A stretch of 64,000 nucleotides of DNA, taken from positions 1,960,001 through 2,024,000 of the forward strand of contig NZ_CP040058.1 of NCBI RefSeq assembly GCF_005280655.1, given 5' to 3'. Under the pieces are notes generated by a model. The model saw only the letters and a program-made list of their open reading frames with translations. It was not told the DNA's origin and searched no databases. Below are positions 1-64,000 of this stretch, piece by piece. Each line of letters starts with the position of its first letter. Position 1 is the stretch's first letter. The DNA is from Anaerostipes rhamnosivorans. GTDB taxonomy: Bacteria > Bacillota > Clostridia > Lachnospirales > Lachnospiraceae. The position numbers were made by a program, and so were the translations under genes.

Positions 1-299
1 TCCGTCCTTTTTCATCTGCATGTATGCATCCACAAACCGTTCTGCATCATTTTCATTTGGTGCAGGATCCGCAACAAAACATCGGAAAGTGATGCAATGC
101 ATAACGGCTGATAACCGGTACCTGTACCCAGATCAAGGATCTTCCTGCCTGGTCTGACTTCCAAGAAATCCAAGATGAGCTTCAAGTGCTTTTCATCCTG
201 TGTCTGGTTGTTATAAAAGTTTTCCGCCTGAAAGCTCTCTTCAAATCCTCCTCTTGTTTTATTGATGCTGTCTTCTATGTCATTGCTTATAATCCTCAT
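1..299 (-). pseudogene. Class I SAM-dependent methyltransferase, decayed fragment
   Basis: The N-terminal half reads as a normal class I methyltransferase up to the SAM-binding motif I, ILDLGTGTGY. After that the frame runs into unrelated sequence. In another frame the DNA then encodes VADPAPNENDAERFVDAYMQ, typical of the later part of the same family (a D-P-x-P-N-E-N-D block). The central Rossmann part is missing and the frame is broken, so I read this as an internally deleted, frameshifted gene running off the left edge of the window. No function is expected from it. The start at 299 is an ATG without a strong ribosome site. The family assignment is good; whether more of the gene exists left of position 1 cannot be seen. 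Confidence 0.7.
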
Positions 300-345
300 T
301 ATCCTTTATTATAATCAAACCAACCATGGAAAACAATAAGACAGA

Positions 346-930
346 CTATAACAGCTGATAAAAGAAGCCGTGTTTTGTACACTGCCAGATCAGCATTCCA
401 TGTCCCACCGCAGGAATCCTTGTCTGGAGATCCCATTCGGGGTACAGCTTCTTTAGTATGATACTGTCTCCCGTAAGCAGTGCAGTAAATGAGATATAAT
501 GTTCTCTGGTCATTTCATGCTCCGATGAAATATAATAGTCATTTTCTATCATTTCCACCGTAAGCTGTTCATCCTTGGCTGCCTTTTTCGGCTGAGCTGC
601 CTTTAGTTTTTTGCCGCAGCAGGTGATCCCGCTGTCAGTCATAGCTGTTATCAAGTTACCGCAGTCCGGGCAGACATAAAACTTCATTTTTTTCATATTT
701 CCTCCTAAAATATCATTGGCGGACAGATCCCCTGAAAGCAGCTTCTCCAAATCAATTCCAAACAGTTCTGATAATTTAGGAAGTAGAGACACATCCGGGC
801 ATCCAAGGCCTCTCTCCCATTTTGAAACTGTTTTATCGCTGATATTCATACAGTCCGCCAGCTGTAATTGTGTCAGCTGTCTTTCTTTTCTCAATTCACA
901 GATCAATCTGCCTATTTTTTTATTATCCAT
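346..930 (-). CDS. XRE-family regulator fused to a desulfoferrodoxin-like domain
   Basis: About 194 residues. The N-terminal 65 or so are a helix-turn-helix of the XRE/Cro type (LTQLQLADCMNISDKTVSKW). Next comes a desulforedoxin-like iron site, CPDC about 16 residues before a CC pair (ITCCGKK). The C-terminal third resembles the superoxide-reductase part of desulfoferrodoxin: EHEMTREHY and QCTKHG hold two histidines and the Cys-x2-His of the catalytic iron site. The first site histidine (KHVPV in the enzymes) appears replaced by D/E. An inferred role is a redox- or superoxide-responsive transcription factor. I chose the ATG at 930 because AGGTGAG lies 6 bases upstream; an in-frame ATG further upstream has no ribosome site. 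The fusion is directly visible, the sensing role is inference. Confidence 0.75.
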   Translation of the reverse strand: MDNKKIGRLICELRKERQLTQLQLADCMNISDKTVSKWERGLGCPDVSLLPKLSELFGIDLEKLLSGDLSANDILGGNMKKMKFYVCPDCGNLITAMTDSGITCCGKKLKAAQPKKAAKDEQLTVEMIENDYYISSEHEMTREHYISFTALLTGDSIILKKLYPEWDLQTRIPAVGHGMLIWQCTKHGFFYQLL

Positions 931-1017
931 CTTTCTCACCTCATTTGTCATTATAAAAACCCCAGCATAAAAACACAATCAACGCTCCGTAGAGTTTACG
1001 ACAAAACTCATTTGCTA

Positions 1018-1046
1018 CGAAAAAAATCCGGTATAACCGGATTTTA
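1018..1046 (-). terminator. Intrinsic terminator after the XRE-membrane gene
   Basis: On the minus strand AAAATCCGG and CCGGATTTT flank a short loop and run into seven T residues, just downstream of the stop at 1072. Confidence 0.8.
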
Positions 1047-1071
1047 AATGACAGCCTGCTATATTTCTGTT

Positions 1072-1902
1072 TTAATATCTTTTCTTAGCCACATAGCGGT
1101 CGACTGCAAAGCAGATCATTGACAATATGACCAGCGAAATAACATTGACCGCATCGCTGATCATATCTGACGTATAATCTTTCAAGAAATAGGATGTCAA
1201 ATGATTAATTGTCAGGCTCACAGCAATGGCCAACAAAAATAAACCTCCGAACGCACCCCACAATCTGTGTTTTAATTGATAAAACAGAAAGTACATACAC
1301 CAAATTCCTGCTAAAGAGACTCCTGAAACAGCAGAACCTAATGTATACACCAGAGGAAGATTTAAAATCTGCCCTAAAACAAACAGATAAATGAATATCG
1401 TAACGCTGAGTACATAAAGTGTCATCTTTATACAGCCCTGTTTCGCCTTTAATAAAGGCAATAAAAGCAGCCAGCTGAATACGAGGGAGGCAGTGACAAC
1501 CAAAGACCATGTCAGCCTTCCTGTAATATAGAAATCACAGATAAAACAGATAAAAACCGTTAACAAAAACGTCACGGAGCAAAAAATCAATACCCCCATC
1601 TTAATCTTTTCCAATCTATTTTTACTCGTTCGATCCGAATATTCCAGTGCTTCTTCAATAATAGTCTCAGTTTTTTTACTGGGAGGTTCGCTATCTTTAC
1701 ATCCGTTTAACAATTCACTGGCTGAAACTCCTAAGATCCTTGCCAATGGTATGATCAATGAGATATCCGGACAGCTTAATCCCCTCTCCCATTTGGATAT
1801 TGCCTTATCCGTAATATTCAACTGCTCTCCCAACTCCTTTTGGGTCAGATTATTTTCTTTTCTTAATTGTTGAATAAACGTGCCTATTTTTTGTTCCTTC
1901 AT
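1072..1902 (-). CDS. XRE-family regulator with C-terminal membrane domain
   Basis: 276 residues. An HTH of the XRE type occupies roughly residues 7-62 (LTQKELGEQLNITDKAISKW), followed by a polar linker to about residue 97. The rest is hydrophobic, with about five to six membrane-spanning segments between residues 102 and 265. HTH proteins tethered to the membrane in this way are common in Clostridia and are thought to sense cell-envelope or drug signals, but no ligand is known here. The HTH is closely similar in plan to that of the neighbouring 346-930 regulator, so the two may be diverged relatives. The ribosome site is weak. A terminator follows at 1018-1046. The DNA-binding assignment is strong; the target genes are unknown. 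Confidence 0.8.
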   Translation of the reverse strand: MKEQKIGTFIQQLRKENNLTQKELGEQLNITDKAISKWERGLSCPDISLIIPLARILGVSASELLNGCKDSEPPSKKTETIIEEALEYSDRTSKNRLEKIKMGVLIFCSVTFLLTVFICFICDFYITGRLTWSLVVTASLVFSWLLLLPLLKAKQGCIKMTLYVLSVTIFIYLFVLGQILNLPLVYTLGSAVSGVSLAGIWCMYFLFYQLKHRLWGAFGGLFLLAIAVSLTINHLTSYFLKDYTSDMISDAVNVISLVILSMICFAVDRYVAKKRY

Positions 1903-2113
1903 TTTTATGTACCGCCTTTTAGTTTTTATTTCCAGAGACCTGAGACAATCAAACTATATCAGCAAATCACAAAAGGCACAACCGCCCATGGGTTTATAAA
2001 GAGATAAACCAACAGTAGAATTGGCTGGATCAAGTACTTTGAACCTCTCCCCAACTCACATTTTATTAAAATCCACATAAAATATATAAAAAACTACTGG
2101 CGGTAATATCTGT

Positions 2114-2704
2114 ATGAGCAATGAAGTTCCAGGAACCATGGTCCAACAGGGAAATACTATGAGAATCAATAATGGTTTCATAGAAGAAGTTTCCTGTTTT
2201 AATAATTCTAACGGATTTATATTAGTTTCTTACTCTGTGCGTGAAAGAAACAATATTACTTCTATACAAACGATCAGATTAAATCTCAATAGAAACACAG
2301 TTGTAATAAACACCAACGGACGAAATATGTGTCTATGCTGTCTAAGGGCAGGTATGTGGATTAATGCTGTTTTCTCATCGCGTATGACGAGGAGTATCCC
2401 TCCTCAGGCTAATGCTTTTTTAATTGCTGTTAGAAGAAATCCACAGCCATCTCCCTCTGTTACTACCGGACGGATTACTTTGATTGATTTTGACAACAAC
2501 TTTCTCTATACAGAGAACCCAAACAACAGAAATAACCAAACTAAATTTATCATCACAAATACAACCACATTTACAAACCGTTTTGGATTGCCGATCAGAT
2601 TCCGTGATCTTTGGCCGGGCCAGCTGGTGAGGATAACCCATGCTAATTTTCAGGCACCCAGCATTCCTCCTCAGACCACGGCATTTAATATCCAGCAATT
2701 ATAA
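2114..2704 (+). CDS. Hypothetical protein made of two diverged repeats
   Basis: 196 residues, not recognised. It has no signal peptide, membrane segment or known catalytic motif. The protein is an internal duplication: residues about 15-108 and 118-196 share a plan ending in SIPPQANAFLI and SIPPQTTAFNI, preceded by GMWINAVF and GQLVRITHA respectively. Such short, polar, beta-rich repeats suggest two small beta-barrels, but this is inference. The first half has a Cys cluster (CLCCLRAG) that the second lacks. The upstream ribosome site is poor (GGCGG about 12 bases before the ATG); internal ATGs at codons 9 and 16 are alternatives. It ends 4 bases before a strong terminator hairpin and is transcribed divergently from the 1072-1902 regulator. 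Confidence 0.55.
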   Translation: MSNEVPGTMVQQGNTMRINNGFIEEVSCFNNSNGFILVSYSVRERNNITSIQTIRLNLNRNTVVINTNGRNMCLCCLRAGMWINAVFSSRMTRSIPPQANAFLIAVRRNPQPSPSVTTGRITLIDFDNNFLYTENPNNRNNQTKFIITNTTTFTNRFGLPIRFRDLWPGQLVRITHANFQAPSIPPQTTAFNIQQL

Positions 2705-2707
2705 CAG

Positions 2708-2738
2708 AGTCTGGGGCTTTTGTCCCAGACTTTCTTGC
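2708..2738 (+). terminator. Intrinsic terminator
   Basis: AGTCTGGG pairs with CCCAGACT across an 8-base loop and is followed by TTCTT. It lies directly after the stop of the 2114-2704 gene. Confidence 0.75.
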
Positions 2739-2820
2739 TGTCTCACATTCCTATTTTTCTTCTTAAAGGACTATAACATAATTGCAGCTAGTCATATCAC
2801 TATCAGGAGGAATTACAACA

Positions 2821-3063
2821 ATGGAATTTGATCTGGAAAAACTAATGTATGAATATTATTTGGAAAATGAAGACCAAAATAATTATCTGATTGAGTCTTC
2901 AGCAAAATTTGAATCTTCTTTGGATGACCTGGACCTCGACGACTGCTTTAAGTCAAAACTGTCTGATCTGAAAACCGAATACGGTTTCCAGTGCAAAAAA
3001 CAGGGATTCCATTATGGTTATTGTACTGCACTAGAAATTATGAAACAGTTGATCAAGCAGTAG
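2821..3063 (+). CDS. Small acidic hypothetical protein (DUF6809-like)
   Basis: 80 residues. The start is fixed by AGGAGG 9 bases before the ATG at 2821; an in-frame ATG at 2782 has no ribosome site. The protein is acidic and helical, with an aspartate-rich middle (DDLDLDDC) and a C-terminal helix, KKQGFHYGYCTALEIMKQL. The latter resembles the conserved end of small clostridial proteins of the DUF6809 kind, where a G-F/Y-x2-A-x2-L/M pattern recurs. That match is from memory and weak. No function is known. A good terminator follows, so the gene looks like a single transcription unit. Confidence 0.6.
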   Translation: MEFDLEKLMYEYYLENEDQNNYLIESSAKFESSLDDLDLDDCFKSKLSDLKTEYGFQCKKQGFHYGYCTALEIMKQLIKQ

Positions 3064-3068
3064 TCTGA

Positions 3069-3107
3069 AACCGAGGCGGTGAGCCTCGGTTGTGAAATAA
3101 AATTTTT
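3069..3107 (+). terminator. Intrinsic terminator
   Basis: AACCGAGGC and GCCTCGGTT form a perfect 9-bp stem with a 5-base loop. A T5 run follows about 10 bases later. It sits 5 bases after the stop of the small 2821-3063 gene. Confidence 0.7.
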
Positions 3108-3110
3108 CAG

Positions 3111-3270
3111 CTAAATGTTGCGTAGAAAATAAAGTTGAACCGTTATCGTTTGATCCTTATAATCTGTGTTTACAGCCATATTCCTAATGTAGGCATTCAC
3201 ATAATTTCCATTGATCCAGGCATTATATACTCGTAAATTGCTAGTTACACTCAGATTTTTGAATCTCAAT
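3111..3270 (-). other. Possible remnant coding sequence downstream of the RnfC-like gene
   Basis: Just past the RnfC-like stop, another minus-strand frame stays open and reads as plausible protein, including SNLRVYNAWINGNYVNAY and DQTITVQLYFLRNI before its stop. The upstream part of that frame overlaps the RnfC-like gene and lacks a ribosome site. The only internal start candidate is a TTG near 3261 without a Shine-Dalgarno. It may be the 3' end of a gene whose start was lost when the present neighbour arrived, or a chance open frame. I do not recognise the family. Confidence 0.3.
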
Positions 3271-4374
3271 TTATAAATCCAATGCAGTTGTGATATAGGA
3301 GGAAACATTTTTAGAAGCTCGGCAGTAATATGTACAAATTCCGCACTGTATGCATTTTTCAAGTGCACTCTTATCCAGTAATGAGTCTGATAAATTGTCA
3401 TCTAATACATGAACAACTTTTGAGACCCTAATGCCTGCCGGACATTTTCTATCACACCTATGGCAATTTCTGCATTTATTAGCATTGTGTATTTCAGGAA
3501 GTTTTGAAAAAGCTGCAAAGTTTCCTGTGTATGAAAAATCTTCTTTTTGGCTGGCAACAGAACAAGAGAAGATTCCAGTCCCCTTATAAACTGTCTGCCC
3601 TGCACTGTGAGCAAATTGCTTTTCTAAAATACTTATGATGTTATCTGATGGGTATACATATGCGACTTTGGCAGCTGCATGTGATAAATCAGCAATTGTA
3701 ATAAATCTCCCGCCGTCGTAACAGTTATTTATGATTTTTGAAATTTGATAAATGCTTTGAAGGTTTAGTACTAATATACCAAAGTCTGCTGGATATTGCC
3801 CTTTTTCTAATGGAATATGAAGTGTTTCTTTCATCAAAAAATGTTCTTCTCCCATCGGATACCTGGCCGGAACTTCAGCAACAGAATAATTATAACCAGG
3901 CTTTACATTTTTTTGTTTGACGGCTAGAATAATGTTGTTTAAGGATAATGTGTCCTTTAAACAGTCAATAGCATACACAATCTCTTTCATTCTATTTTTT
4001 AGCAGCCATTCGTCATGTACCAGCCCGGGATCGCATTCTACAGCATTAATAATTAAAATCCGATCCTTGGTGTCTGACGCAAGAAACCGTTTGATTTTAT
4101 CGAACAGCAAATAACTGTTTCCACTCATTCCAGTGACTTTTGATTCCTGAAGTTTTAATAATAGTTCTTTGCTTGTAATCGACGAAGTCATATCTGGCCT
4201 TCTTTTTTCGCTTCCGATTAATATTTCTGAGGATAACTGAACCGCCTTTCCCAAATAACTTTTTAATGGCTTCCTTTTTCCCTTTCCATATTCCAGCTTT
4301 GCATTTTTGTAGGCTAACTTCAAACTAGAATTATGCCGCACGATGTTTTTATTGATCAACGCATATTGTTTCAT
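3271..4374 (-). CDS. Orphan RnfC-like iron-sulfur electron-transfer protein
   Basis: 367 residues. The fold follows the RnfC/Nqo1 plan: an FMN-binding part with NAVECDPGLVHDEWLLKN (equivalent to the N-A-x-E-C-E-P block of RnfC), then a ferredoxin-type C-terminus with two cluster motifs, CRNCHRCDRKCP (about 308-319) and CIQCGICTYYC (about 340-350). RnfC accepts electrons from NADH in the membrane Rnf complex, but no other rnf gene is nearby, so this is a stand-alone relative, as with PrdC of the proline reductase system. The glycine-rich N-terminal stretch of true RnfC seems shortened. Its ATG overlaps the TetR stop by four bases, so the two are translationally coupled. The electron partner is unknown. 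Confidence 0.7.
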   Translation of the reverse strand: MKQYALINKNIVRHNSSLKLAYKNAKLEYGKGKRKPLKSYLGKAVQLSSEILIGSEKRRPDMTSSITSKELLLKLQESKVTGMSGNSYLLFDKIKRFLASDTKDRILIINAVECDPGLVHDEWLLKNRMKEIVYAIDCLKDTLSLNNIILAVKQKNVKPGYNYSVAEVPARYPMGEEHFLMKETLHIPLEKGQYPADFGILVLNLQSIYQISKIINNCYDGGRFITIADLSHAAAKVAYVYPSDNIISILEKQFAHSAGQTVYKGTGIFSCSVASQKEDFSYTGNFAAFSKLPEIHNANKCRNCHRCDRKCPAGIRVSKVVHVLDDNLSDSLLDKSALEKCIQCGICTYYCRASKNVSSYITTALDL

Positions 4375-4952
4375 CTTCTCTGTTCTCCTATGATATTTTC
4401 TGTAAAAAAATATTCTGCATGGGCTTTTAACAATTGTTCTAATTTTTCTTTATCACATTTTATTGTGTGGTACATAAAGAATGGAGAATACAACTCCATA
4501 GCAAGAACTTCTGCATCTTTCTTTACCATCACACCGTGGTCCATTAATTCTTGAAATATGAGTTTTTGAGAGTTAATAGGACAATCAATAAAAAATTCTT
4601 TGAATATCCTGGACATGTTTTCATTCTTAAATTGCTCAATCAACAGAATTCTGCGAAACATTACAATCAGTTCATCTTCAATCTGGAATTTAAACATGGA
4701 AAGGCACATCGTGACAAAGTCTTCCTTGCTGGGCGACATGGTATCTTGGGCATAATTGCATTGATCCATAAAATGTTTCTTACATTGATCCACGATCGCA
4801 TCAAAAATTGCTTGTTTGCTTGAATAATGTTTATATAATGCGCTGTTGCCTATGCCGACGGAACTGGCAATCTTTCTTACTGATACAGCATCGTATCCAT
4901 AAATGGAAAATAGTTTCATAGCTTCCTCTAAGATTCGTTCTTTTGTGGTCAT
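4371..4952 (-). CDS. TetR-family transcriptional regulator
   Basis: 193 residues. The N-terminal TetR HTH is clear (TTKERILEEAMKLFSIYGYD, then VRKIASSVGIGNSALYKHYS). The C-terminal ligand domain is divergent, so the effector cannot be named. I start at the ATG at 4952, which has AGGAGGG 6 bases upstream; a longer frame to 4997 would read into the operator. Two palindromes flank the promoter just upstream, which suggests autoregulation. The gene is coupled to the RnfC-like gene. The MATE gene ends about 110 bases upstream on the same strand and could read through, since I see no terminator between them. Confidence 0.85.
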   Translation of the reverse strand: MTTKERILEEAMKLFSIYGYDAVSVRKIASSVGIGNSALYKHYSSKQAIFDAIVDQCKKHFMDQCNYAQDTMSPSKEDFVTMCLSMFKFQIEDELIVMFRRILLIEQFKNENMSRIFKEFFIDCPINSQKLIFQELMDHGVMVKKDAEVLAMELYSPFFMYHTIKCDKEKLEQLLKAHAEYFFTENIIGEQRR

Positions 4953-4980
4953 ATGATCCCTCCTGACTGATTGAAATTCT

Positions 4981-5031
4981 AGTGAACGACTGCTCACCTC
5001 TATTATAGTGAGCAGTCGCTCACTTTGTCAA
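4981..5031 (-). promoter_or_regulatory. TetR promoter with two palindromic operators
   Basis: On the minus strand TTGACA (5031-5026) and TATAAT (5007-5002) are separated by 18 bases. The spacer is itself a palindrome, AGTGAGCGACTGCTCACT (5007-5024). A second, slightly imperfect copy (4981-4997) lies just after the -10. Two operators straddling a consensus promoter is the usual TetR autoregulation layout. Confidence 0.8.
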
Positions 5032-5064
5032 GCACTAGTTTACCGTTTCTATTCTAATTTCTTA

Positions 5065-6417
5065 CTAAATAAGTTTTTGAGACATCCATTTCTTTCTCAT
5101 GAAAAAAGTTAATCCGGCGATCGCAGGCAGAATGGGAGAAAATGCCTGCCCGATGTAGACTCCAATAAACCCATATGGAAAGATAAATGCCAACAGCCCG
5201 CAGACAGGCAGTCGCACGGCCACAGCGTCTAACAGAGCATTGCACATCGCCACATTGGCGGAACCTACACCAATCGCAAAGGAATCAACCGTATACATTA
5301 CCGCATAAATCAAGCTGTTGACACCACAACAAATACGAAGATACAGAATCCCTTGTTCAATAACGTCTGCACTGGCCGGATCAAAAAGCATAATGATGTC
5401 TTCAGCAAATACCTGGACCAATACGATAACCATCAGAGTAACAACTATATTGATCCATAAACCGCTCTGTGTAGTTTTCTTTACCCTTTCTATATTTCGG
5501 GCCCCCATATTCTGTCCGGCCATAGCAGTTACCGCCTGCCCTATGGCCCAGCACGGCATACCCGCAAAGGTATTCACTTTCAACCCAATTCCGGAAGCCG
5601 CCGCCACTGAAACGCCAAAAGTATTTAACATGCCTGTGATCAGCATATATGAAATGTTTACAACTATCATTTGAACAGCTGTCGGCAGGCCAATTTTTAA
5701 AATGACAATCAGTTTGTCTTTGTGAATCATGAAACTTTTCAACTTGAAATCGAATATAAAATTTTTTCTCTTCAAATACAACACAGAAAGGATCAAGGAA
5801 ATCCCTTGCGAAAAAATAGTTGCATATGCTGCTCCCTTTGTTCCCATACCAAAAGGGCCCACCAAAAGTAAATCTAAAATGATATTAACTGCTGCCGCCA
5901 CCGCCACAAAGTAAAGCGGAGTTTTGGAATCCCCGAATCCCTTCATAAGTGAGCAAACCGCGTTATAGCCAAAAACGAATACCGTTCCCATGCAGATGAT
6001 CTGCATATAGCTACATGCATCATCCATGGCCTCCGAAGGGACATTAAGAAGCGAAAGGACCGGTGAATACAGCAGCAAACTTATCACTGTAACAATGAGC
6101 GAAGCAATAAACGCTAAGCTGAAAAGAGTTCCAACAGTATCCTTCTGTCCCTGTTTATCATCAGCGCCCACATATTGGGCTGCTAAAACAGTCCCTCCCA
6201 TTATCACTCCAATACAAATCGAATTGATGATAAAACTGATCATTGAGGCATTACTGATCGCGGCAAGCCCGGCCTTTCCCACAATACGGCCCACAACCAA
6301 CATATCCACAATACTATAAAATGACTGCAATAGATTTGCTCCAAGCAGAGGAAATGCAAACTGTATCAGCTTTTTTGGTACATTTCCTACTGTTAAATCC
6401 TGTTCGTTATTTTCCAT
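5065..6417 (-). CDS. MATE-family multidrug/cation efflux transporter
   Basis: About 450 residues with roughly twelve hydrophobic segments. The start of the protein (ENNEQDLTVGNVPKKLIQFA, then PLLGANLLQSFYSIVDMLVV) is the conserved MATE opening. A second similar block appears after the midpoint (KIGLPTAVQMIVVNISYMLI), reflecting the two-lobed transporter fold. It should exchange Na+ or H+ for organic cations. I chose the ATG at 6417, preceded by AAAGGAG; the frame extends to 6507 but that part is a terminator-like leader. The long structured leader suggests control by attenuation. The length is normal for the family. The substrate is unknown from sequence, though the leader hints at guanidine. 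Confidence 0.85.
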   Translation of the reverse strand: MENNEQDLTVGNVPKKLIQFAFPLLGANLLQSFYSIVDMLVVGRIVGKAGLAAISNASMISFIINSICIGVIMGGTVLAAQYVGADDKQGQKDTVGTLFSLAFIASLIVTVISLLLYSPVLSLLNVPSEAMDDACSYMQIICMGTVFVFGYNAVCSLMKGFGDSKTPLYFVAVAAAVNIILDLLLVGPFGMGTKGAAYATIFSQGISLILSVLYLKRKNFIFDFKLKSFMIHKDKLIVILKIGLPTAVQMIVVNISYMLITGMLNTFGVSVAAASGIGLKVNTFAGMPCWAIGQAVTAMAGQNMGARNIERVKKTTQSGLWINIVVTLMVIVLVQVFAEDIIMLFDPASADVIEQGILYLRICCGVNSLIYAVMYTVDSFAIGVGSANVAMCNALLDAVAVRLPVCGLLAFIFPYGFIGVYIGQAFSPILPAIAGLTFFMRKKWMSQKLI

Positions 6418-6433
6418 TTGAAATTCTCCTTTC

Positions 6434-6510
6434 AAAAATAAAAGCGGAGGTACCCATCTACCCACAGGCAGGCCCTCCGCTTCCGATGCTTCGTCCATTG
6501 GACGCAAGCA
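6434..6510 (-). promoter_or_regulatory. Attenuator leader of the MATE gene, candidate riboswitch (guanidine-IV/mepA type?)
   Basis: Reading the minus strand there are two hairpins before the MATE ribosome site. Hairpin A (6510-6487) is TGCTT-G-CGTCC-AAT-GGACG-AAGCA, ten pairs with one bulge. The second is a terminator: GCGGAGG (6480-6474) pairs with CCTCCGC (6450-6444) and is followed by TTTTATTTTT. Inside its loop CTGCC and GGTAG can pair. A terminator only 20-odd bases before the start codon indicates conditional readthrough. The mepA motif (guanidine-IV riboswitch) is known to sit before MATE genes in Clostridia, so it is the leading candidate. I cannot run a covariance model, so the class is inference. 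Confidence 0.45.
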
Positions 6511-6522
6511 ATATAATTACAG

Positions 6523-6558
6523 ACAACAAAAAGCCGCAGACAAAACATTGTCTACGGC
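6523..6558 (-). terminator. Upstream terminator-like hairpin in the MATE leader
   Basis: On the minus strand GCCGTAGAC (6558-6550) pairs with GTCTGCGGC (6541-6533) across an 8-base loop, followed by TTTTTGTTG. No minus-strand gene lies shortly upstream, so it is either part of the leader or the end of a small untranslated transcript. From 6559 to 6860 I see no gene. Confidence 0.55.
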
Positions 6559-6860
6559 CGAAAATTCAATCATTTAAGCTCATAAAAAGGTGTGTTAAAT
6601 AGACTCTCAGACCAACACAAGCTGATCTAGAAGCCACCCCTCAAAAACTCATTTTTTAGATTAGGCTCTACACAATGTCTTGTTCTAAATGATTGTGTAA
6701 AGCAAAATCCAATACAAAACTTTCCAAATAACATTGCACTCGCCCCTTCCTATGCTTGTTATTAGTTTCATTATAGAGAAAGCAGACCAGCTTGTCAAAC
6801 ATCAGAATAATGTAGTCCTATCCGAATAAATAGTATGAAAGAAGCTTTATTTTTGTTATG

Positions 6861-6923
6861 AGTTATTTACCACTATTTCCGTCGCGCTTTTAAAATGCGC
6901 TCCTCCAATAGTGGTAAATAACT
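6861..6923. repeat. Palindromic dispersed repeat, family A, copy 1
   Basis: AGTTATTTACCACTAT (6861-6876) is the exact reverse complement of 6908-6923. Between the arms lies a second symmetric core, GCGCTTTTAAAATGCGC. A closely similar copy is at 22884-22946, and a diverged relative follows the etfB gene near 26.3 kb. Downstream of this copy, 6930-7030 resembles the 26.38-26.48 kb sequence, so the full element may be longer than the palindrome. Confidence 0.8.
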
Positions 6924-7077
6924 ATCGTAGGTGGCGCCTTTTGTCTTGCAACAGCCATCTCCAGCAGACATTACGTCCATTTTCACCAGTTCGGAGGCCT
7001 TGCATTCGAAGGGTATGAGATACGGGATACCCTTTTGGATATACTATTATAGAAGAATTAAGAAAGAAGGAATCCCA

Positions 7078-7404
7078 ATGGAAAAAGACTATTTTAAGGA
7101 TCGTACGAAAGAATCAACATCTTATAATGCAATTCATATTGGAAGTAATGTATTTATATGTACCAAAGACAAGCAGAGAACAGCAAAAACCATTGATGAT
7201 CTGCATTTGGTAAAAGTGACAGCTCATTTAACGAAACAGGCCATTCATCCCAGAGGCCAGAAGGTTAAAGGTGTCGACACTTCAACAGGAAAAACATTGG
7301 TTGGAAGAGTTGTCTATCTTACAGAGAACGGGAATCGTATCATCACAAAAAATGGGAACTTAACAGTTTCTGAATGGTATGATGTTCATAAGAATGATCT
7401 TTAG
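7078..7404 (+). CDS. Hypothetical protein
   Basis: 108 residues, not recognised with confidence. The ATG at 7078 follows GAAGGA by about 6 bases; the frame continues upstream to 6931 but that stretch belongs to the repeat-like sequence and has no ribosome site. The basic central segment AIHPRGQKVKGVDTSTGK, followed by LVGRVVYLTENG, faintly recalls the small YwbE/DUF2196 proteins (H-P-x-G-x-K-V then G-R-V), which are of unknown function. No membrane segment or signal is present. The gene stands alone between an intergenic repeat and a 13-bp inverted repeat. Confidence 0.5.
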   Translation: MEKDYFKDRTKESTSYNAIHIGSNVFICTKDKQRTAKTIDDLHLVKVTAHLTKQAIHPRGQKVKGVDTSTGKTLVGRVVYLTENGNRIITKNGNLTVSEWYDVHKNDL

Positions 7405-7441
7405 CGATCACTTTATTGCCTCCTTTTCTATAAGAAATGAT

Positions 7442-7478
7442 CTTCTATAAGCTGGATTCTAAAATCAGCTTATAGAAG
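7442..7478. repeat. Perfect 13-bp inverted repeat
   Basis: CTTCTATAAGCTG (7442-7454) and its exact reverse complement (7466-7478) flank an 11-base loop between two convergent genes. It lacks a T run on either side, so it is not a clear terminator, though it may act as an RNA 3' end. Confidence 0.6.
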
Positions 7479-7519
7479 CAGATTAGGCCTTTAGTCAATT
7501 CTCTATATTGTTTAAAAAT

Positions 7520-8064
7520 CTATTGTCTCTTCTCATAGAGACACATATATTTTCTTGAAGCTTCGTATACTTCTTTTTTAGTTTTAAAATCAATGATTAA
7601 GTATCTTGCACCTTGTACATATGTAAGATATAAATTTGTAATCTCATTCCAACAAATCTTTCCTATAAAACCATTACTACGAAAATAACTCTCTATACCT
7701 TCTGCATCTAATTTAATAATGGGTTTGGTCGTTTGCTTTTTGTAACCATATAAATATAATATCAGTATCAGCATGGATACAATAAGAAGAATCCATCCAA
7801 CCAATCTTAAACCGAGAGGATTTCCAGTAAGGAATCGACCCGGCCCATTAATATGATATTCCGCTAACTCTTCATTGCTGTTACTTAATATAAAAAATCC
7901 GCCCAACATAAATGCTAAAGTTATCAAAGTAAAACTCTTATACTTTTTTTATCGTTGTAAATGAGATAGATTTTGTGACTGGTTTTAGACTCTAAAGATG
8001 TACCACACCATTCACAATACAAAGCATCTTCTACACTTTCTTTCCCGCACTTCGGACAAATCAA
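7520..8064 (-). pseudogene. Zinc-ribbon membrane protein (STM3941-like) split by a frameshift in an A7 run
   Basis: Two frames join into one sensible protein. The upstream frame starts at a TTG (8064) with GGAGGG 7 bases before it and encodes a zinc ribbon (CPKCGKESVEDALYCEWCG) followed by KIYLIYNDKK. At the run of seven A (7950-7944) the sense continues only in the -1 frame, KYKSFTLITLAFMLGGFFIL, with two membrane segments and a C-terminal domain (IIKLDAEGIESYF, CWNEI) like STM3941-family proteins. Together this gives about 181 residues. In frame 0 a stop occurs within about 10 codons. The shift could be a mutation, transcriptional slippage on A7, or programmed frameshifting, since A-AAA-AAG is a classic slippery heptamer. 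The function is unknown. Confidence 0.65.
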
Positions 8065-8857
8065 TTTTTCTCCCTCCGAATTCTTTTTTGTCGTAATTAT
8101 ATTATAACATATGATTTGGATATAGAAAAAGGCTGGATATGGATGATAGTAATTTTTAATAACTTCCTTTCTCTTTTGGTTCAGACCAATGTTTTTAAGC
8201 CATTCCTTAGATCCTTGCCTTCTTAATTCTTAGAATATCGAAAAGAGATTTTCTTTTGTAACCCTAAAAATCTATTTTAACTATGGGATGCAGATAGACG
8301 CCATTCCCTCTGCAGTATATAATAATTTAAAGAAAAATCATTAGAAGTGAGAACTATGCAGAAATATTAATGGATTTTATAGAGGCGTATTGGAATTATT
8401 ATCGGATTCAATAACTTTGCTAAAAAAACTTTCTTAGTCTTCTACACAATTTTAACTTAATTGCTATACTTTCCTTAAATTACGACTTAATTATACCATC
8501 ATTAACCCATGATTTGAACCATTTAACTCATCGCTTTCAGCTTCTTCCAAAAGGGATCTTACCAAAGAATCCATAAAAATCACAGTTTTTATCATGCTAA
8601 GTATGAAGGAGGAAAAAGCCGACAACGATTTTTATCTTTTACGATGAATAATACTACCGGATGCCTAAATATGAATTGGTTACCTAAGCGATAGCGACCT
8701 TTATAGGAAAGGTTCCCATCCTTCTTTTTTTGACCCAAAATGCTTTTCCTCTTATTTAAGATATAGTAAGTGTCTGCTTAACCCAAGTGTAACATATAAG
8801 TAACATACGAAAATGATTTTGCAGTTTTTTATATAGTTCCTTCCATGTATTTACACA
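8065..8857. other. Gene-free, AT-rich intergenic region
   Basis: About 790 bases with no convincing coding frame on either strand. Around 8191-8209 the sequence GTTTTTAAGCCATTCCTTAG nearly repeats the 3' arm of the terminator at 8858-8899. A short hairpin, ACCTTT-ATAGG-AAAGGT, lies near 8697-8713. The rest looks like decayed DNA. Confidence 0.5.
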
Positions 8858-8899
8858 AAAAGGAATGGCCCAAAACCACGGTTTTAAGCCATTCCTTGA
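8858..8899 (-). terminator. Terminator of the GGGtGRT operon
   Basis: On the minus strand AAGGAATGGC pairs with GCCATTCCTT (with a further AAACC/GGTTT pairing inside) and runs into TTTTTGTG. It lies 20 bases after the stop of the GGGtGRT gene. Confidence 0.8.
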
Positions 8900-8918
8900 T
8901 ACTTTTTTTATCTTTTAT

Positions 8919-9929
8919 TTAGAACTTACCTTCTTTAGCAGCTTCTTCAATCGCAACTGCAACTGCAACGGTTGCACCTACCATCGGGTTGTTACCCATT
9001 CCGATCAGACCCATCATCTCAACGTGAGCCGGTACGGAAGAAGATCCGGCGAACTGTGCATCAGAGTGCATACGTCCCATAGTATCTGTCATACCATAAG
9101 AAGCCGGTCCTGCAGCCATGTTATCCGGATGGAGTGTACGGCCTGTACCACCGCCGGATGCAACTGAGAAGTATTTTTTACCCTGCTCGATACATTCTTT
9201 TTTATATGTACCTGCTACAGGATGCTGGAAACGAGTAGGGTTAGTAGAGTTTCCTGTGATAGAAACGTCAACGCCTTCTTTGTGCATGATTGCAACACCC
9301 TCTGTTACATCATTTGCACCATAGCAGTTAACCTTAGCTCTTAATCCTTCAGAATAAGACTTCTTAAATACTTCTTCTACTTTACCTGTAGAATAGTCCA
9401 TCTTAGTTTCAACATATGTAAATCCATTGATTCTGGAGATGATCTGTGCGGCATCTTTTCCAAGTCCGTTTAAGATAACCCTTAAAGGTTTCTGACGTAC
9501 TTTGTTTGCTTTCTCGGCAATACCGATGGCACCTTCCGCTGCCGCAAAAGACTCATGTCCTGCTAAGAATGCAAAACATTCTGTCTCTTCTTCCAAAAGC
9601 ATTTTACCTAAGTTACCGTGTCCAAGACCTACTTTTCTCTGTTCCGCAACAGATCCAGGGATACAGAATGCCTGAAGTCCCTCACCGATTGCAGCAGCAG
9701 CGTCAGCAGCTCTTGTGCAGCCTTTTTTGATTGCAATAGCGGCACCTACTGTATAGGCCCATTTTGCGTTCTCAAAACAGATCGGCTGGATGCCTTCTAC
9801 CTGAGAATAAACATCTAATCCTGCAGCTTTTGTAACTTCAGCAGCTTCTTCAATAGAATTAATACCATATTCTTTTAATACAGCAAGAATTTGTTTTTCT
9901 CTTCTCTCATATGATTCAAATAAAGCCAT
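8919..9929 (-). CDS. GGGtGRT family protein
   Basis: 336 residues. The family name motif is present as SGGGTGRTLHPDNMAAG (about residues 258-274), followed by a glycine/methionine-rich end (MMGLIGMGNNPMVGATVAVA). Members are found mainly in anaerobes next to a NifU-like scaffold, as here, and their biochemical role is not established. It is soluble, with no signal or membrane segment; the length fits the family. AGGAGG lies directly upstream of the ATG, 12 bases from the end of the NifU-like gene, so the pair is one operon with a terminator at 8858-8899. A link to iron-sulfur metabolism is inferred only from the neighbour. Confidence 0.85.
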   Translation of the reverse strand: MALFESYERREKQILAVLKEYGINSIEEAAEVTKAAGLDVYSQVEGIQPICFENAKWAYTVGAAIAIKKGCTRAADAAAAIGEGLQAFCIPGSVAEQRKVGLGHGNLGKMLLEEETECFAFLAGHESFAAAEGAIGIAEKANKVRQKPLRVILNGLGKDAAQIISRINGFTYVETKMDYSTGKVEEVFKKSYSEGLRAKVNCYGANDVTEGVAIMHKEGVDVSITGNSTNPTRFQHPVAGTYKKECIEQGKKYFSVASGGGTGRTLHPDNMAAGPASYGMTDTMGRMHSDAQFAGSSSVPAHVEMMGLIGMGNNPMVGATVAVAVAIEEAAKEGKF

Positions 9930-9941
9930 GTTCGTTACCTC

Positions 9942-10634
9942 CTATTGTTTTCTTGGGTCAATGATTTTAGCAGCATCATCTACTCTGCCGTACTGACCTT
10001 TTGCTTTGTCTAAAGCTGTCTGAGCGTCATCGCCTGCTTTGATGAAGTCCATCATCTTACCAAAGCTGACAAACTGGTATCCGATGATCTGGTCTTCTTC
10101 GTCCAGAGCGATTCCTGTAACATATCCTTCAGCCATTTCAAGGTAACGAGGTCCTTTTTTCAATGTTCCGTACATTGTACCAACCTGAGATCTTAACCCT
10201 TTTCCTAAATCTTCAAGGCCTGCACCGATTGGAAGCCCGTCCTCAGAGAATGCACTCTGTGTTCTTCCGTATACAATCTGCAAAAACAGTTCTCTCATCG
10301 CTGTATTGATAGCATCGCATACTAAGTCAGTATTTAATGCTTCTAAAATTGTTCTTCCCGGTAAAATCTCAGATGCCATAGCAGCTGAGTGAGTCATACC
10401 AGAGCATCCGATAGTCTCTACTAATGCTTCCTGGATAATTCCTTCTTTTACGTTCAGAGTTAACTTACATCCCCCCTGCTGAGGTGCGCACCATCCAATA
10501 CCGTGAGTCAGTCCAGAAATATCAGTTACGTTCTTTGCACTGATCCATTTCGCTTCTTCAGGGATTGGAGCAGCTCCGTGGTTTACACCCTGAGCTACAG
10601 TACACATTTGTTCTACTTCATGTGAATAAATCAT
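9942..10634 (-). CDS. NifU/IscU-like iron-sulfur cluster assembly scaffold
   Basis: About 230 residues from the ATG at 10634, which has AAAGGAG 7 bases upstream. The IscU-like core is visible as ETIGCSGMTHSAAMASEIL (about residues 67-85), with the conserved cysteine and following helix. Another cysteine lies upstream in GWCAPQQGGCKLTLN. The protein is longer than a minimal IscU (about 130 residues). It probably assembles or delivers an iron-sulfur cluster, perhaps to the GGGtGRT partner with which it always co-occurs as far as I know. The partner relationship is established by co-occurrence, the delivery role is inference. Confidence 0.8.
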   Translation of the reverse strand: MIYSHEVEQMCTVAQGVNHGAAPIPEEAKWISAKNVTDISGLTHGIGWCAPQQGGCKLTLNVKEGIIQEALVETIGCSGMTHSAAMASEILPGRTILEALNTDLVCDAINTAMRELFLQIVYGRTQSAFSEDGLPIGAGLEDLGKGLRSQVGTMYGTLKKGPRYLEMAEGYVTGIALDEEDQIIGYQFVSFGKMMDFIKAGDDAQTALDKAKGQYGRVDDAAKIIDPRKQ

Positions 10635-10798
10635 GTTGAAACTCCTTTCAGTGAATAAATAATAAACATTCCACACTCATATGTAAGTAATGTTTTTAAG
10701 CTCATTTGCTCTAGTTTATTTTATCATATTGTTAAAATTAAAACAAGAAATTATCTCAATAACTTTGTTATGTTTTGTAATTTTTCGCGGAAATTATT

Positions 10799-12076
10799 TT
10801 AGGACAATAATCTTGGAAAACCGTTTTCGCCGAGCATCCCAAGCATAGCCCTGTATTCTGTTTTCATGTTCTGATAGATGTCTGACAGGTAAACACCGTT
10901 GGCATTAATTTGATCCATCAATGTATCATAATTGGAAACAACTGCCTCCGTAACTTCCGGGCATATCTTGTTTCTCTCTGCCATGTCGTTTAAGATCTTG
11001 ATAGTCTGTTCTTTGGAGAACACCTGCTTATAACTTCGCTTTCGTATAAGAGCGCTGACAATGTCTGCCACGGCGCAGATCCTCTCCTCCTTAGAAAGGT
11101 CTTCCCCATGAAGCCCCAGAGGGTAGCCTGACCCGTCTAATTTTTCATGATGTCTGACTGCGATCCTATAGATGTCTGGGTGAACATACTCCTCCAGGAT
11201 CTTTCCGCTCTCCACCACATGCTGCTTCATGATCTCAAACTCTTCCGGTGTCAGAGCTCCCGGTTTTTCAAGAATTTCCACCGGAGTGGAAACCTTGCCC
11301 ACATCGTGTAGGAGCGCACCGTAATAAAGACACTTCTTCTGACTGTCTGTAAGCTCCATTACATCCGCTATGGCCATACTGGCGTTTACCGTAGTAATTG
11401 TATGCAGCACCATAAATTCGCTTCTGAAATCGATAGAGTAGGCAAGCATCTCAAGATAAGTGCGCTGTTCTTTCTCGGAAAACTGCATCTGTTCCACGCG
11501 CTCTTCGATCTCATCCAAAAACCGTTCGGAAGTGAGCTGGTCCCTGATGTGCTTTTTCTCATCTGCGGCGATCAGCAGTTCCACTGCTTCTGCAGAAAAT
11601 ACAGTTCCCTTCTTCTGTCTGATTTCATGCTTTATCTCTGATTTCATCTGCCATAATTGGTCTGCCCGGTCCGCCAGGTGAATAATATCCGCAAAAAGCA
11701 AGGAATTCCCGGTGACACCGTTATCTTTTAGGCATTTGTAGTCAGCGTGATGGTATAATACCGCCTCCACATAGTCATCCAGCGGTGCGAACATCTTAAG
11801 GAACAGACTTCCATAAATAGAATGTTCCCACACGTTTCCTGACTCAAACTTTACAATACAGTCAATCTCTTCTGTCTTATATGCCCCGATATCGTGGATC
11901 AGGCAGGTCAGAAGGATATTCTTGACCACGTCCTTTGGAAGTTCCCTCCCACTCTCTTCTAAAATCTGAAGTGCAATGTAGGCAACCCGCTCTCCGTGCT
12001 CTATGAGACGGGGATCCACCCGGTTTAATGTCCTCTTGATAATCCCCCAGACATTTTTGCTTCTGATCGCATACAT
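10799..12076 (-). CDS. Tandem HD / HD-GYP domain protein
   Basis: 425 residues. An N-terminal HD domain has HDIGAYKTEE at about residue 61 and YHHADYK near 113. The C-terminal half is a full HD-GYP domain: HDVGKVSTP (about 256) and HHEKLDGSGYP (about 309). HD-GYP proteins hydrolyse cyclic-di-GMP or related dinucleotides; the metal-binding histidines and GYP motif are intact, so the enzyme is probably active. The last gene of an apparent operon with topB, a beta-helix transferase and a lipoprotein (47-base gap upstream). No GGDEF cyclase is in the window. A second, shorter HD-GYP protein is encoded at 39879-40487. Confidence 0.8.
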   Translation of the reverse strand: MYAIRSKNVWGIIKRTLNRVDPRLIEHGERVAYIALQILEESGRELPKDVVKNILLTCLIHDIGAYKTEEIDCIVKFESGNVWEHSIYGSLFLKMFAPLDDYVEAVLYHHADYKCLKDNGVTGNSLLFADIIHLADRADQLWQMKSEIKHEIRQKKGTVFSAEAVELLIAADEKKHIRDQLTSERFLDEIEERVEQMQFSEKEQRTYLEMLAYSIDFRSEFMVLHTITTVNASMAIADVMELTDSQKKCLYYGALLHDVGKVSTPVEILEKPGALTPEEFEIMKQHVVESGKILEEYVHPDIYRIAVRHHEKLDGSGYPLGLHGEDLSKEERICAVADIVSALIRKRSYKQVFSKEQTIKILNDMAERNKICPEVTEAVVSNYDTLMDQINANGVYLSDIYQNMKTEYRAMLGMLGENGFPRLLS

Positions 12077-12123
12077 AAAATTCTATCCCCTTTTATCCCT
12101 TCTTTTCTCTCTCTAATTTTGAT

Positions 12124-12999
12124 TTATTTTAAAAGCTTCTTGATCTTTGAAAATGTCTTATCACTGACTGTGTAAAAGTCCTGGCTTCCTGACTTGTCTG
12201 TAATACATAATTCCTTGCTGTCTGAAAGAGACAGTGTCGTCACCGTGCCCTGAGTGTAGAAACGGTATTCTGTCCATTTGGAGGCATCATGCTTTCCTTT
12301 CGCTTTGTCCGCTTTCTCCAAAAGATTTGCTGTCTTGATGGCAGTGTCATTAAACTTTAAATCCTTATCCGTGACGATCAACGCTGCGTCCTTCATCCTG
12401 TCAATGGATGAGGCATATCTTTTTTCATTTTCTGCGTCGATTAATCCATCTCCGATCACACTTGCATTGTCAAAACAATACACATTTTCAGGGATTGAGT
12501 CAAATACAATGTAGCTGTTGCCGTAAACCTTAAATTCGTAGGTCGTATTATCTTCATCAATTAACGCATAAGAATAAATGCTGCCTGAGTAATTTTCCCT
12601 TAAGTCAGTAACCGTAAGGCCGATGATCCGGTAAGCATTTTTGACGATATTTTTCACATAGCTGCAGACAGGTTCATTGGTGACAGCGAAGCTTTTAAAT
12701 TGTTTTCCTTTTTGAATCCGGACAAAGTCCGTCTTGGAAATGGTGCTTCCTTCCACTTCTTTTTTATACGAGGCTAACTTCTGATCGCCGGTATACTCAT
12801 GGATCTCTTTGATCTTTTTGTCCAGTGAATCTTCCCTGGCTCTTGATTTTTTTAAGTCCTGGGTCAGCTTTTCATTCTGGTCCTGGAGCTTCTGATAGTA
12901 TTCTGATTCAATGATTTCCTGTTTGGATGCTTTCCCGCATGCGGAAAGCGCAAAAGAAACGCAGATTAAAAGCGACAGCGTCATCATTCTTTTTCTCAT
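12124..12999 (-). CDS. Coiled-coil lipoprotein of unknown function
   Basis: 291 residues. The N-terminus is a lipoprotein signal: MRKRMM, a hydrophobic core and the lipobox ALSAC with the modified Cys near residue 21. A heptad-like coiled coil follows (about residues 30-70, EYYQKLQDQNEKLTQDLKK). The remainder is a mixed alpha/beta extracytoplasmic domain with no motif that I recognise. It should be anchored to the outer face of the membrane. GAAAGGA lies upstream of the ATG and the preceding gene ends 22 bases away, which suggests co-transcription with topB and the acyltransferase-like gene. Confidence 0.75.
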   Translation of the reverse strand: MRKRMMTLSLLICVSFALSACGKASKQEIIESEYYQKLQDQNEKLTQDLKKSRAREDSLDKKIKEIHEYTGDQKLASYKKEVEGSTISKTDFVRIQKGKQFKSFAVTNEPVCSYVKNIVKNAYRIIGLTVTDLRENYSGSIYSYALIDEDNTTYEFKVYGNSYIVFDSIPENVYCFDNASVIGDGLIDAENEKRYASSIDRMKDAALIVTDKDLKFNDTAIKTANLLEKADKAKGKHDASKWTEYRFYTQGTVTTLSLSDSKELCITDKSGSQDFYTVSDKTFSKIKKLLK

Positions 13000-13021
13000 G
13001 CTGTGAAATCCTTTCTTTGTC

Positions 13022-13696
13022 TTATTGTTTCTGGGCGATCTCCCCTGCTTTTTTATAAATACTGTTTTCCTCTATATAACCTCTTACCATGGAAAGTGGG
13101 TAAATGTTCGTGTTAGCTCCCACGATAGAGCCTGGATTTAAAACAGTACCGCATCCCACCTCTACATGGTCACCCAGGATGGCACCTATTTTCTTTCTTC
13201 CGGTCTCAATCTTCTCCTCCCCGCACTTGATCACTACGTTTGTCTTGTCGGACTTCACATTGGAGGTGATGGAACCTGCACCCATGTGGGATTTATATCC
13301 CAAAATAGAATCCCCTACGTAATTATAATGCGGAACCTGTACATGATTAAACAAGATATCATTTTTAATCTCTGTGGAATTTCCCACCACACAGTTTTCC
13401 CCGATCAGCGCATTGCCCCGGATAAAAGCTCCCGGCCTTACCTCTGTGCCTGCCCCGATGATGGTCGGTCCGTTGATCTCCGCGGTCCTTGCAACTGTAG
13501 CTGACTTTGCGATCCACACATCATCTCCGATCTGTTCGAATTCTTCTTTAGAAAGCGTTGGCCCTGTCTTTAAGATAAAATCACCGATCAGTGCCAGAAC
13601 CTCCCATGGATATGTAGTCTGCTCAAATAGTTCCTTTGCGATGGTCTGGTCCATATCTTTAAAAATTTGCTGATTTGTCAGTTGTTTCAATTTCAT
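13022..13696 (-). CDS. Left-handed beta-helix (hexapeptide repeat) protein, GlmU C-domain-like
   Basis: 224 residues. From about residue 60 on, the sequence has hexapeptide-type repeats (IAKSATVARTAEINGPTIIG and later IGENCVVGNSTEIKN), folding as a left-handed beta-helix. GAGSITSNVKSDKTNV matches the acetyl-CoA-binding region of GlmU and its relatives, and KKIGAILGDHVEVGCG is typical too. There is no N-terminal uridylyltransferase domain, so it is an acetyltransferase-like half protein; sugar-nucleotide acetylation is plausible but the substrate is unknown. AAAGGTGA lies just upstream. The ATG overlaps the stop of topB by four bases, so translation is coupled. Confidence 0.75.
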   Translation of the reverse strand: MKLKQLTNQQIFKDMDQTIAKELFEQTTYPWEVLALIGDFILKTGPTLSKEEFEQIGDDVWIAKSATVARTAEINGPTIIGAGTEVRPGAFIRGNALIGENCVVGNSTEIKNDILFNHVQVPHYNYVGDSILGYKSHMGAGSITSNVKSDKTNVVIKCGEEKIETGRKKIGAILGDHVEVGCGTVLNPGSIVGANTNIYPLSMVRGYIEENSIYKKAGEIAQKQ

Positions 13697-15681
13697 TCAC
13701 CTTTCCCTTTCTTGGTATTATAATACTGAGCGGTCTGATCAAACATCTGGCGCAGTACATACTGATGATTGGTCTTTTTCACTAAATCTGTATGCTTCGC
13801 CACAAAATGATTCAGCTTCTTCATATATTCTTCTTCGCTGACCGTGCCCTCCGCCACATAGGTAAGACCCTTCTCCCAGCTGGCTGTCAGCTCCGGATTC
13901 AGAAGGGATTGAATGGATCCCCTGACTACGTCAAAGATCATCTCCCCCATAAGTGTGGGCGTCACCGTCTGCGTCTTTTTGTTCAGTGCAATGTACTTGT
14001 TATTAATCAGTTTCTTGACGATCTCAGCCCGTGTGGCACTGGTGCCGATGCCGCTTCCCTTGATCTGTGCCCTCAGATCCTCATCTTCGATCAGCTGCCC
14101 GGCATTCTCCATGGCAAGGATTAGGGATCCGGAATTATAGCGCTTCGGCGGTGTTGTGGTTCCATCCTTGATCAGATGCTTTTTAATCGGAAGCTTCATT
14201 CCCTTTTTCAGGGAAAGAATGGCGTCAATCTGTTCTTTTGAAACAGAATCTTCCTTTTTGGCTTCTTTTCCGCCGGCTACCGTAAGATATCCGGGATCCA
14301 CAAGCAGCTTAAAGTTAGCCGTGAAGGTTTCGCCTGCTGTTTTTGTAACAAGCTTTATCTTAGAATATACAGCCGGAGGCAGAAAGATACATAGAAACCG
14401 CCGGACAATCACTTCATACACCTTTTGTCCGGTCTGCGAGATACTTTTTAAATTGTTCAGGGCCTGTCCTGTAGGAATAATGGCATAATGGTCTGTGATC
14501 TTTTTATCATCCACATACCTGGTTTTGGCAAGCCCCGTGTAGGACTTTTTTTCCAGGATGTCCGCTGCCGTTTCCGACAAGATCCCATAATTCTTTAAGC
14601 CTGATAGATTTTTATAGATTTCCTTGCTGACGGCCGTGGACAAGACCCTCGCGTCGGTCCTTGGATAAGTGACCAGCTTTTTTTCATACAGCTCTTGTAC
14701 GATTTTTAAGGTCTCATCAGGGCTTAGCTTAAACATCTTAGAGCATTGATTCTGAAGCTCTGCAAGATTGTATAAAAGCGGCGGATTCTTTTTCTCCTGG
14801 CGTTTTGTGGAAGCTTCCACGACCGTCTCCATGCCGGATGCTTCCTCAATCTCTTTTATAAAGGCTTGTGCGTCCTCTTTTTTCAGAAAACCGTTGTCCT
14901 TGTATAATTTCTTTGATTCAAAATACCTGGATCCTTTGACCGCCTTCCACTCGGACTCGATTTTAACACCCTGAGGTGTGATATGAGAGAGCACCTTATA
15001 AAACGGTGTGGGCACGAAGCCCCTGATCTCTCTTTCTCTTTTGACGATCATCCCGAGAACGCAGGTCATAACCCGTCCCACTGCCACCACGACACTTCTC
15101 TTCTGCTTCATAAAGTTTCCCAGCGTCCATCCATACTTTAATGTCAAAACCCTGGAGAAATTGATCCCCATCAAATAGTCTTCCTTGGCTCTTAAATACG
15201 CGGCAGACGCCAGGTTATCATACTCATCTAAGTCTTTGGCCTCCCGAACACCCCGGAGTACCTCCTCCTTTGTCTGGGAGTCAATCCAGACCCTCTTCTT
15301 CCGCTTTCCCGTCACGTGGGCTTCCTGGTCCACCAGCCGGTAGATATATTCCCCTTCCCGTCCGGAGTCAGTACAAACATAGATGGTATCGATATCTTCC
15401 CTGTTCAGAAGGGAACTCACGATGTCATACTGCTTCTTCACCGCCGGGATGATCTCGTACTTAAAATCTTCAGGAAGAAACGGCAGTGTTTCCAGTTCCC
15501 AGCGTTTCAGCTTTGGATCATACTTGTCCGGATATGACATAGTGACCAGGTGACCCACGCACCATGTGATCACAGTATTTTCACTCTCAAGATATCCGTC
15601 TCTGCTGGACGGTTTTAGGTCTAATGCGTTGGCAAATTCTCTCGCCACACTTGGTTTTTCGGTAATAAATAATGACTTCAA
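13693..15681 (-). CDS. topB: DNA topoisomerase III (type IA)
   Basis: About 662 residues. The Toprim domain opens the protein (LFITEKPSVAREFANAL) and continues with VCTDSGREGEYIYR, the acidic D-x-x-R-E-G-E motif. The catalytic tyrosine is in LVTYPRTDARVLS. It relaxes negative supercoils and decatenates DNA. The C-terminal zinc domains of long topoisomerases are absent, as is usual for TopB. I prefer the TTG at 15681, which gives the family-typical beginning and has AGGA about 7 bases upstream. An ATG at 15699 would add six residues but has no ribosome site. It heads the operon with the beta-helix protein, lipoprotein and HD-GYP gene. Confidence 0.9.
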   Translation of the reverse strand: MKSLFITEKPSVAREFANALDLKPSSRDGYLESENTVITWCVGHLVTMSYPDKYDPKLKRWELETLPFLPEDFKYEIIPAVKKQYDIVSSLLNREDIDTIYVCTDSGREGEYIYRLVDQEAHVTGKRKKRVWIDSQTKEEVLRGVREAKDLDEYDNLASAAYLRAKEDYLMGINFSRVLTLKYGWTLGNFMKQKRSVVVAVGRVMTCVLGMIVKREREIRGFVPTPFYKVLSHITPQGVKIESEWKAVKGSRYFESKKLYKDNGFLKKEDAQAFIKEIEEASGMETVVEASTKRQEKKNPPLLYNLAELQNQCSKMFKLSPDETLKIVQELYEKKLVTYPRTDARVLSTAVSKEIYKNLSGLKNYGILSETAADILEKKSYTGLAKTRYVDDKKITDHYAIIPTGQALNNLKSISQTGQKVYEVIVRRFLCIFLPPAVYSKIKLVTKTAGETFTANFKLLVDPGYLTVAGGKEAKKEDSVSKEQIDAILSLKKGMKLPIKKHLIKDGTTTPPKRYNSGSLILAMENAGQLIEDEDLRAQIKGSGIGTSATRAEIVKKLINNKYIALNKKTQTVTPTLMGEMIFDVVRGSIQSLLNPELTASWEKGLTYVAEGTVSEEEYMKKLNHFVAKHTDLVKKTNHQYVLRQMFDQTAQYYNTKKGKGE

Positions 15682-15785
15682 ACGTAATCCTGCTTTCATT
15701 TTTTTCTTTTGCTATTATACCATATTTAAGTCTCCTGTGATACAATAATATCCAGAGATAAAATCAGCAAAGGAGTGTGTTTGAT

Positions 15786-16421
15786 ATGAGTATGGAAAAA
15801 GCAAATGAAGTAACTGCGGCAACAATTATCAAGAACATGGAAAAAAGAAACTTCACAGGGGTTTACTGTGCTACAAAAGAAGAAGCTTTAGAACAGGCTT
15901 TATCCTACATAGAAAAGGGATCAGTCGTTTCATGGGGAGGCTCCATGAGTGTTGCAGAGATCGGCCTTTTGGATGCCGTAAAGAATTCTGCCGATTATGA
16001 AGTGGTAGACCGGGCGGCAGCCAAGAACTATGAGGAACAGCGTCAGATTTATGCCAAAGCCGTTCTGGCGGATACTTATCTTATGAGTACAAATGCCATC
16101 ACCCTGGAAGGAGAACTGATCAATATTGACGGTTCCGGAAACCGGGTTGGATGCTTAAGCTACGGTCCTAGACAGGTAATCCTGATTGTCGGAATGAATA
16201 AGGTCGTAAGCACCGTAGAAGAGGGTGTGCACCGCACAAGAAGCAAAGCTGCCTGTCCAAATACCATCCGTCTGGGGCTTACGACCCCTTGTTCCATCAC
16301 CGGACACTGCGGAGAATGTTATGGTGATTCTTCCATCTGTTCCCACCTGCTGATCACAAGAAGATGCGGACAGAAAGACCGTATTAAGATCATCTTAGTA
16401 GGGGAAGATCTGGGATATTAA
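15786..16421 (+). CDS. LUD-domain (LutC/DUF162-like) protein
   Basis: About 211 residues; the ATG at 15786 follows AAAGGAG with a 10-base spacer (a GTG at 15777 overlaps the ribosome site). The sequence matches the LUD fold: VVSWGGSMSVAEIGLLDAV, then LADTYLMSTNAITLEGELIN and INIDGSGNRVGCLSYGP. LUD proteins take part in lactate utilisation (LutB/LutC) in other bacteria, but stand-alone copies in Clostridia have no assigned reaction. The C-terminus is cysteine-rich (CGECYGDSSICSH), which could hold a metal. It is monocistronic on the plus strand, ends in a strong terminator, and is about 7 kb from the lactate locus, so a role there is only a guess. Confidence 0.75.
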   Translation: MSMEKANEVTAATIIKNMEKRNFTGVYCATKEEALEQALSYIEKGSVVSWGGSMSVAEIGLLDAVKNSADYEVVDRAAAKNYEEQRQIYAKAVLADTYLMSTNAITLEGELINIDGSGNRVGCLSYGPRQVILIVGMNKVVSTVEEGVHRTRSKAACPNTIRLGLTTPCSITGHCGECYGDSSICSHLLITRRCGQKDRIKIILVGEDLGY

Positions 16422-16430
16422 ATCCTTAAG

Positions 16431-16474
16431 ACCGCGGTGTATGACCAAATTAGACACACCGCGGGTTCTTTTTT
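16431..16474 (+). terminator. Bidirectional intrinsic terminator
   Basis: CCGCGGTGT (16432-16440) pairs with ACACCGCGG (16456-16464), followed by TTCTTTTTTT. It ends the LUD gene and, read the other way, sits at the stop of the HAD gene. Confidence 0.85.
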
Positions 16475-17151
16475 TATTCCTTTAAAATGTCTGGACTGAT
16501 GTCCCTGAAATCTTGTATAACTCCTGTTACTCCCGGAAGTAAGCGCAGTCTCTTATGCTCCTCCTTGGGCCCAATGGCTATGATCTTTCCAGCCCCCGCT
16601 CTCCTTGCGGCTTCAATTCCCGCATCCGCATCTTCAAAGACAACACATTGGGAAGGCTTAAGGCCGATCCTCTCCATGGCCAGCAGATAGATATCCGGCT
16701 CCGGTTTCCCCAAAAAGGTCCCGTCATCGTACACGATATTTTCAACAGGGACCCAGTGGTCCAGATGCATATGCTTTATGTAAAAACGGACATTTCCGAT
16801 AGCTGAGGCCGTGGCGATGGCAAACGGAATCTTCCTCTCCTTCAGCTCCGTGAGAAATTCCGGAAGCCCCTGCGTGAAATTCATCCCTTCCGGGTCATTC
16901 AGACACATATTACGGTAAATATCTTCCTTCTCTTCCGTCAGCTTATAAATCTCATCCTCGGTAAGTTCCGGATTTAAAGCCATCTTCAACAGCTCTCCTC
17001 CGTTGACACCATGGATCATTTCATGCAGCTGTTTCACCGTATATTTCCCTTCTGCATATTTCTGAAAGAATTCAAACCATGCGGCCTCCTGTTTGTCTCC
17101 GTCAATATACATAGTTCCGTTAAAGTCAAATATAATTCCTTTTAAGTCCAT
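16474..17151 (-). CDS. HAD-superfamily hydrolase (beta-phosphoglucomutase/phosphatase type)
   Basis: 225 residues. HAD motif I is GIIFDFNGTMY, with Asn in place of the second Asp of the usual D-x-D. Motif II is IATASA, motif III the lysine of LGKPEPDIYLLA, and motif IV FEDADAGIEAARRAGAG. The substitution at the second Asp (the general acid in phosphatases and mutases) is notable and may alter or limit activity. It is most like subfamily IA sugar-phosphate phosphatases and beta-phosphoglucomutase. It follows the tandem cupin by nine bases, in an operon headed by a ROK regulator, suggesting a role in sugar metabolism. The exact substrate is unknown. Confidence 0.8.
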   Translation of the reverse strand: MDLKGIIFDFNGTMYIDGDKQEAAWFEFFQKYAEGKYTVKQLHEMIHGVNGGELLKMALNPELTEDEIYKLTEEKEDIYRNMCLNDPEGMNFTQGLPEFLTELKERKIPFAIATASAIGNVRFYIKHMHLDHWVPVENIVYDDGTFLGKPEPDIYLLAMERIGLKPSQCVVFEDADAGIEAARRAGAGKIIAIGPKEEHKRLRLLPGVTGVIQDFRDISPDILKE

Positions 17152-17160
17152 TTTTTCTTC

Positions 17161-17925
17161 CTATCTTTCATTTTTTATTTTCTGGTAATCTTTCTGCCTG
17201 TATTGGATAGAAAAGTCTTTGTTGGATATCTGCAGACAGATTAAATCCTCATGCGCTGTGGCTCCGTGCTCTGCGATACACCCTTCCTCATACCATACCA
17301 TGGTGCCCGGCCCAAAGTACTCATCATTTGATTTCAGCTGCCCTGACAAAACAAACAAGCCATGGGCGGAAGGATGGGTATGGGTATCTGTAGTGAATCC
17401 CGCTGGATAATTGATGTAGTTGATCTGCATTCCGGTTGCCTCATCCAAATGCAGTTGTTTTTTTCCGAACATCTTTCCGGTTGTGCTTGCCATGCGGTAA
17501 AACCACGGCATTCTTCCCACGTCGCTAATAACCGGCTGGATTCCTTTGTCCAGCCGTTTCTTTTCTTCCTCATCCTTTATGTAATGAATCGAAAAGGCCT
17601 TGTTGGAGATCAAGAGCACCGTGGCATCATCATGCTGGGTGGCGCCGTGTTCGGCAACACATCCTTCCGGATACCAGATAAGGGTCTCCGGCCCGTAAAC
17701 ACTGCCGTTTGTTTTGATCTGTCCCTCCAGAATATAAAGTCCATGGCCACACGGGTGGGTATGGGTCACCGTCTGAAAACCTGCAGGATAGCGGTTCATA
17801 ACGATGCTGACTTCCATATCCTTATCCTCTACCAGTGGTTTTTGTCCAAATACTTTTCCGGTGACTGAATTAGGGCGGTAATTCCACTCCATCCGCCGGA
17901 CGTCCATGATTTGTTGTTCTTTCAT
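17161..17925 (-). CDS. Tandem cupin protein
   Basis: 254 residues built from two homologous cupin halves. Each has a metal-type histidine motif: VTHTHPCGHGLYILEGQIK in the first, TDTHTHPSAHGLFVLSGQLK in the second. Each ends with a matching YPEGCVAEHGATQHDD / YEEGCIAEHGATAHED block, so the duplication is plain. The H-x-H-x5-H arrangement suggests bound iron, zinc or manganese. Cupins of this kind are often isomerases, dioxygenases or sugar-binding proteins; the reaction cannot be named. AAGGAGGG precedes the ATG at 17925 by about 5 bases. It lies between a ROK regulator and a HAD hydrolase in one operon. Confidence 0.75.
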   Translation of the reverse strand: MKEQQIMDVRRMEWNYRPNSVTGKVFGQKPLVEDKDMEVSIVMNRYPAGFQTVTHTHPCGHGLYILEGQIKTNGSVYGPETLIWYPEGCVAEHGATQHDDATVLLISNKAFSIHYIKDEEEKKRLDKGIQPVISDVGRMPWFYRMASTTGKMFGKKQLHLDEATGMQINYINYPAGFTTDTHTHPSAHGLFVLSGQLKSNDEYFGPGTMVWYEEGCIAEHGATAHEDLICLQISNKDFSIQYRQKDYQKIKNER

Positions 17926-17948
17926 TGATTCCCTCCTTAAATGCAAAT

Positions 17949-19130
17949 TTATAGTTCCATCTCTCTCAACTGGTTAAGTCTTATCTTTTCATAATACTCC
18001 ATGGCAAGATAGGCCGCTCCGAGCATACTCTCATTTCCGGTATTCTTTGATTCACAAATTATGGTTTCCTTCAGCAGGTCCTGATTTAAAATATCCTGCC
18101 TCTTTAAGGCTTCATCAAGCAGCATAGGCAGGTCCCTCACCGTCCTTCCCCCCAAAAGGATGATCTCTGGATTGTTCCAGACCATCATATCCTGGATCAG
18201 AAGCGCTGTGTATCCTCCAAGGCGGGTCATCAGTTCTTGTGCCCAAGGTTCCTTCCGGTCATATGCAGCTGCAAGATCCGTAAGGTCATTACACCGTCCT
18301 CCAGCTTCCTCTGCCTGGTTTAAAATTTCCTGGACAGAGAGGTAAGCTGAGACACAGCCGGATTTTTCGCAGCTGCACTTCCGTCCGCCGTAAACCAAAA
18401 TCTTATGGGCAATCTCCCCGCAGGCTCCCCCTATGATCCTGCCTTCGTTCATAAACGCTGCTCCCACATCAATGCTCAGGCTTAAAAATGCCAGACGGTT
18501 TACCTGCAGTTCCGGAAAATGAAAGTATTCCTCCAGGACAGATGCCTTCACATCATTTTCCAGACAGATATACAAACCCGTTTTCTTTCTGAGAAGTTCT
18601 TGGAAGTCTGTCTCTTCCCAACCGGTGAACCTGGATCTTATAATACGTCTGCCGTCTTCCGAGACCACCCCCGGGAAACTCACTCCGGCTGCTTTTACTC
18701 TGTCCATGATTTCCGGAATCTCTGATCTGCATTTGTCAAAACAATCTTTGATCAGCTCCGCTACTTCTTCCGGGCTTCCGGCCACAGGCAGCATCCATTT
18801 TTTTATGGCGAGGATCTGCTCTTTGTAATCCATGACCAGAAAACTTATAAAATCCAGGCGTACCAGGATACCAAGGCTGTAAAAGGCATGGGGATTTCTT
18901 TCCAGTAACAATGCTTTTCTTCCGACGCCCTTGGAATCTCCCTGGGATTCTTTAATAAAACCCAGATCTGACAGGTCCCCACAGATCCTGGTCATGCTGG
19001 TAGGACTCATTTTTAATTCCTTGGCCAGAGAGGCCCGGGAAACATTGTCAGATGACTTGATTTGGTTGAGTACCAGCTGACGGTTGCTGATCTTCATCTG
19101 CAGCTGGTCTTGTTGTTTTTGATTTTTCAT
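17949..19130 (-). CDS. ROK-family transcriptional regulator
   Basis: 393 residues from the ATG at 19130 (GTGGAGA upstream). The N-terminus has a winged HTH (NVSRASLAKELKMSPTSMTR). The ROK sugar-kinase-like part includes SIDVGAAFMNEGRIIGGACG and EIAHKILVYGGRKCSCEKSGC, where the C-x-C-x4-C cysteines match the ROK zinc site. The ATP-binding D-x-G-x-T of active kinases is not evident, so it is a regulator like NagC or XylR rather than a kinase. The effector is probably a sugar or sugar phosphate. It opens an operon with the cupin and HAD genes and likely controls its own promoter. Confidence 0.85.
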   Translation of the reverse strand: MKNQKQQDQLQMKISNRQLVLNQIKSSDNVSRASLAKELKMSPTSMTRICGDLSDLGFIKESQGDSKGVGRKALLLERNPHAFYSLGILVRLDFISFLVMDYKEQILAIKKWMLPVAGSPEEVAELIKDCFDKCRSEIPEIMDRVKAAGVSFPGVVSEDGRRIIRSRFTGWEETDFQELLRKKTGLYICLENDVKASVLEEYFHFPELQVNRLAFLSLSIDVGAAFMNEGRIIGGACGEIAHKILVYGGRKCSCEKSGCVSAYLSVQEILNQAEEAGGRCNDLTDLAAAYDRKEPWAQELMTRLGGYTALLIQDMMVWNNPEIILLGGRTVRDLPMLLDEALKRQDILNQDLLKETIICESKNTGNESMLGAAYLAMEYYEKIRLNQLREMEL

Positions 19131-19160
19131 ATTATTTTCTCCACTGGTGTTATTAATTAT

Positions 19161-19189
19161 ATTATAAGAGAAGTCCCATCTGTTGTCAA
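19161..19189 (-). promoter_or_regulatory. Sigma-A promoter of the ROK operon
   Basis: On the minus strand TTGACA (19189-19184) and TATAAT (19166-19161) are separated by exactly 17 bases, a perfect consensus promoter about 30 bases upstream of the ROK start. Confidence 0.85.
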
Positions 19190-19195
19190 TGCCAT

Positions 19196-19240
19196 AAAAA
19201 GAAGCGCCAGAAATCACATTGGATGACTGGCGCTTCTTTT
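19196..19240 (-). terminator. Terminator of the aspS-ACT-glyA operon
   Basis: GAAGCGCCAG and CTGGCGCTTC form a 10-bp stem flanked by A and T runs, 19 bases after the glyA stop. The downstream arm ends in TTTTTAT just before the ROK promoter. Confidence 0.85.
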
Positions 19241-19258
19241 TATACTGCTCTGCTTAGT

Positions 19259-20494
19259 TTACTCATATAAAGGATATTTTTCTGTCAGTTCTTTTACCAG
19301 CTGTTTTGCCTCTTCAAGCTTCTGGTCTAAGAGTGTGAAACGGATAGCCTTTGCGATGGCTGCCATATCCTCTTCTTTTAATCCTCTGGTTGTCACAGCC
19401 GGTGTTCCGAGACGGAGTCCTGATGTGACGAACGGGGATTTCGGATCGTTTGGTACTGTATTTTTATTACATGTGATATGGACAGAATCTAAAACCTTTT
19501 CTGCCTCTTTTCCGGTCAAATCATATTTTTTAAGATCTACCAGCATCAAATGATTGTCTGTTCCGCCGGATACGATGTCAAATCCTTCTTCCATCAATGC
19601 TTTTGCAAGTGCTGCCGCATTTTTGACTACCTGTTTTCCGTAGTCCTTGAAGTCATCAGACAATGCCTCTTTAAAGCATACTGCTTTTCCAGCGATCACA
19701 TGCATCAGCGGACCGCCCTGGATGCCTGGAAAAATAGCTTTGTTGAAATTATATTTTTCATTGATCTCATTGCTGCACAGGATCATGCCGCCGCGAGGAC
19801 CTCTCAATGTCTTATGGGTAGTTGTGGTTGTCACATGAGCATAAGGGATCGGGCTCTGGTGCACGCCTGCTGCCACCAATCCTGCGATATGTGCCATATC
19901 CACCATGAGTACAGCTCCGACTTCGTCAGCGATCTCACGAAACTTCTTAAAATCAATGGATCTTGCGTATGCACTGGCACCTGCGATGATCAGCTTCGGC
20001 TTACATTCCTTTGCGATCTCAAGTACATTATCGTAGTCAAGGAATCCCTCATCGTTGACACCGTAAGGTACACAGTTGTAGTATTTTCCTGACATATTGA
20101 CAGGGCTTCCGTGGGATAAATGTCCGCCGTGGTCCAGGCTCATTCCCATATAAGTATCTCCCGGATTTAAGACAGCGAAAAATACTGCCATGTTAGCCTG
20201 GGCTCCGGAGTGGGGCTGAACATTGACATATTCACAGCCAAACAATTCTTTTGCGCGTTCTCTGGCCAGATTTTCTACCACATCCACGAACTCACAACCG
20301 CCGTAATATCTCTTTCCAGGATACCCTTCCGCATATTTGTTGGTCAGATGACTGCCCATGGCTGCCATGACTGCTTTTGATACTAAATTCTCAGAAGCAA
20401 TCAGCTCCAGATTATTTCTCTGTCTGGATAACTCGTCCTGCATTGCCCCGGCAACTTCAGGATCATAATTCTTCACTTCGTTAAAATCGAACAT
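19259..20494 (-). CDS. glyA: Serine hydroxymethyltransferase
   Basis: 411 residues, normal family length. It interconverts serine and glycine with tetrahydrofolate, feeding one-carbon metabolism. The PLP-binding lysine is in [15 protein letters not shown] (about residue 226), and the folate/PLP signature [15 protein letters not shown] is intact. TAGGAGGA precedes the ATG. It is third in an operon after aspS and the small ACT gene (28-base gap), ending at a strong terminator. No glycine riboswitch or other leader is visible, because it shares the upstream promoter. Confidence 0.95.
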
Positions 20495-20522
20495 CTCTGT
20501 GTCCTCCTATTATATTTATATG

Positions 20523-20993
20523 TTAATCTTGGAATTGTTCCTTTAACGCTTCCACAGCTGTTTCCACACGGCTTTCTCTGATCAGGACTGTGATCTTGAT
20601 CTCGGATGTATAGATCATATGGATGTTGACGCCTTTGTTATAAAGGGCTTCAAACATTTTAGATGCTGCCCCTGAGTTTGACATCATTCCCGCACCAACG
20701 ATGGAGACGATCCCTACGTTTTTGTCGGAGACGATTTCTTTGTATGAGTCTTCCTCAAATGTTTCCTTCAAAGTCTCCACAGCCGCATCAGCATCTGACT
20801 TTTTCACAACAAAGGAAATATCCTTGCTGTCTTTTCTTCCGATGGACTGTAGGATCAATTCTACATTGATCCCTTTGTCTGCGATGGCAGTGAACAGTTT
20901 TGCCGCAATGCCCGGTTCATGCTTTAATCCCTTGATCGCCACCTGTGCAACATCTGTGTTTGACAACACGCCGCTAAATAACATTTTCTCCAT
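20523..20993 (-). CDS. Stand-alone double ACT-domain protein, aspartokinase regulatory type
   Basis: 156 residues made of two ACT domains. The first spans about residues 14-75 (GLKHEPGIAAKLFTAIADKG, then INVELILQSIGRKDSKDISF). The second spans 90-152 (VSIVGAGMMSNSGAASKMFE, ending in IHMIYTSEIKITVLIR). Both match the C-terminal regulatory half of aspartate kinase, where lysine or threonine binds. No kinase domain is present. In LysC of Bacillus a free regulatory beta subunit exists, so this could partner an aspartokinase elsewhere, or sense an amino acid on its own. It lies between aspS and glyA with gaps of 13 and 28 bases. Confidence 0.8.
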   Translation of the reverse strand: MEKMLFSGVLSNTDVAQVAIKGLKHEPGIAAKLFTAIADKGINVELILQSIGRKDSKDISFVVKKSDADAAVETLKETFEEDSYKEIVSDKNVGIVSIVGAGMMSNSGAASKMFEALYNKGVNIHMIYTSEIKITVLIRESRVETAVEALKEQFQD

Positions 20994-21006
20994 AATCTGC
21001 TTCTCC

Positions 21007-22806
21007 TTATTCCTCGTTCGTATCGTTTTCCTTTATTTCGATTCCAAGCTCATCAAGCTGCACTGTGACCACTCCGCCCGGTGCCTGTGTCATCAGACAG
21101 GAAGCATCTTTTACCTTCGGGAATGCAATAACGTCACGGATGCTGTCCTCGCCGGTCATCCACATGACAAGACGGTCCAGGCCGTACGCCAGGCCTGCAT
21201 GAGGCGGCACCCCGTACTGGAAAGCCTCCAGGAGGAATCCAAACCGTTCATTGGCATCTTCTTCTGTAAATCCAAGAGATTTAAACATTGCCTTCTGGAT
21301 GTCATCACGGTGGATTCTGACGGAACCTCCGCCCAGCTCTGTACCATTCAGTACAATATCGTAAGCTTTGGCTCTGACCTTACCCGGATCCGTGTCAATG
21401 TACTCAAGATCTTCTTCCATCGGCATAGTAAACGGATGATGCATGGCTGTATAGCGGTTCTGTTCTTCGTTCCATTCCAGAAGAGGGAATTCTGTCACCC
21501 AAAGGAAATTGTATAGGGATTCATCGATCATATCATACTTCTTACCGATCTCCAGACGGAGATTGCCAAGGACATCATAGACCACAGAGTCCTTGTCCGC
21601 AGCAAATAAGAGCAGATCCCCCGGCTTTCCTTCCATGGCGTCGATCAGCGCCGTCATTTCCTCTTCTTTCATAAACTTGGCGAAGGAGGATTTTACACTT
21701 CCGTCCTCTTTTAACTGGATATAGGCAAGACCCTTGGCACCGAATTCCTTGGCGAAATCCACAAAGGCGTCAATCTTTTTACGGCCCAGATCTCCGAGTC
21801 CCCTGGCGTTTAATCCTCTAACGGAACCTCCGTTTTCCAGTGCCCCTTTAAAGACCATAAAGTCACAGCCGGAAACTGTTTCCGATACATTGACCAGTTC
21901 CATTCCAAACCTTGTATCCGGCTTGTCAGAACCAAACCTGTCCATGGCTTCCTGATAGGTGAGACGCTTCATGGGGATCTGTACATCCACGTTAAGCACG
22001 TCCTTAAACACTCTCTTAAGCAGCCGTTCATTGACATCGATCACGTCATCCACGTCCACAAAGGACAGCTCCATATCAATCTGTGTAAATTCAGGCTGGC
22101 GGTCTGCCCTTAAATCTTCATCCCGGAAGCATTTAGCGATCTGATAGTAGCGGTCTACGCCGGAACACATCAAGAGCTGCTTAAACAGCTGCGGTGACTG
22201 TGGAAGCCCATAGAAACTGCCCGGATGTACACGGCTCGGCACCAGATAGTCCCTGGCCCCCTCTGGCGTACTTTTTCCAAGGATTGGGGTTTCTATCTCC
22301 AGAAATCCTTCTTCTGCCAAAAAGTCTCTCGCTGTCTTTGTGACCTGGCTGCGGATCAGAAGATTCTTCTGAAGGTTCGGCCTTCTTAAATCCAGGTAGC
22401 GGTATTTAAGGCGCAGCTCATCCTTGACTGTCTGTTGATCATCTACAGGAAACGGCGGTGTTTTGGACTCAGAAAGGATCCTTAACTTGGTTACCTTGAT
22501 CTCTATATCCCCTGTTTTTAAATTTTCATTGATCGCGGCGCTTCGTTTCTGCACTTCTCCTTCTGCCGCGATCACGTATTCGTTCCGCAGGGAATTGGCT
22601 TTTTCATAATCGTCGTCTGCCAATGTATCTTCATCAAAAACCAGCTGCAGCAATCCTGAGCGGTCTCTTAAATCAACAAATATAAGACTTCCTAAATTTC
22701 TTCTCTTCTGTACCCATCCCATGACGGTTACTTTCTCACCGATATTTTCACGGCTCACTTCTGTACACCTGTGGCTGCGTGATAGCCCGGCCATTGACTC
22801 TGCCAT
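21007..22806 (-). CDS. aspS: Aspartyl-tRNA synthetase, class II
   Basis: 599 residues, the expected bacterial length. The N-terminal OB-fold anticodon domain is VMGWVQKRRNLGSLIFVDLR. The catalytic core has class II motif 2 (FRDEDLRADRQPEFTQIDME), motif 3 (GLAYGLDRLVM) and the bacterial GAD insertion domain between them. It charges tRNA-Asp, or both tRNA-Asp and tRNA-Asn if no AsnRS is present; this cannot be decided here. AAGGAGGA precedes the ATG. It is the first gene of aspS-ACT-glyA with a promoter at 22843-22872. Confidence 0.95.
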   Translation of the reverse strand: MAESMAGLSRSHRCTEVSRENIGEKVTVMGWVQKRRNLGSLIFVDLRDRSGLLQLVFDEDTLADDDYEKANSLRNEYVIAAEGEVQKRSAAINENLKTGDIEIKVTKLRILSESKTPPFPVDDQQTVKDELRLKYRYLDLRRPNLQKNLLIRSQVTKTARDFLAEEGFLEIETPILGKSTPEGARDYLVPSRVHPGSFYGLPQSPQLFKQLLMCSGVDRYYQIAKCFRDEDLRADRQPEFTQIDMELSFVDVDDVIDVNERLLKRVFKDVLNVDVQIPMKRLTYQEAMDRFGSDKPDTRFGMELVNVSETVSGCDFMVFKGALENGGSVRGLNARGLGDLGRKKIDAFVDFAKEFGAKGLAYIQLKEDGSVKSSFAKFMKEEEMTALIDAMEGKPGDLLLFAADKDSVVYDVLGNLRLEIGKKYDMIDESLYNFLWVTEFPLLEWNEEQNRYTAMHHPFTMPMEEDLEYIDTDPGKVRAKAYDIVLNGTELGGGSVRIHRDDIQKAMFKSLGFTEEDANERFGFLLEAFQYGVPPHAGLAYGLDRLVMWMTGEDSIRDVIAFPKVKDASCLMTQAPGGVVTVQLDELGIEIKENDTNEE

Positions 22807-22842
22807 GTTGCTTCCTCCTTACATATATTAAACCTGTTTGTC

Positions 22843-22872
22843 ATTATATCATAAGGAATGGTTGAATTTCAA
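22843..22872 (-). promoter_or_regulatory. Promoter of aspS operon
   Basis: TTGAAA (22872-22867) and TATAAT (22848-22843) on the minus strand are separated by 18 bases. The leader to aspS is only about 35 nt, too short for a T-box. Confidence 0.7.
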
Positions 22873-22883
22873 TGAAACTTATG

Positions 22884-22946
22884 AGTTATTTACCACTGTC
22901 TCCGTCGCACTTTTAAAATGCGCTCCTCCAGCAATGGTAAATAACT
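22884..22946. repeat. Palindromic dispersed repeat, family A, copy 2
   Basis: AGTTATTTACCAC at the left pairs with the TGGTAAATAACT arm at 22935-22946. The core TTTTAAAATGCGCTCCTCCA is identical to copy 1 at 6861-6923. It lies between the divergent aspS and flavin reductase genes, immediately behind the aspS -35 box. Confidence 0.8.
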
Positions 22947-23094
22947 TCCGAAGGCTGCTCCTTTTTCTTTCCCAGTTACTTTATTCAATAGAAAAAAGAG
23001 CAGTATCTGCCACCCAACAATTGTTTCTTAAATTCTGTACTTTTAAAGAAAAATGCATTATAATGGTAAATACATAAAAAAGGAGGCAAGTAAC

Positions 23095-23616
23095 ATGAGT
23101 GAATATGCAATTGTTGCACCAGAGGATTTTGACCAGAGTGCCTTCCGCCTGATTGGGAAGGACTGGATGCTGGTAACCGCCAAAAACAGCGAGGGCAAGA
23201 TCAACACGATGACCGCATCCTGGGGTGGATTCGGAGTCATGTGGGGCAAGGACGTAGCATTGTCTGTGATCCGTCCGCAGCGCTATACAAAAGAATTTAT
23301 CGATAATTCTGATACTTTTTCCCTGTCATTTTATGACGAGGCCTTTAAGAAGGATCTGACTTATCTTGGAAGTGTGTCCGGACGGACCGAAGATAAAATC
23401 TCAAAGACAAGGCTGACTCCAACCGATGCCAACGGAATTCCGTATTTTGAGGAAGCAAAGATCGTCCTGATGTGTAAAAAGCTGTTTTGCCAGCCCATGG
23501 ACCCGGAAGGGTTCATAGGAGACGCAAAGGCACTGGATGCACAGTGGTACGCAGATAAAGATTACCATACTTTATATGTGGCAGAGATCGAACAGATCCT
23601 CGTAAAACAAGATTAA
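23095..23616 (+). CDS. Flavin reductase-like (flavoredoxin) FMN-binding split-barrel protein
   Basis: 173 residues. The pattern DWMLVTAKNSEGKINTMTAS followed by WGGFGVMWGKDVALSVIRP is that of the flavin reductase/flavoredoxin split barrel, which binds FMN. Later SFYDEAFKKDLTYLGSVSG fits the same family. It probably reduces flavin or transfers electrons in the cytosol; the partner is unknown. AGGAGG lies 7 bases before the ATG at 23095 and a TATAAT is visible about 35 bases upstream. It is monocistronic, ending in a bidirectional terminator. Confidence 0.8.
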   Translation: MSEYAIVAPEDFDQSAFRLIGKDWMLVTAKNSEGKINTMTASWGGFGVMWGKDVALSVIRPQRYTKEFIDNSDTFSLSFYDEAFKKDLTYLGSVSGRTEDKISKTRLTPTDANGIPYFEEAKIVLMCKKLFCQPMDPEGFIGDAKALDAQWYADKDYHTLYVAEIEQILVKQD

Positions 23617-23621
23617 AACAA

Positions 23622-23667
23622 TAAAATCCGATGGAAACCGTCAGGTCTCCATCGGATTTTATATTTA
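23622..23667. terminator. Bidirectional terminator between flavin reductase and lactate module A
   Basis: AAAATCCGATGGA and TCCATCGGATTTT form a 13-bp stem with A and T runs on both sides, lying between two convergent genes. Confidence 0.85.
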
Positions 23668-23689
23668 TGTCATAAGAAATTCCTAGTTC

Positions 23690-25093
23690 TTATATCTGAC
23701 AAACTTTATGAGGGTTCAGGATATTTTTTGGATCAAAGGCTGCTTTGATTCCCCTCATGATGTTCATGGTTTCTTCCTCAAGGGATTCATTGAGATAAGG
23801 TTTTTTGGCATATCCGATCCCATGTTCACCGGACACCTGGCCGTTTAATTCAGCTGCCTTCTGGTAAATCTTATCCATAGCCATCTTCATCCGTTCCTCC
23901 CACTGCTCATCGGTGAGATCGTCCTTTAAAATATAGGCATGGAGGTTACCGTCTCCTGCATGACCGAAACTCTTGATCCTGATATCTACCTCATGATGAA
24001 GGTTGTGCATATACTCGACCATCTCACTAATCTTATTTCTCGGAACTACCACATCTACCTCATCCATGTAGGTTGTGGATCCCTTAATCGCCTCCAAAAA
24101 TGCCCCCCTGGCTTTCCAGATGGATTCGTCTCTCTCCTCCGTATCGGAGATGAGCACATCCAACGCCCCCTGGCTTAAACAGAGCTTTGCGACCTTATCA
24201 TAATCGGCCTCGATCTCTTCCGCTGAATTTCCGTCAAACTTCAGCAGCAAGTAGGCATCCGCCTGATGGTCAGGAAATTTCTTACCCAGATACTCCTCCG
24301 CGTCCTCGATGACTTCCCTCTGCATAAACTCAATAGCCGTAGGGATCGACTTAGACTTAATGATTTCCGGCACCGTTTGTATCGCTGAGTTGAGATCTTT
24401 AAAAGGTATCAGGAGGCTGATGGCTTTTTTCGGAAGCGGGAGCAGCTTTAAGACAGCTTTCGTGATGATCCCCAGTGTTCCTTCCGAACCGACCATTAAA
24501 TCCTTCATCGCATATCCAGAGCTGTTCTTAACGATCTTTCCGCCGAATTCCACGATGCTTCCGTTGGGCAGCACCACTTCCAGGCCACGGACATAATCCC
24601 TTGTCACTCCGTACTTCACCGCCCTCATTCCACCGGCGTTTGTACTGATATTTCCTCCGATGGTGGCAGATTTTTCACCTGGATCCGGCGGGTAGAAGAA
24701 ATCGTGTTCCTCCACAAAAGCGGATAATTCCATCAAGAGCACTCCCGGCTCTACTGTGACCGTCAGATTTTCTTCGTCCAGCTCCAGGATCTGGTTCATG
24801 AGACTCGTATCAATCATGATGCCATGTTCCATTGCCACGGAAGATCCCACCAATCCAGTGCCCGCTCCTCTTGGGGTGACAGGGATCGTATGCTCATAGG
24901 CATAAGACATGATCTTTGAGATTTCCTGGGCATTTGCGGCTTTCACTACCACATCGGGATAACTCTGAGTGCCGGAGAGCTCATCATGGCTGTACTCCTC
25001 ATTGATATGTTCCCCGGACAAAATCCTCTCGTCATCGTTGATTACTTGTTTTATGTATTCCAGATCTTTCTCATCTAATTTTTTATAATCCAT
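23690..25093 (-). CDS. lctD: FAD-dependent D-lactate dehydrogenase (GlcD/LctD type), module A
   Basis: 467 residues. The PCMH-type FAD domain is clear: [19 protein letters not shown], then [20 protein letters not shown] and [20 protein letters not shown]. The C-terminal domain ends with [14 protein letters not shown], the substrate-site histidine motif of the glycolate oxidase/D-lactate dehydrogenase family. It oxidises lactate to pyruvate and passes electrons to an ETF. It lies two bases after etfA, and the order regulator-etfB-etfA-dehydrogenase equals lctABCD of Acetobacterium woodii, whose complex couples lactate oxidation to NAD reduction by flavin-based electron confurcation. A related 2-hydroxy acid as substrate cannot be excluded. 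Confidence 0.8.
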
Positions 25094-25095
25094 AG

Positions 25096-26289
25096 TTATG
25101 CCCCCTGACTTACTTTGATTTTTTCTATGAACTGAGGAATGATTTCATATAAATCTCCCACCAGGCCGTAGTGTGCTACTTTAAATATAGAAGCTTTCTC
25201 ATCTTTGTTGATAGCAATGATCTGATCCGAATGGTCCATTCCGGCAACAAACTGAATGGCTCCGGACACGCCACAGGTAATCATCAGTTTCGGCCGGACG
25301 GTCCGGCCGCTTAAGCCTACCTGCTTTTTGGCGTCCAGCCATCCGTTTTCTGCCACGGGCCTTGTACATGCCACCTGTCCGCCGAGCAGGTCAGCCAGTT
25401 CCGTCAGCATCAAAAGATCCTCTTCTTTTTTGACACCTCGGCCTGCCACCACAAGCACATCGGCAGATTCAATGAATTTTTCCTTTTCCTTTAACACAAT
25501 GTCCAGTACTTCCACATTGGTCTGAAGTTTTGGTTTGTCAATGGAACATTCTATGATCTCTCCGTGTGCCTCTTCCATCCGTTCTGGGGCATTCATCACC
25601 TTGTAGCGCACTGTCGCCATTTGAGGACGGTGGTTTGGCGTGGTGATATGGGCCATGATATTTCCACCGAAAGCCGGGCGTATCTGGGAGAGATCTGTAT
25701 TTTCGTTCATCTCAAGGATCGTACAGTCCGCCGTAAGACCTGTCTTCATTCTTGCGGCTACCCTCGGAGCCAGCTGTCTGCCCACGGTTGTGGCACCTAC
25801 TAAAATAGCTGACGGATGCTGTTTCTGTATAAAATCCTCAAACACTGCAGTGTACGGCTCGATCTTAAACCGGTTTAGTTCCGGGTCGTCATACAAGAAT
25901 ACCTGATCGACTCCATAGTGAAGCAGCTCTTCGCTTTCTTCCCTGATTCCGCTTCCGATGAACAGTGCATACACAGGATGGGAGATCTTCCTGGCCAGCT
26001 CTCTGGCCTTCCCAATCAGTTCATAAGTCACCGGGTGGATCTTTCCGTCCACATGATCCACATAGACTACGATTCCGTTCCAGGCAGATTTGTCGATCTC
26101 CTCTTTCTTCTGGTCCTCCACGTAGGTTACTGCTCCTTCGGGCCCTTTCTTTACGCACAGCTTACACATCTTGCAGGCTGAATTGATCTCCAGTTTTCCG
26201 TCCTTTTCTTCCATGGCCCCAAACGGACAGAGCTTGATCATCTCTCCAAGATCATTTATTTTTTCCTGGTTAATTACTAACTTTGCCAT
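25096..26289 (-). CDS. lctC: EtfA with N-terminal 4Fe-4S domain, module A
   Basis: 397 residues. The first 60 residues form a ferredoxin-like domain: CPFGAME, then [16 protein letters not shown], giving four cysteines for one cluster. An ETF alpha subunit follows, with the FAD domain marked by [21 protein letters not shown] and the ending [17 protein letters not shown]. EtfA with such an extension is the hallmark of LctC and CarE in acetogens, where it serves bifurcating complexes. The gene is separated from etfB by 214 bases that hold a diverged family A repeat, yet the strand and order imply one functional unit. The 4Fe-4S domain is absent from the module B EtfA. Confidence 0.85.
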
Positions 26290-26320
26290 ATATATTCCCT
26301 CCTAAATGAGTGCTTTTACA

Positions 26321-26480
26321 GCTATCTACGCCGCACTTTAAAATAACATCTTTATTTGACAGTTTGTCTGCTTTCGTAGGATTCTTAGAAACAAGAGGCA
26401 CCTTTCTTTTGACAGAATCCCTTCTCCAGCAGATATTACCTCCATTTTCTACATGATTGGAGTGAGGCATTCTAAGAGCT
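26321..26480. repeat. Diverged family A repeat-related sequence inside the etfB-etfA gap
   Basis: The stretch CTCCAGCAGATATTACCTCC, followed by ATTTTCTACATGATTGG, matches 6950-7010 downstream of repeat copy 1. CTACGCCGCACTTTAAAA resembles the repeat core. The palindromic arms are lost. Apart from this I see nothing in the gap; no promoter or terminator is obvious. Confidence 0.45.
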
Positions 26481-26503
26481 GAACGGAAATCATGTGGAAA
26501 ATG

Positions 26504-27292
26504 TCATATAAATTTCAGTTCTTTTACTTTGTGAAACAGCTTTTCTGAAAGAATACTGCTCTCCTCGTTCCACAGTTCCCTATGGTGGTTTGTTTCCGGA
26601 GGGAAAATCTTTTGGACCTGTGTAGGTGAACCATTCAATCCGTAATGAGTTTCATCCTGGTCATCCATGTCATCCAGACTGAGCATAACGATTTCCGTAT
26701 CTGCTTTTTCCATTTTTCTCACATAAGATGGAAGTCTTGGCTGAAAAATGTCCTTATCCACTGCTAAGAGACATGGATATGTAATTCTGGTGATCTCAAT
26801 GTCATCCGGCATATCCATCTCGACTGTGATATTCTGCTCATTAGCCTCGGTAATCTTCCGGACATTGGATACGCTTGGGATGCCAAGCCATTCAGAAATT
26901 TCCGGACCGACCTGGGCTGTATCTCCGTCCGTGGTCTGCTTTCCGCAAAGGATCAGGTCAAAATCTCCCATTTTTTTGATTCCCTGTGCCAGAGTGTAGC
27001 TTGTTGCCAGCACATCGGCTCCCCCGAATCTCCGGTCAGAAATCAGTGCCCCATGGTCTGCTCCCATGGCATAGGCTTCCCGGATCACCTGTGCTGCCTG
27101 AGGAGGCCCCATGGTAATCACACTGACACTTCCTCCCAGTTCTTCTTTTAACTTCATTGCGGTCTCTATGGCATAGAGATCATAAGGGTTCATCTTGGAT
27201 GCCGCGCCGTTTCTCTTCAGGACACCAGTCTTAGGATCTACTTCCACCTTGTTGGACTCCGGTACCTGCTTGATACAAACTAAAATATTCAT
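26504..27292 (-). CDS. lctB: EtfB, module A (bifurcating type)
   Basis: 262 residues. It begins with the ETF beta signature MNILVCIKQVPESNKVEVD, continues with AYAMGADHGALISDRRFGGA, and has CGKQTTDGDTAQVGPEISEW. The D-G-D-T-A-Q-V-G-P block is the form I associate with NAD-linked bifurcating EtfB. With EtfA it would carry two FADs between the lactate dehydrogenase and NAD/ferredoxin. First structural gene of the module; its leader holds two operator palindromes (27316-27332 and 27386-27400). Confidence 0.85.
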   Translation of the reverse strand: MNILVCIKQVPESNKVEVDPKTGVLKRNGAASKMNPYDLYAIETAMKLKEELGGSVSVITMGPPQAAQVIREAYAMGADHGALISDRRFGGADVLATSYTLAQGIKKMGDFDLILCGKQTTDGDTAQVGPEISEWLGIPSVSNVRKITEANEQNITVEMDMPDDIEITRITYPCLLAVDKDIFQPRLPSYVRKMEKADTEIVMLSLDDMDDQDETHYGLNGSPTQVQKIFPPETNHHRELWNEESSILSEKLFHKVKELKFI

Positions 27293-27315
27293 ATCTTCGT
27301 TCCTCCTGCCTTCAC

Positions 27316-27332
27316 GATTGGTCCTACCAATC
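27316..27332. promoter_or_regulatory. LldR/GntR-type operator, module A, downstream site
   Basis: GATTGGTCCTACCAATC is a perfect palindrome of 7+3+7. It fits the T-N-G-T-N3-A-C-N-A consensus of FadR-subfamily GntR regulators. It lies about 70 bp downstream of the likely transcription start, between promoter and etfB. Confidence 0.8.
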
Positions 27333-27385
27333 GTCTGAAAAATAATTGGAAATGATTGTTCATCTCCAGGTTCCTTGTTTTGTGT

Positions 27386-27400
27386 ATTGGCCCTACCAAT
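27386..27400. promoter_or_regulatory. LldR/GntR-type operator, module A, at the transcription start
   Basis: ATTGGCCCTACCAAT, the same palindrome core as 27316-27332, centred 69 bp from it. It begins about 9 bases past the -10 element (TATAAT, 27414-27409), so bound protein would block initiation. Confidence 0.8.
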
Positions 27401-27408
27401 TTATATTC

Positions 27409-27437
27409 ATTATAAACGTATTTGTATTTTCCGTCTA
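27409..27437 (-). promoter_or_regulatory. Promoter of lactate module A
   Basis: TATAAT (27414-27409) has a weaker TAGACG -35 (27437-27432) with 17-base spacing. The first operator lies at the expected start site. Confidence 0.6.
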
Positions 27438-27480
27438 GTATTATTTTTAAATTCCATTATTTTTGGTCATATTGCACAAA

Positions 27481-28170
27481 TTATCTAGCTTTCATTCGCT
27501 CCAAGGTCTTGTTGATAATGTCAAAGTGGTCCTCGATTGCTCTTCTTCCGCCTTCCAGATTCTTTTCGATCATACATTTTGCAATCTCTTTATGAGTCTG
27601 CTGAAGCTTTTCTTTGTTGTCATCCTTAAAGATCTCCCGCCTCATATCTGTGATATAGGTGTCCAAAACATCGGACAATGCCTGTAAAATATCAATAATC
27701 AAAACATTGCGGGAAGCCTTTGCTATGGCGTAATGAATTTTTTTGTCCCAGATCACACATTCTTCCTCGGTTTTGCCTCTGTCCAAATTTGAGATATACT
27801 CACCGATCCTCTGGATCTCCTCCTCGCTGATGTTGTCCACGGCCAGAACAAAGGCCTCCATCTCCAGCGCAAAACGCAGCTGTGTGATGGAACCGTAGTC
27901 CAGTTTGTGCAGAATAAACATCATAGACATGGATTCCACCAGATTCTTTTCAAAGTTACAGGAAACATAATTCCCCGCACCCTGTTGGCTTGAGATAAAA
28001 CCCATCATCTCGAGCATGTGGATCGCCTCGCGTACAGAATTCCGGCTGACGCCAAGGTTCTCTGAAATTTCTCTCTCCGGAGGCAGTTTCTCCCCAATGG
28101 TCAGATCATGATTGATGATCTGTTTCTTAATGTGCTCTATCACCTTTTCATATGCTTTTCCCTGCTGCAT
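27481..28170 (-). CDS. lctA: GntR/FCD-family regulator of lactate genes
   Basis: 229 residues. The N-terminal winged HTH is KLPPEREISENLGVSRNSVR, then EAIHMLEMMGF. The C-terminal FCD domain holds the metal/ligand residues in FALEMEAFVLAV, WDKKIHYAIAKAS and HKEIAKCMIEKN...DHF, as in FadR and LldR. LldR-type members respond to L-lactate. Palindromes of the matching type occur at both lactate promoters and nowhere else that I found. It is transcribed from its own promoter (28206-28234), with the module A promoter in the 188 bases downstream. Assignment as the local lactate sensor is inference from context and operators. Confidence 0.8.
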   Translation of the reverse strand: MQQGKAYEKVIEHIKKQIINHDLTIGEKLPPEREISENLGVSRNSVREAIHMLEMMGFISSQQGAGNYVSCNFEKNLVESMSMMFILHKLDYGSITQLRFALEMEAFVLAVDNISEEEIQRIGEYISNLDRGKTEEECVIWDKKIHYAIAKASRNVLIIDILQALSDVLDTYITDMRREIFKDDNKEKLQQTHKEIAKCMIEKNLEGGRRAIEDHFDIINKTLERMKAR

Positions 28171-28205
28171 CTCTATCCCTCTTTCTATGAATACACTTGG
28201 AGAAA

Positions 28206-28234
28206 ATTATACCTTTCAGGTATCCCGAAATCAA
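28206..28234 (-). promoter_or_regulatory. Promoter of the GntR regulator
   Basis: TTGATT (28234-28229) and TATAAT (28211-28206) with 17-base spacing. No operator palindrome is seen here, so autoregulation is not supported. Confidence 0.65.
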
Positions 28235-28391
28235 GGGAATTTGTATTATTTCCGGCTTTTTCATCAGATTTCTGTCTCTTCCTGGCTAAATATCATGTTT
28301 TTGGTGTGGAAAGAAGAATCCATGACGTTTTTTGAATATCATGATATAATTGTAAATAAGTATATTAGCATACACGCTGGAGATTTATGGG

Positions 28392-29186
28392 ATGGTAATA
28401 AATATGAAAACATTTGAATTTGACGGAGAGAAATATAAAAAGGCTTCAAAGCACCAAAAAGAATGGGGCAATAACCTAATTGACGAATTGTCTTTAACTG
28501 GTGATGAGGAAATACTTGATTTAGGCTGCGGAGATGGCGGTTTAACCGAACAGCTGGCTCAATCCGTACCTAGAGGAAGAGTTTTGGGAATTGACGCTTC
28601 AGCGGGAATGATTGCTGCTGCCCAAAACCGGCTGAAGTCAAATTTAGTGTTTATGCAAATGGATATTAACACAATCGATTTTCAGAATAGGTTCGATGTT
28701 ATATTTTCAAATGCAGCTCTACATTGGGTTAAGAACCATGAAAGACTTTTAAGTAATGCTTTTAGAGCATTAAAAGAGAACGGCTTACTCTTATGGGATT
28801 TTGCAGGTGATGGGAATTGTTCTAATTTTTTTGAAGTCATGCGAGAAACAATTCATAGTAAAAAATACAAACCATATTTTCGAAACTTTGAATGGCCTTG
28901 GTATATGCCGACGAAAAATATTTATGAAAAAATCATAGCAGCTTCTGGTTTTACTACATACAGTATTACAGAAATAAACCGGGATAGGTTTTTTGCAAGT
29001 GCGGATGAAATGATAAAATGGATAGACCAGCCGAGTATCGTACCCTTTATAAGCAATATCCCAGAGGAAATGAAAATGGAATTTCGAGATGATGTCATTC
29101 AATCAATGATAAAAAAGACATTACAGCCAGATGCTGCTTGCTTTGAAACGTTTCGGCGTATCCATGTAAAAGCAAGCAAAAATTGA
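28392..29186 (+). CDS. SAM-dependent methyltransferase, trans-aconitate methyltransferase-like
   Basis: 264 residues. Motif I is EEILDLGCGDGGLTEQLAQS, followed by RVLGIDASAGMIAAAQ and the motif IV-like FDVIFSNAALHWVKNH. The overall plan matches Tam and related small-molecule methyltransferases. The substrate is unknown. GGAG lies 9 bases before the ATG at 28392. It is the first gene of a plus-strand, AT-rich cassette between the two lactate modules and is followed by a VOC protein 12 bases later. Its base composition differs visibly from the flanking genes, suggesting acquisition. Confidence 0.8.
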   Translation: MVINMKTFEFDGEKYKKASKHQKEWGNNLIDELSLTGDEEILDLGCGDGGLTEQLAQSVPRGRVLGIDASAGMIAAAQNRLKSNLVFMQMDINTIDFQNRFDVIFSNAALHWVKNHERLLSNAFRALKENGLLLWDFAGDGNCSNFFEVMRETIHSKKYKPYFRNFEWPWYMPTKNIYEKIIAASGFTTYSITEINRDRFFASADEMIKWIDQPSIVPFISNIPEEMKMEFRDDVIQSMIKKTLQPDAACFETFRRIHVKASKN

Positions 29187-29198
29187 TGAGGTGAAAAG

Positions 29199-29561
29199 AT
29201 GATAACAGGATACTATTGCACCAATATTTTTTCTGAGCACGCAAAAGAACTAATTGAGTTTTATACACTAAAATTGGGAATCCCCATTATGAAAACTGAT
29301 GATGATAATACAAATGGGGTTTACCTCGGTTTTATCGAACATGCTCCCACTCTTTGTATATGGGATTGCAAAAAATGTAATGTACAGCCGACGGGACATC
29401 AGTCCTTTGTTTTTCAAACCCAAAATCTTGATTTAACAATGGAAGATCTAACGGAAAAAGGGCTTACATTGTCCGAAGCCATTCGGTATGATTGGGGAAC
29501 CTATGAAGTTCGCTTTAACGATCTTGACGGAAACGAAGTCGTGATCGCAGAATTTGTGTAA
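29199..29561 (+). CDS. VOC-superfamily (glyoxalase/bleomycin-resistance-like) protein
   Basis: 120 residues with the beta-alpha-beta-beta-beta repeat of the vicinal-oxygen-chelate fold. EHAKELIEFYTLKLGIPIMK starts it and YEVRFNDLDGNEVVIAEFV ends it, the terminal glutamate being the usual metal ligand. Such proteins include glyoxalases, dioxygenases and drug-binding resistance proteins; the role here is unknown. GAGGTGA lies upstream of the ATG. It sits in the cassette after the methyltransferase. Confidence 0.8.
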   Translation: MITGYYCTNIFSEHAKELIEFYTLKLGIPIMKTDDDNTNGVYLGFIEHAPTLCIWDCKKCNVQPTGHQSFVFQTQNLDLTMEDLTEKGLTLSEAIRYDWGTYEVRFNDLDGNEVVIAEFV

Positions 29562-29601
29562 TTGTCAAATTTTAAATATCACAAACAATCGGGAAAGAAT
29601 T

Positions 29602-30075
29602 ATGAATTATATTATTAGAGAGATAAAACAAAACGAGATTAATCTTCTAGATAATTTTCTATATGAAGCAATCTTTATTCCAAATGGAGTACAGCCGCCG
29701 CCGAAAGACATTATAAAGCAGCCAGAGCTGCAAGTATATATATCTTTGTTTGGGAAAAGAATCGGCGATTACGGTTTTGTCGCAGAAGTAGATCATGAAG
29801 TTGTTGGTGCTGTATGGGTACGGATCATGGATGATTATGGTCATGTAGATGATAAAACTCCATCATTTGCTATTTCAATTTATAAAGGATATAGAGGTTA
29901 TGGGATCGGTACAGATCTAATGAAAAGAATGCTTGAACTATTAAAGAAAAACGGATATAAACAGACTTCCTTGGCAGTTCAAAAATCAAATTATGCTGTA
30001 AAAATGTATAAGGATTTAGGTTTTTACACGATTGCTGAAAATGATGAAGAATATATAATGATTTGCAAACTTTAA
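29602..30075 (+). CDS. GNAT-family N-acetyltransferase
   Basis: 157 residues from the ATG at 29602 (GGGAAAG upstream). The acetyl-CoA-binding motif A is YKGYRGYGIGTDLMKRMLEL, preceded by the beta-strand DDKTPSFAISI, and the C-terminal YAVKMYKDLGFYTI is typical. The acceptor is unknown: small molecule, peptide or antibiotic. It is third in the plus-strand cassette. Confidence 0.85.
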   Translation: MNYIIREIKQNEINLLDNFLYEAIFIPNGVQPPPKDIIKQPELQVYISLFGKRIGDYGFVAEVDHEVVGAVWVRIMDDYGHVDDKTPSFAISIYKGYRGYGIGTDLMKRMLELLKKNGYKQTSLAVQKSNYAVKMYKDLGFYTIAENDEEYIMICKL

Positions 30076-30124
30076 GATGATAAAAATATTCACAGAAGTT
30101 ATATAAAAGGATGGAGAGGTATAA

Positions 30125-30730
30125 ATGAAAGAAATCATCAACTTTATTGAGACGAATGTGGATGGCAAAACGCTGTTTACAAAGGAATTAGTTTACGAAC
30201 TGGAAAACGGTGCGTTACAGGGCGTTTACTCTGATCAAATATCCTTTTCTAATCTAAAATACTCCCAGAGTGGATTTCAGTTTGATATGTTTATTATATC
30301 CAATGAAAAGATATGGCTCATAGGAAAGGATGAACATCGGGAGAAACTAAGAAAAGATTTTAGTGCTGTATCCCTATTCCGATTTGAGCTGGCAAAGAGA
30401 AAAAGCACGAACGATATTACTGGATGTTTTCGTTTCATTTCAGCGTCAGGAAAAAGTGTGGCGGCAGAGGCTATCGTAAGTGGTATTTATGATGTGCGGC
30501 TTGAAGATGATGTGCTGAAATTATCAGAAAGCCAGGCATTGTACCGAGATCAGCCGATACAGGAAGAGCGCTTCAAGCCAGTTGCATTTCAGTCAGAACA
30601 TCGTTTTTATGTCAAAGAGGAAAAGCTACACTATGAATACGATGGCAAATCTTTTGACGTGGATGTAGAAACCATGCAGCGCAACGATAGCTATGATACC
30701 TTTCCTCCATTTATTTCAATTGAGAAGTAA
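30125..30730 (+). CDS. Conserved hypothetical protein
   Basis: 201 residues, not recognised. Soluble, with no signal peptide or membrane segment. The N-terminus KEIINFIETNVDGKTLFTKE is followed by mixed beta-rich sequence, and RFELAKRKSTNDITGCFRFI marks the middle. GGATGGAGAGG gives a good ribosome site. It is last in the plus-strand cassette and converges on the module B etfA gene, with a GC-rich inverted repeat between. Confidence 0.55.
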   Translation: MKEIINFIETNVDGKTLFTKELVYELENGALQGVYSDQISFSNLKYSQSGFQFDMFIISNEKIWLIGKDEHREKLRKDFSAVSLFRFELAKRKSTNDITGCFRFISASGKSVAAEAIVSGIYDVRLEDDVLKLSESQALYRDQPIQEERFKPVAFQSEHRFYVKEEKLHYEYDGKSFDVDVETMQRNDSYDTFPPFISIEK

Positions 30731-30746
30731 ATATTAACATGAGGAT

Positions 30747-30780
30747 ACCTCCTGCCCTGGAATACTCCTGGGCAGGAGGT
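30747..30780. repeat. 11-bp GC-rich inverted repeat between convergent units
   Basis: ACCTCCTGCCC and GGGCAGGAGGT are exact complements with a 12-base loop. No T run follows on either strand, so it may be a weak or factor-assisted terminator for the cassette and for module B. Confidence 0.55.
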
Positions 30781-30824
30781 GCATTAAGATGGTCAATATG
30801 CATTAAGCATAGAAACACGCTGGT

Positions 30825-31823
30825 TTATTCTGCTTCCTTTCTCTTCTTGATCTCTTCGATCATAACAGGAAGCACATTTACTACATTGCCTACGATGCCG
30901 ATATTGGCCACTTCAAAAATAGGCGCATCTTCATCTTTGTTGATGGCTACTATATAATCGGAATTCATAATTCCTGAGACATGCTGTGTTGCGCCGGAAA
31001 TACCGCAGGCGATATAGAGCTTCGGCGCTACGATCTTTCCTGACTGCCCTACCTGGTGGACTCTGGAGATCCATCCGTCTTCGATGGCAGGTCTTGTGGC
31101 TCCCACCACTCCGCCCAGCAGATCCGCCAGTTCTTTCACCATGGAAAAGTTTTCTTTGCTTCCCATACCCCGTCCGCCGGACACAATCACCTCGGCGTCT
31201 TCCAGGTTGACAGTCTCGGCTATTTCTTTGACCACATCCTTGATGTCCAGATGGATCTTTTCGTCAGAAACTGAAATGTTTCTTTCGGTGATGGTACCCT
31301 GGACCGGATTTTCTGCCTTTTTAAAAGCTCCGGATCGCAGCACGGCGATCTGCGGCACAGACTCTTCCAAGGCCACATCCTTTAAGACACATCCCCCGTA
31401 GAGAGGACAAGTATAAACAACTTTCCCGTCAGCAAACTTCATATCCATCACATCAGAGACACAGCCTGCTCCAAGTCTTGCCGCCAGTTTCGGGGCAAGA
31501 TCTTTTCCGTCCTGAGTGCCGCCGACCAGTACCGCAAACGGCTTCTCTTTAGCTGCCACGGCCTCCAAAACGTTTGTATAACGGTCCAGATGGAACATTT
31601 TATACTGCGGATCTTCAACCAGGATAACTTCATCCGCACCGGAAGACGCCGCTTTTTCGGCTGCTTCCCGGATCCCGTCTCCAATCATGACCGCAAGGAC
31701 CTTTCCTCCCAGTTCCCCGGCAATTTGTCTGGCGGGGGAGAGCATTTCCAGGCCGACCTTGACCGGATTTTTTTCCGTGGTTTCGATATAAACCACGATA
31801 TTCTTATATTCTGTCATATCCAT
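30825..31823 (-). CDS. etfA: EtfA, module B
   Basis: 332 residues, a standard ETF alpha subunit without the ferredoxin extension of the module A protein. The FAD-binding part is VSGGRGMGSKENFSMVKELA, then QVGQSGKIVAPKLYIACGIS. AAGGAGGA lies upstream of the ATG. Final gene of lctP-larA-ldh-acd-etfB-etfA, 13 bases after etfB. With EtfB it should carry electrons between the dehydrogenases of the operon. Confidence 0.85.
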   Translation of the reverse strand: MDMTEYKNIVVYIETTEKNPVKVGLEMLSPARQIAGELGGKVLAVMIGDGIREAAEKAASSGADEVILVEDPQYKMFHLDRYTNVLEAVAAKEKPFAVLVGGTQDGKDLAPKLAARLGAGCVSDVMDMKFADGKVVYTCPLYGGCVLKDVALEESVPQIAVLRSGAFKKAENPVQGTITERNISVSDEKIHLDIKDVVKEIAETVNLEDAEVIVSGGRGMGSKENFSMVKELADLLGGVVGATRPAIEDGWISRVHQVGQSGKIVAPKLYIACGISGATQHVSGIMNSDYIVAINKDEDAPIFEVANIGIVGNVVNVLPVMIEEIKKRKEAE

Positions 31824-31836
31824 TGTAAACTCCTCC

Positions 31837-32640
31837 TTAGAATACTTTCGCGTCTGCCATCATGGCCACAGCTTTTAACGCTGAATCCTCTGCTGTCTCT
31901 TCCTGGATTTTGATTCCGGCCTCTTTTTTCGGCGGTTCATAGAGCTTCAGAGTTTTTACAAAGGCTCCGGCCTCCCCTGTTTTTTCAGGTTCCAGCATGG
32001 TCAGATCTTCTGCTTTTAAGGTTCCAATGGGCTTTTTCCTTGCCGCCATTTTATTTTTGATAGTTGGGTATCTCGGATCATAATCCGGCTTTGTCACAGT
32101 GAGCACACAGGGGGCTACTGTTTCTATCAGACGGTATCCCTCCTCTGTTTCCTGCTTTGCGGTCACACGGCCTTCAGAGGAGTCCACTTCAATCACATTG
32201 GTGACAATTCCGATACCCATCATCTCCGAAAGGCTTACACCTGTCTGACCAAGGGCTGCGTCCGTGGCTTCCTTTCCGCAGAAGATCAAGTCAAACTTCT
32301 TTCCCGTATCTTCCTCTATCTTTTTGGCCGCACACATTAAAATATGGCTGATTCCTCTGGAGTCCGAACCGTCAAACTGATCCTCCCGGACCAGATACGC
32401 ATGGTCGGCTCCCACTGCGAGGCAGTTTTTTAATGAATTCCTGGCTTCCTCACCGCCGATGCAGAGGGCCGTGATCTCCCCTTCTCTGGCTTCTTTCAGG
32501 CGGGCTGCCATCTCCAGCGCATAAGTGTCAAACGCGTTGACCACAGGCGTAATATTGGAAAGATCCGGTTTTCCTTCGTCTGTCAAATGTACCTCCACAG
32601 AATCATCCGGCACCTGTTTTACACACACTAAAATTTCCAT
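31837..32640 (-). CDS. etfB: EtfB, module B (variant nucleotide-binding loop)
   Basis: 267 residues from the ATG at 32640, with AAAGGAG 8 bases upstream (a GTG at 32649 overlaps the site). It opens with EILVCVKQVPDDSVEV. The nucleotide-binding block reads CGKEATDAALGQTGVSLSEM, unlike the D-G-D-T-A-Q-V-G-P of the module A EtfB and closer to the Q-T-G form of classical AMP-binding ETFs. This suggests that the module B ETF may not bifurcate in the same way; that is inference from one motif. It follows the acyl-CoA dehydrogenase by 29 bases. Confidence 0.8.
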   Translation of the reverse strand: MEILVCVKQVPDDSVEVHLTDEGKPDLSNITPVVNAFDTYALEMAARLKEAREGEITALCIGGEEARNSLKNCLAVGADHAYLVREDQFDGSDSRGISHILMCAAKKIEEDTGKKFDLIFCGKEATDAALGQTGVSLSEMMGIGIVTNVIEVDSSEGRVTAKQETEEGYRLIETVAPCVLTVTKPDYDPRYPTIKNKMAARKKPIGTLKAEDLTMLEPEKTGEAGAFVKTLKLYEPPKKEAGIKIQEETAEDSALKAVAMMADAKVF

Positions 32641-32669
32641 AATCTTCACTCCTTTGTTCAGTCGTTTTC

Positions 32670-33806
32670 TTATCTGCCGATGGTGTTATTTGCGATGACG
32701 ATTCTCTGGATCTCATTGCTTCCCTCAAAGATCTGGAAAATCTTCGCGTCGCGCAGAAGTTTCTCCACCGGATATTCTCTGCTGTATCCGTATCCTCCGA
32801 ACATCTGGATGGCTTCGGATGCCACTTCCATTGCAATATCACTGGCATAGCATTTTGCGATGGCTGCCTCTTTAGAATGTGGGAGTGAGAGATCCATTTT
32901 GGTCAGTGCGTGGGCCACCATCTGGCGTGCTGTCTCTGTCTTGATTGCCATATCTGCGATCTTAAACTGCAGTGCCTGGTTCCTGATGATCGGTTTTCCG
33001 AACTGGATCCTTTCTTTTCCGTAGGCGATAGCTTCATTAATGCCTCTCTGTGCGATTCCTGCGGCGACACATCCCATCCATGCCCTTGCCTGGTCAAGTG
33101 TCTTCATGGCAATTCCAAAACCTTTTCCTTCCTGGCCGATCAGATTTGCTGCCGGGATCCTGCAGTCTTCCAGCACCACATCACAAGTGTTGGAAGTACG
33201 GATTCCCATCTTATCTTCTTCATTTCCGGTGCTCAGTCCCGGAGTTCCTGCATCCACAAGGAACATGGAGATTCCTTTGACACCCTTGCTTTTGTCTGTC
33301 ATAGCTGTAATACAGTAAAAAGAAGCGATACCGCCGTTTGTGATAAAGCACTTCCGTCCGTTTAGTATGTACTCATCTCCATCTTTGACCGCGGTTGTCG
33401 TTCCTGCCCCGGCATCAGAGCCTGCTCCCGGCTCTGTCAGACAAAATGCCCCAAATCCGCCTTCTATAATCTGGCTGCATACATGCTGTTTCTGTTCTTC
33501 ATTTCCCGCGATTAAAACCGGTTTTGTTCCCAGTCCGCTGGCAGAAATGGTCGTGGCAAATCCTGCATCCGCAATAGCCATCTCCTCGATGAGAGCCGCC
33601 ACATCCACTCTGGAAAGTCCTGGTCCGCCGTACTCTTCCGGTACCTCCAGGGAGTGAAGCTGCATTTCGATGGCTTTATCGTAAATCTCCTTCGGCCATT
33701 CTCCTGATTTATCAAATTCTTTGCACTGTTCTTTTACTTCGTTTTCACAGAATTCTCTCACGTCCTGCAGTAAATCGTTTGCTTCCTCTGAAATTAAATA
33801 TGCCAT
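32670..33806 (-). CDS. Acyl-CoA dehydrogenase in the lactate operon
   Basis: 378 residues, normal length. It has the signatures FCLTEPGAGSDAGAGTTTA (FAD/substrate site) and FGGYGYSREYPVEKLLRDAK, and the catalytic glutamate in IFEGSNEIQRI near the C-terminus. It reduces or oxidises a short acyl-CoA with ETF as partner. Its place between a lactate dehydrogenase and etfBA is striking and matches, as I recall, Anaerostipes lactate clusters. One possibility is that it lets lactate electrons reach an enoyl-CoA such as crotonyl-CoA. AAAGGAG lies upstream of the ATG. Confidence 0.85.
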   Translation of the reverse strand: MAYLISEEANDLLQDVREFCENEVKEQCKEFDKSGEWPKEIYDKAIEMQLHSLEVPEEYGGPGLSRVDVAALIEEMAIADAGFATTISASGLGTKPVLIAGNEEQKQHVCSQIIEGGFGAFCLTEPGAGSDAGAGTTTAVKDGDEYILNGRKCFITNGGIASFYCITAMTDKSKGVKGISMFLVDAGTPGLSTGNEEDKMGIRTSNTCDVVLEDCRIPAANLIGQEGKGFGIAMKTLDQARAWMGCVAAGIAQRGINEAIAYGKERIQFGKPIIRNQALQFKIADMAIKTETARQMVAHALTKMDLSLPHSKEAAIAKCYASDIAMEVASEAIQMFGGYGYSREYPVEKLLRDAKIFQIFEGSNEIQRIVIANNTIGR

Positions 33807-33847
33807 GATTGATTTCTCCTTTATATTTGATATTGTTTCTTTATTTT

Positions 33848-35275
33848 TTACAGTTTATAGCAGACTTTTCCCGGATTTAGGATCATATTCGGGTCAAAGG
33901 TATGTTTTACACCTTCCATGATCCTCATGCTGACCGGTCCCGCGGATTCTGCCAGATAGTCCAGTTTTCCGTGCCCGATCCCGTGTTCACCGGAGATCAG
34001 GCCGCCGAACTCCGTGGCTTTCTCATAGACCTTTTTCATGAAAACAGACACTTGTTTCCTAAACTCTGCCTCTTCCATGTCATTGCTGCATGTATAAATA
34101 TGCAGGTTTCCGTCTCCAGCATGGCCAAAGCTTTTTACCCTGAAGTCTGCCTCTGCCTCCAGCGACTTTGTATACGTCAGGAATTCCGCGATCTTATTTG
34201 TAGGCACTACCACATCACATTCATCCAAAAGCACTGTATCCGCCTCGATGGCTTCTAAAAGTGCACTTCTCACTGCCCATGCGTCACGCTTAAGTGCCGG
34301 AGTATCCGCTACCAGGACATCGATAGCTCCAGCCTCCAACACAACCTCTGACGCGGCTTCGATAATATCTTCCAGCTGCTCTTCTGAATCCCCGTCAAAG
34401 GTGGCCAGCAGATATGCTCCCACTTCCATGCCTTCCATTTTTTTTGGATAGACCTTCTTTCCAAGGAACTTTTCTGTGTCCATGACAACATCCTTTTCCA
34501 TGAACTCCAGCGCCTGGGGATGCAGATTGTTCATGAAAACCTGGGGCACTGTGGCAATACAGTCTTCCAAAGTCTCGTAAGGAATGATCAGGCTGATGAC
34601 CGCTTTGGGCTGAGGGATCACCTTTAACGTAAGCTCTGTGATCACTCCCAGAGTTCCCTCAGAACCGATCATCAGATTCAGCAGGCTGTAGCCGGAGCTG
34701 GTCTTAGATACCGTGGCACCGAACTTTACAACCTCGCCTGTGGGGAGCACTACCGTCATTGCCCTGACGTAATCCCTTGTGGTGCCGTATTTTACTGCTC
34801 TCATGCCTCCTGCATTGGTTGCCACATTTCCTCCCACGGTGGCAAATTTTTCTCCCGGATCCGGCGGATAGAGAAGTCCCTGCTTTTCGGCATCCTCTGC
34901 CAGATCATTTAAAAGAACCCCCGGCTGGATAGTTACCACAAAGTTTTCTTTATCATATCCCAGGATCTTATTCATCTTTGTGATGGACAGCAAGATTCCG
35001 CCGTGGATGCTGACAGCTCCTCCTACCAGTCCAGTCCTGGCTCCGCTCGGTGTCACAGGGATCTTGTGCTCATTGCAGAGCTTCATCACTAAAGCCACTT
35101 CCTCCGTGGTCAATGGCTCCACAACCGCTTCCGGCATTGCCTTTCCGTAGATTGACATCTCATCATGGGTAAAGTCATCGTTGATCTCATCCCCCGTATA
35201 GACACGCTTCGGAGCAATTTCCTTCAGCTGATCTATGATTTCTTGTGTCACTTTGCCATATTGATATTCACTCAT
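33848..35275 (-). CDS. FAD-dependent lactate dehydrogenase (GlcD/LctD type), module B
   Basis: 475 residues from the ATG at 35275, with AAGGAGG 5 bases before it; an in-frame TTG further up lies inside that ribosome site. It is paralogous to the 23690-25093 enzyme along its whole length: [39 protein letters not shown] and SGEHGIGHGKLDYLAE. It should oxidise D-lactate (or the isomer supplied by LarA) to pyruvate. It is translated 14 bases after larA and 41 bases before the acyl-CoA dehydrogenase. The stereospecificity cannot be decided from sequence. Confidence 0.85.
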   Translation of the reverse strand: MSEYQYGKVTQEIIDQLKEIAPKRVYTGDEINDDFTHDEMSIYGKAMPEAVVEPLTTEEVALVMKLCNEHKIPVTPSGARTGLVGGAVSIHGGILLSITKMNKILGYDKENFVVTIQPGVLLNDLAEDAEKQGLLYPPDPGEKFATVGGNVATNAGGMRAVKYGTTRDYVRAMTVVLPTGEVVKFGATVSKTSSGYSLLNLMIGSEGTLGVITELTLKVIPQPKAVISLIIPYETLEDCIATVPQVFMNNLHPQALEFMEKDVVMDTEKFLGKKVYPKKMEGMEVGAYLLATFDGDSEEQLEDIIEAASEVVLEAGAIDVLVADTPALKRDAWAVRSALLEAIEADTVLLDECDVVVPTNKIAEFLTYTKSLEAEADFRVKSFGHAGDGNLHIYTCSNDMEEAEFRKQVSVFMKKVYEKATEFGGLISGEHGIGHGKLDYLAESAGPVSMRIMEGVKHTFDPNMILNPGKVCYKL

Positions 35276-35289
35276 CTTATCCTCCTTGC

Positions 35290-36585
35290 TCAACCTTGGT
35301 TTTTATTTCTTACAATTACCGCGACACCGTCCGGTATCACAGTGATCTTACTATTTTCTCTGCCCAGATACTCATCTGCCAAACGGATCGCGTCCTCTAC
35401 GCTGTCGGCATAATCCATCTGCATTTCCTCCACCATATCCTTCGGAGCCTGTGTCACCATGATGACCTTATATTTTAACAAGATACGGCATAAGATCTGG
35501 GATTCCCACTGGTCCGGCACGGTAGAGTTCCGGTCCGTTAAAAGAAATCTCTTCATAATCTTTTCTTTGTCCTTTTCCTTGGCAAACGTATCATACAGTT
35601 CCTTGCCGCCGTGCCCGTCTATGCAGCTTGCAGCCATGATGATCACCCCGCCCGGCCTGCAGGTGGCTTCCGCCGCAGTCATACCTTTGACTGACTGGTA
35701 AATATTTTGGTCCAGAGGATAGCCTCCGTTGGTAGAAATGACAATGTCGGACGGTACCGCATCCACTCCAGAGAGTTGATCCACGAATTGACATCCCTTT
35801 TCATGTGCTTTTTCATAATGTCCTGCGAAAGCCTCGATGACTTTTTTATCTTCATCCAGAACCACATTTACGATAAATGCAAGTTTGGCCTTTCCCGCCG
35901 CGTAGATCATATCCCGGTGAATGGGATTGCCCTCAAGGATTCCTGTCCTGGCATGAGCATCATCAATGAACTCTGAACAATGGTTAGCCAGCACTGTGGT
36001 TCTGCTGGATACTCCGGGAAGAACACTCTTTCTTCCGCCGGAAAATCCTGCAAAAAAGTGAGGTTCAATAAATCCCTCCGAGATCAGAAGATCGGCCTCC
36101 CAGGCAATCCTGTTGATCAGGAGTTCCCCTCCCGATGGAAGTGTACCAAGGCTTACCATATCTTCGGACTTTCCGCTTTCATGTACCACGAACCTGATGG
36201 CCGGATGGTCCACGATCTTCTCCCCAAATTTTGCGATCAGTTCTTCTCTTGTGGTAGGACGGTGAAATCCTGTGGCGATCAAAACTGTTATTTTGGCATC
36301 AGGATTCCCCTGCCTGATCTCCTCCAATACAGCCGGCATGATCACCTTGCTCGGAACCGGACGGGTGTGGTCGCTGGCGATCAAAACGATATTGTCTTTT
36401 CCTCTGGCTAATTCCCTGAGCCGCGGGGTTCCCACCGGATGCAGCAGGGCGTCCCTCACAAGCTCTTCTTCCCCCATCTTGGCCCGGTAATCGTGGGCTT
36501 TTGACAGAAGGATGCCTGCCAGGCGCTCCTTCGGGATCTCAATGGTTAATTTCCCTTTTCCGTAGGGAAGGTTGATTCTTTTCAT
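35290..36585 (-). CDS. larA: Lactate racemase (nickel-pincer LarA family)
   Basis: 431 residues. The pincer-cofactor residues are in place: SDHTRPVPSK, a catalytic His in ATGFHRPTTREE, and EPHFFAGFSGGRKSVLPG, where the His and the cofactor-linking Lys are ten residues apart as in the Lactobacillus enzyme. A further His follows sixteen residues after that Lys (TVLANH). It interconverts D- and L-lactate so both isomers reach the dehydrogenase. LarA-like proteins may act on other 2-hydroxy acids, but the operon argues for lactate. Maturation genes larB, larC and larE are not in the window. 21 bases after lctP. Confidence 0.9.
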   Translation of the reverse strand: MKRINLPYGKGKLTIEIPKERLAGILLSKAHDYRAKMGEEELVRDALLHPVGTPRLRELARGKDNIVLIASDHTRPVPSKVIMPAVLEEIRQGNPDAKITVLIATGFHRPTTREELIAKFGEKIVDHPAIRFVVHESGKSEDMVSLGTLPSGGELLINRIAWEADLLISEGFIEPHFFAGFSGGRKSVLPGVSSRTTVLANHCSEFIDDAHARTGILEGNPIHRDMIYAAGKAKLAFIVNVVLDEDKKVIEAFAGHYEKAHEKGCQFVDQLSGVDAVPSDIVISTNGGYPLDQNIYQSVKGMTAAEATCRPGGVIIMAASCIDGHGGKELYDTFAKEKDKEKIMKRFLLTDRNSTVPDQWESQILCRILLKYKVIMVTQAPKDMVEEMQMDYADSVEDAIRLADEYLGRENSKITVIPDGVAVIVRNKNQG

Positions 36586-36606
36586 AAGTTACCTCCGTCG
36601 AATGTT

Positions 36607-38157
36607 TTAGATGAACCGAAGTCCTGTAAATGCAATCACTCCGTAAAGTACAATAAACAGAATGAAGTATTTTATGGATCCGTTCAGGATCTTGCTCTCT
36701 TTTCCAACTGTTCCGGTGGCAGCTACGGCAATGGCAATACTCTGGGGTGAAATGATCTTTCCTGCCGTGGACCCCACCGTATTGGCCGCTGCCAGCCAGA
36801 CATCGTTCATACCGAGGGTATGGGCTGTCTGGACCTGAAGTCCGGTAAACAGCACACTTGAGGATGTGGCGCTTCCCGTCACAAAGGTTCCAATAGAACC
36901 GATCAGCGGTGCCACCAGCGGATAAAAGGAACCGGTGACTGCCACGATCAAGGCCGCGATGTCGCTGATCATACCGCTGTATCCCATCACTTTTGCCGTT
37001 GCCAGTACGGATACGATGGTCAGAACAGTCTTAGACATCTGGATCAAAGTATCTTTCAATACCATTCCGATCTCTCCCCAGGATGCGCCCTGTGCTTTTC
37101 CTCCGATCAGAGCCGCCAGGAAGATCAGGACTCCGGGGGTTGCCAGCCATGTAAAGGTATACGGGGCGGCTCCGGCACCTGTGTAGATCTGCACGGAACT
37201 CTTCACGCTTGCCAATGGGTCATGAATGGCAGGAACCAGGCTGGAAGTGACCAGGAGGAAAACCAGGATCAGCAGAAACGGAAGCCACGCGGTCACAGCC
37301 TTTTTTAACCCAAGAGGCTCTTTTTTTGTGAGCTCCGAATCGTTTAATCCCTCCAGGATATATTCCGGGTCTTCTTTTCTCTTCAAAAGCTTTGCGGAAA
37401 GGATCGTGACCACCATGCTGCACACGGAGCCGATCACAACCGGGAGCTCAGCCCCCACAAACTTTGCTGTGAGGTATTCCGGGAGGATAAAACCTAATCC
37501 GGAAAGCAGTGTGATCAGGCCGATCCCCTTCAGTCCCTTTATGGAACCTCCGGTCATGATCATCATCAGAAACGGAGTCAGGATCACTAAGACTGCCAGC
37601 TGCAGGACAACAGCCACTGCTACGCTCCCTGGATCCAGTCCGCTCACGGAGGCTGCCGTGATGGTCGGAATTCCGATGGAGCCGAATGCTGTCGGTGTTG
37701 CATTGGCAACCAGACAGACCGTCGCCGCAAAGATTGGATTAATTCCCAGCCCGCATAGGATACTTGCCGGAATCGCAACCGCCGTGCCAAACCCGGCCAT
37801 TCCCTCCATGAATCCTCCGAAGCCCCATGCAATGATGAGAATCAGGATCCGTTTGTCTCTGGATACGCTGGTCAGCATCCGTTTGATCAAATCCATATGT
37901 TTTGTATGTACTGTCAGGTTGTAAGTAAAAATGGCCGCAATGATGACCAGACAGATCGGCCATATTCCCATGGCTGCACCCTCAAGTGTTCCGGTGAGGG
38001 CATCTAAAAGCGGCATTTTCCAAAGAAGCAGTGCTAGAACTAGTGTAATCGCAAGTGAAATAGGACAGGCTTTGTATCCAGGCATCTTTAAGCCACTTAG
38101 GGCTAACATGAGCCAAAGAATAGGAAGCAAAGCCAAAATAAATTTAATGAACATCAC
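36607..38157 (-). CDS. lctP: L-lactate permease family transporter
   Basis: 516 residues with about twelve to thirteen membrane segments. Family motifs include GFMEGMAGFGTAVAIPASIL and NATPTAFGSIGIPTITAAS, which belong to the lactate permease (LctP/GlcA) family. It would import D- and L-lactate (or glycolate) with protons. It heads the module B operon behind a promoter with two operators. AAAGGAG lies upstream. The length is close to that of the family, and nothing is missing. Confidence 0.9.
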   Translation of the reverse strand: MMFIKFILALLPILWLMLALSGLKMPGYKACPISLAITLVLALLLWKMPLLDALTGTLEGAAMGIWPICLVIIAAIFTYNLTVHTKHMDLIKRMLTSVSRDKRILILIIAWGFGGFMEGMAGFGTAVAIPASILCGLGINPIFAATVCLVANATPTAFGSIGIPTITAASVSGLDPGSVAVAVVLQLAVLVILTPFLMMIMTGGSIKGLKGIGLITLLSGLGFILPEYLTAKFVGAELPVVIGSVCSMVVTILSAKLLKRKEDPEYILEGLNDSELTKKEPLGLKKAVTAWLPFLLILVFLLVTSSLVPAIHDPLASVKSSVQIYTGAGAAPYTFTWLATPGVLIFLAALIGGKAQGASWGEIGMVLKDTLIQMSKTVLTIVSVLATAKVMGYSGMISDIAALIVAVTGSFYPLVAPLIGSIGTFVTGSATSSSVLFTGLQVQTAHTLGMNDVWLAAANTVGSTAGKIISPQSIAIAVAATGTVGKESKILNGSIKYFILFIVLYGVIAFTGLRFI

Positions 38158-38204
38158 GAGCAGAATCTCCTTTCTGTTCAGGACTACGGGTTACACCCAA
38201 ATAA

Positions 38205-38219
38205 ATTGGTTCTACCAAT
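38205..38219. promoter_or_regulatory. LldR/GntR-type operator, module B, downstream site
   Basis: ATTGGTTCTACCAAT, an exact 6+3+6 palindrome, is centred 30 bp (about three helical turns) from the second site. Same core as the module A operators. Confidence 0.8.
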
Positions 38220-38235
38220 CCCCTTGTTGCCCCTT

Positions 38236-38264
38236 ATGGTAGGACCAATTTCAAAAGTTGTCAA
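38236..38264 (-). promoter_or_regulatory. lctP promoter with operator overlapping the -10
   Basis: TTGACA (38264-38259) and a TACCAT -10 (38241-38236) are 17 bases apart. The operator AATTGGTCCTACCAT on the minus strand (38250-38236) covers the -10 and part of the spacer, one arm base differing from a perfect palindrome. Binding would directly exclude RNA polymerase. Confidence 0.8.
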
Positions 38265-38431
38265 GTCCTTTTGCATGAATAGAGGATTACATTATTGAAT
38301 TTTATTGTGCAACATGCTGAATTTCAAATTTATTATTTCCTTTTATCCCCTTCTGGAATGATAGAAATTTGGAATTTTTTCCTCTCCGTGAATATACTCT
38401 CTTTCTGAATTTCATGAAATCTCACAAAAAT
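38265..38431. other. Intergenic DNA upstream of lctP
   Basis: AT-rich, no gene and no further operator copy seen; it leads into the family B repeat. Confidence 0.4.
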
Positions 38432-38548
38432 AACAAAGTTTCCAAATGCGATTTGACGCAGTCAAATAGTTTCCTCACGCATTTGTGTGCATAATGCCCG
38501 CAGGGCTTTTTTGTTCCATAGGGAGGTTCGCAGAACTTTCCTATGGAA
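38432..38548 (+). repeat. Structured dispersed repeat, family B, copy 1 (5'-truncated)
   Basis: CAAATGCG and CGCATTTG enclose the hairpin ATTTGAC-GCA-GTCAAAT. Next comes GCCCGCAGGGC followed by T6, an intrinsic terminator, and then a TTCCATAGG...CCTATGGAA hairpin. Nearly identical to 50263-50365 and 58331-58440 but lacks their roughly 70-base 5' block. Confidence 0.8.
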
Positions 38549-38594
38549 TAAAAAAAGCTTCCTTGACCTCATCAACAAGATCAAAGAAGCTTTT
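38549..38594 (-). terminator. Terminator of the pyrB-hisS operon
   Basis: On the minus strand AAGCTTC and GAAGCTT with an inner TTGA/TCAA pairing lead into TTTTTTT, about 30 bases after the hisS stop. Confidence 0.8.
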
Positions 38595-38622
38595 TGCTTC
38601 AGCACAACATATATTTTATTAT

Positions 38623-39864
38623 TTATAAGGCTTTTCCGATTTCGTCCAGAGAGATCTCTGTCTCTTCCCCGGATTCCATGTTTTTAAGCCTGCCCTTATT
38701 CTCCTGTAATTCGTTTTCACCTATGATGATCGTATTTTGTGCGTGCAGCTTATTGGCATATTTCATCTGGGCCTTGACTCCACGGCCAAGGTAATCGGTC
38801 TCCACCTTAAAACCTTCGGCACGCAGGCCCGCAACAATCTCGTAAGCTCTGGCCTTGGCTTCTTTTCCAAGGATACCGACATACAGGTTCAGCGGCCGGC
38901 CCATCGGAAGCTCCACACCTTCCTCTTCCAGGAAATATAAGATACGTTCTACTCCCATTCCGAAGCCGACAGACGGCATAGAAGCTTTTCCGTCGATCTC
39001 ATGGACCAGATTGTCATACCGTCCGCCTCCGCACAGGGTAAACCCATCCTCGTTTACAAACTCAAACACCGTCTTCGTGTAATAATCCAGTCCGCGCACA
39101 ATTCCCGTGTCCACCTCATAAGGGATATTCAGGCTGTCCAAAAGGCTTTTAAGCTCTTCAAAATGGGCACTGCATTCTTCATCTAGATAGTCAATGGTTC
39201 TGGGCGCGTCCTTGATGATCTCCTTGCAGTCAGGCACCTTGCAGTCGATGACACGCAGGGGATTCTTCTCCATTCTCTCACGGCAGGTCGGACAAAGCTT
39301 GTCCTCATGCTGGTGAAGATAATTAAGCAGAGCTTCGTTGTAATCTTTTCTGCAGTTTGAGCATCCAATGCTGTTGATATGGAGTTTTGCGTCCTGAAGC
39401 CCGATCTTTTTGATAAAAGATGTGACCAGAGTGATCAGTTCTACTTCCGCCAGGGGACTTTCCGCCCCCACAAACTCAATGCCAAACTGATGGTGCTGTC
39501 TGAGCCTTCCGCTCTGAGGTTTTTCATAGCGGAAAGCCGGGGTGATATAAAACATCTTTACTGGCTGGGGCTCATTCTGCATTCCGTGCTCCAGATAAGC
39601 ACGGATAGCCCCTGCGGTCCCTTCCGGCTTTAAAGTAATGCTCCTGTTTCCCTTATCCTCAAATGTGTACATTTCCTTCTGTACCACATCAGTCGTCTCT
39701 CCTACGCTTCGCTGGAACAATACCGTATGTTCAAAAACCGGCGTAATGATCTCATGGATATTGTATGTCTCGCATAAATCCTTAAAGACCTTCTCCAGGT
39801 ATGTCCGCTTCTGCATCTCCTCTCCAAACCAGTCCTTCGTTCCTCTCGGTGCTTGTGTTATCAT
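38623..39864 (-). CDS. hisS: Histidyl-tRNA synthetase, class II
   Basis: 413 residues, family length. The start [20 protein letters not shown] and class II motif 2 in [20 protein letters not shown] are clear. The histidine motifs are [16 protein letters not shown] and GGGRYDNLV, and motif 3 lies in [12 protein letters not shown]. It charges tRNA-His. AGGAGG precedes the ATG; the HD-GYP gene ends 14 bases upstream. Last of seven genes, ending at a strong terminator; there is no T-box because there is no separate leader. Confidence 0.95.
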
Positions 39865-39878
39865 TCACAGTTCCTCCT

Positions 39879-40487
39879 TTAAGTTGTATCTGTATCGTGC
39901 AGATTACTCTTTTCTAATATTGTAAGCATTTCTTTGGAAAATGCAACCCGCTGAAATGCGAGAAACACTTTCATGTCAAAGTTCTTTACTTCCTCAATCA
40001 TAACTTCCAGGGCAGTTTCCACAGAAAAACCCTCTCTATAATCCCGATTGGCGATCAGGGCTCCAAAAATGTCGCATACATGCATGATCCTTCCCACCAG
40101 CGGGATCTCATCCCTCTTTAAATTGCTGGGATATCCAGTGCCGTCATAGTGCTCATGATGGTACAAAACCGCATCCAGCACAATATCATCATACCCATGC
40201 TCGATCAAAATAGAATGGCCGATGGTGGAATGCATTCGCAGATAGCGTGTCTCATCAACCGCAAGGATCTGCTCTTCCTTTTCATTCATGTAAAAATTTA
40301 AGCGGACCTTCCCAATATCATGTAACAGTCCTGCCACAGCCAGGTCATAACAGACCGCTTCGCTAAGGCCCAGTTCCTTTCCCACACTGTATGCAAGATT
40401 GCTGACAACGATCCCGTGTTCAATAGCATCATCTAAGGTAACCTGGATTGGAGTCTCCACATCCCGGGATTCATATTTCATTGGCAT
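39879..40487 (-). CDS. HD-GYP domain protein
   Basis: 202 residues, essentially one HD-GYP domain: LLHDIGKVRLN (about 73-83), HHEHYDGTGYP (about 130-140) and the metal-ligand HVCDIFGALIANRDYR. These features predict a cyclic-dinucleotide phosphodiesterase. There is no attached sensor domain, so it may act as a bare catalytic unit. It is embedded between hemZ and hisS in a house-keeping operon, 13 bases after hemZ. AGGTGG lies upstream of the ATG at 40487; an ATG two codons later is an alternative. Confidence 0.8.
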   Translation of the reverse strand: MPMKYESRDVETPIQVTLDDAIEHGIVVSNLAYSVGKELGLSEAVCYDLAVAGLLHDIGKVRLNFYMNEKEEQILAVDETRYLRMHSTIGHSILIEHGYDDIVLDAVLYHHEHYDGTGYPSNLKRDEIPLVGRIMHVCDIFGALIANRDYREGFSVETALEVMIEEVKNFDMKVFLAFQRVAFSKEMLTILEKSNLHDTDTT

Positions 40488-40500
40488 AATGCAACACCAC

Positions 40501-41940
40501 CTAACACATACTTTTTAGTAATTTATCTTTCCGTAAAATCATCTCGCCGATCCGTTCTGTATACTGTCTGACATCCTTTAAATTTTCCACTCTCTGGACA
40601 TTCTTTCCAGGGCCTAAAAACTTAGACGAGGCGCCAGCTCCCACTGCAACGATATCGTGCAGTTCCTCCATAATCAGTATATTATAAAGGCATTCTTTTT
40701 CTTCCAAAGAAAAGCCGATATTTTCAAAATTTCCGGGAATATTTTTCTGCCTGTACATGTAGTACGGCTCCATCTCCATGGAAAAGCATGCATCCTGTGC
40801 ATACTGGATCATCTGCTCATCGGCACCGAAGGAGTACTGCTCCCTCATCTGGTTTAACGGCGCACTTCTTTTGATCGCCAGGGCATGGACTGTAATACTG
40901 TCGGGCATTAGCTGCTTTAGCGCCCCAAAGGTCGTTTCAAGTTCTTTTATTCCCTCCCCCGGTAATCCACAGATGGTATCCATATTAATATTGTCAAATC
41001 CTAACTTTCTGGCTGTCTCAAAGCTGTCCGCCACATCCTGCGCCGTATGGTTTCTTCCAATCCTCTTTAAGGTATCATTGTTCATAGTCTGGGGATTGAT
41101 ACTGATCCTGGTGACTCCGTTCTCTGCTAGGACAACAAGCTTCTCCGGCGTAATGCTGTCCGGCCTTCCGGCTTCCACCGTGATCTCACGGATCCTGTTA
41201 AAATCAAAACACTGCCTCAGTTCTCCGAACAGAGATCCCAGCTGTTTTGGTGAAAGAGTGGTAGGGGTTCCGCCTCCCACATACAAGCTGACCACCTGCC
41301 TGTCCTTGTACTGGTCTCCCACATAGCGGATCTCCTTAAGCAAGGCATCCAGATACTGGTCTACATACTCCTTGTACGCAGAAATAGGGTATGAGGTAAA
41401 GGAACAGTACAGACAGGTACTGGGACAGAACGGGATCCCCACATACAGACTGTACCCTTTCCCGTAAGCGATATCCTTCAGCAGTTGTGTCTCCTTTAAA
41501 CCCACAGTGACACAGAGCTCCGCCTTTTCTTGGCTGACCAGATACTGTTTCCGAAGCTTAGCTTCCATCTCTTCTCTGCTCTTTCCTAAAGCACAGTCCT
41601 CAAACACAAGCTTCGTAGGGCGGATGCCGTTTAAAGTTCCCCACGGCAGTTTTTTGTTCAGATGGCGGGAAAGAAGCCGGTACAGTGCCGCTTTCAGCTT
41701 ATTCTTGAATTGCTTTTTATCCCTGCAGTTTCCCTTAACTTTTTCTGAAAGAACCGTCTCTCCGGCACAAAGCTCCAGGAGAGTTTCCTCCTGTGCGTAG
41801 AACACTCTGCATATAAAATCATAGATAGAATTGTCAACTTCTTCGGAAGACAATTCTATCTTTTCTCCAATGCAGAACGCCAGGATCAGGCTTCTGATAT
41901 CATATTCATACAGGGTTTCATTCTGGATCAGTCCGATCAT
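40501..41940 (-). CDS. hemZ: HemZ-type radical SAM protein (coproporphyrinogen dehydrogenase-like)
   Basis: 479 residues. The radical SAM cluster motif is GIPFCPSTCLYCSF (C-x3-C-x2-C), followed by SLYVGGGTPTTLSPKQLG and TVEAGRPDSITPEKL, as in HemN/HemZ proteins. HemZ carries an extra N-terminal region of about 160 residues, which is present. It is annotated as oxygen-independent coproporphyrinogen III dehydrogenase, but in anaerobes without a full heme pathway the substrate is uncertain. Its ATG overlaps the upstream MBL stop by four bases. Confidence 0.85.
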   Translation of the reverse strand: MIGLIQNETLYEYDIRSLILAFCIGEKIELSSEEVDNSIYDFICRVFYAQEETLLELCAGETVLSEKVKGNCRDKKQFKNKLKAALYRLLSRHLNKKLPWGTLNGIRPTKLVFEDCALGKSREEMEAKLRKQYLVSQEKAELCVTVGLKETQLLKDIAYGKGYSLYVGIPFCPSTCLYCSFTSYPISAYKEYVDQYLDALLKEIRYVGDQYKDRQVVSLYVGGGTPTTLSPKQLGSLFGELRQCFDFNRIREITVEAGRPDSITPEKLVVLAENGVTRISINPQTMNNDTLKRIGRNHTAQDVADSFETARKLGFDNINMDTICGLPGEGIKELETTFGALKQLMPDSITVHALAIKRSAPLNQMREQYSFGADEQMIQYAQDACFSMEMEPYYMYRQKNIPGNFENIGFSLEEKECLYNILIMEELHDIVAVGAGASSKFLGPGKNVQRVENLKDVRQYTERIGEMILRKDKLLKSMC

Positions 41941-42581
41941 GGCTTTACAAGAAACGGATTAGTGCGTTTTTCCAGCCCAATGGTCGTGCTGTTCATGTGG
42001 CCTGGATAAACTTCTGTGTCATCCGGCAAAACAAACAGCTTTTCCCGGATACCGGACAGCAGTGCTTCCGTATCCCCTGTAGGAAAATCTGTCCTCCCAA
42101 TGCTCTGGCGAAACAGGGTATCCCCAGCGATCAGCCATCCCTGTTCTCTGAAATAATAGCAGACCCCGCCTTTTGTGTGGCCCGGCACATGGATGCATGT
42201 GATCTCGGTTTCCAGGAGATTTAACACCTGTCCGTCCCTTATAATATGATCTGCTTCCATGGAAATGGGCTCCCCAAACATGGAAGTCAGATTCAATGAG
42301 GGCTCCCTGAGCACATCTACCTCGTCCTCATGCAGGTAAACCGGCAGTCCCGGTTTTTGTTCCTGTAAATACGGCAGTGCCATCACATGGTCAAAATGTC
42401 CGTGTGTCAAAAGCACCGCCGAAAGCTTAAACCCTTCCTTGTTCAGCATCTCCATAACACGGAAGCCTTCATCTCCCGGATCAAATACAAGCGCCTCTTT
42501 TGTCTGACGGTTGCCGACAATATAACAGTTGGTCTGCATTTGTCCAAGGCTCGCTCCCAGTAAAATAATATTATCATTCAT
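41937..42581 (-). CDS. Metallo-beta-lactamase-fold hydrolase (glyoxalase II-like)
   Basis: 214 residues. The metal site is VLLTHGHFDHVMAL (H-x-H-x-D-H), with further ligands in HVPGHTKGGVCYYF, IAGDTLFRQ and YPGHMNSTT. The length and motif order match the YcbL/GloB-like small hydrolases that cleave thioesters such as lactoylglutathione. In Firmicutes these sit typically next to rel and hemZ, as here; the physiological substrate is unknown. I use the ATG at 42581; a TTG at 42590 would overlap the rel stop. Confidence 0.8.
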   Translation of the reverse strand: MNDNIILLGASLGQMQTNCYIVGNRQTKEALVFDPGDEGFRVMEMLNKEGFKLSAVLLTHGHFDHVMALPYLQEQKPGLPVYLHEDEVDVLREPSLNLTSMFGEPISMEADHIIRDGQVLNLLETEITCIHVPGHTKGGVCYYFREQGWLIAGDTLFRQSIGRTDFPTGDTEALLSGIREKLFVLPDDTEVYPGHMNSTTIGLEKRTNPFLVKP

Positions 42582-42591
42582 AGCTGCCAAA

Positions 42592-44868
42592 CTATCCTAC
42601 CTTTCTCTCTATATCTACCACACCTTCAATGTTTCTAATCCTTGCGATCACTTGGTTGAGCTGGGCGACGCCATTGATGTCAAATGACATACTGAGCGTA
42701 GCCCTGCCCTTTTTAGAATTTGAAACGTTCATGGTCAAAATATCAATGTCCAGTTCCAAAAAAACCTTGGAGACATCCGCCAGCATTCCCTTGCGATTGT
42801 TGGCGTAAATAGAAATCTCCGTCGTATAAGTCTGCCCGGAGCCCTCGGAGCCTTCCTGCCATTCGGCCTCAATCAGCCGTGACCGGTCTGTCTCTGACAT
42901 ACTCAGCAGATTGACGCAGTCTGTCCTGTGAATGGAGACTCCGCGTCCCCTGGTGACAAATCCCACGATCTCGTCCCCCGGCACAGGATTGCAGCATTTG
43001 GAAAACCGCACTGCCACATCATCCACACCTTTGACGACAATACCGCCCTTCTGCTTTTCTTCTGGACGGCGCTCCCGAACATGTTCTGACGCCTCTAACA
43101 CCTGTTCATCGGTGACCTTCTGCTTCTGGTCCTTATTAAACTCTTCCACCAGCTTGTTGACGACCTGGCCCTCCTTCAGCCCGCCGTGCCCCACGGCGGC
43201 ACAGACAGATTCCCAGTCCTTAAACCCGTATTTCAACTGTACCTTTTTAATATATTCCGGCTTTAAGTAATGTGGCAGTTCAATTCGTTTCCCCTTGCAG
43301 TACTTCTCCAGCATATCCTTGCCCTTGACAATGTTCTCTTCCTTAAACTGGGTTTTGAACCACTGATTAATCTTACTCTTAGCCTGCGTGGACTTGACGA
43401 TGCCCAGCCAGTCCCTGCTGGGTCCCTTGGAATTTTGGGATGTGATCACTTCCACCCGGTCTCCGTTTTGCAGGTGATAGTCAAACGGCACTTGTCTTCC
43501 ATTAACTCTGGCTCCCACCATGGTATTCCCCACGGCACTGTGGATACAGTAGGCAAAGTCAATCGGCGTAGAACCGTTGGCAAGGCTTTTCACATCTCCG
43601 TTGGGCGTAAAGCAGTAAACCTGCTCAGCAAACAGATCCAGATTGGTTTTTAACAGGGATAAAAACTCCTTGTTGTCGTCCATATCCTGCTGCCACTCTA
43701 AGATCTCCCTAAGCCAGGAAAGCTTTTCTTCTTCTTTGTTGACACCTACGTTATGGCTGTCTTCTTTATACTTCCAATGGGCCGCTATACCGTATTCCGC
43801 AATTTTGTGCATCTCAAATGTCCGAATCTGGATCTCAAAGGGATGCCCCTCCGGCCCGATCAGTGTTGTATGCAGTGACTGGTACATATTCTGCTTCGGC
43901 ATAGCGATATAGTCTTTGAATCTTCCGGGGATTGGCTTGTACATTTCATGGATCACTCCCAGAGCCGCATAACAGTCTTTTACAGTGTCCACCTTGATGC
44001 GCACCGCAAACAAGTCATAGATCTGGTCCAGGGTCTTATTCTGGTTCACCATCTTTTTGTAAATGCTGAAAAAATGCTTCACCCGGCCATCGATCTCCGC
44101 TTTGATGCCGCTGCGCTCAATATGCCCGCTGACCTCATCTACAATATCCTTGATGTAGGCTTCTCTTCGGACCTTCTGTGAATCCAGAGAATGCTCCAAT
44201 TCTTTGTAAACATCCGGCTTTAAATACCTTAAGGACAGATCATCCAACTCCACCTTGATCTTGGAAATACCAAGCCTGTGGGCGATTGGAGCATAAATAT
44301 CCATAGTCTCCCTGGACTTCTCCTTCTGCTTTTCAGGCTTCATAAACTGCATGGTCCGCATATTGTGCAGACGGTCTGCCAGCTTGATCAAAATGACCCG
44401 GATGTCCTTTGCCATGGCCAGAAACATCTTGCGAAGATTCTCCGCTTGTACTTCGATCTTATCCTTGGAATAGCTCAGCTGTCCTAACTTCGTGACACCA
44501 TCCACAAGCTGGGCGACTTCCACCCCGAACTCCCGGACCACATCCTCGTAGGTCACATCCGTGTCTTCCACCACATCGTGCAGAAGGCCAGCAATGATCG
44601 TCTCTCGGTCAAGTTCCAGTTCCGCCAGGATGATGGCGACACAAATAGGATGAATGATATAGGGTTCCCCAGACTTTCTCTTCTGATCCCTGTGGGCTTC
44701 ATAGGCCATGTCATAGGCCTTTCCCACCATCTCTATATCTTCATCACTGTATAAGCTCTTCATGGTATCCATCAGTTGCAGACGGAGTTCCTCAGGAGCT
44801 GTAAAACTCTTCGGATTGCTGATATCTTTTTTTACACGGTTTATTTTTGTTTTGCTGTTTTGCTCCAT
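42592..44868 (-). CDS. relA: Bifunctional (p)ppGpp synthetase/hydrolase
   Basis: 758 residues, full length. The HD hydrolase domain has AGLLHDVVEDTDVTYEDVVR. The synthetase domain has RFKDYIAMPKQNMYQSLHTT. The TGS domain (CFTPNGDVKSLANGSTPIDF) follows, then a zinc-finger-like region (FSKCCNPVPGDEIVGFVTRG) and a C-terminal ACT domain. Both catalytic domains look intact, so it makes and degrades the stringent-response alarmone. GGAG lies upstream of the ATG. It follows pyrI by 16 bases, linking growth control with pyrimidine synthesis in one transcript. Confidence 0.95.
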   Translation of the reverse strand: MEQNSKTKINRVKKDISNPKSFTAPEELRLQLMDTMKSLYSDEDIEMVGKAYDMAYEAHRDQKRKSGEPYIIHPICVAIILAELELDRETIIAGLLHDVVEDTDVTYEDVVREFGVEVAQLVDGVTKLGQLSYSKDKIEVQAENLRKMFLAMAKDIRVILIKLADRLHNMRTMQFMKPEKQKEKSRETMDIYAPIAHRLGISKIKVELDDLSLRYLKPDVYKELEHSLDSQKVRREAYIKDIVDEVSGHIERSGIKAEIDGRVKHFFSIYKKMVNQNKTLDQIYDLFAVRIKVDTVKDCYAALGVIHEMYKPIPGRFKDYIAMPKQNMYQSLHTTLIGPEGHPFEIQIRTFEMHKIAEYGIAAHWKYKEDSHNVGVNKEEEKLSWLREILEWQQDMDDNKEFLSLLKTNLDLFAEQVYCFTPNGDVKSLANGSTPIDFAYCIHSAVGNTMVGARVNGRQVPFDYHLQNGDRVEVITSQNSKGPSRDWLGIVKSTQAKSKINQWFKTQFKEENIVKGKDMLEKYCKGKRIELPHYLKPEYIKKVQLKYGFKDWESVCAAVGHGGLKEGQVVNKLVEEFNKDQKQKVTDEQVLEASEHVRERRPEEKQKGGIVVKGVDDVAVRFSKCCNPVPGDEIVGFVTRGRGVSIHRTDCVNLLSMSETDRSRLIEAEWQEGSEGSGQTYTTEISIYANNRKGMLADVSKVFLELDIDILTMNVSNSKKGRATLSMSFDINGVAQLNQVIARIRNIEGVVDIERKVG

Positions 44869-44884
44869 TGGCAGCCACTCCAGT

Positions 44885-45307
44885 TTAATTATTTTTTAAT
44901 TTTGATTCACAGTAAATACACCTGTAAACCTTGTTCTCTTTGTCCACAAGCTTAAAAGTATGATCGATCTCCTGTTCTATGGATGTGATGCACCGCGGAT
45001 TCTTACATCTTGCAATGTTGGTGATGACCTCAGGAAGCGCCACCTTATGCTTGGACTTTAATTTGCCGTCCTCGATGATACAGACACTGGCATTGGGGTC
45101 CACATACCCCAGGACATCCAGATCGATGTCAAAATTGTCCGAAATTTTAATGATGTCTTTCTTGCCGAGCTTGTTACTCTTGGCGTTCTGTATGATGGCA
45201 ATGCTGCAGTCCAGCTTATCAAGCCCCAGCTGGTAGTAGATATCCATTCCTTTTCCGGCTGTGATATGATCTAAAACGATCCCGTTCTTAATACTATCTA
45301 TGTTCAT
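44885..45307 (-). CDS. pyrI: Aspartate carbamoyltransferase regulatory subunit
   Basis: 140 residues. The N-terminal allosteric domain ([20 protein letters not shown]) binds nucleotides in characterised PyrI. The C-terminal zinc domain holds four cysteines in CKNPRC and CIYCESK. It associates with PyrB to give nucleotide feedback control. Its start overlaps the pyrB stop by four bases. PyrI is common in Clostridia and absent from Bacillus. Confidence 0.9.
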
Positions 45308-46221
45308 GCCATAACCCCCAATAAATCCATGATCAACGCCATCCTCACATGCTTGCCGTTTAACGCCTGCTTAAAGTAGCACGCCCTCGGATCTTCGTCC
45401 ACTTTTACAGAGATCTCATTGACTCTCGGCAATGGATGCAGGATGGACAGATCAGCCTTCGCGTTTTTTAACTTTTCAGGATCCAGGATGTAGCTGTCCT
45501 TTAAACGCACATAGTCAGCCTCATTAAAGAAACGTTCTCTCTGGACTCTGGTCATATAGATGATATCCAGTTCAGGCATGACTTCTTCCATTCTCCTGGC
45601 TTCGCGGAACGGGATATTTTTCTTTTCAAATACATCCTTCTTCAAGTATTCCGGTATCTGCAGTTCTTCCGGTGAGATCATGATAAACGTAATATTTTCA
45701 TATCTGGAAAGCGCTTTGATTAGGGAATGTACGGTACGGCCGAACTTTAAATCCCCGCAGAAACCGATGGTCAGATTATTAAGGCGCCCTTTCTCCCTAC
45801 GGATGGTCAAAAGATCGGTCAGTGTCTGTGTCGGATGGTTATGACCGCCGTCCCCGGCATTGATAATTGGGATATCCACATGCTTTGATGCCACATACGG
45901 AGCCCCTTCCTTTGGATGCCGCATGGCAATGATGTCTGCGTAGCAGGCCACCGTGCGCGCAGTGTCGGCGATACTTTCTCCCTTGGCCGCGGAGGAAGAA
46001 TCAGCAGAAGAAAAACCAAGTACACTGCCGCCTAACTCCATCATGGCCGCTTCAAAGCTTAACCTTGTCCTGGTACTTGGTTCAAAAAATAAAGTCGCCA
46101 GCTTCTTATATCTGCATACTTCCCGATACTTTTCCGGCCTTGACGAGATCTCATCCGCAAGATTTAACAGCCTGTCGACGTCATCCACAGACAAATCCAT
46201 AGGATCGATTAAATGTTTCAT
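45304..46221 (-). CDS. pyrB: Aspartate carbamoyltransferase catalytic subunit
   Basis: 305 residues, family length. The carbamoyl-phosphate motif [20 protein letters not shown] is intact, as are the [12 protein letters not shown] block and the aspartate-binding [11 protein letters not shown]. It catalyses the first committed step of pyrimidine synthesis. It opens a seven-gene operon. AGGAGG precedes the ATG, and the promoter lies only about 30 bases upstream, so there is no room for a PyrR-binding attenuator. Confidence 0.95.
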
Positions 46222-46252
46222 TGAAAGTACCTCCTAATCTTATGTTATAATA

Positions 46253-46281
46253 ATTCTACATTTTTAGACCAATAGTGTCAA
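46253..46281 (-). promoter_or_regulatory. Promoter of the pyrB-hisS operon
   Basis: TTGACA (46281-46276) and TAGAAT (46258-46253) are separated by 17 bases. The 5' leader would be about 25 nt. Confidence 0.75.
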
Positions 46282-46285
46282 TGAA

Positions 46286-47176
46286 TTACTTATATTTTAG
46301 CAGTCCTTTTTCCAGCAGTTCCGAAGGCCTGTAAGAAAGCTTTGCCTTCCGGAGTCCTTCTTCTCCCAGGTCCTCTTCCCTGTTGATATATTCGTAATCC
46401 ATGGCCTCATGCAGAATAAACTGCTGGTTGATCATCGGGTAGGCGCCCTGAATCTCTCCAAAAGCCTTTTCAAAGTGGACCACAAAGGTATCGTCTGTTG
46501 TGCCCTCTCCAATAGCAAACGCAATGATCTTACCGTCACTTCTCAAAATCCCGCCTTTTAAATCCAGTTCCTTGTAATACATCAGGGCATTTTTCGCTGC
46601 ACAGATCTCTTCATGCTTGTCGGAATCTTCCTGCTCTGTGGCCTCATTTGCCATTTTCCATTCCATAAGCATAGTCAATGCCTCTAAGGCATTTTCATCA
46701 TTTAATGACTCATAGGACCATTCATGGTTTTCCTTAAACCGATTGATGTGATTCCTTTTTCCATGGAGCTTCTTTCCTTTTAATGTGGCAAGAGACTCCC
46801 TCTCATAGATATAATCAAAAAGATCCCGGTCATATTCCACTGTGAAAATATCCCCGAACATCTCCTTCATCTTTTCTTCTGTCTCTTTCAGAATGCCGTG
46901 CATGGCAAATGGAATGCCCTGCTCTTTACAGTATTCCATGACAGCTTCCACGGCCTTTTTAGCGTCTCCGTCCCCGATCGGGTAGCTGAAGGTACAGCCG
47001 CTCTCGTCATCGGACCGGATGATGAGCATATTTTCTGCCATAGCATATGACATATGATAATGATCCTTCCATAGAATCAAAGTTGCCGCTGAAAAATCAG
47101 CGCTCCGGTAATTCACTTTTTTAAAATACTCATCCAGCATTTCTTTATCTTCCAACTGCGGTGTCTTAAAATCCAT
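46286..47176 (-). CDS. DUF2156 (GNAT-like, MprF C-terminal-domain-related) protein
   Basis: 296 residues. KLHGKRNHINRFKENHEWSY matches the DUF2156 signature, and the rest follows the double-GNAT plan of the aminoacyl-phospholipid synthase domain of MprF. No membrane segments are present, so it is a soluble stand-alone form. Stand-alone DUF2156 proteins are abundant in Clostridia with no established reaction; transfer of an aminoacyl group from tRNA is a reasonable guess. AAAGGAG lies upstream. Third in an operon after the RlmH-like gene. Confidence 0.8.
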   Translation of the reverse strand: MDFKTPQLEDKEMLDEYFKKVNYRSADFSAATLILWKDHYHMSYAMAENMLIIRSDDESGCTFSYPIGDGDAKKAVEAVMEYCKEQGIPFAMHGILKETEEKMKEMFGDIFTVEYDRDLFDYIYERESLATLKGKKLHGKRNHINRFKENHEWSYESLNDENALEALTMLMEWKMANEATEQEDSDKHEEICAAKNALMYYKELDLKGGILRSDGKIIAFAIGEGTTDDTFVVHFEKAFGEIQGAYPMINQQFILHEAMDYEYINREEDLGEEGLRKAKLSYRPSELLEKGLLKYK

Positions 47177-47191
47177 TGTAAACTCCTTTAA

Positions 47192-47596
47192 TTATTTATG
47201 ATAAGGCTGACGGTTGATGATCCGAAAGCCCCTGTAAATCTGCTCTAAAAGGACGGTCGCGCACAATTCCGGGGCCATATGAAAGGACGAGATGGAAAAC
47301 TCCGAGAAGTCATGCTCTTTGCTGAACTCCCCAATATAAAAGCAGATATTAGAACAGCCGTCTATCATCCAACGGCTGATCTCATCTGCAAATGCAGTGC
47401 TCTCCATACTCTTCCCTAAACTGGACACGAAAAAATGCTTTCCTTCCTTCTCAAAGATTCTTCCCAATTGTTTCTCTTTTTTTACATACTTGATTTCTAT
47501 TGTACAATATTTTCCCAGACGTTTCAAATATTCTTCCATTGCCTGGACATAAAATGCGTCTTTGTTCTTCTGTAATATGAAAATAGAAAACTTCAT
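47192..47596 (-). CDS. Diverged RlmH-like SPOUT methyltransferase
   Basis: 134 residues. The C-terminus LLEQIYRGFRIINRQPYHK is the near-invariant end of RlmH, which methylates pseudouridine 1915 of 23S rRNA. The middle is shorter than in canonical RlmH (about 159 residues), and the expected glycine-rich SAM loop (I-G-G-S/A-x-G) reads FYIGEFSKEHD. It may be a lineage-specific RlmH or a paralog with altered function. Its ATG overlaps the preceding gene by four bases. A canonical copy elsewhere in the genome would decide. Confidence 0.7.
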   Translation of the reverse strand: MKFSIFILQKNKDAFYVQAMEEYLKRLGKYCTIEIKYVKKEKQLGRIFEKEGKHFFVSSLGKSMESTAFADEISRWMIDGCSNICFYIGEFSKEHDFSEFSISSFHMAPELCATVLLEQIYRGFRIINRQPYHK

Positions 47597-48258
47597 GATG
47601 ATTTGCCTTTGTCAAAAAACTTTTTAAGCTTCTTATCTGATTTCAGCGCCTTTTCAAACGCATTGTTTGTCTCCTTGATCAACTGTTTTACCTTTTCTTT
47701 TCCTAATGCTATATTCAGGGCATTCTTGATCTGGTCAGTATAGTGTTTTTCATTGTTATAAAGCTGAAAAGACTGGCCCTTTTTCACAACATAATACTGG
47801 CTCATCCCAGGCGCAGACGTCTTGATGCCGCGGATCTTTGTGTTGTAGACGGCATAGACAATATAAGAGTTGTCATCTGCACCCTCCTCAACATGGAATG
47901 ATAGATCCTGATATGCTTCCACATACTTATGTAACTTTTTGACCGTACGGCTGGAAATCAGTTCCTTGGGGTCCTCCGTCATGGCCTTGAGGCCTTTTTC
48001 ATCTCCTGCTTCCAGTTTCTTATAGTAATTCTTCATGAACGCAAGGACTTTATCTGTTTCCGACTCCACTTGCCGGGCCGTGGCAGATACATCTGTATTC
48101 TCCTTTTCTGAGGCTTTTGTCTCTTCCCTGAATATTTTTTCATTTGTGATCTTTTCTGTATGCTCCTTGTCCAATTTCAGAAAAATCAAAAAACAAGCGC
48201 AAAAAAATAAAATCCAGCTCAAAACGATAACGGTGACTGTTGATTTCTTTAGCTTCAC
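47593..48258 (-). CDS. Membrane-anchored hypothetical protein
   Basis: 221 residues. One N-terminal membrane segment (VTVIVLSWILFFCACFLIFL), then a charged linker and an extracytoplasmic domain from about residue 65 of NTF2-like appearance (FMKNYYKKLEAGDEKGLKAM, then SYIVYAVYNTKIRG). The C-terminus is lysine-rich. GTG start with GGAGG 9 bases upstream. It begins the three-gene unit with the RlmH-like and DUF2156 genes. The function is unknown. Confidence 0.65.
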   Translation of the reverse strand: MKLKKSTVTVIVLSWILFFCACFLIFLKLDKEHTEKITNEKIFREETKASEKENTDVSATARQVESETDKVLAFMKNYYKKLEAGDEKGLKAMTEDPKELISSRTVKKLHKYVEAYQDLSFHVEEGADDNSYIVYAVYNTKIRGIKTSAPGMSQYYVVKKGQSFQLYNNEKHYTDQIKNALNIALGKEKVKQLIKETNNAFEKALKSDKKLKKFFDKGKSS

Positions 48259-48319
48259 TTACCATGCCTCCATATAAATAGTTTTTTTAATTATAGCACA
48301 TCCCTTTTTTTGATACAAA

Positions 48320-48382
48320 GAAAACATAAAACCGCATCCCAGCATATCGTACGCACTGCGCAGAAATACGGCTGGGATGCGG
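48320..48382 (-). terminator. Terminator of the solitary prepilin gene
   Basis: CCGCATCCCAGC and GCTGGGATGCGG form a 12-bp stem with a 27-base loop, followed on the minus strand by TTTTATGTTTTC. Confidence 0.75.
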
Positions 48383-48406
48383 CTGTAAACGACAGCTGAT
48401 CCTCCG

Positions 48407-49279
48407 TTACTTTTGTTCCCTGAAACCAAGCTTCAGCAGGAAGTCATGCACCTCGTCCGGACTTTTAATGTTCGTCAGGGATGAAACTACAATATATGCC
48501 GGATGAGTGCCTGTCTTGTCGGTTGTGGTCTTGCCCGTTTCATATATTTTCCCGTCATAATATATAAGGTATGCTTTCCACTGCCCGTGCATGTCACTGG
48601 GATTAGATCCGTCACTTTTTGTAGCGATCAGCAGGGTACCAAAGGAATTGGAAACTCCCTTGGAAGACAAATAATAGGGCTGCCAGTAAAGCTGGTCTTC
48701 CAGCTGGTCAAAGTACTTGGATGTGAGGAAGGAGGAGTCTACCGGCATATATCCGTTCCCATGTTCATGCATATACTTCATCAGGGACTCCCTGCCGGCC
48801 CAGTTGTTTATCTTTCCCTCTTTATAGAGCTGTTCTACCAGCTTTTCATACTCATCCACGTATTGGTCCAAAGGGGTCAGGGCGTTTTCGTTGGAGATGA
48901 CGTATTTGACACCGGCATCCTTGTCATATTTTACACAAAGCCCATTTTCTGCTTTATAGGTCAGCGTCTGAATCTTCATCTCGCTGTCATCAAAAAAGAT
49001 ACTTCCCTTAAATGTCCCGTTCACTCCGGCCATGGATAATATCTGTTTTTTATCAGCTCCCACGGAAGTCAGCCTGTTTTTTGAATAAAGTTCCATATAA
49101 GCGCTCTGGGAAGCTGCCACCACAAGCTTGCACTCCGACTTGGCATCCGATTCTTTCTGTCTTTGCAGATACGCAGTGAAGGATGGAATCGCGACCGCAG
49201 CTAAGATGCCGATGATCACAAGGACAACTACCAGTTCCACCAGTGTGAACCCTTTTTTATTTTTGAAAGTCTGTTTCAT
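48407..49279 (-). CDS. Type IV prepilin-like protein, large solitary
   Basis: 290 residues. The class III signal is KKGFTLVELVVVLVIIGILA, cleaved after Gly10 with Phe+1 and Glu+5. The C-terminal part is much larger than that of a major pilin and not recognised (SYIVV is followed by a short end). It is processed by the PilD at 57468 presumably, although it is about 2 kb away from the main pilus locus and has its own terminator. It may be a minor pilin or a pseudopilin. TAAGGAGGA precedes the ATG. Confidence 0.8.
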   Translation of the reverse strand: MKQTFKNKKGFTLVELVVVLVIIGILAAVAIPSFTAYLQRQKESDAKSECKLVVAASQSAYMELYSKNRLTSVGADKKQILSMAGVNGTFKGSIFFDDSEMKIQTLTYKAENGLCVKYDKDAGVKYVISNENALTPLDQYVDEYEKLVEQLYKEGKINNWAGRESLMKYMHEHGNGYMPVDSSFLTSKYFDQLEDQLYWQPYYLSSKGVSNSFGTLLIATKSDGSNPSDMHGQWKAYLIYYDGKIYETGKTTTDKTGTHPAYIVVSSLTNIKSPDEVHDFLLKLGFREQK

Positions 49280-49336
49280 CCTTCTTCCTCCTTACAGGCG
49301 TTGACAGCTTATAAGTCTAATATACCTGATTTTGGA

Positions 49337-50161
49337 TCAAATTGAAATATGAAAAACGTCTATTTCGGGAGGAACGAAAAATCGGACAGGATAATGGGAC
49401 GTCCCGATTCCTGTATTGACAAACAGCTTCATCCCGTTTACAGAATAAAAACCGTTCGTATATTTCTTAGCGAGCGAGGTTTTCATCTTAAAAAAGGGAA
49501 GCTTCACCTGTCCACCATGGCTGTGGCCTGCCAAAATCAGATCAGCATTTTGGGCCGGAAGGCGGTCCGCCGCGTCCGGTTCATGAAGCATTAGAATCCT
49601 GTAGTCGCAGTTTTTGATATCCGCTGAATCCATCAGTGTGTAATCCGGTTTGCCGAACAGCACATCGTCCAGTCCGCCGATACAGATTTTCCTGCCGTTG
49701 GGAAGACGCACGGTCTCAGTCTCATTGGTGAGAAGCTGAAATCCTCCCTTTTTCATAATATCCGGGTAGGAGCGCATGGCACCGCCTCCATAGTCCCGGT
49801 TACCCCATACAGCGTATTTTCCGTATTTGGCATGGATTCCGGCCAGGGCCCTCTGCACTTTTTTTTCTGGATGGTAAACTGCATAGTTATCGTACAAGTC
49901 TCCGGTAAATACCACAATATCCGGGGACTGGCTGTTAATCTTCTCGACCAGTTTGTCCAGCCTGTTTTCTGTGTAGGATTCACTGACCTGAATATCTGAT
50001 ATATGGACGACTTTAAATTTTGTATTTGACGTTTCTTTTCCCAGCTGATAGTCATGGACCACAAGACGGTACGGTTCTATTTTCACTGCATATGCCGCTG
50101 ACAGACCTGCTAAGACCAGGAGCAGCAGAATAAGCAGAACAATTCTTTTAATAATCTTCAA
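49337..50161 (-). CDS. Membrane-anchored metallophosphoesterase (YkuE-like)
   Basis: 274 residues. One N-terminal membrane anchor (IVLLILLLLVLAGLSAAYAV) is followed by a calcineurin-like phosphoesterase: VVHISDIQV, FTGDLYDNY, WGNRDYGGG and LAGHSHGGQV carry the metal ligands. I start at the TTG at 50161, which has AAGGAG 8 bases upstream. A longer frame would start inside the family B repeat and give a spurious MRGWG leader. Relatives act on lipid or nucleotide phosphates outside the cell. Confidence 0.8.
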   Translation of the reverse strand: MKIIKRIVLLILLLLVLAGLSAAYAVKIEPYRLVVHDYQLGKETSNTKFKVVHISDIQVSESYTENRLDKLVEKINSQSPDIVVFTGDLYDNYAVYHPEKKVQRALAGIHAKYGKYAVWGNRDYGGGAMRSYPDIMKKGGFQLLTNETETVRLPNGRKICIGGLDDVLFGKPDYTLMDSADIKNCDYRILMLHEPDAADRLPAQNADLILAGHSHGGQVKLPFFKMKTSLAKKYTNGFYSVNGMKLFVNTGIGTSHYPVRFFVPPEIDVFHISI

Positions 50162-50192
50162 TGAGGTTCTCCTTTTGTTTCTGTGATTATAG

Positions 50193-50365
50193 AACAAAGT
50201 AGGCAAGCCCACTTCAACACCCCAACCTCTCACTCTTTGAGGGGCTTGGCAACTTTGCGCGCCAAATGCGATTTGACGCAGTCAAATGATTTCCTTACGC
50301 ATTTGTGTGCATAATGCCCGCAGGGCTTTTTTCTTCCATAGGATGCACTTTCCTATGAAATAAAG
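50193..50365 (+). repeat. Structured dispersed repeat, family B, copy 2 (full length)
   Basis: Starts with AACAAAGTAGGCAAGCCC and a CCTCTCA...TGAGGGG hairpin, closing with ACTTTG. Then CAAATGCG (50263-50270) pairs with CGCATTTG (50298-50305) around ATTTGAC-GCA-GTCAAAT. GCCC-GCA-GGGC plus T6 (50316-50332) is an intrinsic terminator. About 85% alike to 58262-58440 by eye. Confidence 0.8.
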
Positions 50366-50492
50366 AAAAAGCCGCATATTGCTATGCGCTTCTTTTATTG
50401 TTAGACGATCAATGCAAATTTATTTATGTTGTTTTTAAGTATACATGATAGAATGCTGAATAGCAAGACAGGATTAGCCAGTGCTTACTTAT
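50366..50492. other. Intergenic DNA
   Basis: No gene or clear signal in this AT-rich stretch; a 65-codon frame crossing it (50424-50621) spans a terminator and is not credible. Confidence 0.4.
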
Positions 50493-50543
50493 AGAAAAAA
50501 GGGAAAGAACCGTAAAAATCACACGGTTCTTTCCCTTTTTTCT
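50493..50543. terminator. Strong bidirectional terminator
   Basis: AGAAAAAAGGGAAAGAACCGT and its exact complement (50523-50543) enclose a 9-base loop. On the minus strand it ends the flavodoxin gene. Confidence 0.85.
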
Positions 50544-50565
50544 ATTAATTCCGGACATCTTATGA

Positions 50566-51048
50566 TCACAATCCGAGACTATCTGCCCATGTTTTGATGT
50601 CGTTTTGCCCTGCATTAGCATTAAATCGTTTTCCTGCCTTTAATATAGCTCCAGGACAAGACTTTTTTAGTTCTGCATTGGTATTTCCCATACCGCTGCT
50701 TCCCGATGTAGCAAACGGAACCACCGTCTTTCCGGTCAGATCGTACTGCTCAAGGAAAGAATTAATAATCGTAGGAGCGACATACCACCAGATCGGAAAT
50801 CCGAGATAGACCGTATCAAACTGTTCCATATTCTCTACCCTATTTGCAATAGGCGGACGGAAAGAAGCCTTCTCTTTCATCTCAATACAACTGCGGCTTT
50901 CCGGATTCATCCAATCAAGATCCGCCTTGCTGTATGGCCGCTCCGGCTGTATTTCATGCAGCTCGCCGCCGACAGCTTTCGCAAGGTTTTTTGCCAGTCC
51001 CGCGGTTACACCACTTGCAGAAAAATACGCTACTAAGGTTTTGCTCAC
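50566..51048 (-). CDS. Flavodoxin
   Basis: 160 residues. It has the FMN-phosphate loop YFSASGVTAGLAKNLAKAVG, a variant of the T/S-x-T-G-x-T motif, and the aromatic YLGFPIWWYVAPTII loop that stacks on the isoalloxazine ring. PFATSGSSGMGN completes the site. It transfers electrons or reduces quinones in the cytosol. GTG start with AAGGAGG upstream. Monocistronic with a strong terminator. Confidence 0.85.
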   Translation of the reverse strand: MSKTLVAYFSASGVTAGLAKNLAKAVGGELHEIQPERPYSKADLDWMNPESRSCIEMKEKASFRPPIANRVENMEQFDTVYLGFPIWWYVAPTIINSFLEQYDLTGKTVVPFATSGSSGMGNTNAELKKSCPGAILKAGKRFNANAGQNDIKTWADSLGL

Positions 51049-51191
51049 TTTTTATTCCTCCTTAATCAAAAATAAGATGTACCTTTTTCTGGCACATCTT
51101 TATTCTAACGCTCTGTATGAATGATGTAAAATGCCTATGTTGAATAGGCGGCGATTCATTTTTATATCAAGGTCTGCCCTTGAATATAAAA

Positions 51192-51264
51192 TGCACCAGG
51201 CAGGAGTCGAACCTGCGACCAACAACTTCGGAGGCTGTCACTCTATCCACTGAGTTACTGATGC
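51192..51264 (-). tRNA. tRNA-Arg (anticodon CCG)
   Basis: Folds completely: acceptor GCATCAG/CTGGTGC, D-arm ACTC/GAGT with loop AGTGGATA, anticodon stem ACAGC/GTTGT and loop CTCCGAA giving anticodon CCG (reads CGG, arginine), T-arm GCAGG/CCTGC with loop TTCGACT. The discriminator base is A. The CCA end is not encoded, so it is added by nucleotidyltransferase. Confidence 0.95.
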
Positions 51265-51293
51265 ACAATGCCGTGATTTAACGTCCGTGTTAT

Positions 51294-51322
51294 ATATTAC
51301 AACATTTTGATTTGATTTGCAA
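51294..51322 (-). promoter_or_regulatory. Promoter of tRNA-Arg
   Basis: TTGCAA (51322-51317) and TAATAT (51299-51294) with a 17-base spacer, about 30 bases upstream of the tRNA 5' end. Confidence 0.6.
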
Positions 51323-51339
51323 TCCTAAATTTTAAATCT

Positions 51340-52386
51340 TTACATATATTGTTCCAGATCCTGGAGATCGTTTGTATACTTTTTGGCGGACTCTTTGGAT
51401 ATAATTCCTTCCGCCACGAGTCTTGAGAGATCCCGGTTTAATGTATGCATGCCGTGGGCCATGCCGGACTGCATGATCGTATTGAGCTGGTGGCATTTGT
51501 TCTCACGGATCAGGTTTAAAGCAGCATCCGTACCCATCAACACCTCAGTCGCGGCAATCCGTTCCATGCCGCTTAACGTAGGGATCAGACATTGGGTCAC
51601 AACTCCGGCAAGCACACCGGCAAGCTGTGTACGAATCTGGTTCTGGCTCTCACCGGGACACGCATCAATGATACGGTCTATGGTCTGGGCCGCTCCTGTG
51701 GTATGAAGCGTTGACATGACCAGATGCCCGGTTTCCGCAGCTGTGAGGGCAGCGGAAATCGTCTCATAATCTCTCATTTCCCCTACCAAAATCACATCTG
51801 GATCCTCTCTCAGGGAGGACCTCAGCGCGGAGGCAAAGTCTTTCACATCAACCCCGGTCTCTCTCTGGTGAATGATGGACTTACGCCTGTCGTACACGTA
51901 CTCAATGGGATCCTCCACCGTGATGATATGTTCCGCACGGCTGTTGTTGATATAATCAATCATTGCCGCAAGTGTGGTGGATTTACCGCTTCCTGTGGGT
52001 CCTGTGACAAGAATCAGCCCCCTGGGCTGGTCTGCCAGATCCTTTAGGCACTTGGGAAGCTTCAGCTCACTGAGTGTGGGGATATGGTTGCTCAACAGGC
52101 GGATGGTTGCCGCTAATTTCCCCTGCTGGCGGAAAACATTGATCCTCTGACGGTTTTGGTCCGGGGTCTGCAGTGCGAAATCGGCATCCTGCCCTTGCTC
52201 AAACAGTTCCTTCTGTGCTTTCGGCAGCAAATCCAGGATCATCTGCCGGATCTCTCCGTCAGACAGTTCTATCCCGCTGTCCACAAGACGTCCGCAGCTC
52301 CTGAAAGCCACCGGCATACCTTCTGAAAGATGGATATCTGATACATCTCTTTGTCTGGCGGTCCCGATCATCTCTTCTATTGTCAT
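51340..52386 (-). CDS. pilT: Type IV pilus retraction ATPase PilT
   Basis: 348 residues. Walker A is LVTGPTGSGKSTTLAAMIDY. The Asp box follows in HIITVEDPIEYVYDRRKSII, Walker B in DPDVILVGEMRDYETI, and the His box in ETGHLVMSTLHTTGAAQTID. The C-terminal AIRNLIRE-type signature of retraction ATPases is represented by AALNLIRENKCHQL. It depolymerises pili, giving twitching or DNA uptake. AGGAGGG lies upstream; last gene of the pilus operon, 9 bases after pilB. Confidence 0.92.
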   Translation of the reverse strand: MTIEEMIGTARQRDVSDIHLSEGMPVAFRSCGRLVDSGIELSDGEIRQMILDLLPKAQKELFEQGQDADFALQTPDQNRQRINVFRQQGKLAATIRLLSNHIPTLSELKLPKCLKDLADQPRGLILVTGPTGSGKSTTLAAMIDYINNSRAEHIITVEDPIEYVYDRRKSIIHQRETGVDVKDFASALRSSLREDPDVILVGEMRDYETISAALTAAETGHLVMSTLHTTGAAQTIDRIIDACPGESQNQIRTQLAGVLAGVVTQCLIPTLSGMERIAATEVLMGTDAALNLIRENKCHQLNTIMQSGMAHGMHTLNRDLSRLVAEGIISKESAKKYTNDLQDLEQYM

Positions 52387-52395
52387 AAAACCCTC

Positions 52396-54072
52396 CTATA
52401 CATAGTAAGCAATCTTCCAGAATTCTTCCATGGTCGTAACACCCTGTTTTACCAGCTGGGCGGCACTCTCCTTCAGTGTTCTCATGCCCTGCTTTCTGGT
52501 CACATAGTCCTGGATATCGTCGATTGACCTGCTCTCTGAAATCATCTTACGGATGTCCTGGTCAATGACCGCGATCTCATGGACAGCGATCCTTCCCTGG
52601 TATCCGGTCTGATTGCATTTTGAACATCCAACGGCCTCTTTGACCGTACCGATATCCGCTCCAAGAATCTGCCGGTCCGCCTCTGTTGCTTTTACTTCCT
52701 TTGCACAGTCCGGACAGACTTTGCGGACCAGTCTCTGAGCCACCAGGCCGATCAGGGAATTGGCTACCAGATACGGCTCGATCCCCATATCGACCAAACG
52801 CACAACGGAAGATACCGCATTGTTTGTATGCAGGGAGGAAAGAACAAAATGCCCGGTGATGGCGGCCCTCACAGAGATTGCCGCAGTCTCGGAGTCCCTT
52901 GTCTCTCCCACCATGATGATATCCGGATCCTGGCGGAGCAGTGCCCTAAGACCGGTCTCAAAGGTCAGACCGGAAGTATTATTCACCTGCATCTGATTGA
53001 CCCTGGTGATATTCTTTTCCACCGGATCTTCTATGGTTGAAATGTTTGCATTCCTTTTTGACAAATGTTCCAGAACCATATAAAGAGTCGTTGATTTACC
53101 GCTTCCAGTAGGCCCCGTGATATACAAAATACCATTGGGTGACTTTAGCAGGGACTGAAACTTCTCAAAGTTTTCTTCATTCATGCCAAAGTGATCCTTA
53201 TGGTCGATCGGCGTGCGGTTACTTAAAAGACGCAGCACGGATTTCTCTCCGTAAACGGTTGGGATCACTGACACACGCATATTGATGTTGTCTTCCTCCA
53301 GCCGCATCCTGAAATGCCCGTCCTGGGGAATCCTTTTTTCCGCGATATCCATTCCGGCCATAATCTTGATCCTGGCCGTCAGAGAAGCGTGCAGTGAACG
53401 TTTCAGGGTCACATAGTCTACGATAGTTCCGTCAATCCTCATTCTGACCACGGTCTCTTTTTCAAACGGTTCGATATGGATATCACTGGCATTGGTATTA
53501 TATGCCCTCAGGACCAGAGTATTTAGCAGTTTGATGATCGGTGCATCGCTGTCCCCCTCATTCTCCAGGTCATCCAGAAAAGAAATATCTTCTACCTCCT
53601 GGGACGTCTCATTGGCCTGTCTGGCCGCCTGCCTGGCAGAAACTTCGGCATAATAGTACTCCAGCGCTTTTTTTAGCGGATGAAGCTCCGCAAGAAACAC
53701 TTTCAGCTGCATTCCCGTGAGCTGGCGGATGTCCTCCATGGCATAAAAGTTCAAAGGATCATTGACTGCGATATATAACTGATTGTCTTTGATGTCCAGC
53801 GCCAGGATATTATATTTTACTGCCAGCTGTTTTGGGATCTTTTCTACTGCTTCACTGTTGACCGGATAACTCCCCAGATTGATGTGGGAAAGCGAAAGGC
53901 GCTGGCCCAAAGCCTCCAGCATCTGCTGCTCCGTGATAAACTCCAGTTCCATGAGGATCGTCCCCAGACGCTTCCCTGGATGCTCTTTCTGATAATCCAG
54001 CGCTTGATGAATCTGCTCCTCTGTGATATATCCGTACTGTTGCAAAACTTCCCCGATTGGAATATTCTTCAT
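52396..54072 (-). CDS. pilB: Type IV pilus assembly ATPase PilB (GspE family)
   Basis: 558 residues. The N-terminal MshEN domain (residues about 3-150) contains GEVLQQYGYITEEQIHQALD, a repeat that binds cyclic-di-GMP in some PilB proteins. The ATPase core has YITGPTGSGKSTTLYMVLEH, the Walker B DPDIIMVGETRDSET and STIEDPVEKNI. The zinc site is CPDC (about 468) and CSKCNQTGYQGR. It powers pilus extension. The MshEN domain, with two HD-GYP proteins in the window, raises a possible cyclic-di-GMP link. Confidence 0.92.
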   Translation of the reverse strand: MKNIPIGEVLQQYGYITEEQIHQALDYQKEHPGKRLGTILMELEFITEQQMLEALGQRLSLSHINLGSYPVNSEAVEKIPKQLAVKYNILALDIKDNQLYIAVNDPLNFYAMEDIRQLTGMQLKVFLAELHPLKKALEYYYAEVSARQAARQANETSQEVEDISFLDDLENEGDSDAPIIKLLNTLVLRAYNTNASDIHIEPFEKETVVRMRIDGTIVDYVTLKRSLHASLTARIKIMAGMDIAEKRIPQDGHFRMRLEEDNINMRVSVIPTVYGEKSVLRLLSNRTPIDHKDHFGMNEENFEKFQSLLKSPNGILYITGPTGSGKSTTLYMVLEHLSKRNANISTIEDPVEKNITRVNQMQVNNTSGLTFETGLRALLRQDPDIIMVGETRDSETAAISVRAAITGHFVLSSLHTNNAVSSVVRLVDMGIEPYLVANSLIGLVAQRLVRKVCPDCAKEVKATEADRQILGADIGTVKEAVGCSKCNQTGYQGRIAVHEIAVIDQDIRKMISESRSIDDIQDYVTRKQGMRTLKESAAQLVKQGVTTMEEFWKIAYYV

Positions 54073-54094
54073 TGTCTTCCCCGCTTTCTAAGAA

Positions 54095-54754
54095 TTACTT
54101 CCGGCACATATAAACTTCCAGCACCAGAGACAGAGTTGATGCATCCACGACTTTATTCGACGTAGTCAATGCCGTCTCGGAACTCATGCCGTAACTGACA
54201 ATACGAATGGAAGGATAATCTGCATATATTTTATCAATCAGCTTCTTTGCATTTGCTTTTGTCCCAAGGATGTTGACAGAAACCGGATAAGAATACAGCA
54301 CACTCTGCGTAATGCTGTTTTTGCTGCTGTCCTCTGAGCTGCTGTCGTCGCTGCCTTTGGTTCCCAGACTTTTTGCCAGGGAAGATTCCAGATAAGGGGT
54401 CAGCACGCTGACTGACGGTTTGGCCGCGATCTCAAAATCCCTGGAGGAAAGACCGCATTTTAATATCAGCTTTGTAATCATGCGCTCCACCTTATGGGAT
54501 TCCATCATTGGATAAATGTCCTTGGTCTCTTTTTCAAAATCAGTTCTGGAGGCCTTCAGCCGGGCTTCCTTCTGGGGAATAGAGGCAATGGCATTTTCCA
54601 TTGTCTCTTTTGTCTGCTGTTTTTCTTTGAACTCCGCAGCCAGATCGTTTCTCTGTGCCAGCAGTGGACGGATCACAAAATTAGCAAAAAGTACAATGAT
54701 CAGTATAACAGAAAGCAGACTTAACAGTTTTTTATCCCGATTTGTTATTTCCAT
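54095..54754 (-). CDS. PilO-like inner-membrane pilus assembly protein
   Basis: 219 residues from the ATG at 54754 (AGGTG about 10 bases upstream; GTG at 54766 overlaps the previous stop region). A short cytoplasmic end (NRDKKLLSLLSV) leads into a single membrane segment (about residues 10-32). A coiled coil follows (about 35-75, AEFKEKQQTKETMENAIASI), then a ferredoxin-like fold typical of PilO. Sequence identity to known PilO is low; assignment rests on order, topology and size. Confidence 0.7.
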   Translation of the reverse strand: MEITNRDKKLLSLLSVILIIVLFANFVIRPLLAQRNDLAAEFKEKQQTKETMENAIASIPQKEARLKASRTDFEKETKDIYPMMESHKVERMITKLILKCGLSSRDFEIAAKPSVSVLTPYLESSLAKSLGTKGSDDSSSEDSSKNSITQSVLYSYPVSVNILGTKANAKKLIDKIYADYPSIRIVSYGMSSETALTTSNKVVDASTLSLVLEVYMCRK

Positions 54755-54766
54755 GGATGTTTTCAC

Positions 54767-56218
54767 CTACTTTCCTGCATTTTCACTTAGATAAGTGCTG
54801 ATATGAATATCATATTGTTTCGTTTCTTCTGTATAATTGTAACCGGAATACTTCAGGTCTGCGAACAGCTCCGACTTCTTCAGGCGGTTGATAAAATCAT
54901 AGATACTCGTAACTTTCGGTGCCATAGCGACAAACTCATACATTCCGGTCGATGCGTCATATCGGTCCACCGTTATGGAGACCTTTGTCCCCGCGCTGTT
55001 TTTAACCATTTTTTCTACCCGGCTGTTAGCCTGCGGATAGGAGTCAAGGACCTGTTTTACAACGGCCAGCTGTTCTTTTCCAGACTGCTTGTTGGCAAGT
55101 TCCAGATCCAGGTTTTTGGCATTGGTGTAGTCTGCCTGGTTCCCTGAATCCTCAATATAAGAATCCATCTCATTGATCTTAGAGTTGTTAATCATGTTCA
55201 TGCCGAAGAGCACTGCAGATACAGCCAGGCAAAGCACCAGGACGCCTGCAGCGGCGAAAACTCCAGGATATACCTTGGAAGATTTTTTATGATCTTCCTT
55301 CAGCTTGATCCTCTGCGCGAAGTCAATATCCTGTTTTTTATCCGAGATCAATGCTCCCACGGCAAAAATATAATGATAGAATTCTTTCTCGTCCGGCAGC
55401 TGATAACCTGTCAGCTGAAACGTGTTTCCTACTTCCAGCCCCAATTCCCGGAGAGGGGCCGCAAGTATCCCTAAATCCTCTTTCGGAAATCCTCCCAGAT
55501 AAATATTCTTTATTTTTTCCCCTTTTTGCTCTGTGGCGAGAAACTGGATCATAGAACTGATCGTATTCCCCACTTCCCCGGCAATACCGTCCGTACCGTG
55601 CTCTGCAAATATTCTCGTGCGGTTCAGATATTTGTATGTACCCTGCACAAATAATGTGCTGATCAAAATCTCCCCGTCAAGCTTAGAAAAGATAAAGGTT
55701 TCTTTCCTTAAATCCTGTATGCGTTCAAACGCTTTTAACTGGGCGTTCAGGGCAATATCCACGGATTCTACTTCCACTTCCATGGACGCAAATACATCCA
55801 GATAGCTTTTCAGCATAGTCTCCTGGATGGCCGCTCCCAGAACTGTTGCCATTCCACTTTTTTTATCCATGTCACAGACACGGTAGTCGTAGACATAATT
55901 CTCCGGATTTTCCAGACTGGTAAGCTCTTTTTTAACCACTTCCAGAGTCTTTTTCTTATTCATTTTCGGAATCGTCATCATCTTAGCCGCGATCTGGGTA
56001 CTGTCAATGACCAGGCTGATCTTTTTTGACAATCCTTCCCTTTCCCACAGCTTCAAAAGCTGGTTTTTTAATCCTTCTTCTGATGTGATGACTCCATTGA
56101 TCAGGCTTCCTTCCCGGATATCAAACTGAATAAAATTTTGAACCTGGATCTTATTCTTTTTTGCCTCCCCCACAGCGATCTGCACTCTGTGGTTTGATAA
56201 ATATACTGATGTCCTCAT
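54767..56218 (-). CDS. PilM-PilN fusion protein
   Basis: 483 residues. Residues 1-290 are PilM-like, an actin-fold cytoplasmic protein (FDIREGSLINGVITSEEG, then LVIDSTQIAAKMMTIPKM). A membrane segment lies near 312-335 (VYPGVFAAAGVLVLCLAVSA), followed by a PilN-like coiled coil and a periplasm-equivalent domain. In most bacteria PilM and PilN are separate and bind through the PilN N-terminus, so the fusion ties the cytoplasmic ring to the membrane platform. GGGGG lies upstream. It overlaps pilO. Confidence 0.75.
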   Translation of the reverse strand: MRTSVYLSNHRVQIAVGEAKKNKIQVQNFIQFDIREGSLINGVITSEEGLKNQLLKLWEREGLSKKISLVIDSTQIAAKMMTIPKMNKKKTLEVVKKELTSLENPENYVYDYRVCDMDKKSGMATVLGAAIQETMLKSYLDVFASMEVEVESVDIALNAQLKAFERIQDLRKETFIFSKLDGEILISTLFVQGTYKYLNRTRIFAEHGTDGIAGEVGNTISSMIQFLATEQKGEKIKNIYLGGFPKEDLGILAAPLRELGLEVGNTFQLTGYQLPDEKEFYHYIFAVGALISDKKQDIDFAQRIKLKEDHKKSSKVYPGVFAAAGVLVLCLAVSAVLFGMNMINNSKINEMDSYIEDSGNQADYTNAKNLDLELANKQSGKEQLAVVKQVLDSYPQANSRVEKMVKNSAGTKVSITVDRYDASTGMYEFVAMAPKVTSIYDFINRLKKSELFADLKYSGYNYTEETKQYDIHISTYLSENAGK

Positions 56219-56233
56219 AAAAAAGATCCCCCT

Positions 56234-57439
56234 TTAATATCCCTGGTCAATGGTAGAGTAAGATTCATAAATCGGCAGAATCACTGCCACAACTACAAAC
56301 CCGATGATCAGTGCCATCAAAATGATTAAAATCGGCTCCATCAATGTCACCAAACGTTCCAATGCCCTTTCGGCCTCAAACTCCAAACTGTCGGCAATGG
56401 AGTCCAGCATCTCATCCAGGCTTCCAGTTTCCTCTCCTACTAAAATTGAGGAGGACAGTTTTTTCTGAAATCCGTCGATTTGCATCAAAGAGCCGGATAG
56501 GGATTCTCCCCGCCGGATCAGATCGATCACCCCGTCAAACTGGTCTTCTATGTACCGGTTCCCGACAGTGGAACTTCCAATCTGCAGTGCCTGTATGATC
56601 GGGATACCGCTGGAATACAGGGAACACAGGGTCCTCGCGAATCTCGCCGTATATATTTTCCGAAGCAGATTTCCGATGACCGGAAGCTTAAGCTTTAACT
56701 GGTCTTTCTTCCACTGCACTTTTGGAATGCGGAACAGAAGATTCAGCCCAAACACCAAAACTACTACAGCCAAAATAATAAACGGCCAATACTTCTGAAT
56801 TCCGTCACTCATGCCAAGCAGGATCACTGTAGGCAGCGGCAGGGATTCCATTGTATCAAAAATATCCTGAAATTGAGGTACCAGATAGGACAGAATAAAA
56901 ATGATCACGCAGACCAGCAGCACAGACAAGATCATAGGATAGATCATCGCATTTCTTACTTTGCCGTTGAGCCTGTGTTCCTTGTCGTAATGTTCTGCCA
57001 TACGCAGTGAGGTCTGGTCCAGATTACCATTGGCCTCCGCAGAACGCATCATACTGACTAAGAGCACCGGAAATGTTTTCCCCTGCTCCTCCATGGCTTC
57101 CGACAGGGGGACACCCTGGCGGATAGCATTGAGCAGATTCTGGTAGGTCTCCTTGTCAGCGCTTTTCACACCAATCTCATTGGAGATGATATTCAGTGAG
57201 CGAACAAGAGAAACTCCCGCCTTTAAAAGCGTTCCTAACTGTCTGGAGAAGTCCGCCAGAACAGCGGTTTTCATTCTTCTCTTGGATTTGAGTTTGCTTT
57301 CTTCCATGTCCTTGCTGGAGATTAAATATCTCCCGTCAGCTCTCAGAGCTTGATATAAAGCCATTTCATCGGCGGCTTCAAAAACGCCTTTCGATATTTT
57401 CCCGTTACTGTCTTTCGCTTTATATTTATATTTCGGCAT
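56234..57439 (-). CDS. pilC: Type IV pilus platform protein PilC (GspF family)
   Basis: 401 residues from the ATG at 57439 (GGGAGGGAAG upstream; the frame continues to 57484 without a ribosome site). It has the GspF repeated domain twice: FSRQLGTLLKAGVSLVRSLN and FARTLCSLYSSGIPIIQALQ. Three membrane segments lie near 170, 222 and 380. The start PKYKYKAKDSNGKISKGVFE is typical. It sits in the membrane and is turned by PilB. Confidence 0.92.
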   Translation of the reverse strand: MPKYKYKAKDSNGKISKGVFEAADEMALYQALRADGRYLISSKDMEESKLKSKRRMKTAVLADFSRQLGTLLKAGVSLVRSLNIISNEIGVKSADKETYQNLLNAIRQGVPLSEAMEEQGKTFPVLLVSMMRSAEANGNLDQTSLRMAEHYDKEHRLNGKVRNAMIYPMILSVLLVCVIIFILSYLVPQFQDIFDTMESLPLPTVILLGMSDGIQKYWPFIILAVVVLVFGLNLLFRIPKVQWKKDQLKLKLPVIGNLLRKIYTARFARTLCSLYSSGIPIIQALQIGSSTVGNRYIEDQFDGVIDLIRRGESLSGSLMQIDGFQKKLSSSILVGEETGSLDEMLDSIADSLEFEAERALERLVTLMEPILIILMALIIGFVVVAVILPIYESYSTIDQGY

Positions 57440-57467
57440 AGATAACTTCCCTCCCTGAGCATAACTT

Positions 57468-58244
57468 TTACAGCAAAAAACCAAGATACCAGCTGATCAC
57501 CTCATTACCACAGCATATGGCAGCCCAGATCCCTGCACATAAGAATGGTCCAAACGCAAAATGGTCTTTGCCTCCTTTTTTCTTTCCGGCCAACAGATAA
57601 ATCCCATAGACTCCTCCCGTAAGGACAGAAAAGAAGAATGCGGCGGCCACAAGCTTCACACCCAGAAGCAGTCCGGCAGCGGCCATCAGCTTTATATCTC
57701 CTCCTCCGAACGCGCCTGGAATCAGCACGGCCAGAAGCAGCATGGGAACGCTGACAGCAAAACAGCCAGCTGCTCTCATGGCGATGGAAACATCCGGAAA
57801 CAAAAAAACAGACAAGATACCCAGACACAAAAGTGCCAGCACAAACCCATTGGGTATTTCCATTGTATCAATATCTACAAATAAAACCGCAGTCAGCAAA
57901 GCTGCCACAGATAGTAACAAAAAAACTCTGCATAAATAGATGCCGATCCCCGCATCATTTAGTGGAAAAAGCATTGCCGACTGAACGGCCAGTCCTCCTC
58001 CCAGAAGTTCCACCAGCAAATACCGAAATGGGATTTTAGCTCCACAGTTTCTGCATTTTCCTCTGAGGATCAGATAACTCAGAACCGGTACCATATCATA
58101 AGGCTTTAATCTGGCACTGCAGGACGGACAAAAGCTTCTGCCGCCCACAAATGAGATGTTCCTCGGCACCCGGTAAATTAAAACATTCACAAACGAAAAA
58201 ATAGATGCTCCGATCCAGAAGAAGATAAAATATACAAGTCCCAT
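57468..58244 (-). CDS. pilD: Prepilin peptidase/methyltransferase PilD
   Basis: 258 residues, polytopic. The N-terminal zinc-binding domain has CPSCSARLKPYDMVPVLSYL and CRNCGAKIP, that is, the four-cysteine form with the methylase activity. The catalytic aspartates are in VDIDTMEIPNG and GGGDIKLMAAAGLLLG. It cleaves pilin leaders after Gly and methylates the new end. GGGGG is upstream of the ATG; a frame extending into the repeat upstream is spurious. Confidence 0.92.
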   Translation of the reverse strand: MGLVYFIFFWIGASIFSFVNVLIYRVPRNISFVGGRSFCPSCSARLKPYDMVPVLSYLILRGKCRNCGAKIPFRYLLVELLGGGLAVQSAMLFPLNDAGIGIYLCRVFLLLSVAALLTAVLFVDIDTMEIPNGFVLALLCLGILSVFLFPDVSIAMRAAGCFAVSVPMLLLAVLIPGAFGGGDIKLMAAAGLLLGVKLVAAAFFFSVLTGGVYGIYLLAGKKKGGKDHFAFGPFLCAGIWAAICCGNEVISWYLGFLL

Positions 58245-58261
58245 GGTTCCCCCTTTTTACA

Positions 58262-58440
58262 AACAAAGTGGGCAAGTCCACTTCATCTCCCCAACCCCTC
58301 ACCCTTTGAGGGGCTTGACAACTTTGAGCGCCAAATGCAATTTGACGTAGTCAAATAGTTTCCTCACGCATTTGTGTGCATAGTGCCCGTAGGGCATTTT
58401 TGTTCCATAGGGAGGTTCGGAGAACTTTCCTATGGAAGAA
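58262..58440 (+). repeat. Structured dispersed repeat, family B, copy 3 (full length)
   Basis: Contains CCCCTCA-N5-TGAGGGG, where copy 2 has a T-G wobble, closing by ACTTTG. Then ATTTGAC-GTA-GTCAAAT with the outer CAAATGCA/CGCATTTG, and a GCCCGTAGGGC hairpin before ATTTTTG. The last hairpin is TTCCATAGG...CCTATGGAA. Confidence 0.8.
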
Positions 58441-58445
58441 CAAAG

Positions 58446-58490
58446 AAAGAGCACCCCAGAAGTAAACTACTTTTGGGATACTCTTTTCCT
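58446..58490 (-). terminator. Terminator after the pilin-like 58498-58941 gene
   Basis: On the minus strand AAAGAG...CTCTTT with an inner CCCA/TGGG and AAGTAG/CTTCT pairing leads into TTTG. It lies directly before the family B repeat. Confidence 0.6.
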
Positions 58491-58497
58491 AAATATC

Positions 58498-58941
58498 TTA
58501 TGAATCCCCGATCATCTGGTCCAGGCGGTATACCTTCCAGACTGGCTTTCCCTTCACTTCTTTGTATCTGACGATATAGCCGTCCTCAACGTATACAAAA
58601 TCAGTCACTTTTACATCCCGCCTGTCATAGGCAATCGTGTCAATCCTTCCGTGGCTTTTAGCAGTATCCAGAATCTCCGTCTCTACTGATTTGGAGAGTA
58701 TCTGGCGTTTCCCCGCAACAGGGACTTCCCCGCCCTTTGCATATGTATCGTAGAAACAAATCTGTGCGGAAACCCGGACATCCTTGGCGTTTCTTAAAAT
58801 GTTCCTTGCTTTCTGCCGCTGGATCGATGTCTTAACATAAGGAAGCACTCCGAGAAACAAAACGGACAAAAGCACTAGAAGCAGAATCCATTCTATGATC
58901 TCTATGAACTTCTGGTTTTTAAAGTTTCTATTTGTGCCCAA
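58498..58941 (-). CDS. Pilin-like protein without a canonical cleavage motif
   Basis: 147 residues. The N-terminal hydrophobic helix (IIEWILLLVLLSVLFLGVLP) has the pilin-like length and position. However, the preceding residues are NQKFIEIIEW, with no Gly at -1 and no standard G-F-T-L-V-E. After the helix the plan follows prepilins: QRQKARNILRNAKDVRVSAQ, then a C-terminal beta region. It sits right after the major pilin and shares its transcript. TTG start with GGACGG upstream. It may be an unprocessed pseudopilin or membrane assembly factor. Confidence 0.65.
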   Translation of the reverse strand: MGTNRNFKNQKFIEIIEWILLLVLLSVLFLGVLPYVKTSIQRQKARNILRNAKDVRVSAQICFYDTYAKGGEVPVAGKRQILSKSVETEILDTAKSHGRIDTIAYDRRDVKVTDFVYVEDGYIVRYKEVKGKPVWKVYRLDQMIGDS

Positions 58942-58973
58942 GGTTTACCGTCCGCCTTCCGAAAATATATTCC

Positions 58974-59435
58974 TTAACTATTTTTTGTTGTGGTCCATGC
59001 AGAACCGTCAAATGTTGCTGTAAATTTCTTTCCTTTGTAAACCAAATTTGATACAGTTCCATCGGCATCAAAAGTGATGGAAACACTCTCATACTTGCTG
59101 GCTTTTACCTCTGCAAGCTTCTCAATGCTCGGATCATCCGCAGCTGCGCCCGCTGCTTTAACATCTAACGTTGTAATAGTTTTACCACACAGATTTTTAG
59201 TGGCCGCATCACTATTGTAATCATCTGCAGCAACAGTCTTAGCCGCCATTAAAATTTGTCTGCCTTCTGTAGCTACTTTTTTCTTATTGGCACTATCAAT
59301 ATACCCTGTCAAAGTAGGTACCAACAGTGCAATCAGGATCGCCAGGATAACTAATACAACGATCAGTTCTACCAGAGTGAACCCCTTCTTGTCCTTTCTC
59401 AGTTTTTTCTTTAAATCAAATAACTTCTTACTCAT
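58974..59435 (-). CDS. Major type IV prepilin (PilA/PilE-like)
   Basis: 153 residues. The class III leader MSKKLFDLKKKLRKDKKG ends with the processing glycine, then FTLVELIVVLVILAILIALL. The mature start is Phe with Glu at +5. The C-terminal region is alanine-rich and has few cysteines (one, CGKTITTL), so no pilin disulfide loop. It has its own consensus promoter, which fits a highly expressed structural subunit. AGGAAGGGG lies upstream. Confidence 0.85.
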   Translation of the reverse strand: MSKKLFDLKKKLRKDKKGFTLVELIVVLVILAILIALLVPTLTGYIDSANKKKVATEGRQILMAAKTVAADDYNSDAATKNLCGKTITTLDVKAAGAAADDPSIEKLAEVKASKYESVSITFDADGTVSNLVYKGKKFTATFDGSAWTTTKNS

Positions 59436-59481
59436 AATTTCCCCTTCCTGTCATTAAATTTTTCCTAAATCTTATAGATAA

Positions 59482-59510
59482 ATTATATGCCGAATCCCTA
59501 TACTTGTCAA
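59482..59510 (-). promoter_or_regulatory. Promoter of the major pilin gene
   Basis: TTGACA (59510-59505) and TATAAT (59487-59482) with 17-base spacing, a perfect sigma-A promoter in the 115-base gap before the pilin. Confidence 0.85.
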
Positions 59511-59550
59511 ACAATATCGAGTTTATAATATGTGCAGCTTTTCCGCTTCT

Positions 59551-60165
59551 TCAAGTTTCATCCGGAAAGCCTGAACCTGTGATAAAACCTGATTCATCCA
59601 GCTTGTAACACTCCACTACTTTTGTCCGTTTATACGACTGACCGGTCTTTACATTGCGGACATTTAGGATAATCTTTACAAGATTTGTATCCTTCTCCCT
59701 CTCGAACTTCAGATTCTTGATCTCCTGGTTCATATACGTTTTTCGGGAAAAAGTCCAATCCACTCCCTTCTTTGCCGCTGCGCCTCCCTCAGAGATGGAA
59801 GCTGCCTGATAATGGAGTACAAGACGCTTCTCCCCCTCCTCTTCTTTTGCATACATGATTACTGTACGCCCTTTTTTATCCGTATAGGTGATCTTTTCTC
59901 CTCCAGTATCAATCTGCACCTGCCCGGCTGAACTTCCGATCTCCCCGCAGATCTTTTCCAGAAGGATATCCGCGACACTCTGGGCCCTGCTCATATTGGA
60001 TATTCTGGCCATAACATTCATGGCAGGTGACAGTGTGGTGATAGCGGCTGTCATCAGGATGCCCAGAAGAAGAAAGGTGACCATCAGTTCCACGAGTGTC
60101 AAACCACCTTCTGAGTTTAAAACCTTTTTAAATACTGCCCACTTTTTTGGCCGATGTTCCATCAT
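59551..60165 (-). CDS. Minor prepilin (PulJ/PilW-like)
   Basis: 204 residues. The signal is SEGGLTLVELMVTFLLLGIL (Gly-Leu-Thr-Leu-Val-Glu), with a leader of about 22 residues. The mature domain has the long beta region and VDWTFSRKTYM of type J minor pilins. Such proteins prime pilus assembly. ATG-ATG start with AGGAAGG. Overlaps the upstream PilV-like gene by four bases. Confidence 0.8.
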   Translation of the reverse strand: MMEHRPKKWAVFKKVLNSEGGLTLVELMVTFLLLGILMTAAITTLSPAMNVMARISNMSRAQSVADILLEKICGEIGSSAGQVQIDTGGEKITYTDKKGRTVIMYAKEEEGEKRLVLHYQAASISEGGAAAKKGVDWTFSRKTYMNQEIKNLKFEREKDTNLVKIILNVRNVKTGQSYKRTKVVECYKLDESGFITGSGFPDET

Positions 60166-60518
60166 TCACTTCCTTCCTGCCCGAAGAAATAGATAAAATA
60201 TCCATCACTGCTCTTGGCTTCTCCAACCTGAACTTCCATGCCCCATTCTGCCACAGCATCCTCCGAGTCCTGTCTTTTCACGGTCAGCAAAACAGTCTGC
60301 TTCTCCGTTGATTCAGAAGACTTTTTCTCATAGAATTCGGACACAGCCTGATCCGACTGCTCCTGCACCTGTCTCGCCTTCCTGATCTGGTTTAACGACA
60401 TAACAGTACTTTTGTAAAGAAATGCAATGCCCATCAACAGGATGGAAAAAGCCACAAGAACTTCCACTAACGTCATACCGCCGCGCTCTTTTATGAAATT
60501 TTCCCAAAATCTCTTCAT
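60162..60518 (-). CDS. Minor prepilin (PilV/PulI-like)
   Basis: 118 residues from the ATG at 60518 (AGGAGTGATCAT upstream; earlier in-frame ATG lies in the previous gene). The motif is ERGGMTLVEVLVAFSILLMG, a variant with Met at +1. The short mature domain (LNQIRKARQVQEQSDQAVSE) matches type I/V minor pilins. It would sit at the pilus tip. Confidence 0.8.
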   Translation of the reverse strand: MKRFWENFIKERGGMTLVEVLVAFSILLMGIAFLYKSTVMSLNQIRKARQVQEQSDQAVSEFYEKKSSESTEKQTVLLTVKRQDSEDAVAEWGMEVQVGEAKSSDGYFIYFFGQEGSE

Positions 60519-60522
60519 ATGA

Positions 60523-61074
60523 TCACTCCTGCCATTGCTCAGCCCAAGTCCATTTCTCCGGTTCAACTGTACTGATCTTCAACGAGTATCTGGTTGTAAC
60601 ATGATATTCTTGTTTCCGAGAACTTGAACTGACCCTTGTGACAAGCACCGTCTGGTCAAGGGGCGCATCCTTTTCAGACTCCCAGTAGATCGTGACCTGA
60701 ATCTCTCCAAGGGTATCCTTTGCCGACTGGATCATCCCTATATCCAGCGTACGAAATGCCTCTTTCTCCCCATGGCCGTCTTCCTTATCGTTGTAATACG
60801 CCCACTTGTCATTTTTGATCTGGTCATACAGGAAATATCGTATATTATCCTCGGCCGTTCCCTGCCCCTTGGCATCCGTGATCTCCTTTTGAAGAATCTT
60901 ATTAAATGAGACAGCCGAAATCCTGCACTGGTCTTTCACGGCGGACTGCTGTGCATTGGTAAGGACCTGATAGGAGACCATGATCATGATCAGTGCCACT
61001 GCCATAAATACACAGAGGATGCACATAACAAAGATCAGCGCACTGCCTTCATTCCTTTTCTGATATCTTTTCAT
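60523..61074 (-). CDS. PilX-like minor pilin
   Basis: 183 residues. The N-terminus NEGSALIFVMCILCVFMAVA has Gly before a Ser-Ala hydrophobic helix; there is no Glu at +5, as in PilX/GspK-type proteins. The mature part begins with a long helix (SVKDQCRISAVSFNKILQK-like spacing) and a beta domain. AGAGGGTG lies upstream. It follows the GLUG protein by 13 bases. Confidence 0.7.
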   Translation of the reverse strand: MKRYQKRNEGSALIFVMCILCVFMAVALIMIMVSYQVLTNAQQSAVKDQCRISAVSFNKILQKEITDAKGQGTAEDNIRYFLYDQIKNDKWAYYNDKEDGHGEKEAFRTLDIGMIQSAKDTLGEIQVTIYWESEKDAPLDQTVLVTRVSSSSRKQEYHVTTRYSLKISTVEPEKWTWAEQWQE

Positions 61075-61087
61075 AATCTACACCCTC

Positions 61088-64000
61088 TCAGTTCACACCG
61101 TTATAATATCCCTGGATCGTCTTTTCTAGTTTCAGATAGTACTCTTTTAAGTTATTTATTGTGAGTTTCGCCGGGTCAACCGTAAAGTTTTTGATGGTAA
61201 CCATCGCTCCCCCGTCTGTCCCTGATGCTTGATAATTCTGTTCCCCTATTTTTTCGACCGTCAGCGGGATTCCGACAGTGTTATTCTGTGAGGAAGCATC
61301 TGCACTGACAAAGTAGTAACATTTAGAAATATCCGCTTGATTAAATTCCATGCCTGCAAGCGGATGATCCAAAGGTGCAACCCCAAAACACTGAAGGAGT
61401 TTCAAATTTTTGGCAGGTCCTTTCTTTTTGCCGATCATTCCTGACATCTTTGTTTTATTAGCCGGAAAGCCATAATTTCTGCTCCGGCTTAATTTCGTGT
61501 TTCCATCGGTCAGATCCGCTTCGCCAACGATACCTCCTGCGGTTTCTGCTTCCAGCAAAGCCGCGTTGACACATTCGATCACAGATAACTCCAAGGTGTC
61601 ATCCTGGGTACCCTTCATCTCATCAGATAAACCGATGATGCCTCCGGCCATTTCTTTTTTGCTTTGTATCATCACATCTGCCGCCGCAGAGCATCTGCTT
61701 ATCTTTCCTCCTTTTACCACGGATCCTGCTACACCTCCGGCTGCCCCCTCTTCAGAAGAAATTGTACAGTCCTCTACATAGGCTCCTTCAATGGAAGGAT
61801 CTTCTGCACTGCCGGCAATTCCCCCGGCATTTCCATATTCAGAGCTGACATCTCCTTTATTTCCGCTGTCCATGACGATCGTACCGGACGCCATCAATCC
61901 ACAAATACCTCCTGCGTCTCTAAGAACAGCCGTGATCACCGCGTGATTTTCAAATCCTTTCAGTTCCTCTTCTCCTTTTTGAAATCCCGCAACCCCGCCA
62001 ACGCAGTCATTGCCAAACAAATATCCTTTGACCTTGGAATAATTCCTTATCTTACCATTCTTCTCATTGTATCCTGTGACTCCCCCTACATAGGTATCTC
62101 CTGATACAAATGCGGTTACTTCTGAGATCTCGTCACTTTCAATGATTCCGTTATTATAACCGGTGATGCCTCCCACCTGGATTCCTTGTCCTCCGTATTC
62201 AAGCAGTGTTTTCCGGATCTCATCCTTGGAATCCTCTTTCATTTTCATTTGGGAAGTACAGTTTTGAATCTTTCCGGTATTGAGTCCGGTAATGCCTCCT
62301 CCAAACTGGCCAAATCCATTAGAAGAATCCACTACAGTAATGATACCGCAGTTGGTCCAATTTTTTAAAACCGCCTTGGAAGTATACTCCTCTTTATCCA
62401 CAACAAAGTTTCTGAGACTGATGTCTGTGTTTAAAATATTGGCCGCACTTCCCTGAACACTGCCATTGACTCCTGTAATGCCGCCCACATACTGGCTTCC
62501 GATCACATTAGAATAATTTTTAGATCCATTTCCGTCCATGACTAGTTCTGAGTCAATCACACCTGTGTCCGATGTTTTCATATGGAAGCCGGTAATACCG
62601 CCTACGTACTGATTTCCGGTGACAAAACTCTCCTCATCTTGTTTTCCAGTACTGCACTTGGTGATGGTTCCATGATCGTTAAGTCCCACGATCCCGCCTA
62701 CAAAGTCTCCCTTCAGCTGGCCGTTCTTTGCACTTTCTTTCAACTCCACAATCTCTTTTTCTGTGAGTGCTGGTGCGCTCAGGCATTCCTTAATGGAGGA
62801 TTCTTTATTATATCCAAGGATTCCTCCGATACACTGCCTGGTGCCCGTGACATATCCAAAGTTTTCACACTCTTTGACCGATAAACTGCGGACTTCATCC
62901 GGTTTTGCAGGATCTTCTATATAGATTCCATTCAAATATCCGACAATGCCTCCCACAAACTTCTCTCCCGACACCCGGGCGCTGTTTTTCAGAGACTCAT
63001 AGGTCCTCATAGTCCCCACTAAAATCAGCTTTTCTGTTCCGGTATCCAAAGGTTTTCCTGTAATATCGCTGCCCGCAATGCCTCCCACAAACTCCTTGCC
63101 GGTCACAGTGCTCTTTTTGTCCACGGAAATATTTTTCAGGGTTCCGTAATTGACTCCGCATACGGTTCCAACATAATCGGTTCCCTCCGATGTGATCTGT
63201 TCAAGGATCAATTCCCTTACGGTTCCTTCATTCACCTCAAACAGTCCTGTCGGGGTCTTCTGGTCCTTTTTCCCAAACCTGATGTTCTGGATCACATAAG
63301 ATTTCCCGTCCACATCCATCCCCTGAAGGGTATGCTTCTGATTCAGTTTGCTGACGGAAGGGAGGGGAGTATCATCCTCTAAAGCTGACAGCTGTCTTGT
63401 CTTATTGAACAGAAAACCTCCTGCTGCCATGCCTTTATCACCGTTCCAGCTTATATCTCCAGCCAGACGGTACAGCACGGTCCCATCCTTTGCTTCCTCT
63501 TCCTCAAATCTCAGATTATATAAATGTCTTCCATTTTTAAGATCAAAGACTTTTGTACTGTCTTTTTTTATCTCTTCTTTGGCGAAATAAGAGTGTTCCG
63601 TATTGGTCTGTTCCCACTGGCTGGGCCGGTAGCCGCTGCCTGACGCCTGCATCCGGACATACAGAGTAGTGCTGGAAAATCCAAGCCTGCGGATACTGTA
63701 GGTTCCATCATAATCCGAATCCTTTTCGGAGAGCTGGGATGCAGACTCCAGATCCACGGCATCCAGCATCAACATCATCTGCCCGTCTTTGTCCGTATAA
63801 CCCATGAACTTCATATTCTTTTTGGTATCCGTGACTTTCCCATCCCCATCATAAAAAGAAACATCACAGGTCAAAGTAAGATCTTTGTCTTTGCCCTCTT
63901 CCCGTAAGATCGTCTCCGTTTTATCCAGGTCATTGATCTTAAAGGAGCAGACCAGCTGATCCGTAGAAGCGTCATAAAGCTTCAGCTCGTATGCAAGGCT
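61088..64000 (-). CDS. Very large GLUG-repeat surface protein in the pilus operon (5' end outside window)
   Basis: At least 971 residues; the frame is open to the right edge with no stop, so the start is not seen. About 15 GLUG-type repeats occur (FVGGIAGSD, FVGGIVGYL, CIGGILGYN, YVGGITGVN, YVGGVTGYNE, and so on), spaced 35-70 residues, which predict a beta-helical stalk. There is no sorting signal at the C-terminus (ends KTIQGYYNGVN). Its place directly before the minor pilins and the homology of GLUG repeats to adhesins suggest a tip or surface adhesin. The missing N-terminus may carry a prepilin leader. Confidence 0.8.
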   Translation of the reverse strand, partial: SLAYELKLYDASTDQLVCSFKINDLDKTETILREEGKDKDLTLTCDVSFYDGDGKVTDTKKNMKFMGYTDKDGQMMLMLDAVDLESASQLSEKDSDYDGTYSIRRLGFSSTTLYVRMQASGSGYRPSQWEQTNTEHSYFAKEEIKKDSTKVFDLKNGRHLYNLRFEEEEAKDGTVLYRLAGDISWNGDKGMAAGGFLFNKTRQLSALEDDTPLPSVSKLNQKHTLQGMDVDGKSYVIQNIRFGKKDQKTPTGLFEVNEGTVRELILEQITSEGTDYVGTVCGVNYGTLKNISVDKKSTVTGKEFVGGIAGSDITGKPLDTGTEKLILVGTMRTYESLKNSARVSGEKFVGGIVGYLNGIYIEDPAKPDEVRSLSVKECENFGYVTGTRQCIGGILGYNKESSIKECLSAPALTEKEIVELKESAKNGQLKGDFVGGIVGLNDHGTITKCSTGKQDEESFVTGNQYVGGITGFHMKTSDTGVIDSELVMDGNGSKNYSNVIGSQYVGGITGVNGSVQGSAANILNTDISLRNFVVDKEEYTSKAVLKNWTNCGIITVVDSSNGFGQFGGGITGLNTGKIQNCTSQMKMKEDSKDEIRKTLLEYGGQGIQVGGITGYNNGIIESDEISEVTAFVSGDTYVGGVTGYNEKNGKIRNYSKVKGYLFGNDCVGGVAGFQKGEEELKGFENHAVITAVLRDAGGICGLMASGTIVMDSGNKGDVSSEYGNAGGIAGSAEDPSIEGAYVEDCTISSEEGAAGGVAGSVVKGGKISRCSAAADVMIQSKKEMAGGIIGLSDEMKGTQDDTLELSVIECVNAALLEAETAGGIVGEADLTDGNTKLSRSRNYGFPANKTKMSGMIGKKKGPAKNLKLLQCFGVAPLDHPLAGMEFNQADISKCYYFVSADASSQNNTVGIPLTVEKIGEQNYQASGTDGGAMVTIKNFTVDPAKLTINNLKEYYLKLEKTIQGYYNGVN

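Follow-up and report, generated by a model that had tools for sequence, protein, structure and literature searches.

Four palindromes, arranged as one pair before etfB of lactate module A and one before lctP of lactate module B, are most probably (at about 0.9) operators of the local GntR/FCD protein, a LctA/LldR-type lactate repressor that would induce both modules jointly. It is very likely that one local repressor switches two different lactate gene sets through these four copies. The window, i.e. the whole stretch of 64,000 nucleotides analyzed here (1960001–2024000), belongs to a single-contig genome of 3,588,860 bases, which was searched with mechanically called ORFs. Our reading sets out from observed features of the DNA (sites, promoter matches, conservation, co-occurrence with the regulator and rarity in the genome); binding, repression, effector and joint induction are the steps that we infer.

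All four sites are on the minus strand and outside ORFs of at least 150 codons. O2 of module A (27317–27331) is an exact ATTGGNNNTACCAAT palindrome located 24 bp before the etfB start, and O1 of module A (27386–27400), also an exact match to ATTGGNNNTACCAAT, starts 9 bp beyond the -10 box and carries GC in place of AC in one half. O2 of lctP (38205–38219) is again an exact ATTGGNNNTACCAAT palindrome, and O1 of lctP (38235–38249) is ATTGGTCCTACCATA, which has two mismatches to ATTGGNNNTACCAAT and overlaps the -10 box. The original prediction of four palindromes before these two genes is borne out by these three exact copies and one two-mismatch copy. Its strands and spacings were right, including the centre distances of 69 bp (etfB pair) and 30 bp (lctP pair), which we obtained again on recomputation; its fourth site, given as 38236–38250, was one base off. 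The prediction also had all sites fitting the FadR-subfamily consensus, which holds for the GT-N3-AC core of three, the 27386 site having GC in one half. Elsewhere in the window, copies with at most one mismatch are confined to ORFs of at least 150 codons, at 50677 and 59286. Across genomes, sites for a logo were chosen by at most one mismatch to TTGGTNNNACCAA, so that the pattern positions are conserved by construction; the free position -7, which this choice does not impose, is A in 55 of 56 half-site readings. On the opposite strand, a 103-codon ORF overlaps the lctP sites.

On the minus strand, module A reads regulator, promoter, O1, hairpin and T-tract, O2, etfB, etfA and ldh. Its EtfB (26504–27292) is of the A. 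woodii LctB type with Gly123 kept, and its EtfA (25096–26289) is of the LctC type with a cysteine-rich N-terminal extension. LctB and LctC are the best matches among solved structures, with 343.9 bits for EtfB (PDB 7qh2_B; 209.8 for the next best) and 514.9 bits for EtfA (7qh2_A; 305.5 for the next best), the latter match running from residue 16 and taking in the cysteine-rich N-terminal part. The FAD-linked dehydrogenase (23690–25093) is, by context, a putative D-lactate dehydrogenase of the LctD type. With both confurcating marks in its predicted proteins, an Fe-S extension on EtfA and Gly123 in EtfB, module A resembles the electron-confurcating LctBCD of Acetobacterium woodii.

Module B, also on the minus strand, consists of a promoter with O1 over its -10, O2, the lactate permease gene lctP (36607–38157; 434.6 bits, cut-off 341.15), the nickel-dependent lactate racemase gene larA (35290–36585; 641.3 bits, cut-off 460), a FAD-linked dehydrogenase gene (33848–35293; by context, D-lactate dehydrogenase), an acyl-CoA dehydrogenase gene (32670–33806) like the lctG described in PMC8914356, etfB (31837–32649) and etfA (30825–31823), the last without a cysteine-rich extension. 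Where bifurcating ETFs have Gly123, this EtfB has Ala131, and the four other module-B EtfB proteins aligned also have alanine, which is neither glycine nor bulky; the EtfB proteins of two further Anaerostipes genomes, G002 and G007, keep glycine in that column. According to passages of PMC12630350, the EtfB glycine marks bifurcating ETFs; A. caccae and A. hadrus are said there to have a canonical lct ETF, and A. hallii a bifurcating one. A bulky residue in place of the glycine would point to a canonical ETF. In passages of PMC12630350, PMC8914356 and PMC7702098 and among the related literature listed, there is no mention of both ETF kinds side by side under one operator set; we claim no priority for this observation.

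The regulator gene (27481–28170, minus strand) encodes an lctA-like protein of the FadR subfamily with a GntR HTH (PF00392, 66.9 bits, cut-off 27) and an FCD domain (PF07729, 64.4 bits, cut-off 24.3). It is located directly upstream of the etfB-etfA-ldh (LctBCD) operon, as in LctA-type clostridial repressors. The best-scoring NCBIfam family is LldR (PRK10421), with 116 bits against a cut-off of 311 that is therefore not reached. All 17 regulators aligned share five residues (R99, D142, H146, H193 and H215), which match, in order and with two spacings exactly, the LldR ligand residues reported in PMC9600882, as equated by spacing and not by structure. Since the regulators of G002 and G007, genomes without these sites, also contain them, the residues are no test of regulator–site pairing. 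Published descriptions give TGGTNNNACCA as the LldR/LctA motif (PMC9600882) and a GT-N3-AC core for the FadR-subfamily operator consensus (PMC4494728), and report for A. woodii that D-lactate displaces LctA, which binds upstream of lctB (PMC13372834). We infer that the window sites are operators of this regulator; by analogy with its relatives, lactate would be the signal.

The predicted etfB promoter (27409–27437, minus strand) is TAGACG-17-TATAAT and the predicted lctP promoter (38236–38264, minus strand) is TTGACA-17-TACCAT. Shuffled stretches of equal size give about one promoter-like match each (1.0 on average for etfB), and both assignments therefore rest on conservation rather than on the scan. 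In all eight genus genomes with a close regulator orthologue, TATAAT of etfB is aligned and identical, and TTGAC(A/T) and TACCAT occur before lctP at 17-base spacing. The lctP -10 (38236–38241) falls inside the fourth site, in agreement with the predicted overlap. This O1 is ATTGGTCCTACCATA in 8/8 genomes, which represent one genus and not eight independent events, and is never a perfect palindrome. As the deviating half doubles as the -10, the simplest reading is that it is held by this second role.

Without lactate, the repressor would occupy O1, just downstream of the etfB -10 and over the lctP -10, as well as O2 farther downstream, and would stop transcription of both operons at initiation and early elongation. 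Lactate would free the repressor, so that the permease, the racemase and both oxidising modules would be induced together, one route being of the ferredoxin/NAD-confurcating LctBCD type and the other of the LDH-ETF-acyl-CoA dehydrogenase type. That the local protein occludes the lctP promoter, and at etfB either occludes the promoter or imposes an early block, is strongly suggested.

The co-occurrence of sites and regulator was examined in 11 Anaerostipes genomes, the window's included, eight of which carry a regulator at least 50% identical, that of G004 reaching 95%. All eight have pairs with at most one mismatch to TTGGTNNNACCAA before both module A etfB and lctP. In G002 and G007, a regulator 36–37% identical stands downstream of a permease-ldh-etfB-etfA-acyl-CoA dehydrogenase-racemase operon, and neither genome contains the exact 15-mer ATTGGTNNNACCAAT anywhere; before lctP these two genomes have ATTGGCTCATCCAAT or its complement, with the arms kept and the core altered. 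A third genome without a close regulator (G001) has one exact 15-mer, inside an ORF, and says little because close LDH genes are missing as well. Module B itself varies: G005 and G010 have lctP-larA but lack any close module-B LDH genome-wide, and the clusters of G003 and G006 are without larA. The predicted tie of the local GntR regulator to both modules is thus supported by site pairs at both promoters in 8/8 genomes and by the absence of the exact site in G002 and G007.

These data also bear on which regulator binds. The operators could be real and one or both pairs be bound by another GntR/FCD regulator of the cell, given that the core is common to related regulators (as described in PMC4494728) and that the genome has four FCD-domain matches. 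However, two of the other FCD proteins are only 26 and 29% identical to the local regulator, and the third has no entry among the matches listed; the sites track the close lctA orthologue, being present in 8/8 genomes with it, and no exact 15-mer precedes lactate genes in G002 and G007; and the regulator gene adjoins the pair in all linked loci examined. We therefore regard binding by another family member as unlikely, and the local protein as the preferred candidate.

Linkage of the regulator to paired sites extends beyond the genus. A search of 392 genomes of the order gave 26 matches with E no higher than 1e-30, counting that of the window, and the loci of G027 and 20 others were compared (G101, G120, G123 and G375 were left out). 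Nine relatives from six genera have regulators 47–57% identical, and in every one a pair follows the regulator gene and precedes etfB or lctP (for G094, only lctP falls on the stretch examined). G326 (42%) has a single two-mismatch site before its ldh. In the remaining eleven (31–41%), the regulator is not beside a recognised lct operon; seven of these are near an LrgB-like gene (six by PF04172 and G070 by eye), some with a similar site. At class level, 391 genomes gave 12 matches at 1e-45, including G000 and G117, and ten new loci were examined. Two have pairs (G694 and G752), three carry one site before lctP that deviates at no more than one position (G783, G478 and G669), and three have two-mismatch sites only (G750, G529 and G683); G767 has an exact site, but between the regulator and an LrgB-like gene, and G737 has no site outside called ORFs. 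Judged from these loci, the paired arrangement is firm within the order and thin beyond it.

A window scan allowing three mismatches found 65 places against 74.8 expected; as this is no excess, the evidential weight is on exact copies. ATTGGN5CCAAT occurs at 10 places genome-wide, compared to 3 for the reversed control. Three of the 10 are lactate sites, six are within ORFs and one (541922) is intergenic. The bare core TGGTN3ACCA is not enriched (37 places against 50 for the control): three are lactate sites, 33 lie inside called ORFs, one of these 33 (2986455) near the ORF start, and one (1341410) is outside ORFs on the 3′ side of the neighbouring gene, so that only the three lactate copies were found clearly before a gene. 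Allowing at most one mismatch, five genome places remain beyond the lactate sites, all in ORFs, that at 2986453 (ATTGGTTCTACCACT) near its ORF start. With ATTGGCCCGGCCAAT upstream of the reductase-larB stretch as the sole exception, no exact arms or core were found clearly before other genes genome-wide; the many copies before unrelated genes that would have spoken against the prediction were not found with the exact patterns. A further LDH-like gene (chromosome 886963–888288) has no operator nearby in the stretch examined. The lack of enrichment of the bare core could speak for local duplication or chance likeness with no regulatory meaning, but the promoter flanks are unlike each other by eye and the sites are nevertheless kept across divergent genomes, which contradicts both and makes this explanation extremely improbable.

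The ATTGGCCCGGCCAAT exception leads to larB-larC as a possible extra regulon target in some species. Exact ATTGGTNNNACCAAT precedes larB in G004, G009 and G008; NCBIfam names the proteins of G009 and G008 LarB and the next G008 protein LarC. These two proteins build the cofactor of the racemase. A TTGACT-17-TATCAT match (by eye) precedes the G008 site. The role of the site is less clear in G004 and G009, where it stands ~125 bp before larB, with another promoter-like stretch in between. The corresponding place in the window genome has ATTGGCCCGGCCAAT, with an aldo/keto reductase gene between it and larB. Among the other larB-bearing genomes, the 330 bp inspected in G001, G002, G005, G007 and G010 contain no site with at most two mismatches; a close larB is missing from G003 and G006.

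The etfB leader contains a terminator-like hairpin with a T-tract (27337–27368, minus strand; shuffle mean 0.0) between O1 and O2, which transcripts from the predicted etfB start must cross. At regulator-linked promoters, 13 of 14 lineages have five or more consecutive T ending no more than 11 nt from O2, compared to 2.8 expected from dinucleotide shuffles (near-identical G004, G009, G094, G117 and G357 dropped; G278, with four T, is the miss). A strict terminator rule finds 7 of 19 leaders against 0.21 expected. As this rule misses bulged stems, a folding test was added, in which the stretch before the T-tract folds better than shuffles (z of -2.0 or lower) in 10 of 16 loci (G094, G117 and G357 dropped; this z is not reached in G005, G010, G062, G278, G371 and G694). 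Conservation is thus stronger for the T-tract than for the hairpin, so that functions besides termination are conceivable, e.g. bent DNA at O2. The sites of module B lctP are separated by 9–15 bases with no hairpin or T-tract element.

Taking the leader hairpin as merely the lctA terminator was rejected, since a hairpin-like stretch and a T-run are already present between lctA and the promoter in G003, G005, G006, G008 and G010 (T-runs computed, hairpins by eye; G278 also has a T-run). This interval has no five-T run in the window or in its two nearest relatives, and the element in the window may therefore serve both as lctA terminator and in the leader. An antiterminator formed by O1 and the 3′ arm of the hairpin, judged by eye, appeared possible in the window, was not seen in G027, G217 and G373, and was dropped.

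The palindromes themselves might act mainly as RNA hairpins that control termination or translation of etfB and lctP, with DNA binding secondary, as etfB O1 and O2 and lctP O2 are within the predicted transcripts and a terminator-like hairpin is located between the two etfB sites. Against this, lctP O1 overlaps the -10 and should stay untranscribed, the arms keep their letters and not pairing alone (much of which the site-picking pattern demands), the motif equals the LldR motif as published, and Rfam has no match in 27200–28300. An RNA role of this kind is accordingly very improbable, and the sites are better viewed as DNA operators.

For DNA operators, a coupled switch at the regulator-linked promoters can be envisaged, which we put forward tentatively as a rather doubtful extension. 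LctA at O2 would stall RNA polymerase on the hairpin and U-tract ending 2–11 nt upstream, so that road block and intrinsic terminator would together form a lactate-controlled leader attenuator, with the unlinked lctP using plain promoter occlusion. LacI at O3 is a road block to lacI transcription, and a repressor downstream of its own promoter can stop transcription, according to PMC3711431. Among the literature listed on LldR or lactate with leaders or attenuation, and on road blocks with terminators, this arrangement does not appear.

Looping that differs between the promoters, as suggested originally from the two spacings, is unsupported. Spacings of regulator-linked pairs (35–84 bp) show weak phasing at 10.5 bp (Rayleigh p 0.039, Monte Carlo p 0.042, 14 lineages), and the 69 bp of the window, corresponding to 6.57 turns, is the most out of phase among them. 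The lctP pair spacings (24–30 bp) show no phasing.

The host, a gut bacterium, probably lives partly on lactate; passages of PMC7702098 describe Anaerostipes species as making butyrate from lactate and acetate in the gut. If our reading is correct, two routes that probably differ in energy yield answer to the same signal through a single repressor, and the share of flux would therefore be decided by promoter strength or post-transcriptionally. The site set provides a ready regulon definition for the genus and points to a conserved leader element open to direct testing.

This type of switch is already known, and the Anaerostipes case is a well-supported further example with a conserved element between the sites. 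Common ground with the A. woodii lctBCDEF system lies in a repressor, LctA there, that acts upstream of lctB (PMC13372834), in the motif TGGTNNNACCA (PMC9600882), and in LctB and LctC, the closest PDB proteins to EtfB and EtfA of module A. Compared to that locus, as known from descriptions, operators of the same kind are here also found at a second cluster with an acyl-CoA dehydrogenase, a different ETF, a permease and a racemase. Module B has the same content as the lct cluster of Anaerobutyricum soehngenii and Anaerostipes (permease, racemase, D-iLDH, acyl-CoA dehydrogenase and two ETF subunits), as described in PMC8914356 and PMC7702098, but differs from it in gene order. It shares with the Ldh/ETF/Bcd cluster of Fusobacterium nucleatum, as reported in PMC12630350, an acyl-CoA dehydrogenase gene before the ETF genes and an EtfB without the bifurcating glycine; the residue is alanine in module B and phenylalanine there, and the F. 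nucleatum cluster includes LrgAB and is linked to ModRS. Like E. coli LldR, which has two boxes per target with the box AAnTGGTCnGACCAnTT in the account of PMC10272880, the regulator described here has paired sites, whereas the centre-adjacent positions are mostly A/T here and C/G in E. coli, and the protein scores below the NCBIfam LldR cut-off.

The exact lactate-operator palindrome also precedes larB, which with larC belongs to the lactate racemase cofactor genes, in three relatives within the genus (loci L128 of G009, L131 of G004 and L202 of G008), and in G008 larC adjoins larB downstream of the site. At the matching position of the Anaerostipes rhamnosivorans chromosome (C1:541922), an altered copy of the palindrome, ATTGGCCCGGCCAAT, is found. 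This chromosome also encodes another FAD-linked dehydrogenase, its third, which shares 50% identity with the module A enzyme, and the operator was not found near it within the stretch fetched (L205, G000:C1:885000-890500).

In G002 and G007 (L092 and L093), the lct operon has a different gene order and is followed downstream by a regulator with 37% identity. EtfB retains the bifurcation glycine, and the palindrome, ATTGGCTCATCCAAT, has unchanged arms and a different core.

Between the two operators, the leader contains a T-tract, frequently preceded by a terminator-like hairpin (window 27337-27368). The T-tract occurs at the equivalent position of the regulator-linked loci and is kept across lineages.

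Regulators that belong to this family but are more distantly related lie near LrgB-like genes (L215, L220-L225 and L272), some of these loci carrying TTGGTNNNACCAA-like sites, and perhaps represent a sister regulon.
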